A program made the translations under genes and the position numbers. Shown one piece after another: positions 1 through 45,308 of a stretch of 45,308 bases of DNA. A model generated the notes under the pieces. The model was given only the letters and a program-made list of their open reading frames with translations, was not told the DNA's origin and ran no database searches. Source of the stretch: Pseudomonadota bacterium (GTDB lineage: Bacteria; Desulfobacterota; JAPLJL01); assembly GCA_026388655.1 (NCBI GenBank), contig JAPLJI010000085.1, positions 1 through 45,308 on the forward strand, read 5' to 3'. Within the stretch, counting starts at the first letter, position 1; each line of letters begins with the position of its first letter.

Positions 1-1
1 T

Positions 2-61
2 GACAACGAAATCGGCTTCTCCCACCGGATGTGCGACCTGGCCAAGCTCATCGGGAGTTAA
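2..61 (+). CDS. gap: Glyceraldehyde-3-phosphate dehydrogenase, C-terminal end only
   Basis: Only the last 19 codons lie in the window, in frame 2, ending at a TAA. The residues DNEIGFSHRMCDLAKLIGS match the highly conserved C-terminal signature of phosphorylating GAPDH (DNE-x-GYS-x-R-x-x-DL). In that family this segment is a conserved part of the catalytic domain close to the C-terminus. The enzyme converts glyceraldehyde-3-phosphate to 1,3-bisphosphoglycerate in glycolysis and gluconeogenesis. The rest of the gene is upstream of the window. The assignment rests on this one short motif, so it is good but not certain. Confidence 0.72.
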   Translation, partial: DNEIGFSHRMCDLAKLIGS

Positions 62-148
62 AGCTAATGGTGTGAGTCTAACGCTTCTTTACATTTATTT
101 TCGGAGCCGTTGTTCATGTTTTTCTTTTAAATGCTTGTAAAAAAGGGG

Positions 149-213
149 GTCATTCCCACGAAAGTGGGAATCCAGATCAAGAAAACTGGATTCCGGGTCA
201 AGCCCGGAATGAC
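149..213. repeat. REP-like dispersed palindromic repeat (family 1, copy 1)
   Basis: Sixty-five bases made of two small palindromes (gtcattcccacgaaagtggg and ctggattccgggtcaagccc, each followed by its closing arm). The outer ends gtcatt and aatgac are inverted. The same two half-palindromes occur in reverse order at 16493-16577 and in a modified form at 20926-21013 and 26071-26199. It is a dispersed non-coding element. Confidence 0.85.
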
Positions 214-290
214 AATAAAAGTAAAGGGACTTTAGACGCACTACACTAGAGAAACCAGAAGGAGATCAGGATATAAAGCGCTTTTCTTAA

Positions 291-406
291 TCCCCCTCTG
301 CCCCCCTTTGTTGAAAGGGGGGTGAGGTCTCCGACCGGGAGGGTCTACCCTCCGGCCTGTAAGCCATCCCCTACGGGCTGGAAGCGGACCCGGAGGGGGA
401 GATTTT
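291..406. repeat. Dispersed repeat family 2, copy A, with C/G-rich hairpin
   Basis: Contains a hairpin ccccccttt-gttg-aaagggggg (301-322), then gtctccgacc-ggagggtc and ends acccggagggggagatttt. The reverse complement of 17247-17317 has the same ordered blocks: a cccccttt/aaa-gggg hairpin, gtctccgacc, agggtc, acccggaggggg and gattt. The two copies are therefore related and lie in opposite orientation. It sits directly upstream of the small antitoxin-like gene and may supply its leader. Confidence 0.65.
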
Positions 407-420
407 CAAAGGAGGCAACC

Positions 421-621
421 ATGTTGAATACGATAAAAATCGAGCTTAAAACAAGTGACCTGATCACTGCCATAAATGGGTTAAAGAAGAGAGAAAAAGA
501 GGCCCTCTTAGAAGATCTTCTGGCCTCCACTTCACCGGAATATTTGAAAAGCATCAGAGAAGCGAGAAGTAATTATAAATCCGGGCGGACGAAAAAGCAC
601 GACGAGGTTTTCGGGAAGTGA
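421..621 (+). CDS. Small antitoxin-like protein (partner of a broken RelE-like toxin)
   Basis: A 66-residue acidic/basic helical protein. I start it at the ATG at 421 because aaaggaggcaacc immediately precedes it; the open frame continues upstream but only through repeat DNA. The C-terminal half is rich in charged residues (SPEYLKSIREARSNYKSGR), which is typical of short antitoxins whose tail wraps the toxin. I cannot name a family with confidence. The context supports the call: its stop TGA overlaps a GTG that opens a short reading frame beginning like a RelE/ParE toxin. The overlap is the usual arrangement in type II toxin-antitoxin pairs. As the toxin is destroyed, this is probably an orphan remnant. 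Confidence 0.5.
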   Translation: MLNTIKIELKTSDLITAINGLKKREKEALLEDLLASTSPEYLKSIREARSNYKSGRTKKHDEVFGK

Positions 622-707
622 AATACGAACTTGCTTACACGGAAAGAGCCGTACAAAAATACTTCGCAACCTTAAGGTTGCGGCTACCTATTGCCTATGG
701 TCCATGA
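618..707 (+). pseudogene. Truncated RelE/ParE-like toxin remnant
   Basis: A GTG at 618 overlaps the stop of the antitoxin-like gene and opens the residues VKYELAYTERAVQKYF. This resembles the beginning of RelE/ParE-type toxins, which often open with a strand followed by an -A-x-(K/R)-x-(L/F) helix. Similarity stops at position 665, exactly where a 24-base dispersed hairpin repeat begins. The frame ends at a TGA at 705-707 after 29 codons, whereas the family is about 80-100 residues. I infer the toxin was lost by a deletion or insertion associated with the repeat. The match is short, so identity is moderate. Confidence 0.5.
665..688 (-). repeat. 24-base hairpin repeat, copy 1
   Basis: A short palindrome, gcaacctt-aaggttgc, followed by ggctacc. 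The reverse complement matches 43134-43157 with one mismatch. Both copies sit at broken or gene-end positions: here inside the toxin remnant, there just after the dinG stop. Confidence 0.8.
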
Positions 708-731
708 CCTATGACCCGTTACCTACTATCT

Positions 732-1304
732 TCAATCCTTAATATATTCATCAAAATGTTCGTGTAGAAAAGACATAATCCCCAGGTGATACAGGTATTT
801 CTCCGCGATTTCAGTTTTGTGCTTGCGCGAAAGTCGCAGCCATCCTTCGGATAGAGCAATGATCAATAATCCCATTGGAACCAGCAAGGCGAAGGAAAAT
901 TCGGCGAAAGCCAGGGCGATTCTTTTCTGACGATTTTTTTTGATCGACAGTTTCAAATCCTGGATTTTTTCCATCTCCTTTTTTATCTCTTCGACATTCA
1001 AATTGACTTTATCGATATAAATAACCGCGATCGCGCTGAAATATCCCCAGGCCACCCCCAATTTCTCGCTTTTGTGCTTAATTAGTGAAATATAAGGTTC
1101 GGAAGCGTCATTTTTGCCCAGAAAAATAACGTAATTATTCCCGGCAATCTCAACCTCCTTGTCTTTCCACTGCTTAAGGTTGAAATACGAAGCCTTTAAA
1201 TCTTTCTTTTCCGAAATCGCGTGGACCAGGCCGATCGCGATATCCTGGAGTTTTTTATCCGCGACCACCGCGATATTTTTTAGGGCCGTCTTTTCCTTGG
1301 TCAT
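732..1304 (-). CDS. Uncharacterised protein with a Rossmann-like N-terminus and one membrane segment
   Basis: A 190-residue protein I do not recognise. The N-terminal 90 residues alternate predicted strands and helices (KNIAVVADKKLQDIAIGL, then NNYVIFLGKND), suggesting a small alpha/beta domain. A charged helical stretch at about residues 103-128 (VEEIKKEMEKIQDLKLSIKKNRQKR) is followed by one clear hydrophobic segment, FSFALLVPMGLLIIALSEG, near residues 135-155. The last 35 residues are charged again. The gene is visibly more AT-rich than the housekeeping genes around it and stands alone between repeat-rich spacers, which suggests acquisition from elsewhere. The start ATG at 1304 has no clear ribosome binding site. 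Function unknown. Confidence 0.6.
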   Translation of the reverse strand: MTKEKTALKNIAVVADKKLQDIAIGLVHAISEKKDLKASYFNLKQWKDKEVEIAGNNYVIFLGKNDASEPYISLIKHKSEKLGVAWGYFSAIAVIYIDKVNLNVEEIKKEMEKIQDLKLSIKKNRQKRIALAFAEFSFALLVPMGLLIIALSEGWLRLSRKHKTEIAEKYLYHLGIMSFLHEHFDEYIKD

Positions 1305-1425
1305 AGTGATTAATTAAAACATAATGGTAAAAAAGTGAAACCGTAGGTACTAGATAAATGTAATGTCTCAAAACGATGCCATCCTATTTAAATTTTATCG
1401 AGAACGTTACCAAACTACCCAAAAT

Positions 1426-1520
1426 GTCATCCTGAGCGATAGCGAAGGATCTGATTTTTCTGAGTTTTCCGACAGAAACGAGATTCTTCGCCCCCGCCAT
1501 AGGTGGGGATTCAGAATGAC
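1426..1520. repeat. REP-like dispersed repeat (gtcatcctgagc / cagaatgac type)
   Basis: Bounded by gtcatcctgagcgatagcga and gattcagaatgac, an inverted pair, with cgaaggatctga and gattcttcgcc inside. The same word set (gtcattctgagc ... gaagaatctc ... cagaatgacag) occurs at about 33368-33506 and partly near 33740-33800. It is a non-coding dispersed element. The 290-base gap 1305-1595 holds nothing else I can support. Confidence 0.7.
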
Positions 1521-1595
1521 AAAAAGAGAATATGTCATTTGATCGAGGCATTACCTGTAGCCGGCAACTGGTTACCTGCGACTTGTTACTTGCTA

Positions 1596-2492
1596 CTACT
1601 TCCTCTCCCGTTCCCACTGCTTGTACATGTAATCGTCAAAATCAATTTTGTTGAAATCGACCAGCCACCGGAATTCCCCCCGGGCGGCGGCCTTGTCGAG
1701 GGCCACTTTCAGGCGGGCGTAATGCCCGGGGTTCATGGAGGCGACCATCTCGAAGTCGCCTTCGATGGCCAGGACCGGGCATACCTCCACGCAGTAACAG
1801 CAATAAATGCAGGGGTTCTGGATGCGGGGAGGGTCGGACTCGATCTCGATGCCCCGGACCGGGCAGTTGGCCTCGCACAGGCCGCAGCGGGTGCACCGGT
1901 CCAGGTTGATGGTCAGCTGCGGCATGATGTTTTTCACCAGCTCAAAGTTGAACATCTCCGCGCTTCTCACCCACTCGTCATCCACCGGTGGGAGTTCGGG
2001 AATGAGGCTCAAGTCGCCCTTGGCGATCCGCTCCCACCTTGGCACGATCTCCCGGCCGAAAGCCCGCGCCCGCTCGAGATCAATCTCATCCGGGTGCCCG
2101 GTGGTGGTGGTCGGGTGGGGGATGAAGGGCGCGGTAGCGTCGGCATACATGTCAAAGAAGCCGATCACCGATACTCCTTTTTTCCTTAGATGTTCGGCCA
2201 TGGAATTGAGGGTTATGCCCATGACCGAGCCGTGACTGCAGAAGACAAACCAGAGCTTCCCTTTCAATTCGGGCAGGCCGTCGATAAAATCGCGCACGTG
2301 AAACGGCTCCTGGTAATAAAACACCGGGCAGCCCAGGCCGACGAGGTCATATCCGGCCAGGGATTTTACGTTTACTTTATCCAGGGCGGTCAACTCGCAC
2401 TTACCCCCGGAGGCCACGATCCCGTCGCGGATGAGCTCCGCCGCTTTTTTCGTGTATCCGGTCTGAGAGAAGTAAATGATCAAGGTTTTCAT
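1596..2492 (-). CDS. EFR1-type flavodoxin-ferredoxin fusion protein
   Basis: A 298-residue cytoplasmic redox protein. The N-terminus (MKTLIIYFSQTGYTKKAA) is a flavodoxin FMN-phosphate loop, and the fold continues to about residue 180. Two tandem 4Fe-4S clusters follow near residues 200-240: CTRCGLCEANCP and CIYCCYCVEVCP, both with the CxxCxxCxxxCP pattern. Proteins of this architecture are annotated as EFR1 family ferrodoxins. They probably shuttle electrons between FMN and iron-sulfur centres, but their partners are usually unknown. The ATG at 2492 gives a flavodoxin that begins at the expected place. No neighbour indicates a pathway. It suits an anaerobic or low-oxygen lifestyle. Confidence 0.88.
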   Translation of the reverse strand: MKTLIIYFSQTGYTKKAAELIRDGIVASGGKCELTALDKVNVKSLAGYDLVGLGCPVFYYQEPFHVRDFIDGLPELKGKLWFVFCSHGSVMGITLNSMAEHLRKKGVSVIGFFDMYADATAPFIPHPTTTTGHPDEIDLERARAFGREIVPRWERIAKGDLSLIPELPPVDDEWVRSAEMFNFELVKNIMPQLTINLDRCTRCGLCEANCPVRGIEIESDPPRIQNPCIYCCYCVEVCPVLAIEGDFEMVASMNPGHYARLKVALDKAAARGEFRWLVDFNKIDFDDYMYKQWERERK

Positions 2493-2905
2493 GATTTCAT
2501 CCGGTTTTCTCCCGCTCTCCGGGCTGGCGGGTTTCCTGGGTTTCTTTCCTCTAGATCGTTAAAGGCGTTAATATCGTCAGGAGCGTAAGTTCATAAAGAA
2601 TACCAGGTTAGGATATAACGAAACTCGAAGAGGAGACAAGCCGATTCCATTCCTGCCGAATTTTCTCGTGATAAACGGGGCAAACGGGACTGGCGGGACC
2701 AGCCAGTCACCGGATAAAACGAAAAAACTATTGACGAAAAAGATCAGATAGACTAGATAAACCAGATAAATAAGGAGATCAGGTAATCAAGAAATGGAGA
2801 TCAGGTGACCAAAACAAGTTTCGAGTTAAACCCTATTCACTTTGCGCTTTGCTCCATGCCCCATGCTCTTTGCCATCAATAGACCATAAGGAGAGGAGAC
2901 TGATA
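2493..2905. other. Intergenic region of about 410 bases with degenerate word repeats
   Basis: No gene is supported here. From about 2744 to 2812 the sequence is built from near-repeating words (gatcagatagactagataaa, aggagatcaggt ... ggagatcaggt). From about 2838 to 2880 it is built from gctttgctccatgccccatg. A weak promoter-like ttgacg (about 2732) lacks a good -10. The last 25 bases carry aaggagaggag, the ribosome binding site of the next gene. Confidence 0.5.
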
Positions 2906-3874
2906 ATGTACGGAATCATCGTCAATCCGAACGCCAAGAAAAACATCGGGGGGAAATTCTGCCCGGAGGACCTGGAGAAAATCATGGGGAAGCGGGCCAT
3001 CGTCCGCTCTACCCCGCACATTTCCAACGTCCGCGACGTCTTTTCCGAGTTTTTCGACCGCGGGGTGAATGTCATCTGCGTCTCCGGCGGGGACGGCAGC
3101 CAGCACCTCACGCTGACCGAGCTGGTCCATTTCTGCCGGGAGAAAAAACTCGAGCTTCCCCTGCTTTACCCCATCCGGGGAGGCGTGATGAACATGGTGT
3201 CGAACGAGGTCGCCACCCGCTTCGGCAATCCCGCCACCCAGTGCAAGAAGCTCTGCGCCTTTGATGAAAAAATATGCCCCGAGCCGGGCGCGAAGGGCGA
3301 AGCCGGCCATCTTCCTTTCGTAACCCTGCCGGTTCTGAAGATCGAGGATCCGCAGGCGGAAAAGGAGGCGTACGCCTTCACCTTTGCCAACGGGATTCTC
3401 TACAAGGGCCTGGATGAATATAACCGCGGGTCGAAGAACGTGTTCGCGGCTTTCTGGCTCGCCGTCCGGATCATTTCGGGGGCGATCGTCCCGAACCGCC
3501 TGGTCACCCCCACCGAAAACCGGGTCAAGGTGAACGGGAAAGCCCTGGCACACTCACAGCATATCTTCATCGTCGCCGGCACGATCAAGAAGCTGGTTCT
3601 CTGGTTTTCCCCCTTCGCCACGCCGGCGGGGGCGAAGGAGGGGGAATTCTACAGCCTCTGCTGCGGGCTGACCCCGTTCGAGGTTTTTCAACACCTGCCC
3701 TCCTATTCCGTCGGGAAAAGGAAGCATGAGCGGCTCTACAACCAGCCCGCCCGGGTGCTCGAGATCGAGGGGCAGGAAGGCTATGTCCTCGACGGCGAGG
3801 TTTATCACCGGAAGAAAGGTTACCAGGTCAAGGTCACGTCGGGACTCGAATTGAAATTCCTAAAGATTAAATAG
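2906..3874 (+). CDS. Divergent diacylglycerol-kinase-family protein (paralog 1)
   Basis: A 322-residue protein of the DAGK catalytic (LCB5/DgkB-like) superfamily. These enzymes use ATP to phosphorylate lipids such as diacylglycerol. It opens with MYGIIVNPNAKKN, the family's first strand and loop. The nucleotide-binding motif is GGDGS at residues 61-65. The usual P-x-GTGN-x-x-A segment is changed to PIRGGVMNMVSNE (89-101), so the loop is divergent. Near the end (296-298) is the conserved DGE. The ATG at 2906 is chosen because aaggagaggag precedes it and because the second paralog then has the same length. The substrate is inferred. The adjacent Tam41-like gene favours phosphatidate production, but a sphingoid or other lipid is possible. 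Confidence 0.72.
   Translation: MYGIIVNPNAKKNIGGKFCPEDLEKIMGKRAIVRSTPHISNVRDVFSEFFDRGVNVICVSGGDGSQHLTLTELVHFCREKKLELPLLYPIRGGVMNMVSNEVATRFGNPATQCKKLCAFDEKICPEPGAKGEAGHLPFVTLPVLKIEDPQAEKEAYAFTFANGILYKGLDEYNRGSKNVFAAFWLAVRIISGAIVPNRLVTPTENRVKVNGKALAHSQHIFIVAGTIKKLVLWFSPFATPAGAKEGEFYSLCCGLTPFEVFQHLPSYSVGKRKHERLYNQPARVLEIEGQEGYVLDGEVYHRKKGYQVKVTSGLELKFLKIK
3235..3367 (+). repeat. Near-identical tract shared by the two kinase paralogs
   Basis: Bases 3235-3367 equal 4297-4429 (offset 1062) except for one silent t/c difference at 3349/4411. Flanking parts of the same genes differ far more, including at third codon positions. This is the pattern left by recent gene conversion. Confidence 0.85.
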
Positions 3875-3967
3875 GTCATAGGTGACAGGTTATGGGTGAT
3901 AGGGGGAAGATGTACAAAGCAAACAATCAAAATTTTAGGGGATGGAGATTACCATAAGTCTTTCAAG

Positions 3968-4936
3968 ATGTTTGGAATTATCGTCAATCCGAACGCCAAG
4001 AAAAACCTCAAGGGGAAACACGGCCCGGAGGACCTGCAGACAATCATGGGGAAGCGGGCCATCGTCCGCTCCACCCCGTCCCTTTCCCGGTGCCGCGAGG
4101 TCTTTTTCGAGTTTTATGACCGCGGGGTAAAGGTCATCTGCATCTCCGGCGGTGACGGCACCCAGCACCTGACCCTGACCGAGCTGATCCATTTCGCCCA
4201 AGAACAGAAACTCGAGCTTCCGCTGGTCTACCCCATCCGCGGGGGCGTGATGAACATGGTCGCCAACGAGATGGCCACCCGCTCCGGCAACCCGGACACC
4301 CAGTGCAAGAAGCTCTGCGCCTTTGATGAAAAAATATGCCCCGAGCCGGGCGCGAAGGGCGAAGCCGGCCATCTTCCTTTCGTAACCCTGCCGGTTCTGA
4401 AGATCGAGGACCCGCAGGCGGAAAAGGAGATGTACGCCTTCACTTTCGCCGGCGGGATCCTTTTCAAGGCCCTGGATCAGTATAACCGCGGGCCCCGGAA
4501 CCTCCGGTCGGCTTTCGACCTGGGGGTGCGGATTGTCGGGGGGGTGGTCCTCCAGAACCACTGGTTCGACCCGACACCCGCCCGGGTTTTTGCCGAGGGT
4601 AAGGAGCTGCCCTTCCTCGAAAACCTTCTCACCATTGCCGCCACTTTGCGGAAGCTGGTCCTCTGGTTTTCGCCCTTCGCCCCGGCGGACAAACCCCTGA
4701 CCGATGATTTTTACGGTTACTGCCTGGCCCTCCGCCCCTGGGAAATCACCAAGCATATCCCTTCTTATTCACGCGGGAAGCGAAAACACGAGCGCCTCTA
4801 CAATCAAACCACCCGCGAGCTCAGGGTGGACGGGCTGAACGGCTATGTCCTGGACGGGGAGGTTTACTCCCGGAAGAACGGTTACCAGGCGCGGATCACC
4901 GCGGGGCCGCAACTCAAATTTTTACAAGTGAAATAA
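3968..4936 (+). CDS. Divergent diacylglycerol-kinase-family protein (paralog 2)
   Basis: A 322-residue tandem paralog of the preceding gene, alike in every motif: MFGIIVNPNAKKN at the start, GGDGT at residues 61-65, PIRGGVMNMVANE near 89 and LDGE near 295-298. It keeps the canonical GGDGT, where paralog 1 has GGDGS. I start it at the ATG at 3968 since this matches the paralog exactly. The open frame continues upstream to a GTG at 3896, but that stretch is intergenic word-repeat DNA. No clear ribosome binding site is seen. Both copies are complete, so a heterodimer or split substrate range is possible. Role in lipid phosphorylation is inferred from the family. Confidence 0.72.
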   Translation: MFGIIVNPNAKKNLKGKHGPEDLQTIMGKRAIVRSTPSLSRCREVFFEFYDRGVKVICISGGDGTQHLTLTELIHFAQEQKLELPLVYPIRGGVMNMVANEMATRSGNPDTQCKKLCAFDEKICPEPGAKGEAGHLPFVTLPVLKIEDPQAEKEMYAFTFAGGILFKALDQYNRGPRNLRSAFDLGVRIVGGVVLQNHWFDPTPARVFAEGKELPFLENLLTIAATLRKLVLWFSPFAPADKPLTDDFYGYCLALRPWEITKHIPSYSRGKRKHERLYNQTTRELRVDGLNGYVLDGEVYSRKNGYQARITAGPQLKFLQVK

Positions 4937-5039
4937 CTGATGGACCGCTGAATGAACCCTCTGCTCCCTGCCCTTTGCCCTCTGCGCCAGTTTCTATGTT
5001 CCTTGCGGAGAAGCCGTTTACCATTTACCTTGATTTGAT

Positions 5040-6014
5040 ATGACCCCGGAAGCGCAGGCGATCAGGCAGAAGGTAAGGGAAGGGGTCCGCCAGGCGGTTT
5101 TAACCCCGTCCTCCGACCCCGCGCTTCCCGCTTTTACCGAGTATTTCCGGGAGAGGTTCGGCTCCGAGCTTCTGGCCGTGATCCTTTATGGCTCCTGCCT
5201 CTCGCCGGTCACCCGCCGGGAATCATCCATTTACGATTTTTTCCTGATCTGCGACCGTTACCGCCCCTTTTACCGAAACCTGAAGCTCGCCCTGTTTAAC
5301 TATTGCCTCCCTCCCAATATTTTCTATTTCGAACTGCCGGATCCCGGGCTCGGCAAACTCGCGGGGAAATACTCGGTCACGAGTCTCCCGGATTTCCGGC
5401 AGGAAACCTCGCCCCGGGCCCACGACACCTACCACCTGGGCCGCTTCGCGAAGCGGGTAACGATCGCCTATACGCGGGACGAAAAGGTCCGGGAGGCGCT
5501 GGTCGACGCGGTTGTCTCGGCGATGGAGCAGAACCTCCGGCTGGTCCTCCCCTGCCTGCCCGAACGCTTTGCCCGGGATGAATTCGTCACCACCCTGCTC
5601 GGGATGAGCTACCGGGGGGAAACCCGGGTGGACGTGGATACCAAGGTGGAGGAGCTTTTCCAGGCCGAGGCGGATTATTACCGTTGGTGTTACAGGGAGC
5701 TTTTGCGCGCCCACCTGCTCGAGCGGAAAGTCGGGGCGGAGGCGGACGGCCATTATTACCTGCCGGGAAAACCCTGGCCACGGCGTTATCGCCGGCTGGC
5801 GGTCCGGGCCCGTTTGTTCAAAACCCGGATCCGGAATTATCTCCGCTGGCCCAAATACATCATCACCTTCGACAACTGGCTGGATTACCTCCTCTCCAAG
5901 CTCGAGCGGAGCAAGGGCGTCCGCCTGGAACTAAACGAGCGGGAGAGAAAATACCCTTTAATTTTCGGCTGGAAACATTTCTTCCGGCTGAAGCGGGCCG
6001 GCAAAATCAGGTAA
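5040..6014 (+). CDS. Tam41-like phosphatidate cytidylyltransferase (CDP-diacylglycerol synthase) candidate
   Basis: A 324-residue protein with the order of motifs of mitochondrial Tam41. It has a nucleotidyltransferase core with ILYGS (48-52) and the acidic IYDFFLICD (64-72). Next come PPNIFYFE (91-98), KYSVTSLPDF (110-119) and the hallmark YHLGRFAKRVTI (131-142). A C-terminal helical region follows with LLGMSYRGETRV (186-197). Tam41 makes CDP-diacylglycerol from phosphatidate and CTP and is unrelated to the multi-spanning CdsA. No membrane span is seen, in keeping with a peripheral enzyme. It lies about 100 bases downstream of two lipid-kinase-like genes, so the three may form one lipid pathway. 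The stop overlaps the convergent PilZ gene by 8 bases. The activity is inferred; the fold assignment is fairly firm. Confidence 0.75.
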   Translation: MTPEAQAIRQKVREGVRQAVLTPSSDPALPAFTEYFRERFGSELLAVILYGSCLSPVTRRESSIYDFFLICDRYRPFYRNLKLALFNYCLPPNIFYFELPDPGLGKLAGKYSVTSLPDFRQETSPRAHDTYHLGRFAKRVTIAYTRDEKVREALVDAVVSAMEQNLRLVLPCLPERFARDEFVTTLLGMSYRGETRVDVDTKVEELFQAEADYYRWCYRELLRAHLLERKVGAEADGHYYLPGKPWPRRYRRLAVRARLFKTRIRNYLRWPKYIITFDNWLDYLLSKLERSKGVRLELNERERKYPLIFGWKHFFRLKRAGKIR

Positions 6015-6390
6015 GCTTCCGGGGAAGTTCCTTTAAAGCCGTCCGGATCACTTCCTTGCTCAGGGGATCGAGCTCGGAAAATTTCACCCCGATGCCCAGG
6101 TATTCCTCGTCTTTATCCTTGAGGAGCTTGGACCAGACAACCTCGCCCTCCACCTTGACCGGGCTCGGCCGCCCGGGAATGTAAAGCGCGAGCTTGAGCT
6201 TGGTCCCGGTTTTCAGGGGGTTGATCGAACCGACCCGGATTCCCCCCTCGGAGATGTCGTAGGAATAATCCGAAAAGAAGGCGCCATCCCCGACGAAGTT
6301 CACCCGGAAACGGGCATTCTTCCGGTCATGTTGTCGTTTTTGCAGAGATTCAGAAATTGAAAGCCTCTCCTTACTAAGCACATATATCAC
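6007..6390 (-). CDS. PilZ domain protein (probable c-di-GMP receptor)
   Basis: A 127-residue single-domain PilZ protein. The two c-di-GMP contact motifs are visible: an RxxxR-like arginine cluster in KRQHDRKNARFRV (about residues 18-30) and DISEGGIRV (about 46-54), matching D-x-S-x-x-G. PilZ proteins bind cyclic di-GMP and alter motility, exopolysaccharide synthesis or transcription through partners. The partner here is unknown. The start is unclear: the open frame begins at a GTG at 6390, but a ribosome-binding-like aaggagagg lies inside it at codons 7-9, with no standard start just after it. It is convergent with the Tam41-like gene, overlapping it by 8 bases. Confidence 0.85.
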   Translation of the reverse strand: MIYVLSKERLSISESLQKRQHDRKNARFRVNFVGDGAFFSDYSYDISEGGIRVGSINPLKTGTKLKLALYIPGRPSPVKVEGEVVWSKLLKDKDEEYLGIGVKFSELDPLSKEVIRTALKELPRKLT

Positions 6391-6489
6391 AGAGGGAATC
6401 TGGGATCAAGAACTGTTTATCAGTTAAACTATTGACCGGAAAAAGAAAATCGGGTTTACTTAGCTGGTCTAAACGGATGGGAAAAACAC

Positions 6490-6762
6490 ATGTCGAAACC
6501 CTCTGCGGCAAAACGCCATCGCCAGAGCCTGAAACGGCGCCAGATCAACCGGGGCTGGAGGAAAAAGCTTCACACCACCGAGAAGTCACTTCTCGACAGA
6601 CTGGGGGAAGGCAAAGCCCAGGAAGCCGTTGCCGAGCTCCGCGAAATTTCGCGCCTGCTGACCCGGGCGGCCACCCGGAAGGTGATTCACAAAAAGAAAT
6701 CCTCCCGGAAGATCGGCCGTTTGAGCAAGCGTCTGGCCAAGTCCGCCGCGAAGAGCACTTAA
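6490..6762 (+). CDS. rpsT: 30S ribosomal protein S20
   Basis: A 90-residue highly basic helical protein matching S20 in length and composition. MSKPSAAKRHRQSLKRRQINR is the typical N-terminus (family: NIKSAKKRIRQNEKRR). The three-helix bundle ends in HKKKSSRKIGRLSKRLAK. S20 binds 16S rRNA early in 30S assembly. It is a single-gene unit. It faces the holA gene across a 270-base spacer, and rpsT beside holA is a frequent pairing in bacteria. The ATG at 6490 has only a weak gatggg upstream. Confidence 0.95.
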   Translation: MSKPSAAKRHRQSLKRRQINRGWRKKLHTTEKSLLDRLGEGKAQEAVAELREISRLLTRAATRKVIHKKKSSRKIGRLSKRLAKSAAKST

Positions 6763-7031
6763 GCCTTTCCTGATTTCTCGGGAAATTTATCTAGCCCCGG
6801 CCGGAACCGGTCCGGGACGGAATACTTTCCTGCCGGGATCCTTAAGAAATTTTCGAAAATTCAAATAGCGGGGATCGTTGATCGGATCAGCGGTTCGTTT
6901 CGCTTCGCGGGTTACGTCTTGCGGCTGGTGACCAGAAACCCACGACAACTGACGGGACGATCACCACCCCTGGCGGGATTCCGCCAAAGGCGGAAGCTGC
7001 GCCACCACAACCGTTGGATGAAATTATCTTA
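6763..7031. other. Spacer between convergent rpsT and holA with GC-rich inverted repeats
   Basis: No gene seen. An imperfect hairpin ccccggccgg-aa-ccggtccggg lies at about 6795-6816, and ttccgcc-aaa-ggcggaa at about 6973-6989. Neither is followed by a clear T run, so a terminator role on either strand is possible but not proven. Confidence 0.4.
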
Positions 7032-8066
7032 TTAATTTCGGACGGGAGGCTTCGGGCCGCGGGCGCTTTTCCCGGGGATGAACCGGACCAGGTACATTTC
7101 CAGAAGCAGGTAGGGCGAGAGGCCCGTCCGCTTGAGCTTCAGATCGAGTTCCGAGAGATCGCGGAGCCCCTGGCGGATCTCGGCCTGGGTATAAGCCCGG
7201 GCTTCCCGGCAGAAGCACTGGAGCGCGTAGGGGTGATTGATTTTCAGGCGTTTGCCGATCTGCGCTTCCGCGATCCCCTGGTCCAGGAGCAGGCGGGTCA
7301 GGAGGAGTTTCCGGATCCGCCCGGCCAGCTGACCGAGGATCATGATCGGGTGGTCGCCGCCGGCGAAGAGCCGGTTCAGGGTTTTCAGCGCCCCGGGAAG
7401 ATTCCGGGCCCCGATTTCATTGAAGAGGCTCCAGATGGTTCCGCTCGCCCCGCTCGAGAGGGTTTTCCAGACGGCTTCGGCCGGGATGATCCGGGCCTCG
7501 GTGTAAATCATGACCTTTTCCAATTCCTGGAAGGCGAGGGCCAGGTCGGTGCCGACCCGGTCGGCGATCGCCAGGGCGGCTTCCCGGGACAGGCTCCGGC
7601 CTGCTTCCCGGGCCCGGTCCAGAAGCCAGTCCGGCACCTGGTTTTCTTTCAGGGATTCGGCCTTGATCAGTTCTCCCGCCTGGGTCAGCAGGGCGGCGAG
7701 CTTGCCGGCCGGGGCCTTGGTTCCTTCCAGGACCAGGACCGTGGAGGCGCTGGGATTGGCCAAGTATTTTTCCAGCGCGGGGATTTCGGCGGCCGGGAGC
7801 TTTTCCAGGTCCCGGGCCAGGACCAGCTTCCGGTCGGCGCCGAAGGGCAGGGTCCGAGCCGCGTTTAAAATCTCGGAAAGCCCGGTTCCGGCCGGGTAGC
7901 TCTCGAAATTGAGCGAGTCGTTTTCCGGGAGAATCTCTTTTTTCAGCCGCTTGATGAAATCCTCCCGCTGATAACTGTCGGGGCCGAAGATCCCGTAAAC
8001 GAGGGAGGGTTTTCCGCCCCGGGCCGGGCTCGCGTTCTTCCCCGGGTTTTTCGGGGAAGCTTTCAA
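7032..8066 (-). CDS. holA: DNA polymerase III subunit delta
   Basis: A 344-residue protein matching HolA, the clamp-loader subunit that opens the beta sliding clamp. The N-terminus shows the family opening LVYGIFGPDSYQREDFIKRL. The central part carries VLVLEGTKAPAGKLAALL, and the C-terminal helical collar has LFAGGDHPIMILGQLAGRIRKLL, typical of delta. Its length equals the family norm. The start is a TTG at 8066 whose bases overlap the TGA stop of lptE (TTGA), suggesting translational coupling. The order leuS - lptE - holA - rpsT is widespread in Gram-negative bacteria. Confidence 0.93.
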   Translation of the reverse strand: MKASPKNPGKNASPARGGKPSLVYGIFGPDSYQREDFIKRLKKEILPENDSLNFESYPAGTGLSEILNAARTLPFGADRKLVLARDLEKLPAAEIPALEKYLANPSASTVLVLEGTKAPAGKLAALLTQAGELIKAESLKENQVPDWLLDRAREAGRSLSREAALAIADRVGTDLALAFQELEKVMIYTEARIIPAEAVWKTLSSGASGTIWSLFNEIGARNLPGALKTLNRLFAGGDHPIMILGQLAGRIRKLLLTRLLLDQGIAEAQIGKRLKINHPYALQCFCREARAYTQAEIRQGLRDLSELDLKLKRTGLSPYLLLEMYLVRFIPGKSARGPKPPVRN

Positions 8067-8638
8067 AATCCGCCTCCCCAGCGATTGACCACCTCCCGGG
8101 CGATGGCCTCGGCCGCCCGGGCGATGGCGTCTCTACGATTGCTGTCCAGCATCAGGGCCCGGTCCCGGGCGTCGTAGTAGGTTTCCTCCTGGAGGTTGGA
8201 AAGCTGCCAGAGGATCTTCTGATCGGACTTGCGCGTGACCGTGATATTCACCAGGACCACGACCTGGTAATCGGCGGGGGAGAATTGGTCCCCCGCGCCG
8301 GTCGGGTAGTAGGAAGCCACCGAATCGGAGATGGAGATGATCCGGCCCTGCAGGGTCGCTTCCGCGTCCGCGGGCGCGACCACCCGGGCCAGGCCCCTCT
8401 GGGTAATGGCCTCGATCACCTTCTCGGTGAAAACAGCTTCAATGCCGCGGTAGGCGGTGCGGTTCTCCCAGGTGGGTACGGAGATGGTGGCGACGGAAGG
8501 GGTTTCCGGATCCAGGTGCCCGATCGGGTGGTAGCCGCACGAAGCGAGTGAAAAGAGAAAGGTGAAAAGTAAAAGGTGAAAGGTGAAGAATGCAAAAGAA
8601 AAAGATTTTTCGGGAGAGATTTTTTTATTGCCTTTCAC
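8063..8638 (-). CDS. lptE: LPS-assembly lipoprotein LptE-like
   Basis: A 191-residue lipoprotein between leuS and holA, the usual site of lptE. A hydrophobic signal ends in the lipobox LASC, with the lipidated Cys at about residue 34. The mature start CGYHPIGHLDPE is typical of LptE, and NRTAYRGIEAVFTEKVIEAI matches its first strand-helix unit. LptE plugs the LptD barrel that inserts lipopolysaccharide in the outer membrane. The open frame starts with a GTG at 8638. The signal-peptide codons lie in a purine/pyrimidine-biased run of short words like those in nearby intergenic DNA (see findings). The stop TGA overlaps the holA start. Sequence conservation in this family is low, so the assignment leans on context. 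Confidence 0.85.
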   Translation of the reverse strand: MKGNKKISPEKSFSFAFFTFHLLLFTFLFSLASCGYHPIGHLDPETPSVATISVPTWENRTAYRGIEAVFTEKVIEAITQRGLARVVAPADAEATLQGRIISISDSVASYYPTGAGDQFSPADYQVVVLVNITVTRKSDQKILWQLSNLQEETYYDARDRALMLDSNRRDAIARAAEAIAREVVNRWGGGF

Positions 8639-8664
8639 CTTTGACCATCGACCTTTTACCCTGA

Positions 8665-11277
8665 TTATCCTACCACAATATTAATCAGGCGGTTGGGGAC
8701 GATGATGACCTTCCGGATTTCCAGGCCGCCGGTGAAGCTTTGGACCCGCTCGTCCTGCAGGGCCCGTTCCCGGAGCTCTGCCTCGCTGAGTTTGGCCGGC
8801 ACGCGGATCCGGCTCCGGAGCTTGCCGTTAACCTGGAGGACGATCTCGATTTCTTCCTCGATTACCAGTTCGGGATCGAACCGGGGCCAGGACTTCTGGA
8901 GCAGGAAACCGGTTCCGCCGGTCTCGCTCCAGAGTTCCTCGGAGAGGTGGGGGGCGAAGGGATGCAAAAGGAGCAGGAGGGTCCGCACCGCCTCCCGGAA
9001 AACCGGCCGGGTCTCGGCATCGAGGGGGATTTCCCCCTTCTGCAGGGCGGCGGAGAACTGGGAGAGGGCGGCCAGGAATTCGTAGAGGCCGGCGATCGCG
9101 GTGTTGAAATGGAAGCGGTCCTCGATGTCCGCGGTCACCCGCTTGATGGTCTTGTGGGTCAGGCGCTGGAGCTCCCGGGCCGGGCCGCTCCCGGGCTGGG
9201 CCGGGGCCGGGTCCTCGATGGGGGCGAGGCGCTCCCGGTTGTCCGTCACCAGGCGGAAGACCCGGTTCAGGAACCGGAAAACCCCTTCCAGGCCGGCGTC
9301 GCTCCAGTCCAGGTCCTTTTCCGGGGGCGAATCGGAGACGCAGAAAACCCGAGCGGAATCGGCCCCGAACCGGTTGATCATCTCCTCCGGATCGACCACG
9401 TTCCGGAGGGACTTGGACATTTTTAAGGACCGGCCTTTTTCGATCGGGGTCCCGCAATCGCGGCATTTGCCCTCGGCGTCCACCTCGCGGGGGTAGCGGT
9501 AGCCGTGCCGGGGACAGCGTATGGTTTCCATCCGCACCATCCCCTGGGTCAGGAGATTTTTAAAAGGCTCGGACTGGTCCAGGAGCCCGAGATCCCGGAG
9601 CACCCGGGTGTAATAGCGGCTGTAGAGCAGGTGCAGGATGGCGTGCTCGATCCCCCCGATATACTGGTCCACCGGCATCCAGTACCGGGCCCGCTGATCG
9701 AACATGGCCTGTTTCTGGTCGGGGCAGGCGTAGCGGGCGAAGTACCAGGAGGATTCGACGAAGGTGTCAAAGGTATCGGTTTCCCGCCGGGCCGGGCCCC
9801 CGCAGGTCGGGCATTTGGTTTCCAGGAACTCCGGCACCGTGGCCAGCGGTGAGCCGGACCCATCGGTGAATTTCACGTTCTCGGGGAGGATGACCGGGAG
9901 ATCGGCTTCCGGGACCGGGACCGTCCCGCACTTCGGACAGTAGATCACCGGAATCGGACAGCCCCAGTAGCGCTGGCGGGAAACCCCCCAGTCGCGGAGC
10001 CGGTAGAGGATCCCTTTCCGTCCCAGGCCCTTTTTCTCCAGGAAATCCAGGATTCGCTCGATGCCTTCCGGGCGGTTTTTCAGCCCGCTGAAAGACCCGG
10101 AGTTGACCATCACCCCGTCGCCCTCGTAGGCCTGGGTCATGGTCTCGGGGGAGAGCTTCTCCCCCTCGGGTTCGATCACCACCTGAATGGGGAGCTTAAA
10201 TTTCCGGGCGAACTCGAAATCCCGCTGGTCGTGGGCGGGAACGGACATGACCGCCCCGGTCCCGTATTCGAGGAGAACGAAGTTGGCGATATAAATGGGC
10301 ATCTTCAGGCCGGTCAGCGGGTTCAGGCAGCAGGATCCGGTGAAGGCCCCTTCCTTCTCGTAATCGGCGCTCTCGCGCTTCTCCCGGGAGAGGCGTTTGG
10401 CCTCGGCGGTGAAACGGGCCACCGCTTCGGCGTTTTCCGAGCCGGCGGAAAGCCGGGGGACCAGCTCGTGCTCCGGGGCCAGGACCATGAAGGTGGCGCC
10501 GGAGAGGGTGTCGGGGCGGGTGGTGAAGACCCGGATCCGCTCCGCGCCCGGGAGGGGTTTTTCCAGGGGGAAATCCACGTAACCGCCGAGGGATTTGCCG
10601 ATCCAGTTCCGCTGCATGGTCAGGACCTGCTCGGGCCAGTCCCCCAGGAGTTTCATCCCCTCAAGGAGTTCCTCGCAATAGTCGGTGATCCGGAAGAACC
10701 AGCCGGGCAGGATGCGCTCCTCCACCGGCGTGTCGGTATGGCGGTAGCAGCAGCCGTTCTCGACCTGCTCGTTGGCGAGGACGGTCTGGCACTCCGGGCA
10801 CCAGTTCAGACGGGTTTCCTTGCGGTAGGCCATCCCCCGCTTGAGCATCCGGACGAAGACCAGCTGCTCCCAGCGGTAATATTCGGGATCGCAGGTGGCG
10901 AGTTCCCGCGGCCAGTCGTAGGAAAAGCCCAGCCGTTTCAGCTGGGCGCGCATGACCCCGATATTGTCCCGGGTCCAGCGGGCGGGATGGATGCCGCGCT
11001 CGATGGCGGCGTTTTCGGCGGGGAGCCCGAAGGCGTCCCAGCCCATCGGGTGGAGCACATTGCGGCCACGCATCCATTGGAAGCGGGCGACCACGTCCCC
11101 GATGGTGTAGTTCCGGACGTGCCCCATGTGCAGGCGGCCGGAGGGGTAGGGGAACATTTCCAGGAGATAGTATTTCGGCCGGGGGTCATCCTCCCGGGAC
11201 CGGAAGACCCCAGCCTCTTCCCACCGCGTTTGCCAGCGGGCTTCGACTGGCCCGGGCTCGTACTTGAGTTCTTCCAC
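8665..11277 (-). CDS. leuS: Leucyl-tRNA synthetase
   Basis: An 870-residue class Ia synthetase that charges tRNA-Leu. The HIGH-type motif is [12 protein letters not shown] near residue 50 and the second motif is KMSKSLRN near 645. The editing domain carries [20 protein letters not shown]. Zinc-ribbon pairs are visible: CPKC and CPTC around 440-490 and CPRH/CRDC just before KMSKS. The C-terminal anticodon-binding part ends normally. The start is a GTG at 11277, seven bases after the CheY-like gene; its own ribosome binding site is weak, so it may be coupled. It is the first of leuS - lptE - holA. Confidence 0.97.
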
Positions 11278-11284
11278 GGTGGCG

Positions 11285-11665
11285 TTAATCGACGATTCCC
11301 AGGATCCGCTTGACGGTCTTCAGGATGATCGAACCGGGGGTGGGCTTGGTCAGGTAACCGTCCGCCCCCAGGGAGAGGGCCCGGTCCCGGTCGGCCTGGG
11401 CGCCCTCGGTGGTGATGACCAGGATCGGCACCTTGGAATTGGAGGGACCCTTGCGGATCAGGGAGAGAAGTTTCAGCCCGTCCATGATCGGCATGTTGAT
11501 GTCGATCATGACCAGGTTGAAATTCTCCAGGGTGAATTTTTTCAGGCCCTCTACGCCGTCGGAGGCCTCGGAGATCTCCACGCCGGGGAGGCGGCGGAGG
11601 GCGAAGCAGATGAACTGCCGCATGGTCGGGGAGTCTTCGACTACGAGGATTTTGATCGAAGACAT
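11285..11665 (-). CDS. CheY-like response regulator receiver
   Basis: A 126-residue stand-alone receiver domain. It has the acidic pocket (VVEDS at 8-12), the phosphoacceptor Asp in [11 protein letters not shown] (about residue 55), the Thr of VITTEG and the Lys of LTKPT near residue 105. No output domain is present, so it must act by protein contact as CheY does. Its ATG overlaps the stop of the GAF-protein gene (TGATG), so the two are translationally coupled and probably work together. No histidine kinase is nearby. It is wedged between a conserved housekeeping run and leuS. Confidence 0.92.
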
Positions 11666-12537
11666 CAGCGGGTTAAAAGGTCGATGAATCCCCGGAAAGT
11701 GGAAAGCCGTCGCTCGGATTCCGAGTAGAGCCGGGAACTGAAGATCGCGGTGGCGGCGTGGCCGGCGAGGAGGGTAAAGAGCTCGTAGTCGACCTCGGCG
11801 AACTGGGTTTTCTGGCGGAGGAGGCGGTAGAGAACGATCACCCCGATGACGTATTCCTTAATCTTCAGGGGGATGCAGACCAGGGGGTTGTTGATTTCCG
11901 TGGTCTCCGGGGAGGCGAAGTCTTTCCGGATGTAGTTCTCCCCGGTTTCCGCGACCTTGCCGATAATTCCCTCGCCGATAGCGATCGGCGGGATCTCGTC
12001 CTGGGAGATTCCCTCGGTCGCCACGACCAGGAGCTTGTCTTTCTTTTCGTCCCGGAGGAGGAGGGCGAACTCTTCCGCCCCGATCAGGTTGATGATGATT
12101 TCCAGGATAATCTGGAGAACCTCGCGGTAGTCCAGGGTCGAGTGGAGCTGGTAACTGGCGATATAGAGGTTGGCCAGGTTGTTGTTTTCCTCCTCGATCT
12201 CGACATAGCGCTGGGCGAAGTCCTGGTTTTCCTGCTCAATGCCCGCGTACTTTTCCAGGAGTTCCTCCTTCTCGCGGATCAGCTCGGAGATCCGGCGCTC
12301 GAGGTCCTGGATGGCGGTTTCCGGCTGGATCGCCCGCCGGAGGTCCTGGTTTTCCTCTTTCAGCCGGACCACCTGATAACGCATTTTTTCGTTGATTCGC
12401 AGGAGTTCCTGGGTGAACTCGGCCCCCTTCTTGAAGATCTGCAGGAATTCCTGGGCCCGCTGGAAGACCTTGCGCTCTTCTTCCTTTTCCTCGCGCTCGT
12501 CCGGGGTCCGGGGAGTTTCTCCGTCTGGTGTTTCCAT
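11665..12537 (-). CDS. Coiled-coil GAF domain protein
   Basis: A 290-residue cytoplasmic protein. Residues 15-125 are strongly charged and heptad-like (EENQDLRRA, IREKEELLEKYAGIEQENQ), a long coiled coil for dimerisation. A GAF domain follows at about 130-275, with REVLQIILEIIINLIGAEEFALLL and IGEGIIGKVAETGENYIRKD, the usual GAF strand-helix pattern. GAF domains sense small ligands or redox state. There is no kinase, cyclase or phosphodiesterase output, so the signal probably passes to the coupled receiver protein, whose ATG overlaps this stop. The start is an ATG at 12537 with aggtag upstream. Confidence 0.82.
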   Translation of the reverse strand: METPDGETPRTPDEREEKEEERKVFQRAQEFLQIFKKGAEFTQELLRINEKMRYQVVRLKEENQDLRRAIQPETAIQDLERRISELIREKEELLEKYAGIEQENQDFAQRYVEIEEENNNLANLYIASYQLHSTLDYREVLQIILEIIINLIGAEEFALLLRDEKKDKLLVVATEGISQDEIPPIAIGEGIIGKVAETGENYIRKDFASPETTEINNPLVCIPLKIKEYVIGVIVLYRLLRQKTQFAEVDYELFTLLAGHAATAIFSSRLYSESERRLSTFRGFIDLLTR

Positions 12538-12540
12538 GGG

Positions 12541-13056
12541 CTACCTGGTTTTTTCCCGGCGGGCCGGGCCTTTCCCCAGGCGGGAAAAAGCGGGTTTAAG
12601 TTTCCGATAGGTCTGGTCCAGATGTTCGGGAACCACCTTGACCTCGGAGAGGGCGGGCATGAAGTTGGTATCCCCGTTCCAGCGGGGAACCAGGTGGAAA
12701 TGCAGGTGATCCGCCACCCCCGCGCCGGCCACCCGGCCCAGGTTCATTCCCAGGTTATATCCCTCCGGGCTCATGATTTCATCCAGAATCCGGGTGCTTT
12801 CCTGGAGCATCGCAAAGAGGGCGGCCCGGGTGGGGGCCGGGAGCGCGGTCAGGTCCCCCGTGTGCTGGACGGGGGAAATGAGCAGATGGCCGCAGTTGTA
12901 GGGGAACCGGTTCAGCATCACCAGGACCCGGGGGCTCCGGTAAAGCACGTGATCCTTTCGGTCCTGGTTCCGTTGCCAGCGGTTGCAGAAGATGCAGCCC
13001 TTTTCCGGTTCCTGCCGGATATATTCGATCCGCCATGGCGCCCACAGGTGTTGCAC
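12541..13056 (-). CDS. HIT family protein (Ap4A-phosphorylase/hydrolase-like)
   Basis: A 171-residue histidine-triad nucleotide-binding protein. The opening QHLWAPWRIEYIR and CIFC near residues 21-24 mark the bacterial Ap4A-type HIT branch. The active-site triad is HLHFHLVPRW near residue 125-134, fitting H-x-H-x-H. Such proteins hydrolyse nucleotide-phosphoryl linkages, such as diadenosine polyphosphates. The start is a GTG at 13056 with gggtgg eight bases upstream. It lies only three bases downstream of sppA and three bases before the GAF gene, so it is part of the same transcription unit. Confidence 0.9.
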   Translation of the reverse strand: MQHLWAPWRIEYIRQEPEKGCIFCNRWQRNQDRKDHVLYRSPRVLVMLNRFPYNCGHLLISPVQHTGDLTALPAPTRAALFAMLQESTRILDEIMSPEGYNLGMNLGRVAGAGVADHLHFHLVPRWNGDTNFMPALSEVKVVPEHLDQTYRKLKPAFSRLGKGPARREKTR

Positions 13057-13059
13057 GGT

Positions 13060-13929
13060 TCACCACCCGGAATCAAATTTGAGCCGGAGCCGGCTCGAAG
13101 AGGAATTCTGGTTTTCCAGCAGATCCCGCCAGCGGGGGAACCGGGAGGACGGGTAGACGAGAACCGGTTCGCCCGTGATTCCCACCTTGCCGGCAAGGTA
13201 ATCCACCGCTTTCCGGAAACTGCCGAGCTCGTCCACCAGACCCAGACTCTTGGCCTCGACCCCGGAGAAAACCCGGCCGTCGGCCAGGGCGGTGACCTTG
13301 GCCGGGGGAAGCTTCCGGGACTCAGCCACCGCCTGGATGAACTGGCGGTTGATCCCGTTCGCGAGCTTCTGGAGATATTGCTCCTCCTCCGGGGTCATCT
13401 TCCGGAGGGGGGAGCCGATGTCCTTGAATTTCCCGCTCTTGATGGTTTTGGTCTCGATCTTGGCCCAATGGAGCAGGCCCTCGACGTTGATGGTCTCCAT
13501 GATCACGCCGATGGAGCCGGTCAGGGTGCCGGGGTTGGCGAAAACCCGGTCGGCGGCCACGGCCACGTAATACCCCCCGGATGCGGAAATCGAGCCCAGG
13601 GAAGCCACCACCGGTTTTTTCCCCTTGAGCCGAACGATTTCCTCGTAGATTTCCTGGACCGGCGCCACCTCTCCCCCGGGGGAGTTGATCCGGAGGATCA
13701 CGCCCTTGATCGAATCATCCTGGCGGAACTTGTGGAGGCGCTCCACCGCCGGCCCGGAATCGGTGATGGCCCCCTGGATCTCGATGACCCCGATTTTCCC
13801 TTTGCCCAGGCCGGCAAAAAAATTCCCGCCCGTCCCCGGGGAACGCAGGGCAAAAAAAAGCATCGCCAGGAAGGAAAAAAGGATAAGAAAGCCGGATAGT
13901 ATTCCCATCCGGCGCGCGGTTTGATTCAT
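13060..13929 (-). CDS. sppA: Signal peptide peptidase SppA, short form
   Basis: A 289-residue serine protease that degrades signal peptides left in the membrane. One N-terminal transmembrane segment (MGILSGFLILFSFLAMLFFAL) anchors it, with the protease domain outside. Family motifs are IKGVILRINSPGGEV, then the nucleophile region SLGSISASGGYYVAVAADRVFA, then LTGSIGVI. The general-base lysine is probably in IKSGKFKDIGSP. The length fits the 36 kDa-type enzymes, not the 67 kDa E. coli form. It follows rpsA by four bases, a linkage conserved in deltaproteobacterial genomes. Confidence 0.93.
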   Translation of the reverse strand: MNQTARRMGILSGFLILFSFLAMLFFALRSPGTGGNFFAGLGKGKIGVIEIQGAITDSGPAVERLHKFRQDDSIKGVILRINSPGGEVAPVQEIYEEIVRLKGKKPVVASLGSISASGGYYVAVAADRVFANPGTLTGSIGVIMETINVEGLLHWAKIETKTIKSGKFKDIGSPLRKMTPEEEQYLQKLANGINRQFIQAVAESRKLPPAKVTALADGRVFSGVEAKSLGLVDELGSFRKAVDYLAGKVGITGEPVLVYPSSRFPRWRDLLENQNSSSSRLRLKFDSGW

Positions 13930-13933
13930 AAAC

Positions 13934-15535
13934 CTATTCCAGGGCCTTCAGGGAGAGGCCGATCCGCTTTTCCTCCGGGTCAACGTGCAGGATCATCACC
14001 TTGACCTCATCGCCGGGCTTGGCGACATCCTGGGGACTCCGGACCCGTTCGTTGCTCAATTCGGAAATATGGATCAGGCCTTCCACGCCCGGCTCCAGTT
14101 CCACGAAGAGGCCGAACTCGGTCGCGCCCCGGACGATGCCCTTGATCTCCTGGCCCGGGCGGTAGCGGTCGGCGATCCCCGCCCAGGGGTCCGCCTCCAG
14201 CTGCTTGATCCCGAGAGAAAAACGCTCGTTTTCCTTATCGATGTTCAGGACCGCGGCCTCGACAATATCCCCCTTCTTGTATAGTTCCGAGGGGTGGGAG
14301 ACCCGCCGGTTCCAGGTCAGATCGGAAATATGCACCAGGCCGTCGATTCCTTCCTCCACTTCGATGAAGATCCCGAAATCGGTCACGCTCTTGACCCGGC
14401 TCTTGATCCGGGTGCCCACCGGGTAGCGCTCGGGGAGGGTTTCCCAGGGGTTGGGCTCGATCTGGCGCATCCCCAGGGAGATCCGCTTGCTGGCCGGATC
14501 CACGTCCAGGACCGCCGTCTCCACCTCGGAGCCGACCTCCACTAACTGGGAAGGATGTTTGATCCGCTTGGTCCAGGACATTTCGGAGATGTGAATCAGG
14601 CCTTCCACGCCTTCCTCGAGCTCGATGAAGGCGCCGTAATCCGTGAGGCTGACCACCTTGCCCTTCACCCGGGCCCCCAGGGGGTATTTTTTCTCCACGT
14701 TGAGCCAGGGATCGGACTTCGTCTGCTTTAGTCCCAGCGAAACCCGTTCCCGCTCCGGATCGAATTTCAGCACCTTGACCCGAATCCGGTCGCCCGGATT
14801 CAGGACCTCGGAGGGATGGTTGACCCGCTTCCAGGAAAGGTCGGTGATGTGGAGCAGGCCGTCGATCCCGCCCAGGTCAATGAAAGCGCCGTAATCCAGG
14901 ATGTTTTTCACCACTCCGTCGATCTCCTGCCCCTCTTCCAGATTGCGCAGGGTCTCTACCTTGAGTTTTTCCCGCTCCTTCTCCAGGACCGCGCGGTGGG
15001 AAACCACTACATTGCCCCGGGTCCGGGTCAGTTTCAGGATCTGGAGGGGAATGGTCTTCCCGACGAAGGCGTCCAGGTTCCGGACCGGCTTGATGTCGAC
15101 CTGGGAACCGGGCAGGAAAGCCTTGATTCCAATGTCCACGGTCAGGCCGCCCTTGACCCGGGAGATCACCCGGCCTTCCACCTTGGCCCCGGTTTCGTAG
15201 ATTTTGTTGAGCTCCTCCCAGACCCGGATGCGCACCGCCTTGTCCCGGGAGAGGAGAATCAGGCCTTCCTCGTCCTCCTTTTTCTCGACCAGGACCTCCA
15301 CCTCGTCACCGACCTTGGCGGCGAGCTGACCGTCCGAACCGAAAAATTCGCGCACCGGAACCGTGCCTTCGGATTTGTAGCCGATATCCACCAGGACCGA
15401 GTCCTGGGTGATGGCGACCACCTTCCCCTTGATGACTTCCCCTTCCCGGATCTCCCGGAAACCTATTTTCAGGAATTGAGAGAGATCGATTTCTCCTTCG
15501 CGGAGTGTGACTGGATTAACGTTCGCTTCCGACAA
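13934..15535 (-). CDS. rpsA: 30S ribosomal protein S1
   Basis: A 533-residue protein made of six S1 RNA-binding repeats. Typical repeat cores are visible in series: GFREIREGEVIKGKVVAI, GAFIDLGGIDGLLHITDLSW, GAFIELEEGVEGLIHISEMSW, GIFIEVEEGIDGLVHISDLTW and GLFVELEPGVEGLIHISELS. S1 recruits mRNA to the 30S subunit. The start is a TTG at 15535 preceded by ggaagggaag, a good ribosome binding site. The slightly longer consensus length and six repeats match the Gram-negative form. It lies in the ispH - rpsA - sppA order. Confidence 0.96.
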   Translation of the reverse strand: MSEANVNPVTLREGEIDLSQFLKIGFREIREGEVIKGKVVAITQDSVLVDIGYKSEGTVPVREFFGSDGQLAAKVGDEVEVLVEKKEDEEGLILLSRDKAVRIRVWEELNKIYETGAKVEGRVISRVKGGLTVDIGIKAFLPGSQVDIKPVRNLDAFVGKTIPLQILKLTRTRGNVVVSHRAVLEKEREKLKVETLRNLEEGQEIDGVVKNILDYGAFIDLGGIDGLLHITDLSWKRVNHPSEVLNPGDRIRVKVLKFDPERERVSLGLKQTKSDPWLNVEKKYPLGARVKGKVVSLTDYGAFIELEEGVEGLIHISEMSWTKRIKHPSQLVEVGSEVETAVLDVDPASKRISLGMRQIEPNPWETLPERYPVGTRIKSRVKSVTDFGIFIEVEEGIDGLVHISDLTWNRRVSHPSELYKKGDIVEAAVLNIDKENERFSLGIKQLEADPWAGIADRYRPGQEIKGIVRGATEFGLFVELEPGVEGLIHISELSNERVRSPQDVAKPGDEVKVMILHVDPEEKRIGLSLKALE

Positions 15536-15586
15536 GTTCTTCCCTTCCTTTCTTTTTGGCGTAGGCCCTGAGCCTTTCCCAGTTGA

Positions 15587-16474
15587 TTAAATTTCCTCCA
15601 CCATTTGTTTGATCAGCCACAAGGGGGTCGAGGTACCCGTGGTGATACCGAGAATGCGCTTTCCTTTTCCCCCCCGAAGATCAAGTTCATGCAGTCGCTC
15701 AATCTGGAAGGTATGGGGATTAACCTTACGGCAGAGTTCAAAAAGCCGAGAGGTATTCGCACTATTTTTACCTCCTATAACTAGCATAAGATCGACACGT
15801 TTCGCAAGGTCTGAGGCCTCCTCCTGCCGCTTGAGGGTTACCGGGCAGAGGGTGTTGATTATCCTGAGTTCTTCGCTCTTTCCCAGCAGAAAATCCGCCA
15901 CCTCCTGCACTTTTTGCAGGGGCTGGGTGGTCTGCGCCACCATCCCGATCCGCCCTTTAAGCTTGATTTTCCTCAGGTCTTCGGGCCCCCCCACGACCAG
16001 GCCCCGGCCCTTTTCCTGGCTTAAAACCCCCTGGACTTCCGGGTGATTCTTGTCCCCCACCACCACCACGGTATATCCCTCCCGGATGAGCTTCCGGTAG
16101 GCCGCCTGCAGACGTTTCACGATCGGGCAGGTGGCGTCAATTATTTTCAGGCCCCGTTTCCGGGCCGCGGAAATTTCCCGGGGGGTGGCCCCATGCGAGC
16201 GGATCAGGAGCGAGGCATGGCGGGGGATCTCGTCGATGCCCCGGACCACGGAAAGGCCCAGGCGGCCGAGCCGTTCCATCTCCGGGGGGTTATGGATGAT
16301 GGGCCCGACGGAAAAGATCGGGCCCGGCGCGCCTTTCAGGGCGGACTCGGAAAGCTCCACCGCCCGCTTGACCCCCTGGCAGAAACCGATGGACCGGGTG
16401 GGGATGATTTTGATGGTTTTAGGGGGGTTAATTTTTTTATCCGCCTTCGAAGAAGAATTAGTGCATTGGGTCAT
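15587..16474 (-). CDS. ispH: 4-hydroxy-3-methylbut-2-enyl diphosphate reductase
   Basis: A 295-residue iron-sulfur enzyme, the last step of the non-mevalonate isoprenoid pathway (HMBPP to IPP and DMAPP). The three cluster cysteines are seen in GFCQGVKRA (about residue 33), DATCPIVK (about 115) and NTLCPVTLKRQ (about 210). HNPPEMERLGRLG holds the conserved substrate His, and GITTGTSTP is the C-terminal phosphate-binding motif. The ATG at 16474 gives a short N-terminal extension before the first strand. A dispersed repeat fills the gap from cmk. Classical cmk - ispH - rpsA linkage. Confidence 0.95.
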   Translation of the reverse strand: MTQCTNSSSKADKKINPPKTIKIIPTRSIGFCQGVKRAVELSESALKGAPGPIFSVGPIIHNPPEMERLGRLGLSVVRGIDEIPRHASLLIRSHGATPREISAARKRGLKIIDATCPIVKRLQAAYRKLIREGYTVVVVGDKNHPEVQGVLSQEKGRGLVVGGPEDLRKIKLKGRIGMVAQTTQPLQKVQEVADFLLGKSEELRIINTLCPVTLKRQEEASDLAKRVDLMLVIGGKNSANTSRLFELCRKVNPHTFQIERLHELDLRGGKGKRILGITTGTSTPLWLIKQMVEEI

Positions 16475-16492
16475 AAATTCCTTTATAAGATT

Positions 16493-16577
16493 GTCATTCC
16501 GGGCTTGACCCGGAATCCAGATTTTTATTATAAATTCCCAATTTATTTTCCTGGATTCCCGCTTTCGCGGGAATGAC
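16493..16577. repeat. REP-like dispersed palindromic repeat (family 1, copy 2)
   Basis: It opens gtcattccgggcttgacccg and closes gctttcgcgggaatgac. This is the same element as 149-213 in reverse orientation. It overlaps the last 35 bases of cmk and supplies its final codons and stop. Confidence 0.88.
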
Positions 16578-17214
16578 GATTAGGGAATCCGTGCCGCTTC
16601 TCCGATCCCTTTGTAATATGCCGGAGCAGGGTTTCCACCACCTCCCCGATCCCGAGACCGGTGGTGTCGATCACGATGGCCCCGGCCGGGACGACCAGGG
16701 GTGAGGCCTTCCGGGACCGGTCCCGCGTGTCCCGGGCGGAGATTTCCGCCTCGACTTCCTCGGGTTTCAGGCCTTTCCCCTTTTCGGCCAGCTCCTGATG
16801 CCGGCGCTGGGCCCGCTCGGAAAGGGAGGCGTCGAGAAAAAACTTGTGCTCCGCCCCGGGGAAAACCACGCTCCCCATGTCCCGTCCCTCCGTCACCAGA
16901 TCCCCGCCCTCGGCGAGTTTCTGCTGGGATTGGAGGAGGCCTTTGCGGACCTCGGGAACGGCGGAAAGGAGGGAAGCCAGCTCGCCGATTTCGGGCAGGT
17001 AGAATTCCGGCCGGGGATGAAAAAAATCCAGGAAGGGGATCAACCGGCAGACCGACTCCCGGTTCGCGGGGTCGATCTTCCGGTTTTTTACTTCGCAGGC
17101 CAGGGCCCGGTAGGCGCTCCCGCTTTCGAAGAACCGGAAGCCCAGCCGCCGGGAGAGCTCCCGGCCCACCGTGCTCTTCCCCGCCCCGGCGGGCCCGTCA
17201 ATGGTGATGATCAT
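16543..17214 (-). CDS. cmk: Cytidylate kinase with repeat-encoded C-terminus
   Basis: A 223-residue P-loop kinase that phosphorylates CMP and dCMP. It begins MIITIDGPAGAGKSTVGREL with the Walker A. GRDMGSVVFPGAEHKFFLDAS and RDTRDRSRKASPL are the CMP-site and lid motifs. The enzyme proper ends near residue 208. The last residues, RHSRESGNPGK, are encoded by the dispersed palindrome at 16493-16577 and carry no family signal. It lies between aroA and ispH as usual. No clear ribosome binding site precedes the ATG at 17214; the upstream spacer carries another repeat. Confidence 0.94.
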   Translation of the reverse strand: MIITIDGPAGAGKSTVGRELSRRLGFRFFESGSAYRALACEVKNRKIDPANRESVCRLIPFLDFFHPRPEFYLPEIGELASLLSAVPEVRKGLLQSQQKLAEGGDLVTEGRDMGSVVFPGAEHKFFLDASLSERAQRRHQELAEKGKGLKPEEVEAEISARDTRDRSRKASPLVVPAGAIVIDTTGLGIGEVVETLLRHITKGSEKRHGFPNRHSRESGNPGK

Positions 17215-17246
17215 TTAGCGATTATCCAATTTCTTTATAAATGTGG

Positions 17247-17317
17247 AAATCCCCCCCTCCGGGTCGTTGACCCTACTGGTCGGAGACTCCCTCCCCATTT
17301 TTACAAAGGGGGATAAA
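17247..17317. repeat. Dispersed repeat family 2, copy B
   Basis: Its reverse complement shares ordered blocks with 291-406: ccccctttgt-aaa-gggg, gtctccgacc, agggtc, acccggaggggg and gattt. It fills most of the aroA-cmk spacer. Confidence 0.6.
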
Positions 17318-17321
17318 TAAA

Positions 17322-17343
17322 CCCCTCTTTTTTCAAAGAGGGG
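17322..17343. other. Perfect 9-base hairpin in the aroA-cmk spacer
   Basis: cccctcttt-tttc-aaagagggg is a perfect stem with a 4-base loop. No clean T run follows on the minus strand, so it is either part of the repeat or a weak attenuating structure between aroA and cmk. Confidence 0.5.
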
Positions 17344-17431
17344 AAGGGGGAGATTGCAAAAAGTTTTTCCAAGTTATTTAAAAGTTACAGATGATGAGTT
17401 GGTAAAGGATCAATTTTGTCTTAGAGAATTA

Positions 17432-18733
17432 TTAAGAAATCAAACTTTCCAGGTCCCGGTAGAACTGCGGGTAGGAGATCTTCACCGATTCCACGCCCTT
17501 GACCTCCGCGCCCGGGCCCGCGGAGAGGGAAGCCACGGTGAAGGCCATGGCGATCCGGTGGTCGCCGGAGGAGAGGAAACGGGCCGGGCGAAAACCCTTT
17601 CCCCCCCTGAGATCCAGGCCGTCGGGATATTCCTTGACCTCCACCCCCGCCCGGGCCAGCTCCCGGGCCACGACCTTGAGCCGGTCGCTTTCCTTGACTC
17701 GGAGTTCGCCCGCGTCCCGGATCCGGGTCGGGCCTTTAGCCGCCGCGGCGGCGATCGAAAGGATCGGGATCTCGTCGAGCATCCGCACAATCAGGCCGCC
17801 CGAGAAATCCCCGCCTTCGAGCCGCGAGGATCGGGCCCGGAGGGTGCCCCAGGGTTCCCCGCACATCTTTCCTTCCGGGGTGACGGTGATGTTCCCGCCC
17901 ATTTGCTGGAGGGCTTCGATAATCCCGGTCCGGCCCGGGTTCAGCCCTACGCCGGTAAGCGTAATATCAGAGCCGGGGAGGATCAGGGCCGCGACCAGGA
18001 AGAAGGCGGCGGCGGAGATGTCCCCGGGCACGGTGAGCTCCCGGCCGGTGAAATCCGGGATCGGCGGTTCAATCCGGACCAGGCCTTTTTCCTGAACCAG
18101 GGGGGCCCCGAAAAACTCGAGCATTCTCTCGGTGTGATCCCGGGACCCGCCCGAGCCTTCCGGTTCCAGGACCTCGGTGGGCCCCTGGGCGAAAAGGCCG
18201 GCCAGGATAATGGCCGATTTGACCTGGGCGCTCGAGACCGGCATCCGGTAACGGATGCCCTGGAGCTTCCCGCCCGAGATGGCCAGGGGGGCTTTTTTCC
18301 CACCCTCGCGGCCCGTGATCCGGGCGCCCATGAGCTTCAGGGGCTCGGTCACCCGCCCCATCGGGCGGCGGGAGAGAGAGCGGTCCCCGGCGATGACGGA
18401 AAAAAAGGACTGCCCGGCGAGGAGCCCGGTCAAAAGCCGGAAGGTGGTTCCCGAGTTTCCCGCGTTCAGGATTTCCTCGGGCTCGGAGAGGGAATGCAGG
18501 CCCCGGCCGTTGACCAGGTAGGTCTGGCCGTCCTTTTTAGCGATCTCCACCCCGAGCTTCTGAAAAATCCTGAGGGTGCGCAGGTTGTCATCCCCCCCGG
18601 AGAAATTCCGGATCCGGCTTTCCCCCCGGGCCAGGGAAGAAAAGATAATCGCCCGGTGGCAGACGGATTTGTCCCCGGGGAGGGTGAGTTTTCCTTTGAG
18701 CGCGACCGGTTTTTTCGGGCTGTTAAAGAGCAT
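17432..18733 (-). CDS. aroA: 3-phosphoshikimate 1-carboxyvinyltransferase (EPSP synthase)
   Basis: A 433-residue enzyme of the shikimate pathway, joining PEP to shikimate-3-phosphate. Motifs in order: LPGDKSVCHRA near residue 18, NAGNSGTTFRLLTG near 90, DRSLSRRPMGR near 117, the catalytic DE in MLDEIPILS near 315, and RVKESDRLK near 345. The length is standard. Its ATG at 18733 overlaps the end of tyrA by 11 bases, so the two are likely co-translated. Its product feeds chorismate to the mutase and TyrA encoded nearby. Confidence 0.96.
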   Translation of the reverse strand: MLFNSPKKPVALKGKLTLPGDKSVCHRAIIFSSLARGESRIRNFSGGDDNLRTLRIFQKLGVEIAKKDGQTYLVNGRGLHSLSEPEEILNAGNSGTTFRLLTGLLAGQSFFSVIAGDRSLSRRPMGRVTEPLKLMGARITGREGGKKAPLAISGGKLQGIRYRMPVSSAQVKSAIILAGLFAQGPTEVLEPEGSGGSRDHTERMLEFFGAPLVQEKGLVRIEPPIPDFTGRELTVPGDISAAAFFLVAALILPGSDITLTGVGLNPGRTGIIEALQQMGGNITVTPEGKMCGEPWGTLRARSSRLEGGDFSGGLIVRMLDEIPILSIAAAAAKGPTRIRDAGELRVKESDRLKVVARELARAGVEVKEYPDGLDLRGGKGFRPARFLSSGDHRIAMAFTVASLSAGPGAEVKGVESVKISYPQFYRDLESLIS

Positions 18734-19580
18734 CGCGGTGTTTTTTCGCCTCCGAGAAAAATTCGAAGATTTTTTCCGACTGGCCTTCCCGAATGTAAGT
18801 TTCGAGCTCGGCTAAGCGTTTCCGGAAATCGGCCAGGATTTCGAGCATCGGTTCCCGGTTCAGGGAAAGGATGTCCCGCCAGAGTTCCGGGGGGCTCGCG
18901 GAAACCCGGGAGAGGTCCCGGAAGCTTCCCGCCCCGGTCCGCTTGACCTCCTCCCCGGAAAAACGCCGGCAGACCGCCTGGACCAGGCTGGCGGAAACCG
19001 CGTGGGGGAGGTGGCTCACGGCCGCGAGGATCAGGTCATGCGCCCCGGGGTCGAGTTCGAAGACCTGGGATCCCGCCTTTTCCCAGAGCCGGCGCACCGT
19101 GGCGGTCGCTTCCGGATCGGTCTTGGGCGTGGGGGTGAGAATCACCCGATTGCCGGCGAAAAGCCCGGCCCGGGCCGCCCCCGCCCCGCCTTTTTCCGAG
19201 CCCGCCAGGGGATGCCCGGGAACGAAAGCGACGCCGGGCTTGAGGGCCGGTTCCAGCTCCCGGACGATCGGCGACTTGACGCTGCCGACGTCGGTGAGGA
19301 TCGCGCCCTTCTTTAATTGCGGGATGATCTTTTTCCCCAGGGCGATGATCGCACCCACCGGGGCGGCCAGGACCACCAGGTCCGCGTCTTTCACCCCGCT
19401 TTCCGGTTCCGGCTCGAAGCGGTCAATCACCCCCCGGGAGAGGGCCAGCTCCAGGTTCTCCCGGGAGCGCCCCACCCCGACAATCTCTTCGGCGATTCCC
19501 TTTTCCTTCAAGTCGAGGGCGAGCGAGCCCCCGATCAGGCCCACCCCCAAGATCGTCACCCGTTGAAAATGAGGTTCCAT
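18723..19580 (-). CDS. tyrA: Prephenate (or arogenate) dehydrogenase
   Basis: A 285-residue NAD(P)-dependent dehydrogenase of tyrosine synthesis. The Rossmann opening is VTILGVGLIGGSLALDLKEKG. ADLVVLAAPVGAI, LTDVGSVKSPIV and PGHPLAGSEKGGAGAA are the family motifs, the last holding the catalytic His. The helical C-terminal domain contains SHLPHAVSASLVQ. There is no fused chorismate mutase and no ACT domain. Whether prephenate or arogenate is the substrate cannot be told. It runs directly into aroA. Confidence 0.93.
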   Translation of the reverse strand: MEPHFQRVTILGVGLIGGSLALDLKEKGIAEEIVGVGRSRENLELALSRGVIDRFEPEPESGVKDADLVVLAAPVGAIIALGKKIIPQLKKGAILTDVGSVKSPIVRELEPALKPGVAFVPGHPLAGSEKGGAGAARAGLFAGNRVILTPTPKTDPEATATVRRLWEKAGSQVFELDPGAHDLILAAVSHLPHAVSASLVQAVCRRFSGEEVKRTGAGSFRDLSRVSASPPELWRDILSLNREPMLEILADFRKRLAELETYIREGQSEKIFEFFSEAKKHRDAL

Positions 19581-19644
19581 TCGCTTGGCTGCGGAAATTT
19601 TCCCGGTTAATTCCTAAGGGCGGCCCCGAAACGTTCCCGGGGTT

Positions 19645-20880
19645 TTACGGCTTTCCCCGGTTCCCGGTCCCCAATCTGCGCACGGATAAAAGTAACGGAA
19701 TCGAGACCAGCTCCATTATCACCGTAAACCATATTATATAACTGATCGAGTGCTCATATAAAATCCCCATCAGGCCGCTGCCCAGGAGCCAGGCGGTGCC
19801 GTAAGCGGTGTTGAAGATCCCGTAGGCGAGCCCCCGGCGCGCCATCGGGATCAGGTCGGCGATCGCGGCCCGCATGATCGTTTCCTGGATGCCCATGGAG
19901 ACGCCCCAGATGATGATCGCGGCCAGCGCCATTCCGGCGCTTTCGGAGAAGCCCAGGAGGGGAATGAAGACAGTGAAGACCGGGATGGTGATCAGGGAAA
20001 CCAAACCGATCCGGTCGTAGATTTTCCCGATGGCCAGAGCCGCCACCGCGTCCACGCCCATGGCCACCGCGTAAAAGAGCGGGATCTGGGCATCGGAAAT
20101 AATGGAGTGTTTCTGGAAGTGGAAAGCGAGGAGAGGGAAGCTGGCGAAACCCGCCATGCTGAAGAGGATGAAAAAGGTATAGAGCCAGAAAACCCGGGGG
20201 AGTTTTTTTCCATCGGATTCCCCGGCGGAGGGGGAGGGTTTTTCCAATTTCTCCGGGGCGGGCACCTTCTGCCGGGCGAAGTAAAGCACAACCAGGACGA
20301 GGATGCCGGGAACGAAAAGGAGCGAAAAGCCGAGGCGGTAGCCGTCGTGCAGAAAAAGGACCACGGTGAAAATCAGGGGTCCGATCACGGCGCCGATCTG
20401 GTCCAGGGCTTCATGGAGGCCGAACCCCAGACCCCTTCCGACCTTCTGGGTGGCGTAGGAAAGAATGGTATCCCGGGCCGGGGAGCGGATGGCCTTGCCG
20501 AGCCGCTCGACGATGATCAGACCGGCGGCCAGGGGCCAGTTCCCGGCGAAAGCCAGAAACGGGATGGCGAGGATCAAGCCATAACCCAGGATGGTGAAGA
20601 CCCAGTAACGCTCGGTGCGGTCGGCCAGATAACCGGTGACCAGCCGGATCGCGTAGCCCAGGAATTCCCCCGCCCCCGCGACCAAACCCACCGCGGCGGC
20701 GCTGGCGCCCAGGGTGGCGAGGAAAGGCCCGGTAATGCTGCGGGCGCCTTCGTAGGTGATATCCCCGCAGAGGCTGACGATCCCCATCAGGATGATAATC
20801 TGGAAAGCCTGCCGGCGGAGGGCGTCTTCCCCGTGGGGCGGATGAGGCGAGAGGTTTTTATCCTTTTTTATTGATTCCAT
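19645..20880 (-). CDS. MFS transporter
   Basis: A 411-residue inner-membrane protein with about 12 hydrophobic segments. The inter-helix motif GYLADRTERYW near residue 85 is a variant of the major-facilitator motif A (G-x-L-x-D-R). A central cytoplasmic loop rich in charge and proline (PAPEKLEKPSPSAGESDGKKL, about 210-230) splits two six-helix halves. The N-terminus is charged and cytoplasmic. The substrate is unknown; drug or small-metabolite efflux is common for this type. It interrupts the expected hisC - tyrA linkage and may be part of the same unit. Confidence 0.85.
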   Translation of the reverse strand: MESIKKDKNLSPHPPHGEDALRRQAFQIIILMGIVSLCGDITYEGARSITGPFLATLGASAAAVGLVAGAGEFLGYAIRLVTGYLADRTERYWVFTILGYGLILAIPFLAFAGNWPLAAGLIIVERLGKAIRSPARDTILSYATQKVGRGLGFGLHEALDQIGAVIGPLIFTVVLFLHDGYRLGFSLLFVPGILVLVVLYFARQKVPAPEKLEKPSPSAGESDGKKLPRVFWLYTFFILFSMAGFASFPLLAFHFQKHSIISDAQIPLFYAVAMGVDAVAALAIGKIYDRIGLVSLITIPVFTVFIPLLGFSESAGMALAAIIIWGVSMGIQETIMRAAIADLIPMARRGLAYGIFNTAYGTAWLLGSGLMGILYEHSISYIIWFTVIMELVSIPLLLSVRRLGTGNRGKP

Positions 20881-20925
20881 GAACAGTCTAGTGTGGCTTG
20901 CGTTTGGGTTACTATTTCATGGGTT

Positions 20926-21013
20926 GTCATTCCGGGCTTGACCCGGAATCCAGTCTTTAAATCTGGATTCCCGCTGGAGTTTATCCTGAGCTTAGTCGAA
21001 GGGCGGGAATGAC
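20926..21013. repeat. REP-like dispersed repeat (family 1, copy 3, with insert)
   Basis: It opens gtcattccgggcttgacccg like 16493-16577 and ends gcgggaatgac. The second half-palindrome is interrupted by a word, tttatcctgagcttagtcga, that is also found in part at 32710-32731 and 33450-33462. It lies between hisC and the MFS gene. Confidence 0.82.
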
Positions 21014-21057
21014 GTCTTTAGAATTAAAAGAATTAAAAAAGCGTTAGGTGCACCAAG

Positions 21058-22152
21058 CTAAGTTTTTGAGAGGATTTTTTTCAAGGCCTGGATCAGCCGG
21101 GCGTTTTCTTTCGGGAGACCAACCGTGGCCCGGAGCCAGCCCGGAAGCCGGTACCCACCCATCGGGCGGACGATGACCCCTTCCCGGAGTAAAAGCTGAT
21201 AATATTTCTCCCCCGGTCCCGGGACCGCGAAGAGAACGAAGTTGGCCTGGGAAGGAACATACCTGATTCCCAGACGATTGAATTCCCGGTAGAGAAATTG
21301 CAGGCCCCGGCGGTTATTCTCGCGGGTTTTCTTCAAGAACGGGGCATCGGTGAGCGCGGCGCGGGCCGCGGCCTGGGCCAGAGAGCTCACGTTGAAGGGC
21401 TGGCGGACCCGGTTAAGATAATCCACGATCTCGGGCCGGGCGACCCCGTAGCCGATCCGCAGGCCGGCCAGACCGTGGATCTTGGAGAAGGTCCGGAGGA
21501 TCACCAGGTTGGGAAAAGCAGAAAGGAGTTTGAGACTCCGCGGGTATTGGGGGTCGGTTGCGAACTCCGCGTAGGCCTCGTCCATGACCACCAGGATGTT
21601 TTTCGGAAGCCCGCGAAGGAAGCGGACGAGTTCCGGTTCCCGGACGATGGTGCCGGTGGGGTTGTTGGGATTGGCGATGAAAACCAGGGTTGTCTTCCGG
21701 TTCACCAGCGAACGCATGGCCGGGAGATCGTAGGTGAATTTAACTAGGGGGGCCTTCCGGATCTTGCCCCCGGCGGCCTGCACGATCAGGTCATAAACCA
21801 GGAAGGTGCTTTCCGCGGTGACTGCTTCGGCCCCGGGTTTCAGGAAGGTCCGGACCAGGAGCTCGATGATTTCGTTGGAGCCGTTTCCGAAAACGACCCG
21901 GTCCTCCGGAACCTGGAGCGCGGCGGAGAGAGCCCGTTTCAAAATGAAGCAGCTCCCGTCGGGGTAACGGTTGATCCCGGCCAGACCGCGAATCAGGGCC
22001 CGCCGGGCGCGCGGGGAGGGCCCGAAGGGATTTTCGTTGGAGGCCAACTTGATGGCTTCCCGGATTCCCAGTTCCCGCTCGAGTTCCTCAATCGGCTTGC
22101 CGGGGACGTAAGGGGTGAGGGATTCAATCTCTTTCCGTGCCGGTTTAATCAT
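21058..22152 (-). CDS. hisC: Histidinol-phosphate / aromatic aminotransferase
   Basis: A 364-residue class I/II PLP enzyme. IKLASNENPFGPSP near residue 35 is the HisC signature. NPNNPTG near 165 and DEAYAEF near 200 are family motifs, and the PLP lysine is in TFSKIHGLAGLRIGYG near 225-240. HisC transaminates imidazole-acetol phosphate in histidine synthesis, and many members also act on phenylpyruvate or hydroxyphenylpyruvate. Its place beside chorismate mutase and upstream of tyrA favours an aromatic role. hisG lies elsewhere at 37.7 kb. The start ATG at 22152 has ggag eight bases upstream. Confidence 0.93.
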   Translation of the reverse strand: MIKPARKEIESLTPYVPGKPIEELERELGIREAIKLASNENPFGPSPRARRALIRGLAGINRYPDGSCFILKRALSAALQVPEDRVVFGNGSNEIIELLVRTFLKPGAEAVTAESTFLVYDLIVQAAGGKIRKAPLVKFTYDLPAMRSLVNRKTTLVFIANPNNPTGTIVREPELVRFLRGLPKNILVVMDEAYAEFATDPQYPRSLKLLSAFPNLVILRTFSKIHGLAGLRIGYGVARPEIVDYLNRVRQPFNVSSLAQAAARAALTDAPFLKKTRENNRRGLQFLYREFNRLGIRYVPSQANFVLFAVPGPGEKYYQLLLREGVIVRPMGGYRLPGWLRATVGLPKENARLIQALKKILSKT

Positions 22153-22236
22153 GGGCAGATCTCCGCAGGTCCTAAGTCTTCAGTCCTACGTCCGAAGTCG
22201 GTAAATAAAAAAATACATAAAAAGAGCCCATCTCTA

Positions 22237-22770
22237 TCATTCACCCTTGGCCCGGAGAACGATGAACCTTTCCTTTTTCCCGGCCCGGCCCGGGAAGGTC
22301 TCCTTTTTCACCACGATCAGTCCCGGGGGGAAACCCGGTTTTTTCGAGGGGGCGGTGATCATCCCATAATCGGCCCTTCCCGTCTGAAGCGCCCGGTAAA
22401 CGCCGGACTTTCCGGGGCAGGCCAGGAAGCGTACGCTCCGTCCGAAATTGAAGACCCCGGCCGCGTGGCCGGGGCTTTGCTCCGGCCGGGCGTAGGCGAC
22501 CCGGATCGGGCGGAAGGCCGAGCGGCAGGCGGAAAGGATTTCGCCGAAAACGAGGTCGATCCCGGGCGCGGAGAGCGGGCCGGAATGCCGGGATTTCAGC
22601 CGGGTTATGATCTCCCGCTCCCGGACTGGATCGTAGGGGGGGAGCCCCAGTTTTCGTTTCCTTTCCCCGATGCGGGCGGAGGTTTTCATTCTCCGGTTCA
22701 CCAGGGAAAGGATCCCGGCATCAATCCGGTTGATCTCGCGGCGGAGGCGCTGGAGTTCTTTTTCGCTCAT
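22237..22770 (-). CDS. AroQ chorismate mutase with a degenerate prephenate-dehydratase-like tail
   Basis: A 177-residue protein. Residues 1-80 are an AroQ chorismate mutase domain (LQRLRREINRIDAGILSLVNRRM, then R-x-x-EIITRLK). The open frame starts at 22878, but the ATG at 22770 gives the normal AroQ beginning. After it, PIRVAYARPEQSPGHAAGVFNF resembles the prephenate dehydratase opening (VAYLGPEGTFSHQAA), and ALQTGRADYGMITAPS resembles its A-x-x-G-x-ADYG-x-VP-x-ENS. Only about 90 residues remain of a dehydratase domain near 190, and no ACT domain follows. The mutase probably works; the dehydratase part looks reduced and probably inactive. It precedes hisC. Confidence 0.8.
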   Translation of the reverse strand: MSEKELQRLRREINRIDAGILSLVNRRMKTSARIGERKRKLGLPPYDPVREREIITRLKSRHSGPLSAPGIDLVFGEILSACRSAFRPIRVAYARPEQSPGHAAGVFNFGRSVRFLACPGKSGVYRALQTGRADYGMITAPSKKPGFPPGLIVVKKETFPGRAGKKERFIVLRAKGE

Positions 22771-22828
22771 GATATAAATCGGGCGGGATTTCCCGCCCGA
22801 TGAAGAAACCCGATCAAACGAATTTATT

Positions 22829-25285
22829 TTACTTGCGGATAATGGTGAATTCCACCCTCCGGTTCTTGGCTCGTCCATTCGCGGTCGAGTTGTCGGCGAT
22901 CGGGCGGGATTTCCCGTATCCGGTCGCCTTGAGTTTGTCCGAGCCCACCCCGTGCTGGGTCAGATACTGCATCACCGCGTTGGCCCGGTTCTGGGAGAGG
23001 ATGAGGTTGGAGGTGTCGGAGCCGATGGAATCGGTGTGGCCTTCGATCAGGATCGAGAGGGTGGGATTGCTGCGCAGGATATCGGAGACCTCGTCCAAGA
23101 GCCCGAAGGATTCCGGCAGGATAATAGCCTTCCCGGTCTCAAAATGGATCGTCTCGTTGATTTCAATCTTCTTCTCGGTGAGTTTGGCCTTGGTCAGGGG
23201 TTCGAGCACGAATTCGGCGATGGTCTTCTTGCCGGCGGCGATCTGAACCACCTTGAGCTCGGACTTGAAACCCTGGGCCGCCGCCCGGACGGAATAACTC
23301 CCGGGTTTGAGCTTGACGTAGAATTCGCCGGTCGCCGGGCTGGCCACCACGTTTTGGATGTCCGCCCCCTCGAAGGAAATCACGGCCGGGAGGGGCTGTT
23401 TGTCCGGATCCACCACCCGTCCGGCAAAAGCGCCTTCGACGACCGCTTCGACCGCCGGTTCCAGGATAAAGTTAACCAGGGTGGGCAGGCCTTTTTCAAT
23501 CTGGGCGACCTGGGCCTGGGGTTTGAAATTCTGGGCATTGGCCGTGACCTGGTAAGTCCCGGGAGCGAGAGGTCCCTTATATTGTCCGGTGTTGGGGTCG
23601 GAAGCCAGGTTCAGGATCCGGGGGTCACCGAAGCTGATCACCGCCGCGAGCGGCTTGTTCTCCTTGGATAGTGCGGTGCCCAGGATGGTCCCCGTCTCGG
23701 GGGCTTTTTCCTCCGGCTCGAGGAGGTAATCCATGATGGTGGTCCGCTTGTCCTCGATCCGGGCGAGCTTGATCTCCGACTTGTACCCGTTAACCGAGGC
23801 CTTGATCCGGTAACTCCCCGGAGTCACCTGGCCGGTGTACTCTCCGGTGGCGGGATCGGACGCCAGATTGGCATTTTTGGGATCGTCGAAAGAGATGACC
23901 GCCGCCAGGGGTTGGGAGGTTTTCTTATCCAGGACCTTGCCGGAAATGGTGCCGATCTTGATCAGGCGCTTGAGCCCGAAATCCATGGTGGACATCATTC
24001 CCGCCTGCACGGTAACCGGCTCGGAGGTCTCCTGGTATCCTTCCTTTTCCACCTTGAGGGAGACCGTCTGGGGGAGGAACTCGCAGGTGGCGTATTCCCC
24101 GGCGGAACCCGAGTAAAGCCGGGTCAGGTTGGTGCCGGGGAAGCTGATGATCGCCCCTTCGAGGGGCTGGGAATTTTCCTGGTCATAGATCCTTCCCGAG
24201 ATCGTGCCTTTATTCGGGGGCGCGGCCACGATCACCGGGGGCGGAGCGGGGGCGAAGGTGTAACTCAGGCCGGCCATCAGGGCCCAGTCCGGAGCGACTT
24301 CTTCGTTAAAACTGTTTTGAGGCCGGGGGTTCCCGTACATCGTTTGCAGGCCGGGGTAAAGCGGGTAATTCTCTTCCGCCCCGAACAGACCCATCCCCAG
24401 GTCACAGGCCAAATCGATCGCCAGGCCTCCCACGGGCGTAATCCGGAATCCCGGGGTGATCCTCTGGGGGCTCTGGTTATACTGGCGCCAGCCTCTGCTT
24501 TTCGTGGTGTTGACATATTGCTCGGTGGAATACTCTATGAAAAAAGACAAATAGCGCTGGGGGATCTCCAGGGCCGTGGCCAGAAGCAGGGCATCGTCCT
24601 GCTCCATGCCGAGGGCATAGTAAGCAGAGGGAGAGCGCTTCTCGGTCCCGATATGATCAACCAACTTCATCGAATAATTCTTCTGAAACCCCATATTGAG
24701 ATGCCAGCGGAGGGGAACGGAATTGCCTTTCAGCCGGTTCCAGTCGAAGGTGAAGAGAAACTTTCCGCCGTAACCGCTGGCGTCCCATTTGTAACCGACT
24801 CTTTCCACGTCGGCGTAAAGCCGGGTGTAGAAGTCGAACCCCACACTCAAGGCGGCGTCCGGGTCGTAGCCGATTTTGAATCCGGTGGTCAGATCCCCGA
24901 TGCTCTGGGTCAGATAATTTCCCGCCGCTAATTTCTGGGAACCCTGGGTGGAAACGGTTTTGGTCGCCAGGAACAGTTCCATCCACTGGGTGGCGGAAAC
25001 CGTCAGTTGATAATTTCCCAGGAAGCGTTTCTGGGTCAGGCCCGGTTCCAGGAATTCGCTCCGGTTTCCCCGGAAGTACTCGGAGTCCCAGTAATTGAAA
25101 CTCGCGCCGAAGCTGAAAACCCCGTCTTTGGGGGTGTAAGCCGAGACCGCCCGGAGGACGCCGGTCTGGCCTTCGATGGCAGGAGAAAACAGGGAAGGGG
25201 TTTCGGCCCGGGAAACCGGGACAGCCAGGCAAAGGCTCAAGGCGATCAAGCCTGAAGCGACAGTTACCCACCCATTTTTTTTCAT
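22829..25285 (-). CDS. OmpA family protein with four carboxypeptidase-regulatory-like repeats
   Basis: An 818-residue envelope protein. A signal peptide ends near VSRA-ETP. Residues about 25-340 look like an outer-membrane beta barrel (alternating strands, aromatic ends, for example YRLYADVERVGYKWDASGYG-like stretches). Four repeats of roughly 80 residues follow, each opening G-x-(I/F)-x-G-x-(V/I/A) and containing PLAAVISF-type and DP-x-TG-x-Y segments. The C-terminal OmpA domain carries IEGHTDSIGSDTSN and the ANGRAKNRRVEF that binds peptidoglycan. I choose the ATG at 25285 over 25291 because aagga lies seven bases upstream. It probably links outer membrane and cell wall. The repeats may form a periplasmic stalk. 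Confidence 0.85.
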   Translation of the reverse strand: MKKNGWVTVASGLIALSLCLAVPVSRAETPSLFSPAIEGQTGVLRAVSAYTPKDGVFSFGASFNYWDSEYFRGNRSEFLEPGLTQKRFLGNYQLTVSATQWMELFLATKTVSTQGSQKLAAGNYLTQSIGDLTTGFKIGYDPDAALSVGFDFYTRLYADVERVGYKWDASGYGGKFLFTFDWNRLKGNSVPLRWHLNMGFQKNYSMKLVDHIGTEKRSPSAYYALGMEQDDALLLATALEIPQRYLSFFIEYSTEQYVNTTKSRGWRQYNQSPQRITPGFRITPVGGLAIDLACDLGMGLFGAEENYPLYPGLQTMYGNPRPQNSFNEEVAPDWALMAGLSYTFAPAPPPVIVAAPPNKGTISGRIYDQENSQPLEGAIISFPGTNLTRLYSGSAGEYATCEFLPQTVSLKVEKEGYQETSEPVTVQAGMMSTMDFGLKRLIKIGTISGKVLDKKTSQPLAAVISFDDPKNANLASDPATGEYTGQVTPGSYRIKASVNGYKSEIKLARIEDKRTTIMDYLLEPEEKAPETGTILGTALSKENKPLAAVISFGDPRILNLASDPNTGQYKGPLAPGTYQVTANAQNFKPQAQVAQIEKGLPTLVNFILEPAVEAVVEGAFAGRVVDPDKQPLPAVISFEGADIQNVVASPATGEFYVKLKPGSYSVRAAAQGFKSELKVVQIAAGKKTIAEFVLEPLTKAKLTEKKIEINETIHFETGKAIILPESFGLLDEVSDILRSNPTLSILIEGHTDSIGSDTSNLILSQNRANAVMQYLTQHGVGSDKLKATGYGKSRPIADNSTANGRAKNRRVEFTIIRK

Positions 25286-25336
25286 AATCATATCCTTGCT
25301 TGATTAGGGGTTTGGTTTCAGTCCCTTTACATATCT

Positions 25337-25366
25337 AGCATATTTTAATTCAAGAAAGCCTGTCAA
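25337..25366 (-). promoter_or_regulatory. Sigma70-type promoter of the OmpA-family gene
   Basis: On the minus strand TTGACA (25361-25366) is followed after 18 bases by TATGCT (25337-25342), about 50 bases upstream of the ATG at 25285. The -35 is a perfect match and the -10 matches four of six. The surrounding spacer is AT-rich relative to the genes. Confidence 0.6.
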
Positions 25367-25534
25367 GGAAAACCCATAAATAGGCATATGCAAGCAAGGT
25401 GGAAAAGAAGGCGGATCTGGCCCGGAAATCCGGGCGCGTAACAAATCGGATTGGGTTACCCCGGAAAAGTCTTGTCAGGTCTGGGCCGGGCATTTATACT
25501 TTCGCCACTACCTCCGGACTTAAAGGGTTCCCCG

Positions 25535-26056
25535 ATGCCAGAACGCGAGAATCAGGAAAATCCGATACCGCGGTTCGCGGCCGATTGCATGCTGGGCAAA
25601 TTGGCCAAGTGGTTAAGAATTTTGGGATTTGATACCGCATATTCTAATGGCTGGAAGGATCGGGAGCTCCTTTCCCTGGCCCGGGCGGAAGGAAGGGTTC
25701 TGCTCACCCGGGATACCCGCCTTTTCCGCAGGGTCTCCGGTTCCGATCGGGTTATCTTTATCGAGAATGACAGCTTCCGGTCCCAGATCCAGGAGGTGAT
25801 TTCACATTTGAATTTTCTGCCCCCGCCGGAAAGATTCTTCACCCGCTGCAGCTGGTGCAACCATTCCCTGGTTGATTTTCCCCGGGGTGAGGCCCGGGCC
25901 AGGGTTCCGGATTACGTGTTCGAGACCCAGGAGAGCTTTGCCTTCTGCCCGGGATGCGAACGGATATACTGGGGTGGAACCCACCGGAGAATGGCGAAAG
26001 AAATACTGGATAAAATAAGGCTCATCACGGAATGTTGCTCGAAAAACATGGGATAA
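25535..26056 (+). CDS. Mut7-C RNase domain protein with zinc ribbon
   Basis: A 173-residue protein of the Mut7-C (PIN-like) family. The catalytic-type acidic motifs are FAADCMLGKLAKWLRILGFD at about residues 14-33 and LLTRDTRL near 55-62. A C-terminal zinc ribbon is formed by CSWCNHSLVD and CPGCERIYWGGTH. These proteins are presumed ribonucleases; physiological targets are not known. I start at the ATG at 25535, since taaaggg lies upstream and the family motif begins soon after. It stands alone, divergent from the OmpA gene. Confidence 0.87.
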   Translation: MPERENQENPIPRFAADCMLGKLAKWLRILGFDTAYSNGWKDRELLSLARAEGRVLLTRDTRLFRRVSGSDRVIFIENDSFRSQIQEVISHLNFLPPPERFFTRCSWCNHSLVDFPRGEARARVPDYVFETQESFAFCPGCERIYWGGTHRRMAKEILDKIRLITECCSKNMG

Positions 26057-26070
26057 ATGGAAAAATAGCC

Positions 26071-26199
26071 GTCATCCCTGTCCCGCATCAGAGTGCGGGA
26101 TAAACTCCAGCAGGGATCCAGTAAATCCTTGAAAACACTGGATTCCTCCCGCCAAGCCTGTCCCCGCAGGTTTTAAGCGGGGAGCGGGACGGGAATGAC
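26071..26199. repeat. Expanded REP-like repeat (family 1, copy 4)
   Basis: Bounded by gtcatccctgtcccgcatca and gagcgggacgggaatgac. Inside are cagcagggatccagtaaatc and ctggattcctcccgcc, so the basic half-palindromes are kept, but inserted words (tgcgggataaactcc, ccccgcaggttttaagcggg) enlarge it. The 26057-26669 gap holds this and the element at 26352-26552. Confidence 0.75.
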
Positions 26200-26351
26200 T
26201 GAATAGCGTGAATTTGGCTCGTAATAACGAAGGGTTCACCAGGAAAAAGATGGATTGTTCAATAAATCGTTTAATTTATTGATTTTCTTAAACAATATCA
26301 TAATTTCCTATCGTATCGTTGCAACATTCCGTGGTGAGCCATATATATAAC

Positions 26352-26552
26352 AGAGGGTGTTCCGAGTATTTTCATCAAGTTTTTTATATGGACTGCATCC
26401 CGCCCCGGGCGGGATGCGTTGCATTAGTCCCTCCGTTGTCGGGATAAACAAGCTAATGCACTCCATAAAAAAGAACGAGATTAGACCAGATCAAATATTT
26501 TCACTTTTCCCTTTAATTTCAAATGGTTAAATTATTACTCGGAACACCCTCT
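26352..26552. mobile_element. MITE-like element with perfect 17-base terminal inverted repeats
   Basis: The left end agagggtgttccgagta (26352-26368) is the exact reverse complement of the right end (26536-26552). The 201-base interior is AT-rich and codes for nothing. It holds further inverted structure: gcatcccgcccc-gggcgggatgc (about 26395-26417), gcattag ... ctaatgc, and an outer ttttttata-tgga / tccataaaaaa pair. No obvious target duplication is seen. Confidence 0.75.
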
Positions 26553-26669
26553 AATAAACGTTTCTTGTTAAGCATAAAGCAGGTTGGAACCGTCTGACCA
26601 TTTACCCGCCCAAGGGTTTGTATTATATTTTTTGACAATATTTTCGTCATTTAACCGGAGGAACTTTCG

Positions 26670-27659
26670 ATGATTATCCTGATGAAGAAATCGGCCACCG
26701 AAACCGAGATTAAAGCGGTAATTGATAAAATCCGGAAGACCGGATTGGAGCCCCATTTGGATAAGGGGATCTCCACCCTGATCGGGATCCGGGGAGATAC
26801 CGCCCGGCTGGAGGAAAATGAATTCCTCCTGGAAGGAGTCGACCAGGTAAAACGGGTTTCCTCCAAATATAAGGAAGTCAGCCGGGAGTTTCACCCGCAG
26901 AATTCCCTGATCAAGGTGGGAGACGTCACCATCGGGGGAGGAAAGCCGGTGATCATGGCCGGCCCCTGCGCCGTGGAAACCCGGGAGCAGCTCCTGGAAA
27001 GCGCCCGGGGGGTGAAAGCCGCGGGAGCCCAGATCCTCCGGGGCGGGGCTTTCAAACCCCGCACCAGTCCTTACGCTTTCCAGGGCCTGGGGGAGGAAGG
27101 CCTCAAGCTCCTCGCCGAAGCCCGGAAAGAGCTGAAAATCCCCATCGTGACGGAAATCATGAACATCACCCAGATGGATCTTTTCGCCAAATACGACATC
27201 GATTGTTACCAGGTCGGCGCCCGGAATATGCAGAACTTCGACCTGCTTAAGGAACTGGGCAAGATCAAGAAGGCCGTGCTCCTGAAACGCGGCCCCTCCG
27301 CCACGATCGAGGAATTCCTGCTTTCGGCTGAGTACATCCTGAGCTTCGGTAATCCCCGGGTGGTTCTTTGCGAAAGAGGCATCCGCACCTTTGAAACCGC
27401 TTACCGGAATGTCCTGGATCTGAGCGCGGTAGCCATGGTTAAAAACCTGAGCCACCTTCCGATCATCGCCGACCCGAGTCACGCCACCGGGGTCAAGAAG
27501 CTGATTCCCCCGATGAGCCGGGCCGCCCTGGCCGCCGGGGCGGACGGGCTCCTGATCGAGGCGCATATCAACCCCAAAACCGCTCTTTGCGACGCCAGCC
27601 AGCAACTCACGATCAAGGAATTCCAGGACCTGATGGAACAATTAAAGGGCCTGATGTAA
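26670..27659 (+). CDS. aroF: 3-deoxy-7-phosphoheptulonate synthase (DAHP synthase)
   Basis: A 329-residue enzyme that starts the shikimate pathway by joining PEP and erythrose-4-phosphate. The N-terminal 75 residues are the ferredoxin-like regulatory domain found in the Thermotoga-type (I-beta) enzymes. The barrel begins at [10 protein letters not shown] near 94. Family motifs are [43 protein letters not shown] and [10 protein letters not shown]. The acidic metal-site end is [20 protein letters not shown]. An ATG at 26670 has accggagg upstream. It is separated from the other aro genes here and is on the opposite strand. Confidence 0.95.
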
Positions 27660-27666
27660 TGGGGGG

Positions 27667-28308
27667 ATGACCCTTCCGGGGATTTTTTTCAGCGCCTTCG
27701 TAATCGGACTTTCCGGGGCCATGGTCCCCGGGCCGGTCCTGGTTTACGCCATCACCTCGAGTTCCAAGCGGGGTTTCTGGGCCGGTCCCCTCCTCGTCCT
27801 GGGGCACGGAATCCTGGAGGGTCTGCTCCTGGTTCTCCTCGTCCTGGGTTTCGCCAAATTCCTCAGTCATGATCTTTTCAACGGGATAATCGCCCTGGCC
27901 GGAGCGGTCGTGCTTACGATAATGGGGATCGGGATGATCCGGGAGGCCAGAACCGCCAGTCTCAATCTTGAAACCGATGCCAAGATCTCTTCCCTCCACC
28001 CGGTCCCGGCCGGGATCCTGACCTCCATCTCCAATCCTTACTGGATCATCTGGTGGGCCACGATCGGGCTCAACTTCGTCTCACTGTCCCGCGCCCATGG
28101 AAACCTGGGAATCCTGACTTTTTTTTCCGGACACATCCTGTCGGATCTTTCCTGGTACAGCCTGATTTCGGCTCTGGTTACCTTCGGGCGCAAGCTGATC
28201 AGCGACCCGATTTACCGGGGAATCCTGGTCGGTTGCGCCCTGGCCCTCATTGGTTTCGGAGCATATTTCGGCCTGGCGGGAATCAATCTCCTGTTTCTGA
28301 AATATTAA
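27667..28308 (+). CDS. LysE/RhtB family exporter
   Basis: A 213-residue inner-membrane protein with about six hydrophobic segments. GAMVPGPVLVYAITSSSKRGFWAG near residues 18-41 is the family's conserved P-G-P region and loop. NPYWIIWWATIG near 122 matches its second conserved region (SNPK-x-x-xF). LysE-type proteins export amino acids or related solutes. It starts seven bases after aroF, so the pair is probably co-transcribed, but I cannot say if an aromatic compound is the substrate. Confidence 0.85.
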   Translation: MTLPGIFFSAFVIGLSGAMVPGPVLVYAITSSSKRGFWAGPLLVLGHGILEGLLLVLLVLGFAKFLSHDLFNGIIALAGAVVLTIMGIGMIREARTASLNLETDAKISSLHPVPAGILTSISNPYWIIWWATIGLNFVSLSRAHGNLGILTFFSGHILSDLSWYSLISALVTFGRKLISDPIYRGILVGCALALIGFGAYFGLAGINLLFLKY

Positions 28309-28359
28309 CCCTTTCTTTATTTTTTCCGTTGTGTTATAAACTTCCGATAAAAATAGATA

Positions 28360-29427
28360 ATGAAATCTTGGATCGTCCTTAAAGATGGAACTGCATTCGC
28401 AGGGGTTAACCATAACCTCCCCGGAAAGGCTTTTGGGGAGGTTGTTTTTTATACGGGGGTGGTCGGCTACCAGGAAACTCTGACCAACCCGGTTTACGCC
28501 GGCCAGATCCTGACCCTCACCTATCCCCTGATCGGCAATTGCGGCGTCAATGATGAAGATCCCGAGTCTCCCCGGGCCTGGCCCCGGGCCCTGGTCGTGC
28601 GGGACCTCTCCCCGATCCACAGCAATTTCCGGGCCCAGAACAGTTTTGACGAATTCCTGGAAAAACACCGGATCGTTTGCATCAAAGACGTTGATACCCG
28701 GGCCCTCACTATCCACCTGCGCGAGCACGGGGAAATGACCGGGATCGTGGGCACCGACGGCTCCGACCCGGAAAAATTGAAACAGGAGCTGTCCCAATCG
28801 GCCTCTCCCTATGCCCAGAATCTGGCGGCCGAAACCGGGTCCAGGGAAATCCGGGAGGAAAAAGCCTCCGGCAAATATAAAATCGCCATTGTCGATTTCG
28901 GGGTTCAGAAATCCCTGCTCGGGCAGCTCCTGGATCTGGGAGCCACCTGGATTTGTTATCCGCCCGGTTCCGGCCCGGAAAAGATCCTCGAAAAAAATCC
29001 CGACGGTATTCTCCTCAGCAGCGGCCCGGGCGACCCGGAAAAACTTCCCGAGTCGGTGAAAAACGTGCGCGCGCTCCTCGGGAAGAAACCCATCCTCGGG
29101 ATCGGCCTCGGCCACCAGCTCCTGGCCCTGGCGGGCGGCGCCCGCACTTTCCGGATGAAACTCGGGCACCGGGGGGTTAATTACCCGGTGGTGGAAACCG
29201 GGAAAAAACAATCCCTGATCACCTCCCAGCATCACAGCTTCTGCGTAGACGCCCAGTCCCTGCCCCGAAACCTGGCCGTTACCCACACCCACCTGAACGA
29301 CAAAACCATCGAGGGAATCGCCTTCACCGACAAGCCGGCTCTCTCGATCCAGTTCTTCCCCACCCGGGATGAATATTATCGTCCAAACCCCTGCCTGCAG
29401 AAATTCCTAGAGCTCTGCAAGGGATAG
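28360..29427 (+). CDS. carA: Carbamoyl-phosphate synthase small subunit with a dead glutaminase site
   Basis: A 355-residue protein with the full CarA architecture: N-terminal CPSase domain ([20 protein letters not shown]) and class I glutamine amidotransferase domain ([13 protein letters not shown], then [16 protein letters not shown]). The nucleophile Cys of G-x-CLGHQ is Gly249. The catalytic His and Glu of the family's HPE are Phe333 and Thr335 (QFFPT). Asn and Gly of the glutamine pocket (NHGF) are His291 and Ser293 (QHHSF). All three catalytic residues are therefore lost while the fold and the frame are intact. It likely keeps a structural role in CarAB with free ammonia as the nitrogen donor. 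It starts with an ATG at 28360 and is 4 bases from carB. Confidence 0.92.
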
Positions 29428-29431
29428 CGCC

Positions 29432-32400
29432 ATGCCTAAGCGCAATGACATTCATAAAATTCTGATTATCGGCTCCGGCCCGATCATCATCGGCCAGGCC
29501 TGCGAATTTGATTATTCCGGTTCCCAGGCCTGCAAGGCTTTAAGAGAGGAAGGCTACGAGATCGTCCTGATCAACTCGAACCCGGCCACGATCATGACCG
29601 ACCCGCGAATGGCCGACCGCACCTATATCGAGCCTATCACCCCCGAGATGGTGGAAAAAATTATCGCCCGGGAGCGGCCGGACGCCATCCTTCCCACCCT
29701 GGGCGGACAGACCGGCTTGAACCTCGCGGTCTTCCTGGCCCGCGAGGGGGTCTTCGACCGTTACGGAGTGGAAGTGCTCGGGGCCAGCGCCGAGGCGATC
29801 AGCCGGGCCGAAGACCGCGAGCTCTTCCGCGACGCCATGCAGGAGATCGGGCTGAAGGTGCCCAAGAGCGGAATCGCCCGTTCCCTGGAAGAGGGAATCA
29901 AAATCGCCCAGGAAATCGGTCTGCCGACCATCATCCGCCCGGCTTTTACCTTGGGCGGCTGGGGCGGCTCGATCGTGTACAACGCCCAGGAGCTTGAGCC
30001 CGCCCTGAATAAGGGTTTAAACATCAGCCCGATTCACCAGGTCCTGATCGAGCAATCGGTCCTGGGCTGGAAAGAAATTGAATTCGAGGTCCTCCGGGAT
30101 TCGGTGGACAACGTCATCATCATCACCTCGATGGAAAACGTGGATCCGATGGGGGTGCACACCGGGGATTCCACGGTGGTGGCTCCTTCCCAGACCCTGA
30201 CCGCGAAGGAATACATGGAATACGTCAATTATTCCAAGCGGATCATCCGCAAAATCGGGATCACCGGAGGGGGGGCCAATATCCAGTTCGCCGGCAACCC
30301 CGATAACGGCGAAATCGTGATCATCGAGGTCAACCCCCGGCTCTCCCGCAGCTCGGCCCTGGCTTCCAAAGCCACGGGTTTCCCGATCGCCCGGGTGGCC
30401 ACCAAGCTGGCGGTTGGTCTCACCCTGGACGAGGTCATGAACGACGTCACCGGCATCACCAAGGCCTTCTTTGAACCCACGGTGGATTACTGTGTCTTTA
30501 AAATCGCCCGCTTCACTTTCGAGAAATTTCCCCAGGCCGATCCCGTCCTGAATACCGCCATGAAATCCGTGGGTGAGGCTATGGCCATCGGACGCAATTT
30601 CAAGGAATCCCTGCAGAAGGGAATCCGGTCCCTGGAGATCAGTCGTTACGGTTTCGGTTTCGACGGCAAGGACGTCGACCCCGAAAGCATCGATCAGGTC
30701 AAGCTCCGGGAAAAACTCATCGTTCCCAACGCCGATCGTTTCTTTTATATTAAGACCGCGTTAGAAAAGGGGATGTCCGTGGAGGAAATCAGCAACCTTT
30801 CCAAGATTGACCGCTGGTTCATATATCAAATGGAGGAAATCGTGGACCTAGCCAAGGAGATCGGCGCTCACCGGGGCCAAGAACTCAATTCCGTCCCCCG
30901 GGAAATCCTGCACCGGGCCAAGCGCGACGGGTTTTCGGATATCCAACTCGCTTATCTATTGGGTCGAAAAGAAGATGAGATCTTCCAGCTCCGGCAGGAA
31001 TTGGAGATCCGCCCGGTCTACAAGCTTCTGGACACCTGCGCCGGGGAATTCCGCGCCGAGCATCCCTATTTCTATTCCAGCTACGATCAGAAAGACGAAA
31101 ACCGGGCCAGCGGAAAGCCCAAGGTCATCGTCCTCGGGGGCGGTCCCAACCGGATCGGCCAGGGAATCGAATTCGACTATTGCTGCGTGCACGCCTCCTA
31201 TGCGATCCAGGAACTCGGGTATGAATCCATCATCATCAACTCCAACCCGGAAACCGTCAGTACCGACTACGACACCTCCACCCGGCTCTACTTCGAACCC
31301 CTGACCCGGGAGGATGTTCTCGCCGTGGTGGCGGTCGAAAAACCCCTCGGGGTAATCGTTCAGCTCGGCGGCCAGACTCCCCTGAACCTGGCCGTGCCCC
31401 TGGAAAAAGCGGGGGTGAAAATCCTCGGGACCACGCCCGACTCCATCGACCGGGCCGAGGACCGGGAGCGTTTCCGGGCCCTCCTGAAAAAACTGAACCT
31501 CTTCCAGGCCCCCAATGCCTCGGCTTTTTCATTCGAGGAAGCCAAGGGGATCGCCAAGGAAATCGGCTACCCGGTGATCGTCCGGCCCTCCTACGTCCTG
31601 GGCGGGCGGGCGATGGAAATCGTTTATGATGACAAGGAACTCGAGAAGTTCATGCAGCTCGCCATCAAGGTTACCCCGGAGCACCCGGTGCTGGTGGATA
31701 AATTTCTGGATGACGCCATCGAGGTGGACGTGGACGCCATTGCGGACGGCGGAACCGTGGTCATCGCCGGGATCATGGAGCACATCGAGGAGGCCGGGGT
31801 CCACTCGGGGGACGCGGCCATGTCCCTTCCCCCCTACTCCCTGGGTCGGAAGATCGTCAACCAGATCCGCGAGCAGACCGTTGCCCTGGCTCTGGAGCTA
31901 CAGGTTAAAGGTCTGATGAACGTCCAGTTCGCGGTCAAGGATAATCTCATCTATGTCCTCGAGGTCAACCCCCGGGCTTCCCGGACCGTCCCCTTCATCA
32001 GCAAGGCGATCGGGGTCTCCCTGGCCAACCTCGCCACCATGGTCATGTGCGGGAAGACCCTGAAAGAACTGAAATTCACTAAGGAAGTGAAGATCGATCA
32101 CGTGGCCGTGAAGGAATCCGTCTTCCCCTTCATCCGTTTCGCCGGGGTGGACACCATCCTGGGACCGGAAATGAAATCCACCGGCGAGGTCATGGGGATC
32201 GACTCTACCTTCGAAATGGCCTATGCCAAGAGCCAGATCGCGGCCGGGACCAACCTGCCGCTTTCCGGCAATGTTTTTATCAGCCTGCGGGACAAGGATA
32301 AGCGCCCGATGATTTCCGTCGCCAAGCGCCTCTCCGATCTGGGATTCCAGATCCTGGCCACAGAAGGCACCGCCGAGATTGTCCGGATTAACGATAGCCC

Positions 32401-32674
32401 GGTCAAAGGGGTTTTAAAGGTTTCCGAAGGCCGTCCCAACATTACCGATTACATCAAGAACCGGGAAGTGCACCTGATTATTAACACCCCGAGCGGGAAA
32501 ACCCCCAAGCAGGACGAAGTCGCCATCCGCACCAACGCGATCGCCTATAGTATTCCCCTGATCACCACCACCGCCGGGGCCGCCGTGGCCGTGGGAGCGA
32601 TCGAGGCCATGCGCAAAAAAGGCATCACCGTCAAGACCATCCAGGAATACCACGCCGAAATCCAGAAAACGTAA
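29432..32674 (+). CDS. carB: Carbamoyl-phosphate synthase large subunit
   Basis: A 1080-residue synthetase that makes carbamoyl phosphate from bicarbonate, ammonia and two ATP for arginine and pyrimidines. It has two homologous ATP-grasp halves: [20 protein letters not shown] near residue 18 and [20 protein letters not shown] near 575. ATP-binding motifs GGWGGSIVY and GGRAMEIVY are both present, as are [18 protein letters not shown] and [18 protein letters not shown]. The C-terminal allosteric MGS domain runs from about 935. All catalytic segments look normal, unlike the small subunit. It is transcribed with carA. Confidence 0.96.
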
Positions 32675-32800
32675 AAGTCTATCTGGTCTATCTGGTTAAC
32701 TCGAAACTAGCTTGTCCTGAGCTCAGTCGAAGGGAAACCAGAAACTAGAAACTGTTTTTTGGACATTCCGCATTCCGCATTTTTTAATAAGAAGATATTT

Positions 32801-33250
32801 ATGAAGATCCAAAAAGACTTGCTTCCCCCCTGCGGGCTTTATTGCGGGGTTTGCGGGATCCTGATCGCCGATCGGGATAAAAACCTTAAATTCAAAGAAA
32901 GGTTAGCCACGGTTTACAACCTGCCCGTGGAGGAGATTCAATGCCGGGGGTGCCTCTCGGACCAGGTATTTACCTACTGCCAGGTCTGTCTCATCAAGGA
33001 TTGCACCAAACAGAAAGGATATGAGGGTTGCCACCAGTGTCAGGATTTTCCCTGCGAGCACATTGATAATTTCCCCCTGCCGGTAGGCAAGAAGGTGATC
33101 CTGCGCGTGGTGCCGAGGTGGCGTGAGATCGGAACCGAAAAAGTAATTGAGGAAGAAGAGAAACGATATGTTTGCCCCGGATGCGGGTACAAGCTATTCC
33201 GCGGCGCCAAAACCTGCCGGAACTGCAAAAAACCGGTGGACGCGGATTAG
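32801..33250 (+). CDS. DUF3795-type cysteine-rich protein with C-terminal zinc ribbon
   Basis: A 149-residue small protein. CGLYCGVCGI near residue 10 and GCHQCQDFPCEHIDNFP near 73-90 are the hallmark of DUF3795 proteins, with further cysteines at CRGC and CQVC in between. A separate zinc ribbon, CPGCGYKLFRGAKTCRNC, closes the protein. About 13 cysteines imply metal binding, zinc or iron-sulfur. Function is unknown for the family. I use the ATG at 32801, since the upstream extension to 32759 would be word-repeat DNA. Confidence 0.82.
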   Translation: MKIQKDLLPPCGLYCGVCGILIADRDKNLKFKERLATVYNLPVEEIQCRGCLSDQVFTYCQVCLIKDCTKQKGYEGCHQCQDFPCEHIDNFPLPVGKKVILRVVPRWREIGTEKVIEEEEKRYVCPGCGYKLFRGAKTCRNCKKPVDAD

Positions 33251-33317
33251 ATTTAAAAACCTGCTTTTACCTACTTGTCAATCATAGGTCAGAATCTCTA
33301 CCAAAATTGTAAAGTTC

Positions 33318-33581
33318 TAACCGACATATTTGGTATATTCGAGGCCGTTGCAAAAAGCTTTTTCTGTCATTCTGAGCCCCGTCAATAGCGGGGCGAAGAA
33401 TCTCTCTTCCGTCTGAGAAATCCGAAAAACCAGATCCTTCGCTTGCGTTTATCCTGAGCCCACCCATTAGATTCTTAGCTTCGCTCAGAATGACAGAGGG
33501 CGAAGGACTCAGGCGCCGCCCTGAATGAAATGAAGGAATGACATATCGAGGGTTTTGCAACGGTCTCATATTTGTCGGTTA
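33318..33581. repeat. Composite element with inverted ends enclosing a REP unit
   Basis: The left arm begins taaccgaca and contains ccgttgcaaaa (33345-33355). The right arm holds ttttgcaacgg (33553-33563) and ends tgtcggtta. Both words are exact inverted matches. Between them lies a gtcattctgagc...cagaatgacag unit (33368-33506). Confidence 0.7.
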
Positions 33582-33824
33582 TCAGAAGACAATATTGGAA
33601 TTCATCGACGGTATGAATATGGGCAAGCTTTTTGCCTTCGCGGGAGCTCACGAGGGGTTCATCCTGAAGTGATTCACCCTGAAGGGCTCCCCTACGAAAG
33701 AATTATTCGTTGTAAGGATTTCGTCAAGACACTTCGCTAGATTCTTCGGTCGCGGAGTTTACACTGAACGAAGTGAATGTGCTCCCTCAGAATGACAGTG
33801 ATTTAAACAAGGAGAAGCCCAACC

Positions 33825-33938
33825 CCTCCGTTGTCGGGATAAATAAATTGGGCAACGATATAGGAATGAATGGATTGAATAGGGAGGGGAAAATGCTTTT
33901 TGTGTGGTTTGCCGATTTATTTATCCCGACATTGGAGG
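33825..33938. repeat. Imperfect inverted repeat, 23-base arms
   Basis: The arm at 33825-33847 (cctccgttgtcgggataaat then aaa) pairs with 33916-33938, 21 of 23 positions matching. Twenty bases of the left arm (33824-33843) also occur at 26429-26448 inside the MITE-like element. Confidence 0.7.
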
Positions 33939-33984
33939 AACCTGTCCCGAAGCATTAGGGATCGGCGGGTCGGCTTAATGCTTC

Positions 33985-34329
33985 TTATTTTATTTCCACC
34001 CGGGCCAGGCTGGTTTTTCCCCGGGAAGCGGCGCCGCGGCTTTTCGCCCGGCGGGACCGCACGTTTTTTTTCCGCGGGCGGCCGGAATTTTGGGGTCCCC
34101 GGGCCACCACTTCCTCCAGGGTAATTAAAAAATCCCGCAAAGAATCCAGGGTTCTGACCAGCGATTCACAGGCCGGGTTTTCCGACTTATTCTCCAGGGT
34201 TTGGCTGGCCAGGCCGACCAGGCCCACCACCCCTTTTAAAACCTCCTCCTGGGCGCGGAAAAAATGCTCTTGGATTTCCCGTAAATCCTGGACTTGGTCG
34301 CGTTCCGCCTGTTTCCGGGCCGGGCTCAT
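33985..34329 (-). CDS. Small helical protein with a basic tail, unrecognised
   Basis: A 114-residue protein of unknown family. Residues 1-80 are helical and leucine-rich (VQDLREIQEHFFRAQEEVLKG, then LVRTLDSLRDFLITLEEVV), compatible with a coiled coil or helical bundle. The last 35 residues are strongly basic with Arg/Lys/Ser (RPRKKNVRSRRAKSRGAASRG), suggesting contact with nucleic acid or membrane phosphate. Its ATG overlaps the stop of the ArsA-like gene (ATGA), so the two are translationally coupled. A partner role for the ATPase is inferred only from that coupling. Confidence 0.7.
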   Translation of the reverse strand: MSPARKQAERDQVQDLREIQEHFFRAQEEVLKGVVGLVGLASQTLENKSENPACESLVRTLDSLRDFLITLEEVVARGPQNSGRPRKKNVRSRRAKSRGAASRGKTSLARVEIK

Positions 34330-35531
34330 TTATCTTCCTCCTTTTGAAAAGAAAGCCGCAGGGTTTGTTCACTGAATTCGGCTTCCGCCATCGAAAGCGA
34401 AGCCAGGGTCCGGGGCAAAAATATGTTACGTTTCACCCCCTGAAACTTCAAGACCAATTCATCCCCTTTTCTCCAGAGCTCGATTTCCTCCCGCCGGGCC
34501 GCGGGGAGCTTGATCGAAAGTGTGTATCCCCCATTCACCTGCTTGATATTAATCGGTTGTCCTTTGAACATGACCCGGGCCGGGTCTTTATCGCCGAATA
34601 GGGTATGGGCCACCTCCCGGAGGGAAGGAACCCCGAGGATTTCCCCAAACCGGAGCGGCTGAACGAGAACCGGAAGCGGATAAAAACAGGACCGGGCTCT
34701 TTCCAGGTAGGTGTTCTGAACCGCCTGCCAGGACTTCAGGGCTTCGCTGCCCTCCGGGTCCTGCAACACCCGGTTGACGATCACCCCGTCCACCGCGTAG
34801 CCGAAAAGGCAGAGATAGGTCAGGGCCCGCTCGGTTTCCCGGAGAACGATTTTTTCCGGGTTGGTCACCAGGCGAACCGAGGCCGCCTCCGGGTTGGTTA
34901 AAATCTTGGCGGCTTCCTGGACTTCCCGGTAAAGGATCTCCGCCGAATTAATCACCTGGTCGTTGGGAAGCTGGACCTTGCTGATTTTCTCCGCCAGGGG
35001 CCGGAATAACCGGAAAAGCATCCGGTCGCGAGGATAAAATTTCTCCATATACCAACGGATCACATCCGGGAAGGAAAGCATCCGGATGGTGTTCCCGGTG
35101 GGGGCGCAGTCAATGATCACGACCTCATATTCTTTTTCCCGGACCAGCTGATTCAACTTCAGGAGGGAAAAAAGCTCTTCCAGGCCGGGGAGGATCGCGA
35201 ACTCTTCCGCGACCAGTTCCTCAAAACCCTGGCTGCGGAGAAAAGTGGAAACGTAATTCTGGATCTCACCCCAGTAGTTGCGAAGCTCGAGGTCCAGATC
35301 GATCTCCAGAGCCCGGAGCCCGGGGACCACCTCGGCCGGCGCCCCGGAGAGTTCCACCTCCAGGATATCGGAGAGGCTGTGGGCCTGGTCGGTGGAAATC
35401 AGGATAGTTTTATACCCGAGTTCCGCGGCGCGGATGGCGGTGGCCGCCGAGACCGTGGTTTTGCCCACCCCGCCCTTTCCGGAATAAAGAATAACCCGGA
35501 TTCCCGGTCCCTTCTTACTCGATTTCTTCAA
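34326..35531 (-). CDS. ArsA/Get3-like ATPase with C-terminal HSP20-like domain
   Basis: A 401-residue P-loop ATPase. VILYSGKGGVGKTTVSAATA near residue 13-32 is the deviant Walker A of the ArsA/Get3/MinD class. TDQAHSLSDILE near 46-57 is the switch region, and IIDCAPTGNTIRMLSFPD near 140-157 is the second conserved block. After residue about 310 comes a beta-rich domain (INIKQVNGGYTLSIKLPAA, LVLKFQGVKRNIFLPR), the small-HSP20-like tail of bacterial ArsA-like proteins. There are no arsenic-resistance genes nearby, so a tail-anchored-protein or other chaperone role is more likely. The start is a TTG at 35531, 17 bases inside the preceding gene. Confidence 0.85.
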   Translation of the reverse strand: MKKSSKKGPGIRVILYSGKGGVGKTTVSAATAIRAAELGYKTILISTDQAHSLSDILEVELSGAPAEVVPGLRALEIDLDLELRNYWGEIQNYVSTFLRSQGFEELVAEEFAILPGLEELFSLLKLNQLVREKEYEVVIIDCAPTGNTIRMLSFPDVIRWYMEKFYPRDRMLFRLFRPLAEKISKVQLPNDQVINSAEILYREVQEAAKILTNPEAASVRLVTNPEKIVLRETERALTYLCLFGYAVDGVIVNRVLQDPEGSEALKSWQAVQNTYLERARSCFYPLPVLVQPLRFGEILGVPSLREVAHTLFGDKDPARVMFKGQPINIKQVNGGYTLSIKLPAARREEIELWRKGDELVLKFQGVKRNIFLPRTLASLSMAEAEFSEQTLRLSFQKEEDK

Positions 35532-36552
35532 ATTGTGACCCGGTAACCGTCAAAATGAACAAAGGCCGTTTCAGTTCTCCCGGCGAAGTGGACTTGATAT
35601 TCCCGGTAGCCCCGGGGAAGCCCTCCACCCCCAGCAGGCTTTCCCTCAAGGCCTCTCGATCCTTGACCCCGAAATTCCGGACCAGGGTGATGATCAACTT
35701 GGCCACGTCAAAAGCCTGGGCAGAAATGATGGTGGGATCCTCCCCGTAGGCCTCCTGGTATTTCTGGCAAAACTCCCGGGTCGAGGGCCGTCTGCTTTCC
35801 CGGAAAAAACCATCGGTTATTATTGTCCCGTCAACATAGGGTTTCCCCAAGCGGATATAATCCGGGTGGTCGAAACTGCCGGTTCCTAAAATCCTGATGT
35901 CCGACACGCTGTAATAGACAAGCTGGGGGGCGATCAAGCCTCCATTCCGGTAGGAATCCGGGATGAAAACCGCGTCAAAATCGACGATGGGGGTTAGCTC
36001 GATCCCGGACTTTTCCAAAAGCTTGGTCTCGTCCGGATTGGGTTCGGAAAGACCGGTTAAGGCCTTGATCTGATCGCCGAAATCGGTGCTCCGGGGGTCA
36101 TACCCTTCCACTCCCCGGATCTCTCCTCCCCTTTTCTTCACCTCATCCCAGAAACGGAAAATAAAATCCTCTCCGTAAGAATCCTTGGGGTAGAGGATCG
36201 CAAACCTCCGCATCCCCAGGGTCTCCATGGCGTAAGTCACTAGGGCTTCAACCTGCTGGGAATGGGTGAGCCCCAGGCGGAAAACATATTGCCGGGTTTT
36301 GATCAGGTCTTCTTTCTGGGACAGGGAAATCAAAGGGACCTTCAAGGCCTCTGCCTTCCGGGCCGCCGCCTCGGAGGTAGGCGAAAGCAACGGTCCTACG
36401 ATCGCCAGGACGTGGTGCTTGAGCACCAGGTTCTCCACCGCCTGGGTAGCCGCCTGGGGATCGCCCTCGGCGTCCTGGATCACCACCTGGATGGTCTCCC
36501 CCTGGGGAGAATCCCCGCCAAAAACCCCCGCCGCCATCATGACCCCCTTCAA
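35515..36552 (-). CDS. LpoA-like periplasmic binding-protein domain, N-terminally truncated
   Basis: A 345-residue type I periplasmic-binding fold (Peripla_BP_6/LpoA class). AIVGPLLSPTSEAAARKAEALKVPLISLS-type segment and RRFAILYPKDSYGEDFIFRFWDE are characteristic. In the Gram-negative penicillin-binding-protein activators this domain follows a TPR region in one lipoprotein. Here it is a separate frame with no signal peptide, and its first strand (usually IG-LLPLSG-Y) is missing. It starts at a TTG that overlaps the TGA of the TPR gene. In the same frame the codons just upstream read QA, extending ALKGVMMAAG toward the family's usual text, then a stop. The most likely reading is one gene broken by a frameshift. 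Confidence 0.75.
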   Translation of the reverse strand: MKGVMMAAGVFGGDSPQGETIQVVIQDAEGDPQAATQAVENLVLKHHVLAIVGPLLSPTSEAAARKAEALKVPLISLSQKEDLIKTRQYVFRLGLTHSQQVEALVTYAMETLGMRRFAILYPKDSYGEDFIFRFWDEVKKRGGEIRGVEGYDPRSTDFGDQIKALTGLSEPNPDETKLLEKSGIELTPIVDFDAVFIPDSYRNGGLIAPQLVYYSVSDIRILGTGSFDHPDYIRLGKPYVDGTIITDGFFRESRRPSTREFCQKYQEAYGEDPTIISAQAFDVAKLIITLVRNFGVKDREALRESLLGVEGFPGATGNIKSTSPGELKRPLFILTVTGSQFEEIE

Positions 36553-37409
36553 AGCCTGTTAGCGATATTCCAGTCCTTGATACTGTAAAGAAAAGACGCC
36601 ACCTCTCCCCGGCGATTGAAAATCGGGGTCCGCTCCAGTTCGCGGGTCAGGAACTTTTCGGCCCCCTTCCAGTCCTGGTGGTCAATTTTACGGTGGGCGA
36701 GTTCAATCAAAGCCTCCGCCAGGAAATACTCCGGGTCGAGATCGCCGATTAACCGCTCCAATTCTTCTTCCGACAGCTTGACCCGGATGATCTCCACCAC
36801 TTTTTTCTGGACTTCGTCCGCCTTTTCGCCTTCCAGCAGGGGCAGGACGTTCTGTAAGGAAAGCAAAGCCTGGCCAAAGCGGCCTAATTTCTCGTAACCC
36901 TGGGCCAGGACATAATCCAGGGTCACCCGTTCTTTTTCTCCCACTGATTCCCGGATCTCGGAGAGGATGGAAACCATTTCTTGCTCCTGACCGAGCTGGT
37001 GATAGCACAGGGCCTGGCGGACGAGGGCGTCCCGGGCGAGATCGGTCATCGGGTATTTTTGGATAAACTCGGTGAATAACCGCAGGGCTTCCAAATAATT
37101 ATTCTCGTTCAACCGGATTTCCCCCATCCGGAACAGGGCCTCGTCCGCCAGCTTGCTCTCCGGAAAGGTTTCCCGAAAACGCTGGAACTCCGGGTAGGAT
37201 TTCGCCCAGTCCTTCAGCTGAAATTTGTCCTCGGCCTGGGCGAAATCCATGGTTGCCGCAATTTCCAGCGGGATTTTCTTGCCGTCTCGGATAATCATTT
37301 TTGGTCCGCAGGCCGGGATAGCCGCGGCCAACCAGAGCGCCAGGCCCCAACCTAGAAGGCGAGAAATCTCCCGGGGAAAGCGGCGGAATTCCTGGCTTGA
37401 CTTAAACAT
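36549..37409 (-). CDS. TPR lipoprotein, N-terminal half of an LpoA-like gene
   Basis: A 286-residue lipoprotein. The signal peptide (about residues 18-34) ends in AAIPACG, a plausible lipobox. The mature part is built of TPR-like helical pairs (ADEALFRMGEIRLNENNYLEALRLF, then ARDALVRQALCYHQLGQ), as in the N-terminal domain of LpoA and its deltaproteobacterial relatives. I choose the ATG at 37409 because the signal follows directly; the open frame extends to a TTG at 37448. The frame stops at TGA (36549-36551), where the next gene's TTG begins. On its own it would make only the TPR part of a penicillin-binding-protein activator. Confidence 0.75.
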   Translation of the reverse strand: MFKSSQEFRRFPREISRLLGWGLALWLAAAIPACGPKMIIRDGKKIPLEIAATMDFAQAEDKFQLKDWAKSYPEFQRFRETFPESKLADEALFRMGEIRLNENNYLEALRLFTEFIQKYPMTDLARDALVRQALCYHQLGQEQEMVSILSEIRESVGEKERVTLDYVLAQGYEKLGRFGQALLSLQNVLPLLEGEKADEVQKKVVEIIRVKLSEEELERLIGDLDPEYFLAEALIELAHRKIDHQDWKGAEKFLTRELERTPIFNRRGEVASFLYSIKDWNIANRL

Positions 37410-37469
37410 AGCAATGACATAATAATCCGTAAAACTTGGATTTCGCAATTAACCACAAATCATGACTTG

Positions 37470-37697
37470 ATGAAAAGACTCTCCGACAGTGAAATTGATG
37501 ATTATCTTTGGGGGCCGGGAATGGTGGAGATCGAGATCGAAGACCCGGTCACGGAAGGCGAGATCTTCACTTTCCTGAAAAAGCAGGGTGGTTTTATGGC
37601 CACCAAATCCGGGACTTATCGTGTCACCAGGGAAACGCTAAAATTAATCCTGGATCGGGGTTATCCGATCCGGGAAATAACCAAGGAGAGCAAGTGA
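37470..37697 (+). CDS. Small uncharacterised protein upstream of hisG
   Basis: A 75-residue acidic protein without signal or membrane segment. I do not recognise it. The ATG at 37470 follows a TTG by one codon; no ribosome binding site is clear. Its sequence has a FTFLKKQGGFMATKSGTYRV segment followed by TRETLKLILDRGYP, which looks like a small DNA-binding or ligand-binding unit, but this is only an impression. Its stop TGA overlaps the GTG start of hisG, so the two are translationally coupled, supporting it as a real gene. Confidence 0.6.
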   Translation: MKRLSDSEIDDYLWGPGMVEIEIEDPVTEGEIFTFLKKQGGFMATKSGTYRVTRETLKLILDRGYPIREITKESK

Positions 37698-38563
37698 AAA
37701 TCCGACTGGCCCTTCCATCCGGAAGTCTTAAAGAAGCCACCCTGAAGCTTTTCCAACAGGCGGGAATCCAGATCTCCGTGCGGGAACGTTCCTATGTTCC
37801 CTATTTCACCGATCCCGAGATTGAAGGGTTCCTGCTCCGCGCCCAGGAGATTCCCCGCTATGTCGCCAAAGGGGATTTTGACGCGGGAATTACCGGCCGG
37901 GACTGGGTCCGGGAACAGGGGGCCAAGGTCAGGGAGGTGGCCGAGCTGCCCTACGCCAAAACCGGGTTGAACCCCATTCGCTGGATCGTGGCGGTGCCGA
38001 AAGATTCCCCCGTCCGGACGATCCGGGACCTGAACGGAAAGCGGATCTCCACCGAAGTGGTCAACCTGACCCGGAAGTTTCTGAAGGCCAATAAAATCCG
38101 GGCCGAGGTGGAATTTTCCTGGGGAGCCACCGAGGTAAAACCGCCTTCCCTCGCGGACGCGATCGTGGAACTCACCGAAACCGGGAGTTCCATCCGGGCC
38201 CACAATTTGAAAGAGCTCGCCGTGGTCATGATCTCCACCACCGTGGTCATCGCCAACCCCGGCTCTTTTAAAAACCCCGCCAAGCGCGAGAAGATCGAAA
38301 ACCTGGTTATGCTCCTGTCCGGAGCCTTGGCCGCCCGCTCCCGGGTAGGGCTGAAAATGAACGTCCCCCGGTCCAAACTCAAGCAGGTCATGGCCCTCCT
38401 TCCGGCCCTGAAAAACCCGACCATCTCCAGCCTGACCGATCCCAAGTGGGTCAGTCTCGAAGTCATTGCCGACGAGTCCCAGGTCGGCCGGATGATCCCG
38501 GATTTAAAACGGGCCGGGGCCACAGGGATCATCGAATATCCATTGAACAAATTGATATATTAA
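37694..38563 (+). CDS. hisG: ATP phosphoribosyltransferase, long form
   Basis: A 289-residue enzyme of the first step of histidine synthesis. IRLALPSGSLKEATLKLF at the start, FDAGITGRDWV near 62 and ELTETGSSIRAHNL near 163 are HisG motifs. The C-terminal 75 residues (from about 215, KMNVPRSKLKQVMALLPAL) form the regulatory domain of the long form that binds histidine, so no separate HisZ is needed. The GTG at 37694 is chosen because aaggag lies upstream and the protein then begins at the usual place. The open frame continues much further upstream as a shadow of the small gene. Confidence 0.94.
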   Translation: MKIRLALPSGSLKEATLKLFQQAGIQISVRERSYVPYFTDPEIEGFLLRAQEIPRYVAKGDFDAGITGRDWVREQGAKVREVAELPYAKTGLNPIRWIVAVPKDSPVRTIRDLNGKRISTEVVNLTRKFLKANKIRAEVEFSWGATEVKPPSLADAIVELTETGSSIRAHNLKELAVVMISTTVVIANPGSFKNPAKREKIENLVMLLSGALAARSRVGLKMNVPRSKLKQVMALLPALKNPTISSLTDPKWVSLEVIADESQVGRMIPDLKRAGATGIIEYPLNKLIY

Positions 38564-38729
38564 AATTCAGTCCGATGTCTCGGGTTCCCGGTCCTATGTC
38601 TCCAGTCCTAAGCATAAAAAATGTAATTAATTCTTCTTTTCCGACTTCGGACATAGGACTGACGACTTCGGACTTCTTTAGGCATCGACCTAGGACTTAG
38701 GACTCTACATTTATAGGGGATGATATCTT

Positions 38730-41153
38730 ATGATCCGAGAGCTAAAACCCGCCGAGATCCGCAAAATCTGTGATCCTAACGATGTAGTCTGCCAGAGCAC
38801 CAAGGAGCTGGGACCCCTGGACCGGGTGATCGCCCAGGAGCGCGCCGTCCGGGCCATCGATTTCGGTCTGGGAGTTACCGAACACGGGTTCAACATCTTT
38901 GCCGCCGGCCCCCACGGCACCGGCCGGGTTACCACCGTCAAGGCGGCAGTCGAACGGCTGGCCCAGACCAAGCCCGCACCCGAGGATTGGGTTTACGTCC
39001 AGAACTTCTCCAACCCCCTGGCCCCGGAAGCCATCAGCCTGCCCGCCGGTAAAGGCCGGGAATTCAAACGGGACATGGAGAGCCTGGTCTCCGACTTGAA
39101 AATCGAGATCGCCCGCGTCTTCGAAAGCGATGAATACGAAAAGCGGAAAAGCCAGATCGCGGAGAGCCTGGCCGAGGAGCGGAACCGGATCGTGCACGAG
39201 ATCGAGGAAAAAGCCAAGGCCAATGGTTTTACTCTCCAGTCCACCCCGATGGGTTTTGTCGCCCTCCCGGTGGTGGACGGCAAGCCCCTGAGTCAGGAGG
39301 AATTTTTCGCCCTCCCCAAGGAAAAACAGGACGAGATCAAGGAGCGGCAGGCCGAGCTCCAGCAGGAAATGAACCAGGGTTTGAAAAAAATCAACCGTTT
39401 CGAACGCCAGCTCCGGGACCGGGTCAAGGAACTTGACCGCGAGATCGCCCTGAACGCGGTCGGGCAGATTCTCGACGACCTCGAGGAAAAGTACCACGCC
39501 CACCCCAAAATCCCTCCCTACCTGAAGGCGGTGAAAGAGGACATCCTGCAGAATATTGAGGACTTCCGGAAAACCGAGGAGCCCTCCCCCCTGCCCTTCC
39601 TAAAAATGTCTCCTTCTTTCGACCGCTATTCGGTTAATCTACTGGTAGATAACGCCGAGCAGAAGGGGCTCCCGATCGTTTACGAATCCAACCCCACTTT
39701 CCCCAACCTCTTCGGCCGGGTGGACCGCAAGGCCCAGTTCGGAATGCTGACGACCGATTTCAGCATGATCCGCCCGGGGGCCCTGCACCGGGCCAACGGG
39801 GGTTTCCTGATCCTGAACGACCGCGATCTTCTGACCCGTTACTACGCCTGGGAAGGCCTGAAACGCGCCCTCAAGGAAGAGGAAATCCGGATTGAAGATC
39901 TTTCCGAACAGCTGGGATTCGCCACCACCGAGACGATCAAGCCCCAGCCCATCCCCTTCAACATCAAGGTGATTATCGTCGGCGAGCCCAAGATCTACTA
40001 CCTCCTCTACGCCTATGACCCGGACTTCCGGGAACTTTTTAAGATTCATTCCGCCTTCGATTATCAGATGGAGAGAAGCCCCGAGTCGGTCTCCCTTTAT
40101 GCCGCCTTTATCGCTTCCCGCTGCCGGGAGTTGAACATCCGCCACCTTTCCCGGGAAGCCGTCTCCCGGGTGATCGAATTCGGTTCGGAACTCTCCGATG
40201 ACCAGGAAAAACTCTCCACCCGCTTCTCCGACATCTCCGATCTCCTCGTGGAATCCAACCTCTGGGCGAAAAGATCCGGGAGCGAAGAAATCCAGGTGGC
40301 CAACGTGGAACGGGCCCTGGAGGAAAAGATCTACCGTTCCAGTCTTTATGAAGAACGGGTCCGGGAGATGATCGCCCGGGGCTACATCCTGATGGAAGTG
40401 GAAGGGGAAAAGACCGGCCAGATCAACGGGCTCTCGGTCATCTTCCTGGGCAATTACATGTTCGGCCGTCCCAACCGCATCACCGCCCCGGTCTCCCTGG
40501 GCCGCGAGGGTATCATCGATATCGAGCGGCGGGCCGACCTGGGGGGGAAAATCCATTCCAAGGGCATCATGATCATCTCCGGGTTCCTGGCCGGCCGTTA
40601 CGCCCAGGACAAGCCCCTCTCCCTCTCCGCCTCCATCTGCTTCGAGCAGAGTTACGAGGGGGTGGAAGGCGACAGCGCCTCAGCGGCGGAGCTGATCGCC
40701 CTGCTTTCCAGCCTTTCCGACGCCCCGATCAAGCAGGGAATCGCCATCACCGGGTCGGTTAACCAAATGGGCGAGATCCAGCCGATCGGGGGGGTGAATA
40801 AAAAAATCGAAGGTTTCTTCGAGGTCTGCAAGATCAAGAAGGTCAACGGCGTCCCGGGGGTGATCATCCCCCAGTCCAACGTGAAAAATCTCATGCTCAA
40901 GCCAGAGGTGGTCCGGGCCGTCGCCGAGGGAAAATTCCGGATCTTTTCCGTTTCCCATGTTGATGAGGCCCTGGAAGTCCTGACCGGGATCCCGGCCGGC
41001 AAACGCACCCCCGAGGGCAAATGGGAGGAAGGTTCTCTCAACGCCCGGGTGGACACCCGCCTCCGGAAGATGTCCGAAGAACTGGCCCGCCTCTCCCGCC
41101 CCGCCCATGGGAAGGAAGAAGGGGCCAGAGAAGAAAACAAGAATCCAAAATAG
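38730..41153 (+). CDS. LonB-like ATP-dependent protease
   Basis: An 807-residue AAA+ serine protease of the AAA_32/Lon C-terminal type. The N-terminal nucleotide site is NIFAAGPHGTGRVTTV (55-70), where the Walker A lysine is Arg66, as I recall for this group. A long coiled-coil insert lies at about 130-270, a feature of the family. ALHRANGGFLILNDRDLL is the Walker B region. The protease dyad is Ser649 in GDSASAAE and Lys692 in GGVNKKIEG, 43 residues apart as in E. coli Lon. It probably degrades damaged or regulatory proteins in the cytoplasm. No membrane anchor is seen. Confidence 0.9.
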   Translation: MIRELKPAEIRKICDPNDVVCQSTKELGPLDRVIAQERAVRAIDFGLGVTEHGFNIFAAGPHGTGRVTTVKAAVERLAQTKPAPEDWVYVQNFSNPLAPEAISLPAGKGREFKRDMESLVSDLKIEIARVFESDEYEKRKSQIAESLAEERNRIVHEIEEKAKANGFTLQSTPMGFVALPVVDGKPLSQEEFFALPKEKQDEIKERQAELQQEMNQGLKKINRFERQLRDRVKELDREIALNAVGQILDDLEEKYHAHPKIPPYLKAVKEDILQNIEDFRKTEEPSPLPFLKMSPSFDRYSVNLLVDNAEQKGLPIVYESNPTFPNLFGRVDRKAQFGMLTTDFSMIRPGALHRANGGFLILNDRDLLTRYYAWEGLKRALKEEEIRIEDLSEQLGFATTETIKPQPIPFNIKVIIVGEPKIYYLLYAYDPDFRELFKIHSAFDYQMERSPESVSLYAAFIASRCRELNIRHLSREAVSRVIEFGSELSDDQEKLSTRFSDISDLLVESNLWAKRSGSEEIQVANVERALEEKIYRSSLYEERVREMIARGYILMEVEGEKTGQINGLSVIFLGNYMFGRPNRITAPVSLGREGIIDIERRADLGGKIHSKGIMIISGFLAGRYAQDKPLSLSASICFEQSYEGVEGDSASAAELIALLSSLSDAPIKQGIAITGSVNQMGEIQPIGGVNKKIEGFFEVCKIKKVNGVPGVIIPQSNVKNLMLKPEVVRAVAEGKFRIFSVSHVDEALEVLTGIPAGKRTPEGKWEEGSLNARVDTRLRKMSEELARLSRPAHGKEEGAREENKNPK

Positions 41154-43132
41154 CCCCTCGAGTTAAAAAGCCTCCCCGCGCCAAGCCCGCGGCCTCCACC
41201 CCGGTCGCCGACGATATTTCCTCTATTTTCGGCCCGGAAGGCAGGATCTTCGCGGTCATTGCCAGCCCGGAATTCCGCCCGGGGCAGAAAGAAATGGCGG
41301 AGCGGGCCCGGGAATTTTTCGCCTCCGGCGGCTTCTCGGTAATCGAAGCGGGTACCGGGGTCGGCAAGAGCTTGGCCTACCTGGTCCCGGCCATCCTGTC
41401 CGGAAAAAAAACCATCGTCGCCACGGCCACCAAGAACCTCCAGGACCAGCTTCTGGACCAGGATATCCCGATGCTGAAATCCCTGACCGGGACCAACCCG
41501 AACGTGGCCCTGCTCAAGGGCCGGAAAAACTATCTCTGCCTCCGGAAATACCGGGCCCTTTCCCGCCAGCGCTCGCTTTTTTCCGAGTCTGGAGAAATGC
41601 TTTCCGAGTTTCTGGCCTGGGGAAGCCTGACCAAAACCGGGGACCGCGCCGAGCTTTCGACCCTCCCGGACAACCTTCCCTTCTGGGAGGAATTCTCCGC
41701 CCATCCCGACGCCTGCCTGGGCGGACGCTGCCCCGTTTTCACCGAGTGCTTCCTGATGCGGGCCCGAACCCGGGCGGCCCAGTCCGACCTGATCGTCACC
41801 AACCATCACCTTTTGCTCACGGACCTGTCCCTTCGCGAGCAACTCTCCGCCGGACTTTTGCCGGAGGTGGATTTCCTGATTCTTGACGAGGCCCACAACC
41901 TGGAGGAAATCGCCAGCGAAATCCTGGGGGTCACCTTCGGCCAGGCTGATCTCCGCCGCCTGCTCGGCCAGGCGCAGAGGATCATCCTCGAAAAGCCGGA
42001 CAACCTCTGGGGATCGATCCTCTCCCGGGTGGAAAACGCCTGGAAAATTTTCTCCAGTCTCTTCCCTCTCGAGGATTTCCGCCGGCGGCTCGAGCCGGGC
42101 AAATCGGCCGAAACGGTGAAAGCCGAGGGTCAAATCCTGGCGGAAGCCCTCCGCGCCCTCTCCTCTCGGGTCAAAATTTTGAAGGTCAAACCCGCCGGGG
42201 AAGAAGACCTCGCTCCTCTCTCCGAGCAGGCGGAAAGAACCGCGATCGCCCTGGAAACCATCATCTGGCGGGAGGAGCCGGGCCTGATTTTCTGGGTGGA
42301 GCGGCGGGCGCAATTCCTCACCCTCCACGCCACCCCGATCGAAATTTCCTCCGAACTTCAGGAAAAACTTTACCCGCTCTATCCGAACATCCTTTTTACC
42401 TCGGCCACCCTTTCCACCCCGGGGGGAAGCCAGGCGGATTTTTCCTACTTTCTCTCCCGCCTGGGCCTGCCCGAAGAAATCGAGGCCCATTCCTTCCCTT
42501 CCCCCTTCGACTTCCAAACCCAGGCTTTGCTCTATCTCCCCCGGTCCATGCCGGAGCCCAACCAACCTTCTTACCCGGAAGCGTTGGCTCAAGAGATAGA
42601 AAAACTGGTTCAAGCCAGCCGGGGCCGGGCTTTTCTGCTCTTTACCAGCTTCGCCAACCTGAATTACGTGGCGACCTTTCTGGAGGGGAAAATCCCCTAT
42701 CCGATCCTCATCCAGGGCGAAGCCCCCAAGGCCGAACTCCTGCGCCTGTTCAAGGAAAAAGGCAACGCGATTCTGCTGGCCACCTTCAGTTTCTGGGAAG
42801 GGGTGGACGTTCCCGGGGAATCTTTAAGCCTGGTGGTAATTGACCGCCTGCCTTTCGACGTCCCCACCGAACCGATCATCGAGGCCCGGATCGAAAAGAT
42901 CCGTGAAAATGGGGATGACCCTTTCCGCCATTACCAGCTTCCGGCCGCGGTCCTGCTTCTCCGCCAGGGGGCCGGCCGCCTGATCCGCCGGAAAACCGAC
43001 CGGGGCGTGATCGCCCTCCTCGATCCCCGCCTCCGCACCAAGGGCTACGGGAAAATCTTCTTAAGAAGCCTCCCCCCCATGCCGGTGGTCAGTGATGTAG
43101 CGGATGTGGAAAAATTCTTTGCAGTTAAATAA
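41021..43132 (+). CDS. dinG: DinG-type ATP-dependent helicase
   Basis: A superfamily 2 helicase with the XPD/DinG plan. The Walker A is EAGTGVGKSLAYLVPAIL near residue 109, then KNYLCL and CLGGRCPVFTEC supply four iron-sulfur cysteines (about 176-250). The DEAH box is in FLILDEAHNLEEI near 289. Motifs V-VI are FWEGVDVPGESLSLVVIDRLPF near 590 and RQGAGRLIRRKTDRG near 650. The start is uncertain: the only in-frame ATG before the core is at 41021, inside the protease gene; the family-like sequence begins near 41224. The last 23 codons (from 43023) are duplicated at 44223. Probable role: unwinding R-loops or damaged DNA. Confidence 0.88.
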   Translation: MGGRFSQRPGGHPPPEDVRRTGPPLPPRPWEGRRGQRRKQESKIAPRVKKPPRAKPAASTPVADDISSIFGPEGRIFAVIASPEFRPGQKEMAERAREFFASGGFSVIEAGTGVGKSLAYLVPAILSGKKTIVATATKNLQDQLLDQDIPMLKSLTGTNPNVALLKGRKNYLCLRKYRALSRQRSLFSESGEMLSEFLAWGSLTKTGDRAELSTLPDNLPFWEEFSAHPDACLGGRCPVFTECFLMRARTRAAQSDLIVTNHHLLLTDLSLREQLSAGLLPEVDFLILDEAHNLEEIASEILGVTFGQADLRRLLGQAQRIILEKPDNLWGSILSRVENAWKIFSSLFPLEDFRRRLEPGKSAETVKAEGQILAEALRALSSRVKILKVKPAGEEDLAPLSEQAERTAIALETIIWREEPGLIFWVERRAQFLTLHATPIEISSELQEKLYPLYPNILFTSATLSTPGGSQADFSYFLSRLGLPEEIEAHSFPSPFDFQTQALLYLPRSMPEPNQPSYPEALAQEIEKLVQASRGRAFLLFTSFANLNYVATFLEGKIPYPILIQGEAPKAELLRLFKEKGNAILLATFSFWEGVDVPGESLSLVVIDRLPFDVPTEPIIEARIEKIRENGDDPFRHYQLPAAVLLLRQGAGRLIRRKTDRGVIALLDPRLRTKGYGKIFLRSLPPMPVVSDVADVEKFFAVK
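43023..43091 (+). repeat. Direct repeat, copy 1: 3' end of dinG
   Basis: Sixty-nine bases identical to 44223-44291, offset exactly 1200. This copy encodes PRLRTKGYGKIFLRSLPPMPVV, the end of the dinG product. A further 6 bases match after one mismatch. Confidence 0.97.
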
Positions 43133-43133
43133 T

Positions 43134-43157
43134 GGTAGCCGCAACCTTCAGGTTGCG
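43134..43157 (+). repeat. 24-base hairpin repeat, copy 2
   Basis: The palindrome gcaacctt-caggttgc preceded by ggtagcc; it matches the reverse complement of 665-688 with one mismatch. It begins one base after the dinG stop. Confidence 0.8.
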
Positions 43158-43193
43158 TATTAGATGAAGAACTATTTACTTGCCCGGAAATCA

Positions 43194-43306
43194 AGAGGCT
43201 GTCCAACGATTGCGGAGTTGCCCGATTTGTCGGGCCGAGAAAATATCTTCACCGAAGATGAGGCAGCTACAGAATCACCCCGGAATTCAACCGTAGGACA
43301 CCCTCT
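43194..43306. mobile_element. Small MITE-like element with 19-base inverted ends
   Basis: The left end agaggctgtccaacgattg (43194-43212) and the inverted right end (43288-43306) agree at 16 of 19 positions. The interior has two small hairpins (gcccga-tttg-tcgggc and atcttc-acc-gaagat). Both ends start like those of the 26352-26552 element (agagg-tgt-cc). A tcaag word occurs at both borders. Confidence 0.5.
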
Positions 43307-43346
43307 CAAGGACAGGCCCCAAAGCAGACGACTCAGGTCCCAAAAT

Positions 43347-43375
43347 TTGACTCGGCCGATATGGTATGATAAAAG
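43347..43375 (+). promoter_or_regulatory. Possible promoter of the RHH-mazF pair
   Basis: TTGACT at 43347 and TAAAAG at 43370, 17 bases apart, precede aggaggtgag and the ATG at 43404. The -10 is poor, so this is tentative. Confidence 0.35.
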
Positions 43376-43403
43376 GTAATACTAATAATCAGGAGGTGAG
43401 ATG

Positions 43404-43646
43404 ATGGCTGTCGCGAAGGTGGCAATAACCGTAGAGAAGGAAATTCTCAAACAGGTGGATCGCCTGGTCAGGGAAGGAAAGTATAAAAACAGATCCAAGG
43501 CGATTCAGGACGCGCTCGAGGACAAGCTTAAGGGCTGGAGAAAAAAGAGACTCCTTAACGAATTATCTAAACTCGATCCCGCCGAAGAAACGGCCGCGGC
43601 GGAAGAATCCCTGGGCTTCGAGGACGATCCGTGGGAAAAATATTAA
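43404..43646 (+). CDS. Ribbon-helix-helix antitoxin of a MazF-type pair
   Basis: An 80-residue protein. VAKVAITVEKEILKQVDRLVREGKYKNRSKAIQDALEDKL is the ribbon-helix-helix DNA-binding fold (strand, then two helices), typical of antitoxins that also repress their own operon. The acidic C-terminus (DPAEETAAAEESLGFEDDPWEKY) would bind the toxin. An aggagg lies seven bases before the ATG at 43404; the ATG at 43401 is less well placed. Its last codons overlap the start of the mazF-like gene by 16 bases. Confidence 0.88.
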   Translation: MAVAKVAITVEKEILKQVDRLVREGKYKNRSKAIQDALEDKLKGWRKKRLLNELSKLDPAEETAAAEESLGFEDDPWEKY

Positions 43647-43966
43647 GAGGCGACATATATTGGGCCGATCTTAATCCGGTCCGGGGAAACGAACAGGCGG
43701 GAGTCCGCCCCGTTTTAGTGATCAGTCACGATATCTTCAACGAAAAATCCGGAACCGTGATCGCCCTGGCGGTTACCAGCAAAGAGCCCAAAGCCGGTTT
43801 CCCTTTGACTTTAGAACTTAGAGAACCGAAGATGCCAAAAAGATCATGGGTAAAAATCAGCCAGATCCGGACGATTTCAACGGAACGGCTCGGGAAAAAG
43901 ATCGGCCAGGCCAGCTCTGATGAAGTCGAAGCGGTTATCGAAGGCCTAATGGATATTGTGGACTGA
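43631..43966 (+). CDS. MazF/PemK-type endoribonuclease toxin
   Basis: A 111-residue toxin that cuts mRNA at short sites. The family opening RGDIYWADLNPVRGNEQAGVRPVLVIS is intact, with the catalytic Arg in G-x-RPVLVI, and WVKISQIRTIS near residue 75 contains the second catalytic region (S/T-Q-x-R-T). The GTG at 43631 lies inside the antitoxin gene. With its antitoxin it forms an apparently complete type II module. Confidence 0.92.
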   Translation: MGKILRGDIYWADLNPVRGNEQAGVRPVLVISHDIFNEKSGTVIALAVTSKEPKAGFPLTLELREPKMPKRSWVKISQIRTISTERLGKKIGQASSDEVEAVIEGLMDIVD

Positions 43967-43979
43967 CGAAAGAGAACAT

Positions 43980-44207
43980 ATGAAAATTCTTGAGTATTCG
44001 GTAATTTTGCATCAGGCTGAAGAAGGAGGTTTCTGGCTCGAAGTCCCCGCGCTGGAAGGATGCGTAACGCAGGGGGAAACCGTGGAAGAAACCCTTAAGA
44101 ACGCCGAAGAAGCTATCAGGCTTTATCTTGACGCGATAAAAGAAGTCGGTCAGAAAGTTCCCCAGGAAGAAAAACTTATTTTTGCCCGAGTCGGTGTTTC
44201 GATCTGA
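43980..44207 (+). CDS. HicB-like orphan antitoxin
   Basis: A 75-residue protein with the HicB partial RNase H fold: YSVILHQAEEGGFWLEVPALEGCVTQGETVEETLKNAEEAIRLYL, the classic LPG/LEGC-x-x-G-x-(T/S) pattern. HicB normally pairs with the small RNA-cutting toxin HicA, but neither side encodes one, and the next DNA is a fragment of dinG. It has no separate DNA-binding tail. I start it at the ATG at 43980, 14 bases after the mazF-like stop, so it may be co-transcribed. Confidence 0.82.
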   Translation: MKILEYSVILHQAEEGGFWLEVPALEGCVTQGETVEETLKNAEEAIRLYLDAIKEVGQKVPQEEKLIFARVGVSI

Positions 44208-44218
44208 TTTCCCGGTAC

Positions 44219-44332
44219 GATTATCCCCGCCTCCGCACCAAGGGCTACGGGAAAATCTTCTTAAGAAGCCTCCCCCCCATGCCGGTGGTCAATGATGTTA
44301 ATGAGGTAAAAAAGTTCTTTGATAAATCCTAG
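44219..44332 (+). pseudogene. Duplicated 3' end of dinG
   Basis: Thirty-seven codons reading DYPRLRTKGYGKIFLRSLPPMPVV and then NDVNEVKKFFDKS, ending at TAG. The first part equals the end of the dinG product at 43.0 kb exactly, while the tail differs (there SDVADVEKFFAVK). No start codon or upstream helicase is present. With the copy at 43023 it forms 69-base direct repeats around the toxin-antitoxin cassette. Confidence 0.9.
44223..44291 (+). repeat. Direct repeat, copy 2: dinG 3' end
   Basis: Identical to 43023-43091. It closes the 1.2 kb segment carrying the small MITE-like element, RHH-mazF and the HicB-like gene. Confidence 0.97.
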
Positions 44333-44454
44333 GGGTCTGCTTTACCCGCCCGATGACTTTTCCAATATATCCGCGGACAGTTGATTCCGTAAAAACTATC
44401 TGGTTTAGTGATGATAATAAAGCAAACCATGCAGGAAATTGAGGAGCTTCAATC

Positions 44455-45201
44455 TTGAAAAGGCACGAATTCATAAGAACGGAATATCAAAAAAACAGAT
44501 ATATGGAATATTTACAAAAACATGAATTGGAACAGCGTTTTTTAGATATATTTTCAAACTTTTTAATGCTTAATGAAAATAACAAAATTGGTCCATTACA
44601 TATGAATAGTGAAGGCATATATTGGGGAAATCTTATTATACATGCATTGGAAGAATTCAGATTGAGATATGGGGATTATCCGGCGGGATTTCCAGATGGA
44701 TTAATAAATATTTTTGAAAATGTGAGTATTCCCACCCCTAATCACCCTTTTGCTAACAAGGCAGCTTCAGTTTGTAGAAAATTTAATTACGATGGAAAAG
44801 GATTTTTATTTAAATATGGGATGCATCAATATCTTAAAGATATTTTTATGTTTGGTAAAATCCGTATAAATTCGGCAAGCTATTATAAAGATGAATCTTT
44901 AAATCCCTCTCTTAGAGATGATGAGTTGCGAATATCTACTCAAGAAAAATTAAACGGAGCAAGAATTACCTATTATGATAAGAAAATAGAAAAATTAAGA
45001 AAAATTCCTGTTATTAATGATACCATTACCAGAATTTGGGAGTCTAAATCCGATTACTATGTTTATTGTCTGTCGAAGGCATTTGTTCCAAGATTATTCG
45101 TTGATTTTAATGCAGATGCGTGTTTGATAATTAAAAAACCAAGTGAATTTTTAGAAAAGGTAATGTGTGATATAGCCCCGGAAAAATGGACACGTTGCTA
45201 A
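44455..45201 (+). pseudogene. AT-rich gene truncated by an IS3-type element
   Basis: A 248-codon frame, strikingly AT-rich against its surroundings, so probably acquired. I do not recognise it firmly. FLFKYGMHQYLKDIFMFGKIRINSASYYKD followed by YVYCLSKAFVPRLFVDF is reminiscent of DUF2971-like proteins, some of which sit in defence or abortive-infection loci. It starts at a TTG at 44455 with gaggag upstream. The final residues, WTRC and the stop, come from the adjoining insertion (stop at 45199-45201 inside the element), so the native C-terminus is missing. Confidence 0.55.
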
Positions 45202-45308
45202 GCACATTTTGCCAGCTGCATGGCCTCATATTCAACCGGTGAAACATAATCGAGCGTAGCATGAATCCGCCTGGCATTGTAAAAAGATTCGATGTACTCG
45301 AATAGAAC
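45185..45308 (-). mobile_element. End of an IS3-family insertion sequence
   Basis: The right part of the window changes to DNA that on the minus strand encodes an IS3-type transposase C-terminus. The element's end is near 45185-45195 (tggacacgtt), inferred from where the preceding gene loses coherence. Only the transposase 3' end and one terminus are in the window. Confidence 0.65.
45198..45308 (-). CDS. IS3-family transposase OrfB, C-terminal end
   Basis: Thirty-six codons in the minus frame open at the window edge: [34 protein letters not shown] and a TAG at 45198-45200. This is the conserved end of the IS3 integrase-core transposase (F-x-YI-x-x-(F/Y)-YN-x-x-R-x-H-x-x-L-x-Y-x-SP-x-x-Y/F-E). 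The catalytic DDE residues lie further right, outside the window. Confidence 0.85.

Follow-up and report, generated by a model that had tools for sequence, protein, structure and literature searches.

Three adjacent genes in the window (the whole 45,308-nt stretch of DNA analysed) encode what we read, with a probability of roughly 0.55, as a two-step lipid-activation module: a relative of the Caulobacter CpgB-CpgC pair that would make a CDP-lipid from a non-ceramide alcohol, likeliest diradylglycerol, beside the ordinary CdsA. The genes are dagk1 (2906-3874) and its tandem copy dagk2 (3968-4936), each encoding a predicted 322-aa CpgB-related lipid kinase of DAGK fold, and tam (5040-6014), encoding a predicted 324-aa Tam41-type, CpgC-related CTP:lipid-phosphate cytidylyltransferase. 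All three start with ATG on the + strand, where a preliminary description had placed them; its observation is confirmed, and its interpretation is partly supported.

The start of dagk1 is preceded by AAGGAGAGGAG, and the intergenic gaps measure 93 bases (dagk1-dagk2) and 103 bases (dagk2-tam). On the minus strand, the trio is flanked by a gene for an EFR1-type flavodoxin/ferredoxin protein (1596-2492; 104 bits in NCBIfam) and by a PilZ gene (6007-6390), which shares eight bases with the end of tam. The remainder of the 45-kb window is presumably housekeeping chromosome, by its gene names as read. Purifying selection acts on all three genes between genomes of the genus, with dN/dS values of 0.16-0.22 (0.20-0.21 for dagk1 and 0.205 for dagk2); the tandem kinases compared with each other give 0.41. 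Promoter-like and terminator-like signals in the region did not exceed those of shuffled sequence, and the three proteins matched no phage family at E ≤ 0.1.

Both kinases pass the cut-off of the Pfam DAGK_cat family (23.6 bits), dagk1 with 27.5 bits (E = 2.5e-6) and dagk2 with 28.2 bits (E = 1.5e-6), which bears out their description as twin 322-residue DAGK-fold proteins. They are 68% identical. The dagk1 protein carries GGDGS, an RGGVMN loop and LDGE near its C-terminus, and the dagk2 protein carries GGDGT. Two genomes of the genus have dagk1 orthologues at 83-84% identity; a dagk2 orthologue is present at one locus (L017), and none adjoins tam at another (L010). The DAGK_cat domain and the GGDG motif are common to these kinases and the YegS/DgkB/BmrU lipid kinases, but the trio's kinases fail TIGR00147 (NCBIfam; cut-off 118.65), dagk2 reaching 11.7 bits and dagk1 not matching at all. 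A profile built from CpgB-type kinases only clearly separates the two groups, scoring 103.5 bits on dagk1, 109 bits on dagk2 and 94-124 bits on all 11 kinases of the window's genus, as against 25-36 bits on five entries for other DAGK-domain proteins (these represent four distinct proteins, since one occurs in duplicate, and L090, which was scanned, proved YegS-type). Together, the TIGR00147 and CpgB-type scores rule out a generic YegS-type identity, and both kinases are homologous to the CpgB type over their full length, beyond generic DAGK similarity. Their PIRGGVMN loop, singled out earlier as divergent, is indeed there but less odd than first thought, because it aligns with the LRAGTTSM and LPGGTTNL loops of CpgB-type kinases.

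In the kinase tree, which was flagged for long branches elsewhere, the kinases of the genus, including paralogues from other places in the genome, form a separate deep clade with a stem of 1.75. Of the phylum's 395 genomes, 3 have a kinase of the window's type at E ≤ 1e-25, all of them in the window's genus. CpgB-related kinases number at least five in the window's genome, including three of one close type. The third close kinase adjoins an FAD oxidoreductase gene in two genomes. An expanded, divergent kinase set confined to one genus of the sample, together with that oxidoreductase neighbour, would suit a non-glycerol alcohol (a polyprenol, or a sterol-like or long-chain one), phosphorylated and activated on the way to a specialised envelope glycolipid. 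We consider this unlikely; a direct clue to any such alcohol is absent, and PcrB matches stay below the cut-off in three of four genomes. An archaeal-type ether lipid made via PcrB was rejected on the same matches, all of which fall short of the curated cut-off (21-23 bits, at positions 162-217 of 226).

The tam protein had been described as bearing all the signature segments of Tam41, and it does match the Tam41_Mmp37 family (PF09139, Pfam) significantly, with 37.0 bits (E = 3.2e-9) against a cut-off of 24. This match is restricted to the central region, covering profile positions 97-210 of 322 only (114 positions, the middle third). A profile of 14 tam relatives detects S. pombe Tam41 (6ig2) at 8e-10, and detects 7ecd, which we take to be a bacterial phosphatidate cytidylyltransferase, at 7.6e-4. 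Within the tam family, Y50 G51 S52, D66, K110, R135 F136, Y191 and R196 are invariant. K110, R135-F136, Y191 and R196 are in register with both chains in significant alignments; YGS (both chains) and D66 (7ecd alone) fall into register only in alignments below significance. The earlier claim of all signature segments is in this respect overstated, the alignment of the N-terminal YGS...D being below significance. Tam41/Mmp37 proteins also have no aligned counterpart of a C-terminal block in tam (R269, K272, T276, Y283, K287 and R290). D66 is the single conserved aspartate of the tam family, which fits the statement of a review (PMC11646218) that Tam41 keeps one of three usual acidic residues. 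AlphaFold models from 3- and 5-row alignments had mean pLDDT values of 41.9 and 38.5. With curated families matched by all three genes, the proposed enzyme classes hold as predictions, and the logic of a kinase followed by a cytidylyltransferase is likewise supported.

Beyond Tam41, a profile built from 28 CpgC-type rows only scores 212.7 bits on tam and 200-213 bits on the four proteins of its clade, and tam is a full-length homologue of the Tam41-like proteins of ceramide-phosphoglycerate (cpg) clusters. In the tam tree, the window's genus and one further genome (G031) form a single, fully supported clade, separated from the 28 CpgC-type rows by a stem of 1.86. In Caulobacter, according to PMC10331486, CpgB (CC_1160) acts as a ceramide kinase and accepts DAG about equally well in vitro. 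PMC11324152 reports that CpgC (CC_1161) is needed for CPG and has a CDP-DAG-synthase-type InterPro domain, and its authors suggested an NDP-ceramide. In print up to May 2026, a 2026 preprint (PMC13228409) has CpgC acting 'via an unidentified mechanism'. As in the trio, the DAGK-type kinase of Caulobacter (CC_1160) has a Tam41-like protein (CC_1161) as its neighbour, and their equivalents in other families and phyla share full-length profile similarity with the trio's proteins. The trio differs from the Caulobacter cluster in that its kinases are doubled, its kinase and tam proteins both fall into separate deep clades, its genome lacks Spt and full CpgA matches, and LptF/LptG do not lie beside it.

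We next consider the gene neighbourhoods of tam within the phylum. PF09139 alone matched in 8 of 297 genomes. The 14-row tam profile matched in 30 of 395 genomes, 27 of them credible; three short matches of 18-26 bits (G142, G190 and G273) were left out before the following counts, which cover about 1.5 kb on each side of tam in most genomes. The flank of tam contains a DAGK-type gene in 22 of the 27 genomes and in all three genomes of the window's genus, and four more genomes have a CpgA-type CDP-alcohol transferase without a DAGK-type gene. Hence one or the other is found in 26 of 27, the exception being G031. CpgA is near tam in 19 of 27, if locus L014 is also counted for genome G245, and most of the 27 loci are clusters like the Caulobacter cpg cluster. 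The conserved synteny on which the original proposal depended is thus present, and the tam/DAGK adjacency occurs on both sides of the deep split between tam clades. Gaps near 100 bases, and no terminator or promoter evidence of one transcript, would suit mere chance neighbours, generic DAG kinases beside an unrelated nucleotidyltransferase; this very improbable reading is already largely refuted by the synteny.

The preliminary description also proposed an undescribed lipid route. Because homologues of both genes lie in cpg clusters with Spt, a CDP-alcohol transferase, a phosphoesterase and LptF/LptG, the route is not wholly undescribed, and is kin to CpgB and CpgC. That reading missed the cpg link, and it missed that the window's genus is without Spt and CpgA, which is the odd part. 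Across the 395 genomes, an Spt profile (threshold E ≤ 1e-130) identified 17 genomes with Spt, comprising 16 of the 27 tam genomes and 1 of the 368 others (G082); Fisher's p for the co-occurrence is 1.7e-20, when genomes are counted as independent of ancestry. A weaker Spt-like candidate exists in five of the other 11 tam genomes: in G001, G018 and G173 the best match is SerpalmtaseCFB, below its cut-off, and in G056 and G359 the assignment between Spt and BioF is ambiguous, but the gene is near tam. G355 has a 170-bit fragment at a contig end, G134 has no Spt match although its tam adjoins LptF/LptG, and G031 has, of the Spt/BioF family, a BioF-type enzyme only.

Within the window's genus, none of the three genomes has an Spt/BioF/Kbl-family enzyme at E ≤ 0.001, and a genome-wide search found no full CpgA: in G000 (the window's genome) and G049 the matches, of 30-42 bits, were confined to the shared CDP-alcohol domain, and G011 gave none. 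These genomes are 94, 82 and 91% complete, so missing genes are likely, not certainly, absent. By these searches, tam does not lie in a cpg/Spt gene cluster as CpgC does, having no Spt-family match, no full CpgA and a deep clade of its own. Ceramide biosynthesis in the same organism, as for CpgB, is likewise not indicated, with matches in none of the three genomes. A genuine phosphosphingolipid route of the Caulobacter kind, running from ceramide through ceramide-1-phosphate to CDP-ceramide, would accord with the trio's kinship to CpgB/CpgC, with the fact that tam and Spt strongly co-occur across the phylum, and with a bCerS-like acyltransferase in the window's genome (312 bits). However, its ceramide would have to come from missed or unrelated genes; the bCerS-like gene is missing from the two sister genomes, and the lack of Spt-family and CpgA matches weighs against it as well, making this route improbable. 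The trio is a diverged form of a known gene pair, apparently one without ceramide, and in the window's genus the pair probably activates a lipid other than ceramide. The literature searched, largely outside subscription journals, yielded no description of a CpgB/C-like pair from a bacterium lacking Spt.

In the proposed two-step module, a neutral membrane lipid would first be phosphorylated at its free hydroxyl by one or both kinases, with ATP as donor. Next, the tam enzyme would transfer CMP from CTP onto the lipid phosphate, yielding a CDP-lipid and pyrophosphate, and a CDP-alcohol phosphatidyltransferase encoded elsewhere would join the CDP-lipid to a head group. No CDP-alcohol transferase gene lies beside the trio; such domains are encoded elsewhere in the window's genome. 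We infer both reactions, their substrate and the fate of the product. That substrate is likeliest a diradylglycerol, given the absence of the known ceramide route, the activity of CpgB on DAG in vitro and the use of phosphatidate by bacterial Tam41, which makes CDP-DAG (PMC11646218).

The module would be a side route. CdsA is an integral membrane protein unrelated to tam with the same predicted chemistry, and its possible absence had been raised earlier; an ordinary cdsA nevertheless lies elsewhere in the window's genome (222 bits, PF01148), and therefore tam is no replacement for CdsA. Having cdsA would make a backup tolerable, and the trio could serve plain DAG salvage, its kinases converting DAG to phosphatidate and tam acting as a soluble second CDP-DAG synthase for ordinary phospholipids. 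The in vitro activity of CpgB on DAG and the CDP-DAG product of bacterial Tam41 are in keeping with salvage, and so is G031, whose tam is the closest outside the window's genus and whose single-contig genome encodes no CpgB-type kinase anywhere. The kinase is therefore not an obligatory partner; G031 hints that its tam can take phosphatidate supplied by ordinary synthesis, and it warns against regarding the kinase-tam pair as inseparable. Salvage is nonetheless doubtful, since the window's genome has more CpgB-related kinases than it would need, and the pair's relatives work towards a specialised envelope lipid. It is still fair to doubt, as was done earlier, that plain DAG is the lipid.

More tentatively, a CpgB/CpgC-kind pair may have left sphingolipid synthesis for a lineage-specific, non-ceramide CDP-lipid route; by extension, CpgC might be the missing CDP-ceramide synthase, with Kennedy-like liponucleotide chemistry for bacterial phosphosphingolipids. 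Through intermediates that link both families, a predicted Tam41-type fold for CpgC-type proteins would offer a directly testable answer (CDP-ceramide), and the window's genus indicates that a genome can carry the pair while lacking the known route to ceramide. The Tam41 link is invisible to ordinary Pfam annotation, as all six plasmid-borne CpgC-type proteins scanned had no Pfam match at E ≤ 1; PF09139 had no match in the Caulobacter control genome. Outside the phylum, tblastn located relatives of tam in 15 plasmid records when the query was the window's tam and in 17 when it was a relative from G008. Five of the six plasmid loci opened have a CDP-alcohol phosphatidyltransferase, a diacylglycerol/acylglycerol kinase, a metallophosphoesterase and LptF/LptG around the tam relative, which is annotated in those clusters as a 'hypothetical protein'. 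On the Roseomonas plasmids the gene order is CpgA-DAGK-Tam41-like-Spt, the published order of CC_1159-1162, and by this analogy the plasmid tam relatives would be positionally equivalent to CC_1161. An Spt-like aminotransferase and an acyl carrier protein lie in the stretch shown for four of the five clustered loci, the Diaphorobacter stretch being the exception, and at the sixth locus (Qipengyuania) the kinase alone stands beside the tam relative.

The genome from which the window derives encodes CpgB-related lipid kinases beyond the pair in the window. A third kinase, on contig C189 (locus L083, 7501-8454; positions are local to each locus), shares 46-50% identity with the window's two kinases and is flanked, according to Pfam matches, by an AIRS-type gene on one side and an FAD oxidoreductase on the other. 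Its counterpart in a sister genome of the genus lies at 7744-8697 of locus L091, where the order of AIRS-type gene, kinase and FAD oxidoreductase was read as the same. Two additional CpgB-related kinases were located in the window's genome, at 4563-5498 of L084 and 7246-8172 of L085; close to one of these two lie a calcineurin-type phosphoesterase (Pfam) and a gene that we take to encode an undecaprenyl-diphosphatase. The same genome carries a bCerS-like acyltransferase without Spt (contig C137, L086, 6946-8088; 312 bits), which adjoins a gene for a FadL-type outer membrane protein and has an amine-oxidase-like gene nearby. Within the window, a 190-aa protein encoded at 732-1304 on the minus strand has no Pfam match, and matches a DNA polymerase III delta model weakly (E 4.8e-4, far below the cut-off).

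Two other genomes of the phylum show further gene arrangements around tam. In G245, the interval between kinase and tam holds an additional gene (L014, 1404-2648) with a weak, below-cut-off match to CDP-glycerol glycerophosphotransferase (E 0.056); it possibly supplies a head-group step. In G160, two CpgA-type transferases bracket tam (L155, 7253-8473 and 9194-10702), and a kinase was not found in the 18 kb examined around it.

Cpg-type sphingolipid clusters are also carried by the IncP plasmids pDCB2 of Diaphorobacter (NZ_CP065408.1, L018), typed as conjugative, and pPNP1 of Pseudomonas (NZ_CP073662.1, L019). Both clusters contain CDP-alcohol transferases, a diacylglycerol or acylglycerol kinase, a Tam41-like protein, LptF/LptG and a metallophosphoesterase, and the stretch of pPNP1 examined also encodes an Spt-like aminotransferase, an acyl carrier protein, an epimerase and an acyl-AMP ligase.

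Follow-up and report, generated by a model that had tools for sequence, protein, structure and literature searches.

A CarA paralog without a glutaminase triad and its CarB partner: a candidate ammonia-dependent carbamoyl phosphate synthetase in Desulfobacterota

Introduction

The carbamoyl phosphate synthetase (CPS) of E. coli, a CPS II, is encoded by a two-subunit carAB operon. A 2018 review gives glutamine as the donor for all bacterial CPSases, and the E. coli enzyme needs very high ammonia (PMC6245113). The halves of CarB are functionally equivalent and activity of a half CarB has been described (PMC6245113); Methanobrevibacter has a minimal CPS that works as a dimer (PMC6022934).

The animal enzyme CPS1 (CPS I) uses free ammonia. 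It is a single fused chain that needs N-acetylglutamate, has Ser in place of the catalytic Cys and a tunnel blocked by Gln318, and retains its inactive GATase-like domain as structure (PMC4655335). Ammonia-dependent CPSs outside of the animals include those of stramenopiles and other algae, which are eukaryotic and share a clade with the animal urea-cycle enzyme (PMC7542463). In E. coli, blocking or perforating the glutamine tunnel yields variants that no longer use glutamine but have normal activity with external ammonia, and variants of the ammonia gate lose both activities (PMC4655335). CarB residue C232 is one of the three conserved gate residues, by equivalence with CPS1 C648 (PMC4655335).

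The DNA analysed here (termed the window) is a 45,308-nt stretch, contig JAPLJI010000085.1 of assembly GCA_026388655.1, from a bacterium placed by GTDB in the Desulfobacterota. The initial annotation proposed that its CarA has lost the glutaminase triad and that its CarAB uses ammonia, which might suit a life on amino acids where ammonia is plentiful. The altered small-subunit gene and its relatives are termed carA*, and the adjoining large-subunit gene carB*.

The carA* open reading frame

carA* is found at positions 28360–29427 (+ strand) and encodes a 355 aa homologue of the CPS small subunit, CarA family (TIGR01368). The TIGR01368 score is 360 bits (cut-off 307), and both PF00988 and PF00117 are matched. 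Its nucleophile motif is ILGIGLGHQ, its glutamine pocket has QHHSF, and its His-Glu site is QFFPTRDE.

Alignment to E. coli CarA places the codon ggc (positions 29104–29106, + strand; Gly249) at nucleophile Cys269. The codons for H291-H292-S293 (29230–29238, +) stand at the canonical glutamine-pocket residues N311-H312-G313, and those for F333-P334-T335 (29356–29364, +; ttc at 29356, acc at 29362) replace the catalytic H353-P-E355. The next segment, R336-D-E-Y-Y-R-P (29365–29385, +), is in place of the canonical ASPGPHD loop with the tunnel-mouth residues G359/P360. The triad, its codons, and the pocket changes His291 and Ser293 are as initially annotated. In E. coli numbering, the glutaminase active-site changes are C269G, H353F, E355T, N311H, G313S, K202Q and N240S. 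With Gly, Phe and Thr at the Cys-His-Glu positions, where 72/72 canonical CarAs have the triad, this protein is not predicted to be a glutamine-hydrolysing CarA. It nonetheless scores above the cut-off of the NCBI equivalog model for “glutamine-hydrolyzing” CPS; thus enzymes of this type are hidden in databases, which is an annotation trap.

The canonical set (n = 72) was drawn from this phylum together with E. coli, Amphritea, Tistrella, two actinobacteria, several Bacillota, Ilyobacter and Parabacteroides. K202, N240, C269, N311, H353 and E355 are each present in all 72 and altered in all five CarA* sequences (the relatives are described below). G313 is conserved in 60 of 62 canonical CarAs. 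The tunnel-mouth residues G359, P360 and D362 are also gone from CarA*, as is F367, the window having Tyr at G359. Ten losses at near-invariant columns are common to the five CarA*, and these are distributed as 10 of 41 columns in the GATase domain and 0 of 27 in the N-terminal domain (Fisher p = 0.0045); the last four of the ten cover four sequences, because one contig (G068) stops before them. Where the canonical HPEASPGPHD was, CarA* displays P-x-R (5/5), extended to P-x-RDE in the four with the C-terminus present. The N-terminal domain is kept, as stated earlier, but the oxyanion text is kept only in part: the invariant N240 is Ser in the window.

An AlphaFold (AF2) model of CarA* has a pLDDT of 93. 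Its best structural match is E. coli CarA (Z 50, rmsd 1.4 Å) and the second best is CPS1 (Z about 45). CarA* is therefore predicted to retain the CarA fold in both domains, with the active site lost. A loss of Cys in all GATases of the genome is ruled out: a TrpG-like protein and PyrG keep both the Cys and the HPE.

The catalytic Cys is lost in all five CarA* (C269G), as it is in the inactive GATase domain of CPS I. Unlike CPS1, CarA*B* is bacterial and consists of two genes; Cys, His, Glu and more are lost, and R265 and C232 of CarB, both kept by CPS1, are changed. carA* and carB* are separate rather than a single fused polypeptide, and CarB* branches with the CarBs of its phylum.

CarB* and the tunnel residues

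carB* (positions 29432–32674, + strand) begins 4 bp past carA*, the two forming an operon pair, and encodes a full-length CPS large subunit. It has two ATP-grasp halves, an oligomerisation domain and an MGS-like domain, and shares about 56% identity with E. coli CarB. Every ATP-grasp catalytic residue examined is retained in both halves, and most of the allosteric-domain residues examined are canonical. CarA*B* has the two-gene organisation, the folds and the ATP-grasp residues of E. coli CarAB. It differs in that CarA* is without the triad, glutamine pocket and tunnel-mouth residues, and CarB* is without R265 and C232. The initial description of CarB as normal holds for the catalytic ATP sites but not for these two tunnel residues, which are Val and Thr in the window.

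R265 is Val or Ala in 5/5 CarB* and Arg in 45/45 CarBs that have a canonical CarA. C232 is Thr in 5/5 CarB* and Cys in 46/46 other CarBs. CarB* therefore lacks tunnel residues that are conserved in glutaminase-coupled CarBs. The sole exception at R265 in the reference set is a Monoglobus CarB without an adjacent carA, which belongs to the orphan CarB clade discussed below. When compared within the phylum only, CarB* showed 29 specific sites. Addition of CarBs from other phyla and of human CPS1 cut these to nine, and the nine alone were used; MEN, VVAP, EVN and others proved to be ordinary variants. The nine near-invariant sites are altered in all five CarB* relative to 46 other CarBs from several phyla, and include C232 and R265.

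According to work attributed to Kim and Raushel in 2004, R265 of CarB and P360 and H361 of CarA are reportedly part of the tunnel wall, and perforation diverts glutamine-derived ammonia. CarA*B* resembles the E. coli tunnel mutants (CarA G359F, PDB 1m6v, and the Kim and Raushel perforations) in the loss of P360 and R265 and, in the window, in having Tyr at G359. In contrast to these mutants, CarA*B* carries its changes naturally; they are fixed across a clade and occur together with the loss of the catalytic triad. Human CPS1 retains the equivalents of R265 and C232, thus loss of R265 is not required for ammonia use. By analogy with the E. coli gate variants, the altered C232 could also be harmful to ammonia use.

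Relatives and origin of CarA*

Two other members of the genus, “bacterium STA_72” (G002) and a Lac Pavin sediment MAG (G001), have a carA* of 85%–86% identity to that of the window with identical active-site changes. Recurrence of the substitutions in independent assemblies rules out a sequencing error, as the initial annotation had maintained. Among 395 genomes searched within the phylum, two more distant relatives came to light: G068 (60% identity, motifs GIGLGHQ/QFYPSR) and G198 (46% identity, motifs GIGLGHQ/QFIPQRDE). Most matches to the GIGLGHQ pattern are due to chance. A scan of genome contigs with two N-terminal patterns matched the two same-genus records only, class-wide searches around G198 and G068 gave no additional CarA*, and no plasmid record was more than about 43% identical to the CarA of the window.

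In a tree, which the initial annotation had suggested for CarAs lacking these residues, the five CarA* form one clade with support of 100/100 against 62 canonical CarAs. The clade is also recovered at 100 from the N-terminal domain alone, a region that is without any trait column. Within the genus, dN/dS is 0.12–0.16 for CarA* (0.13–0.14 for its GATase domain) and 0.04–0.08 for CarB*. These low values indicate purifying selection, and a pseudogene in decay is therefore ruled out for CarA* within the genus.

The closest relatives of CarB* are in the same phylum, and in a quick tree CarB* nests inside the canonical CarBs of that phylum, the forks that bear on this having SH-aLRT values of 99 and 91. 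CarA*B* therefore likely arose by duplication within the phylum. Its occurrence is scattered, i.e. one genus and, from two further families, a single genome each. Horizontal transfer, differential loss and contamination of the MAGs could each account for this. Contamination of the MAGs is 6% for G068 and 8% for G198, and their CarA* contigs may be foreign to the assigned organisms. The CarB* of G198 shows, as assembled, a deletion/frameshift near codon 33 (L136:8700–9270), and this genome also has a canonical carAB.

A second CPS locus in the genus

A second canonical carA in the genome had been named initially as a finding that would speak against the proposal, and one is present. In the window genome (G000) it is on contig C14 and displays GICLGQQ at the nucleophile. 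The open reading frame (L034:402–1397, − strand) has its frame shifted near the contig end, where 16 bp are duplicated in tandem (ccacgggttctgcgtg occurring twice). The duplication is missing from G001 and G002, and is probably an assembly fault; the canonical carA of G002 is intact. Since a canonical carA is present, CarA*B* is a paralogous second CPS and not a conversion of the only one. Of the ammonia-using CarAB first proposed, the part that assumed such a conversion is thus lost; the triad loss, purifying selection and tunnel losses are in its favor.

The CarB beside the canonical carA is truncated. In G002 (L036:9436–11103) and G001 (L071:576–2243) it has 555 aa, corresponding to the N-terminal half, and ends at a stop followed by CTP synthase. 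In G000 the half-CarB gene is divided between two contig ends (C14 and C92). A separate C-terminal half was found in none of G000, G001 and G002, and the genus has no full-length CarB other than CarB*. As the canonical CarA is paired with a half CarB alone, the full-length CPS of the genus is the glutaminase-less CarA*B*. The half CarB retains R265 and C232, which would be in keeping with a glutaminase still supplying it. By analogy with the small enzymes mentioned above, half CarB and canonical CarA may form a natural minimal CPS with the half CarB as a homodimer.

G068 (90% complete) shows no CPS apart from CarA*B* and no canonical CarA. It has two carbamoyltransferase-family genes, homologues of ornithine/aspartate carbamoyltransferase, as do all genomes checked.

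By eye, candidates for a pyruvoyl-dependent arginine decarboxylase, an agmatinase and a YjbQ-like protein were seen in the region of the canonical carA (L034, L036).

CarBs without a CarA

A separate full-length CarB occurs in one Monoglobus record and, within the phylum, in at least 15 genomes (L139, L140, L141, L145–L156, L164). There is no CarA-like open reading frame within the 8–17 kb around each of these. G012 (98% complete) has no CarA anywhere in its genome, and G034 (94% complete) gave nothing but TrpG-like matches. R265 is Gln in 16/16 of these orphan CarBs.

The orphan CarBs form a deep, separate clade, and the tree places them apart from CarB*, giving no support to a shared ancestry of the two. 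R265 was lost independently in the orphan clade and in CarB*. This convergence is the best support for the view that R265 is dispensable where no glutaminase is present.

Possible function of CarA*B*

With the glutaminase site and the matching tunnel residues lost, free ammonia is probably used. We put the probability at roughly 0.7 that CarA*B* is an ammonia-dependent CPS with a pseudo-glutaminase. The second, paralogous CPS would use bicarbonate, ATP and free ammonia to form carbamoyl phosphate. In this reading CarA*, with its N-terminal CarB-binding domain and fold kept, may act as a structural and possibly regulatory subunit, and CarB*, with intact ATP-grasp sites, would catalyze both phosphorylations. 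Ammonia would be taken up from the solution, close to where the CarA*/CarB* interface is remodelled, and would not come from a glutamine site. The residue losses, the single clade, the purifying selection, the intact CarB* catalytic residues and the operon pairing are observed; the substrate, complex formation and entry route are inferred. Since the ammonia demand of the E. coli CPS is very high, a useful CarA*B* would need a better Km.

The presence of a canonical carA in the genus, intact in G002 and accompanied by a CarB of merely 555 aa, raises the question of whether its product feeds CarB*, with CarA* as a competing or regulatory subunit that turns glutamine use off. This is unlikely: CarB* is without R265 and C232, which are kept wherever a canonical CarA partner is present, CarA* is the cotranscribed neighbor of CarB* with a conserved N-terminal domain, and G068 carries CarA*B* with no canonical CarA detected. 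A product or signal other than carbamoyl phosphate for general use, from a neofunctionalised ATP-grasp enzyme or regulator, would agree with the divergence throughout the family and with neighbors that differ among lineages. It seems quite improbable for a protein about 56% identical to E. coli CarB whose catalytic residues in both ATP-grasp domains, and most allosteric residues examined, match canonical CarB, in genomes where consumers of carbamoyl phosphate are present.

The least probable reading is that CarA*B* is a decaying duplicate and that canonical CarA with half CarB works as a homodimeric minimal CPS. The precedents are a dimeric small CPS (PMC6022934) and half-CarB activity (PMC6245113); in addition, the half CarB has the canonical residues, and the G198 CarB* is frameshifted as assembled. 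Against this are dN/dS values of 0.04–0.16 across the genus, losses that are restricted to the glutaminase site and tunnel and not scattered, and the lack of any other full-length CarB in the genus besides CarB*.

An ammonia-dependent CarA*B* would share its nitrogen source with the stramenopile and other algal enzymes, from which it differs in being bacterial. In the literature searched, which was of open-license papers only, we found no account of a bacterial CPS whose CarA is degenerate. A broader proposal is made with somewhat less confidence: that CarA*B*, a bacterial CPS of two subunits, depends on ammonia, conserves a pseudo-glutaminase and evolved separately from animal CPS I, the tunnel residues of the partner subunit being lost in a coupled manner, and that, together with the R265-less, CarA-free CarB lineage, it points to glutamine-independent CPSs being commoner in bacteria than annotated. 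The CarA* clade offers a testable counter-example to glutamine as the universal donor of bacterial CPSs. It may parallel, in bacteria, the way in which the urea-cycle enzyme arose, and it has natural counterparts of the E. coli tunnel mutations.

Gene neighborhood

All three genus members have a LysE-type exporter upstream of carA*; in the window (positions 27667–28308, + strand) it is the gene directly preceding carA*, with a 51-bp gap. A DAHP synthase (26670–27659, +) ends 7 bp before the LysE gene and possibly belongs to the same transcription unit. Between 16 and 29 kb of the window, the aromatic amino acid genes aroA, prephenate dehydrogenase, a HisC-like aminotransferase, chorismate mutase and DAHP synthase lead to carA*B*. 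The neighbors of carA*B* vary by lineage (DAHP synthase/LysE, or a GMP-synthase ATPase subunit) and none is common to all. In G068, a stand-alone GMP synthetase ATPase subunit without a glutaminase domain is directly upstream of carA* (L073:1012–1953), and a distinct glutaminase-like subunit match is present at G068:C436.
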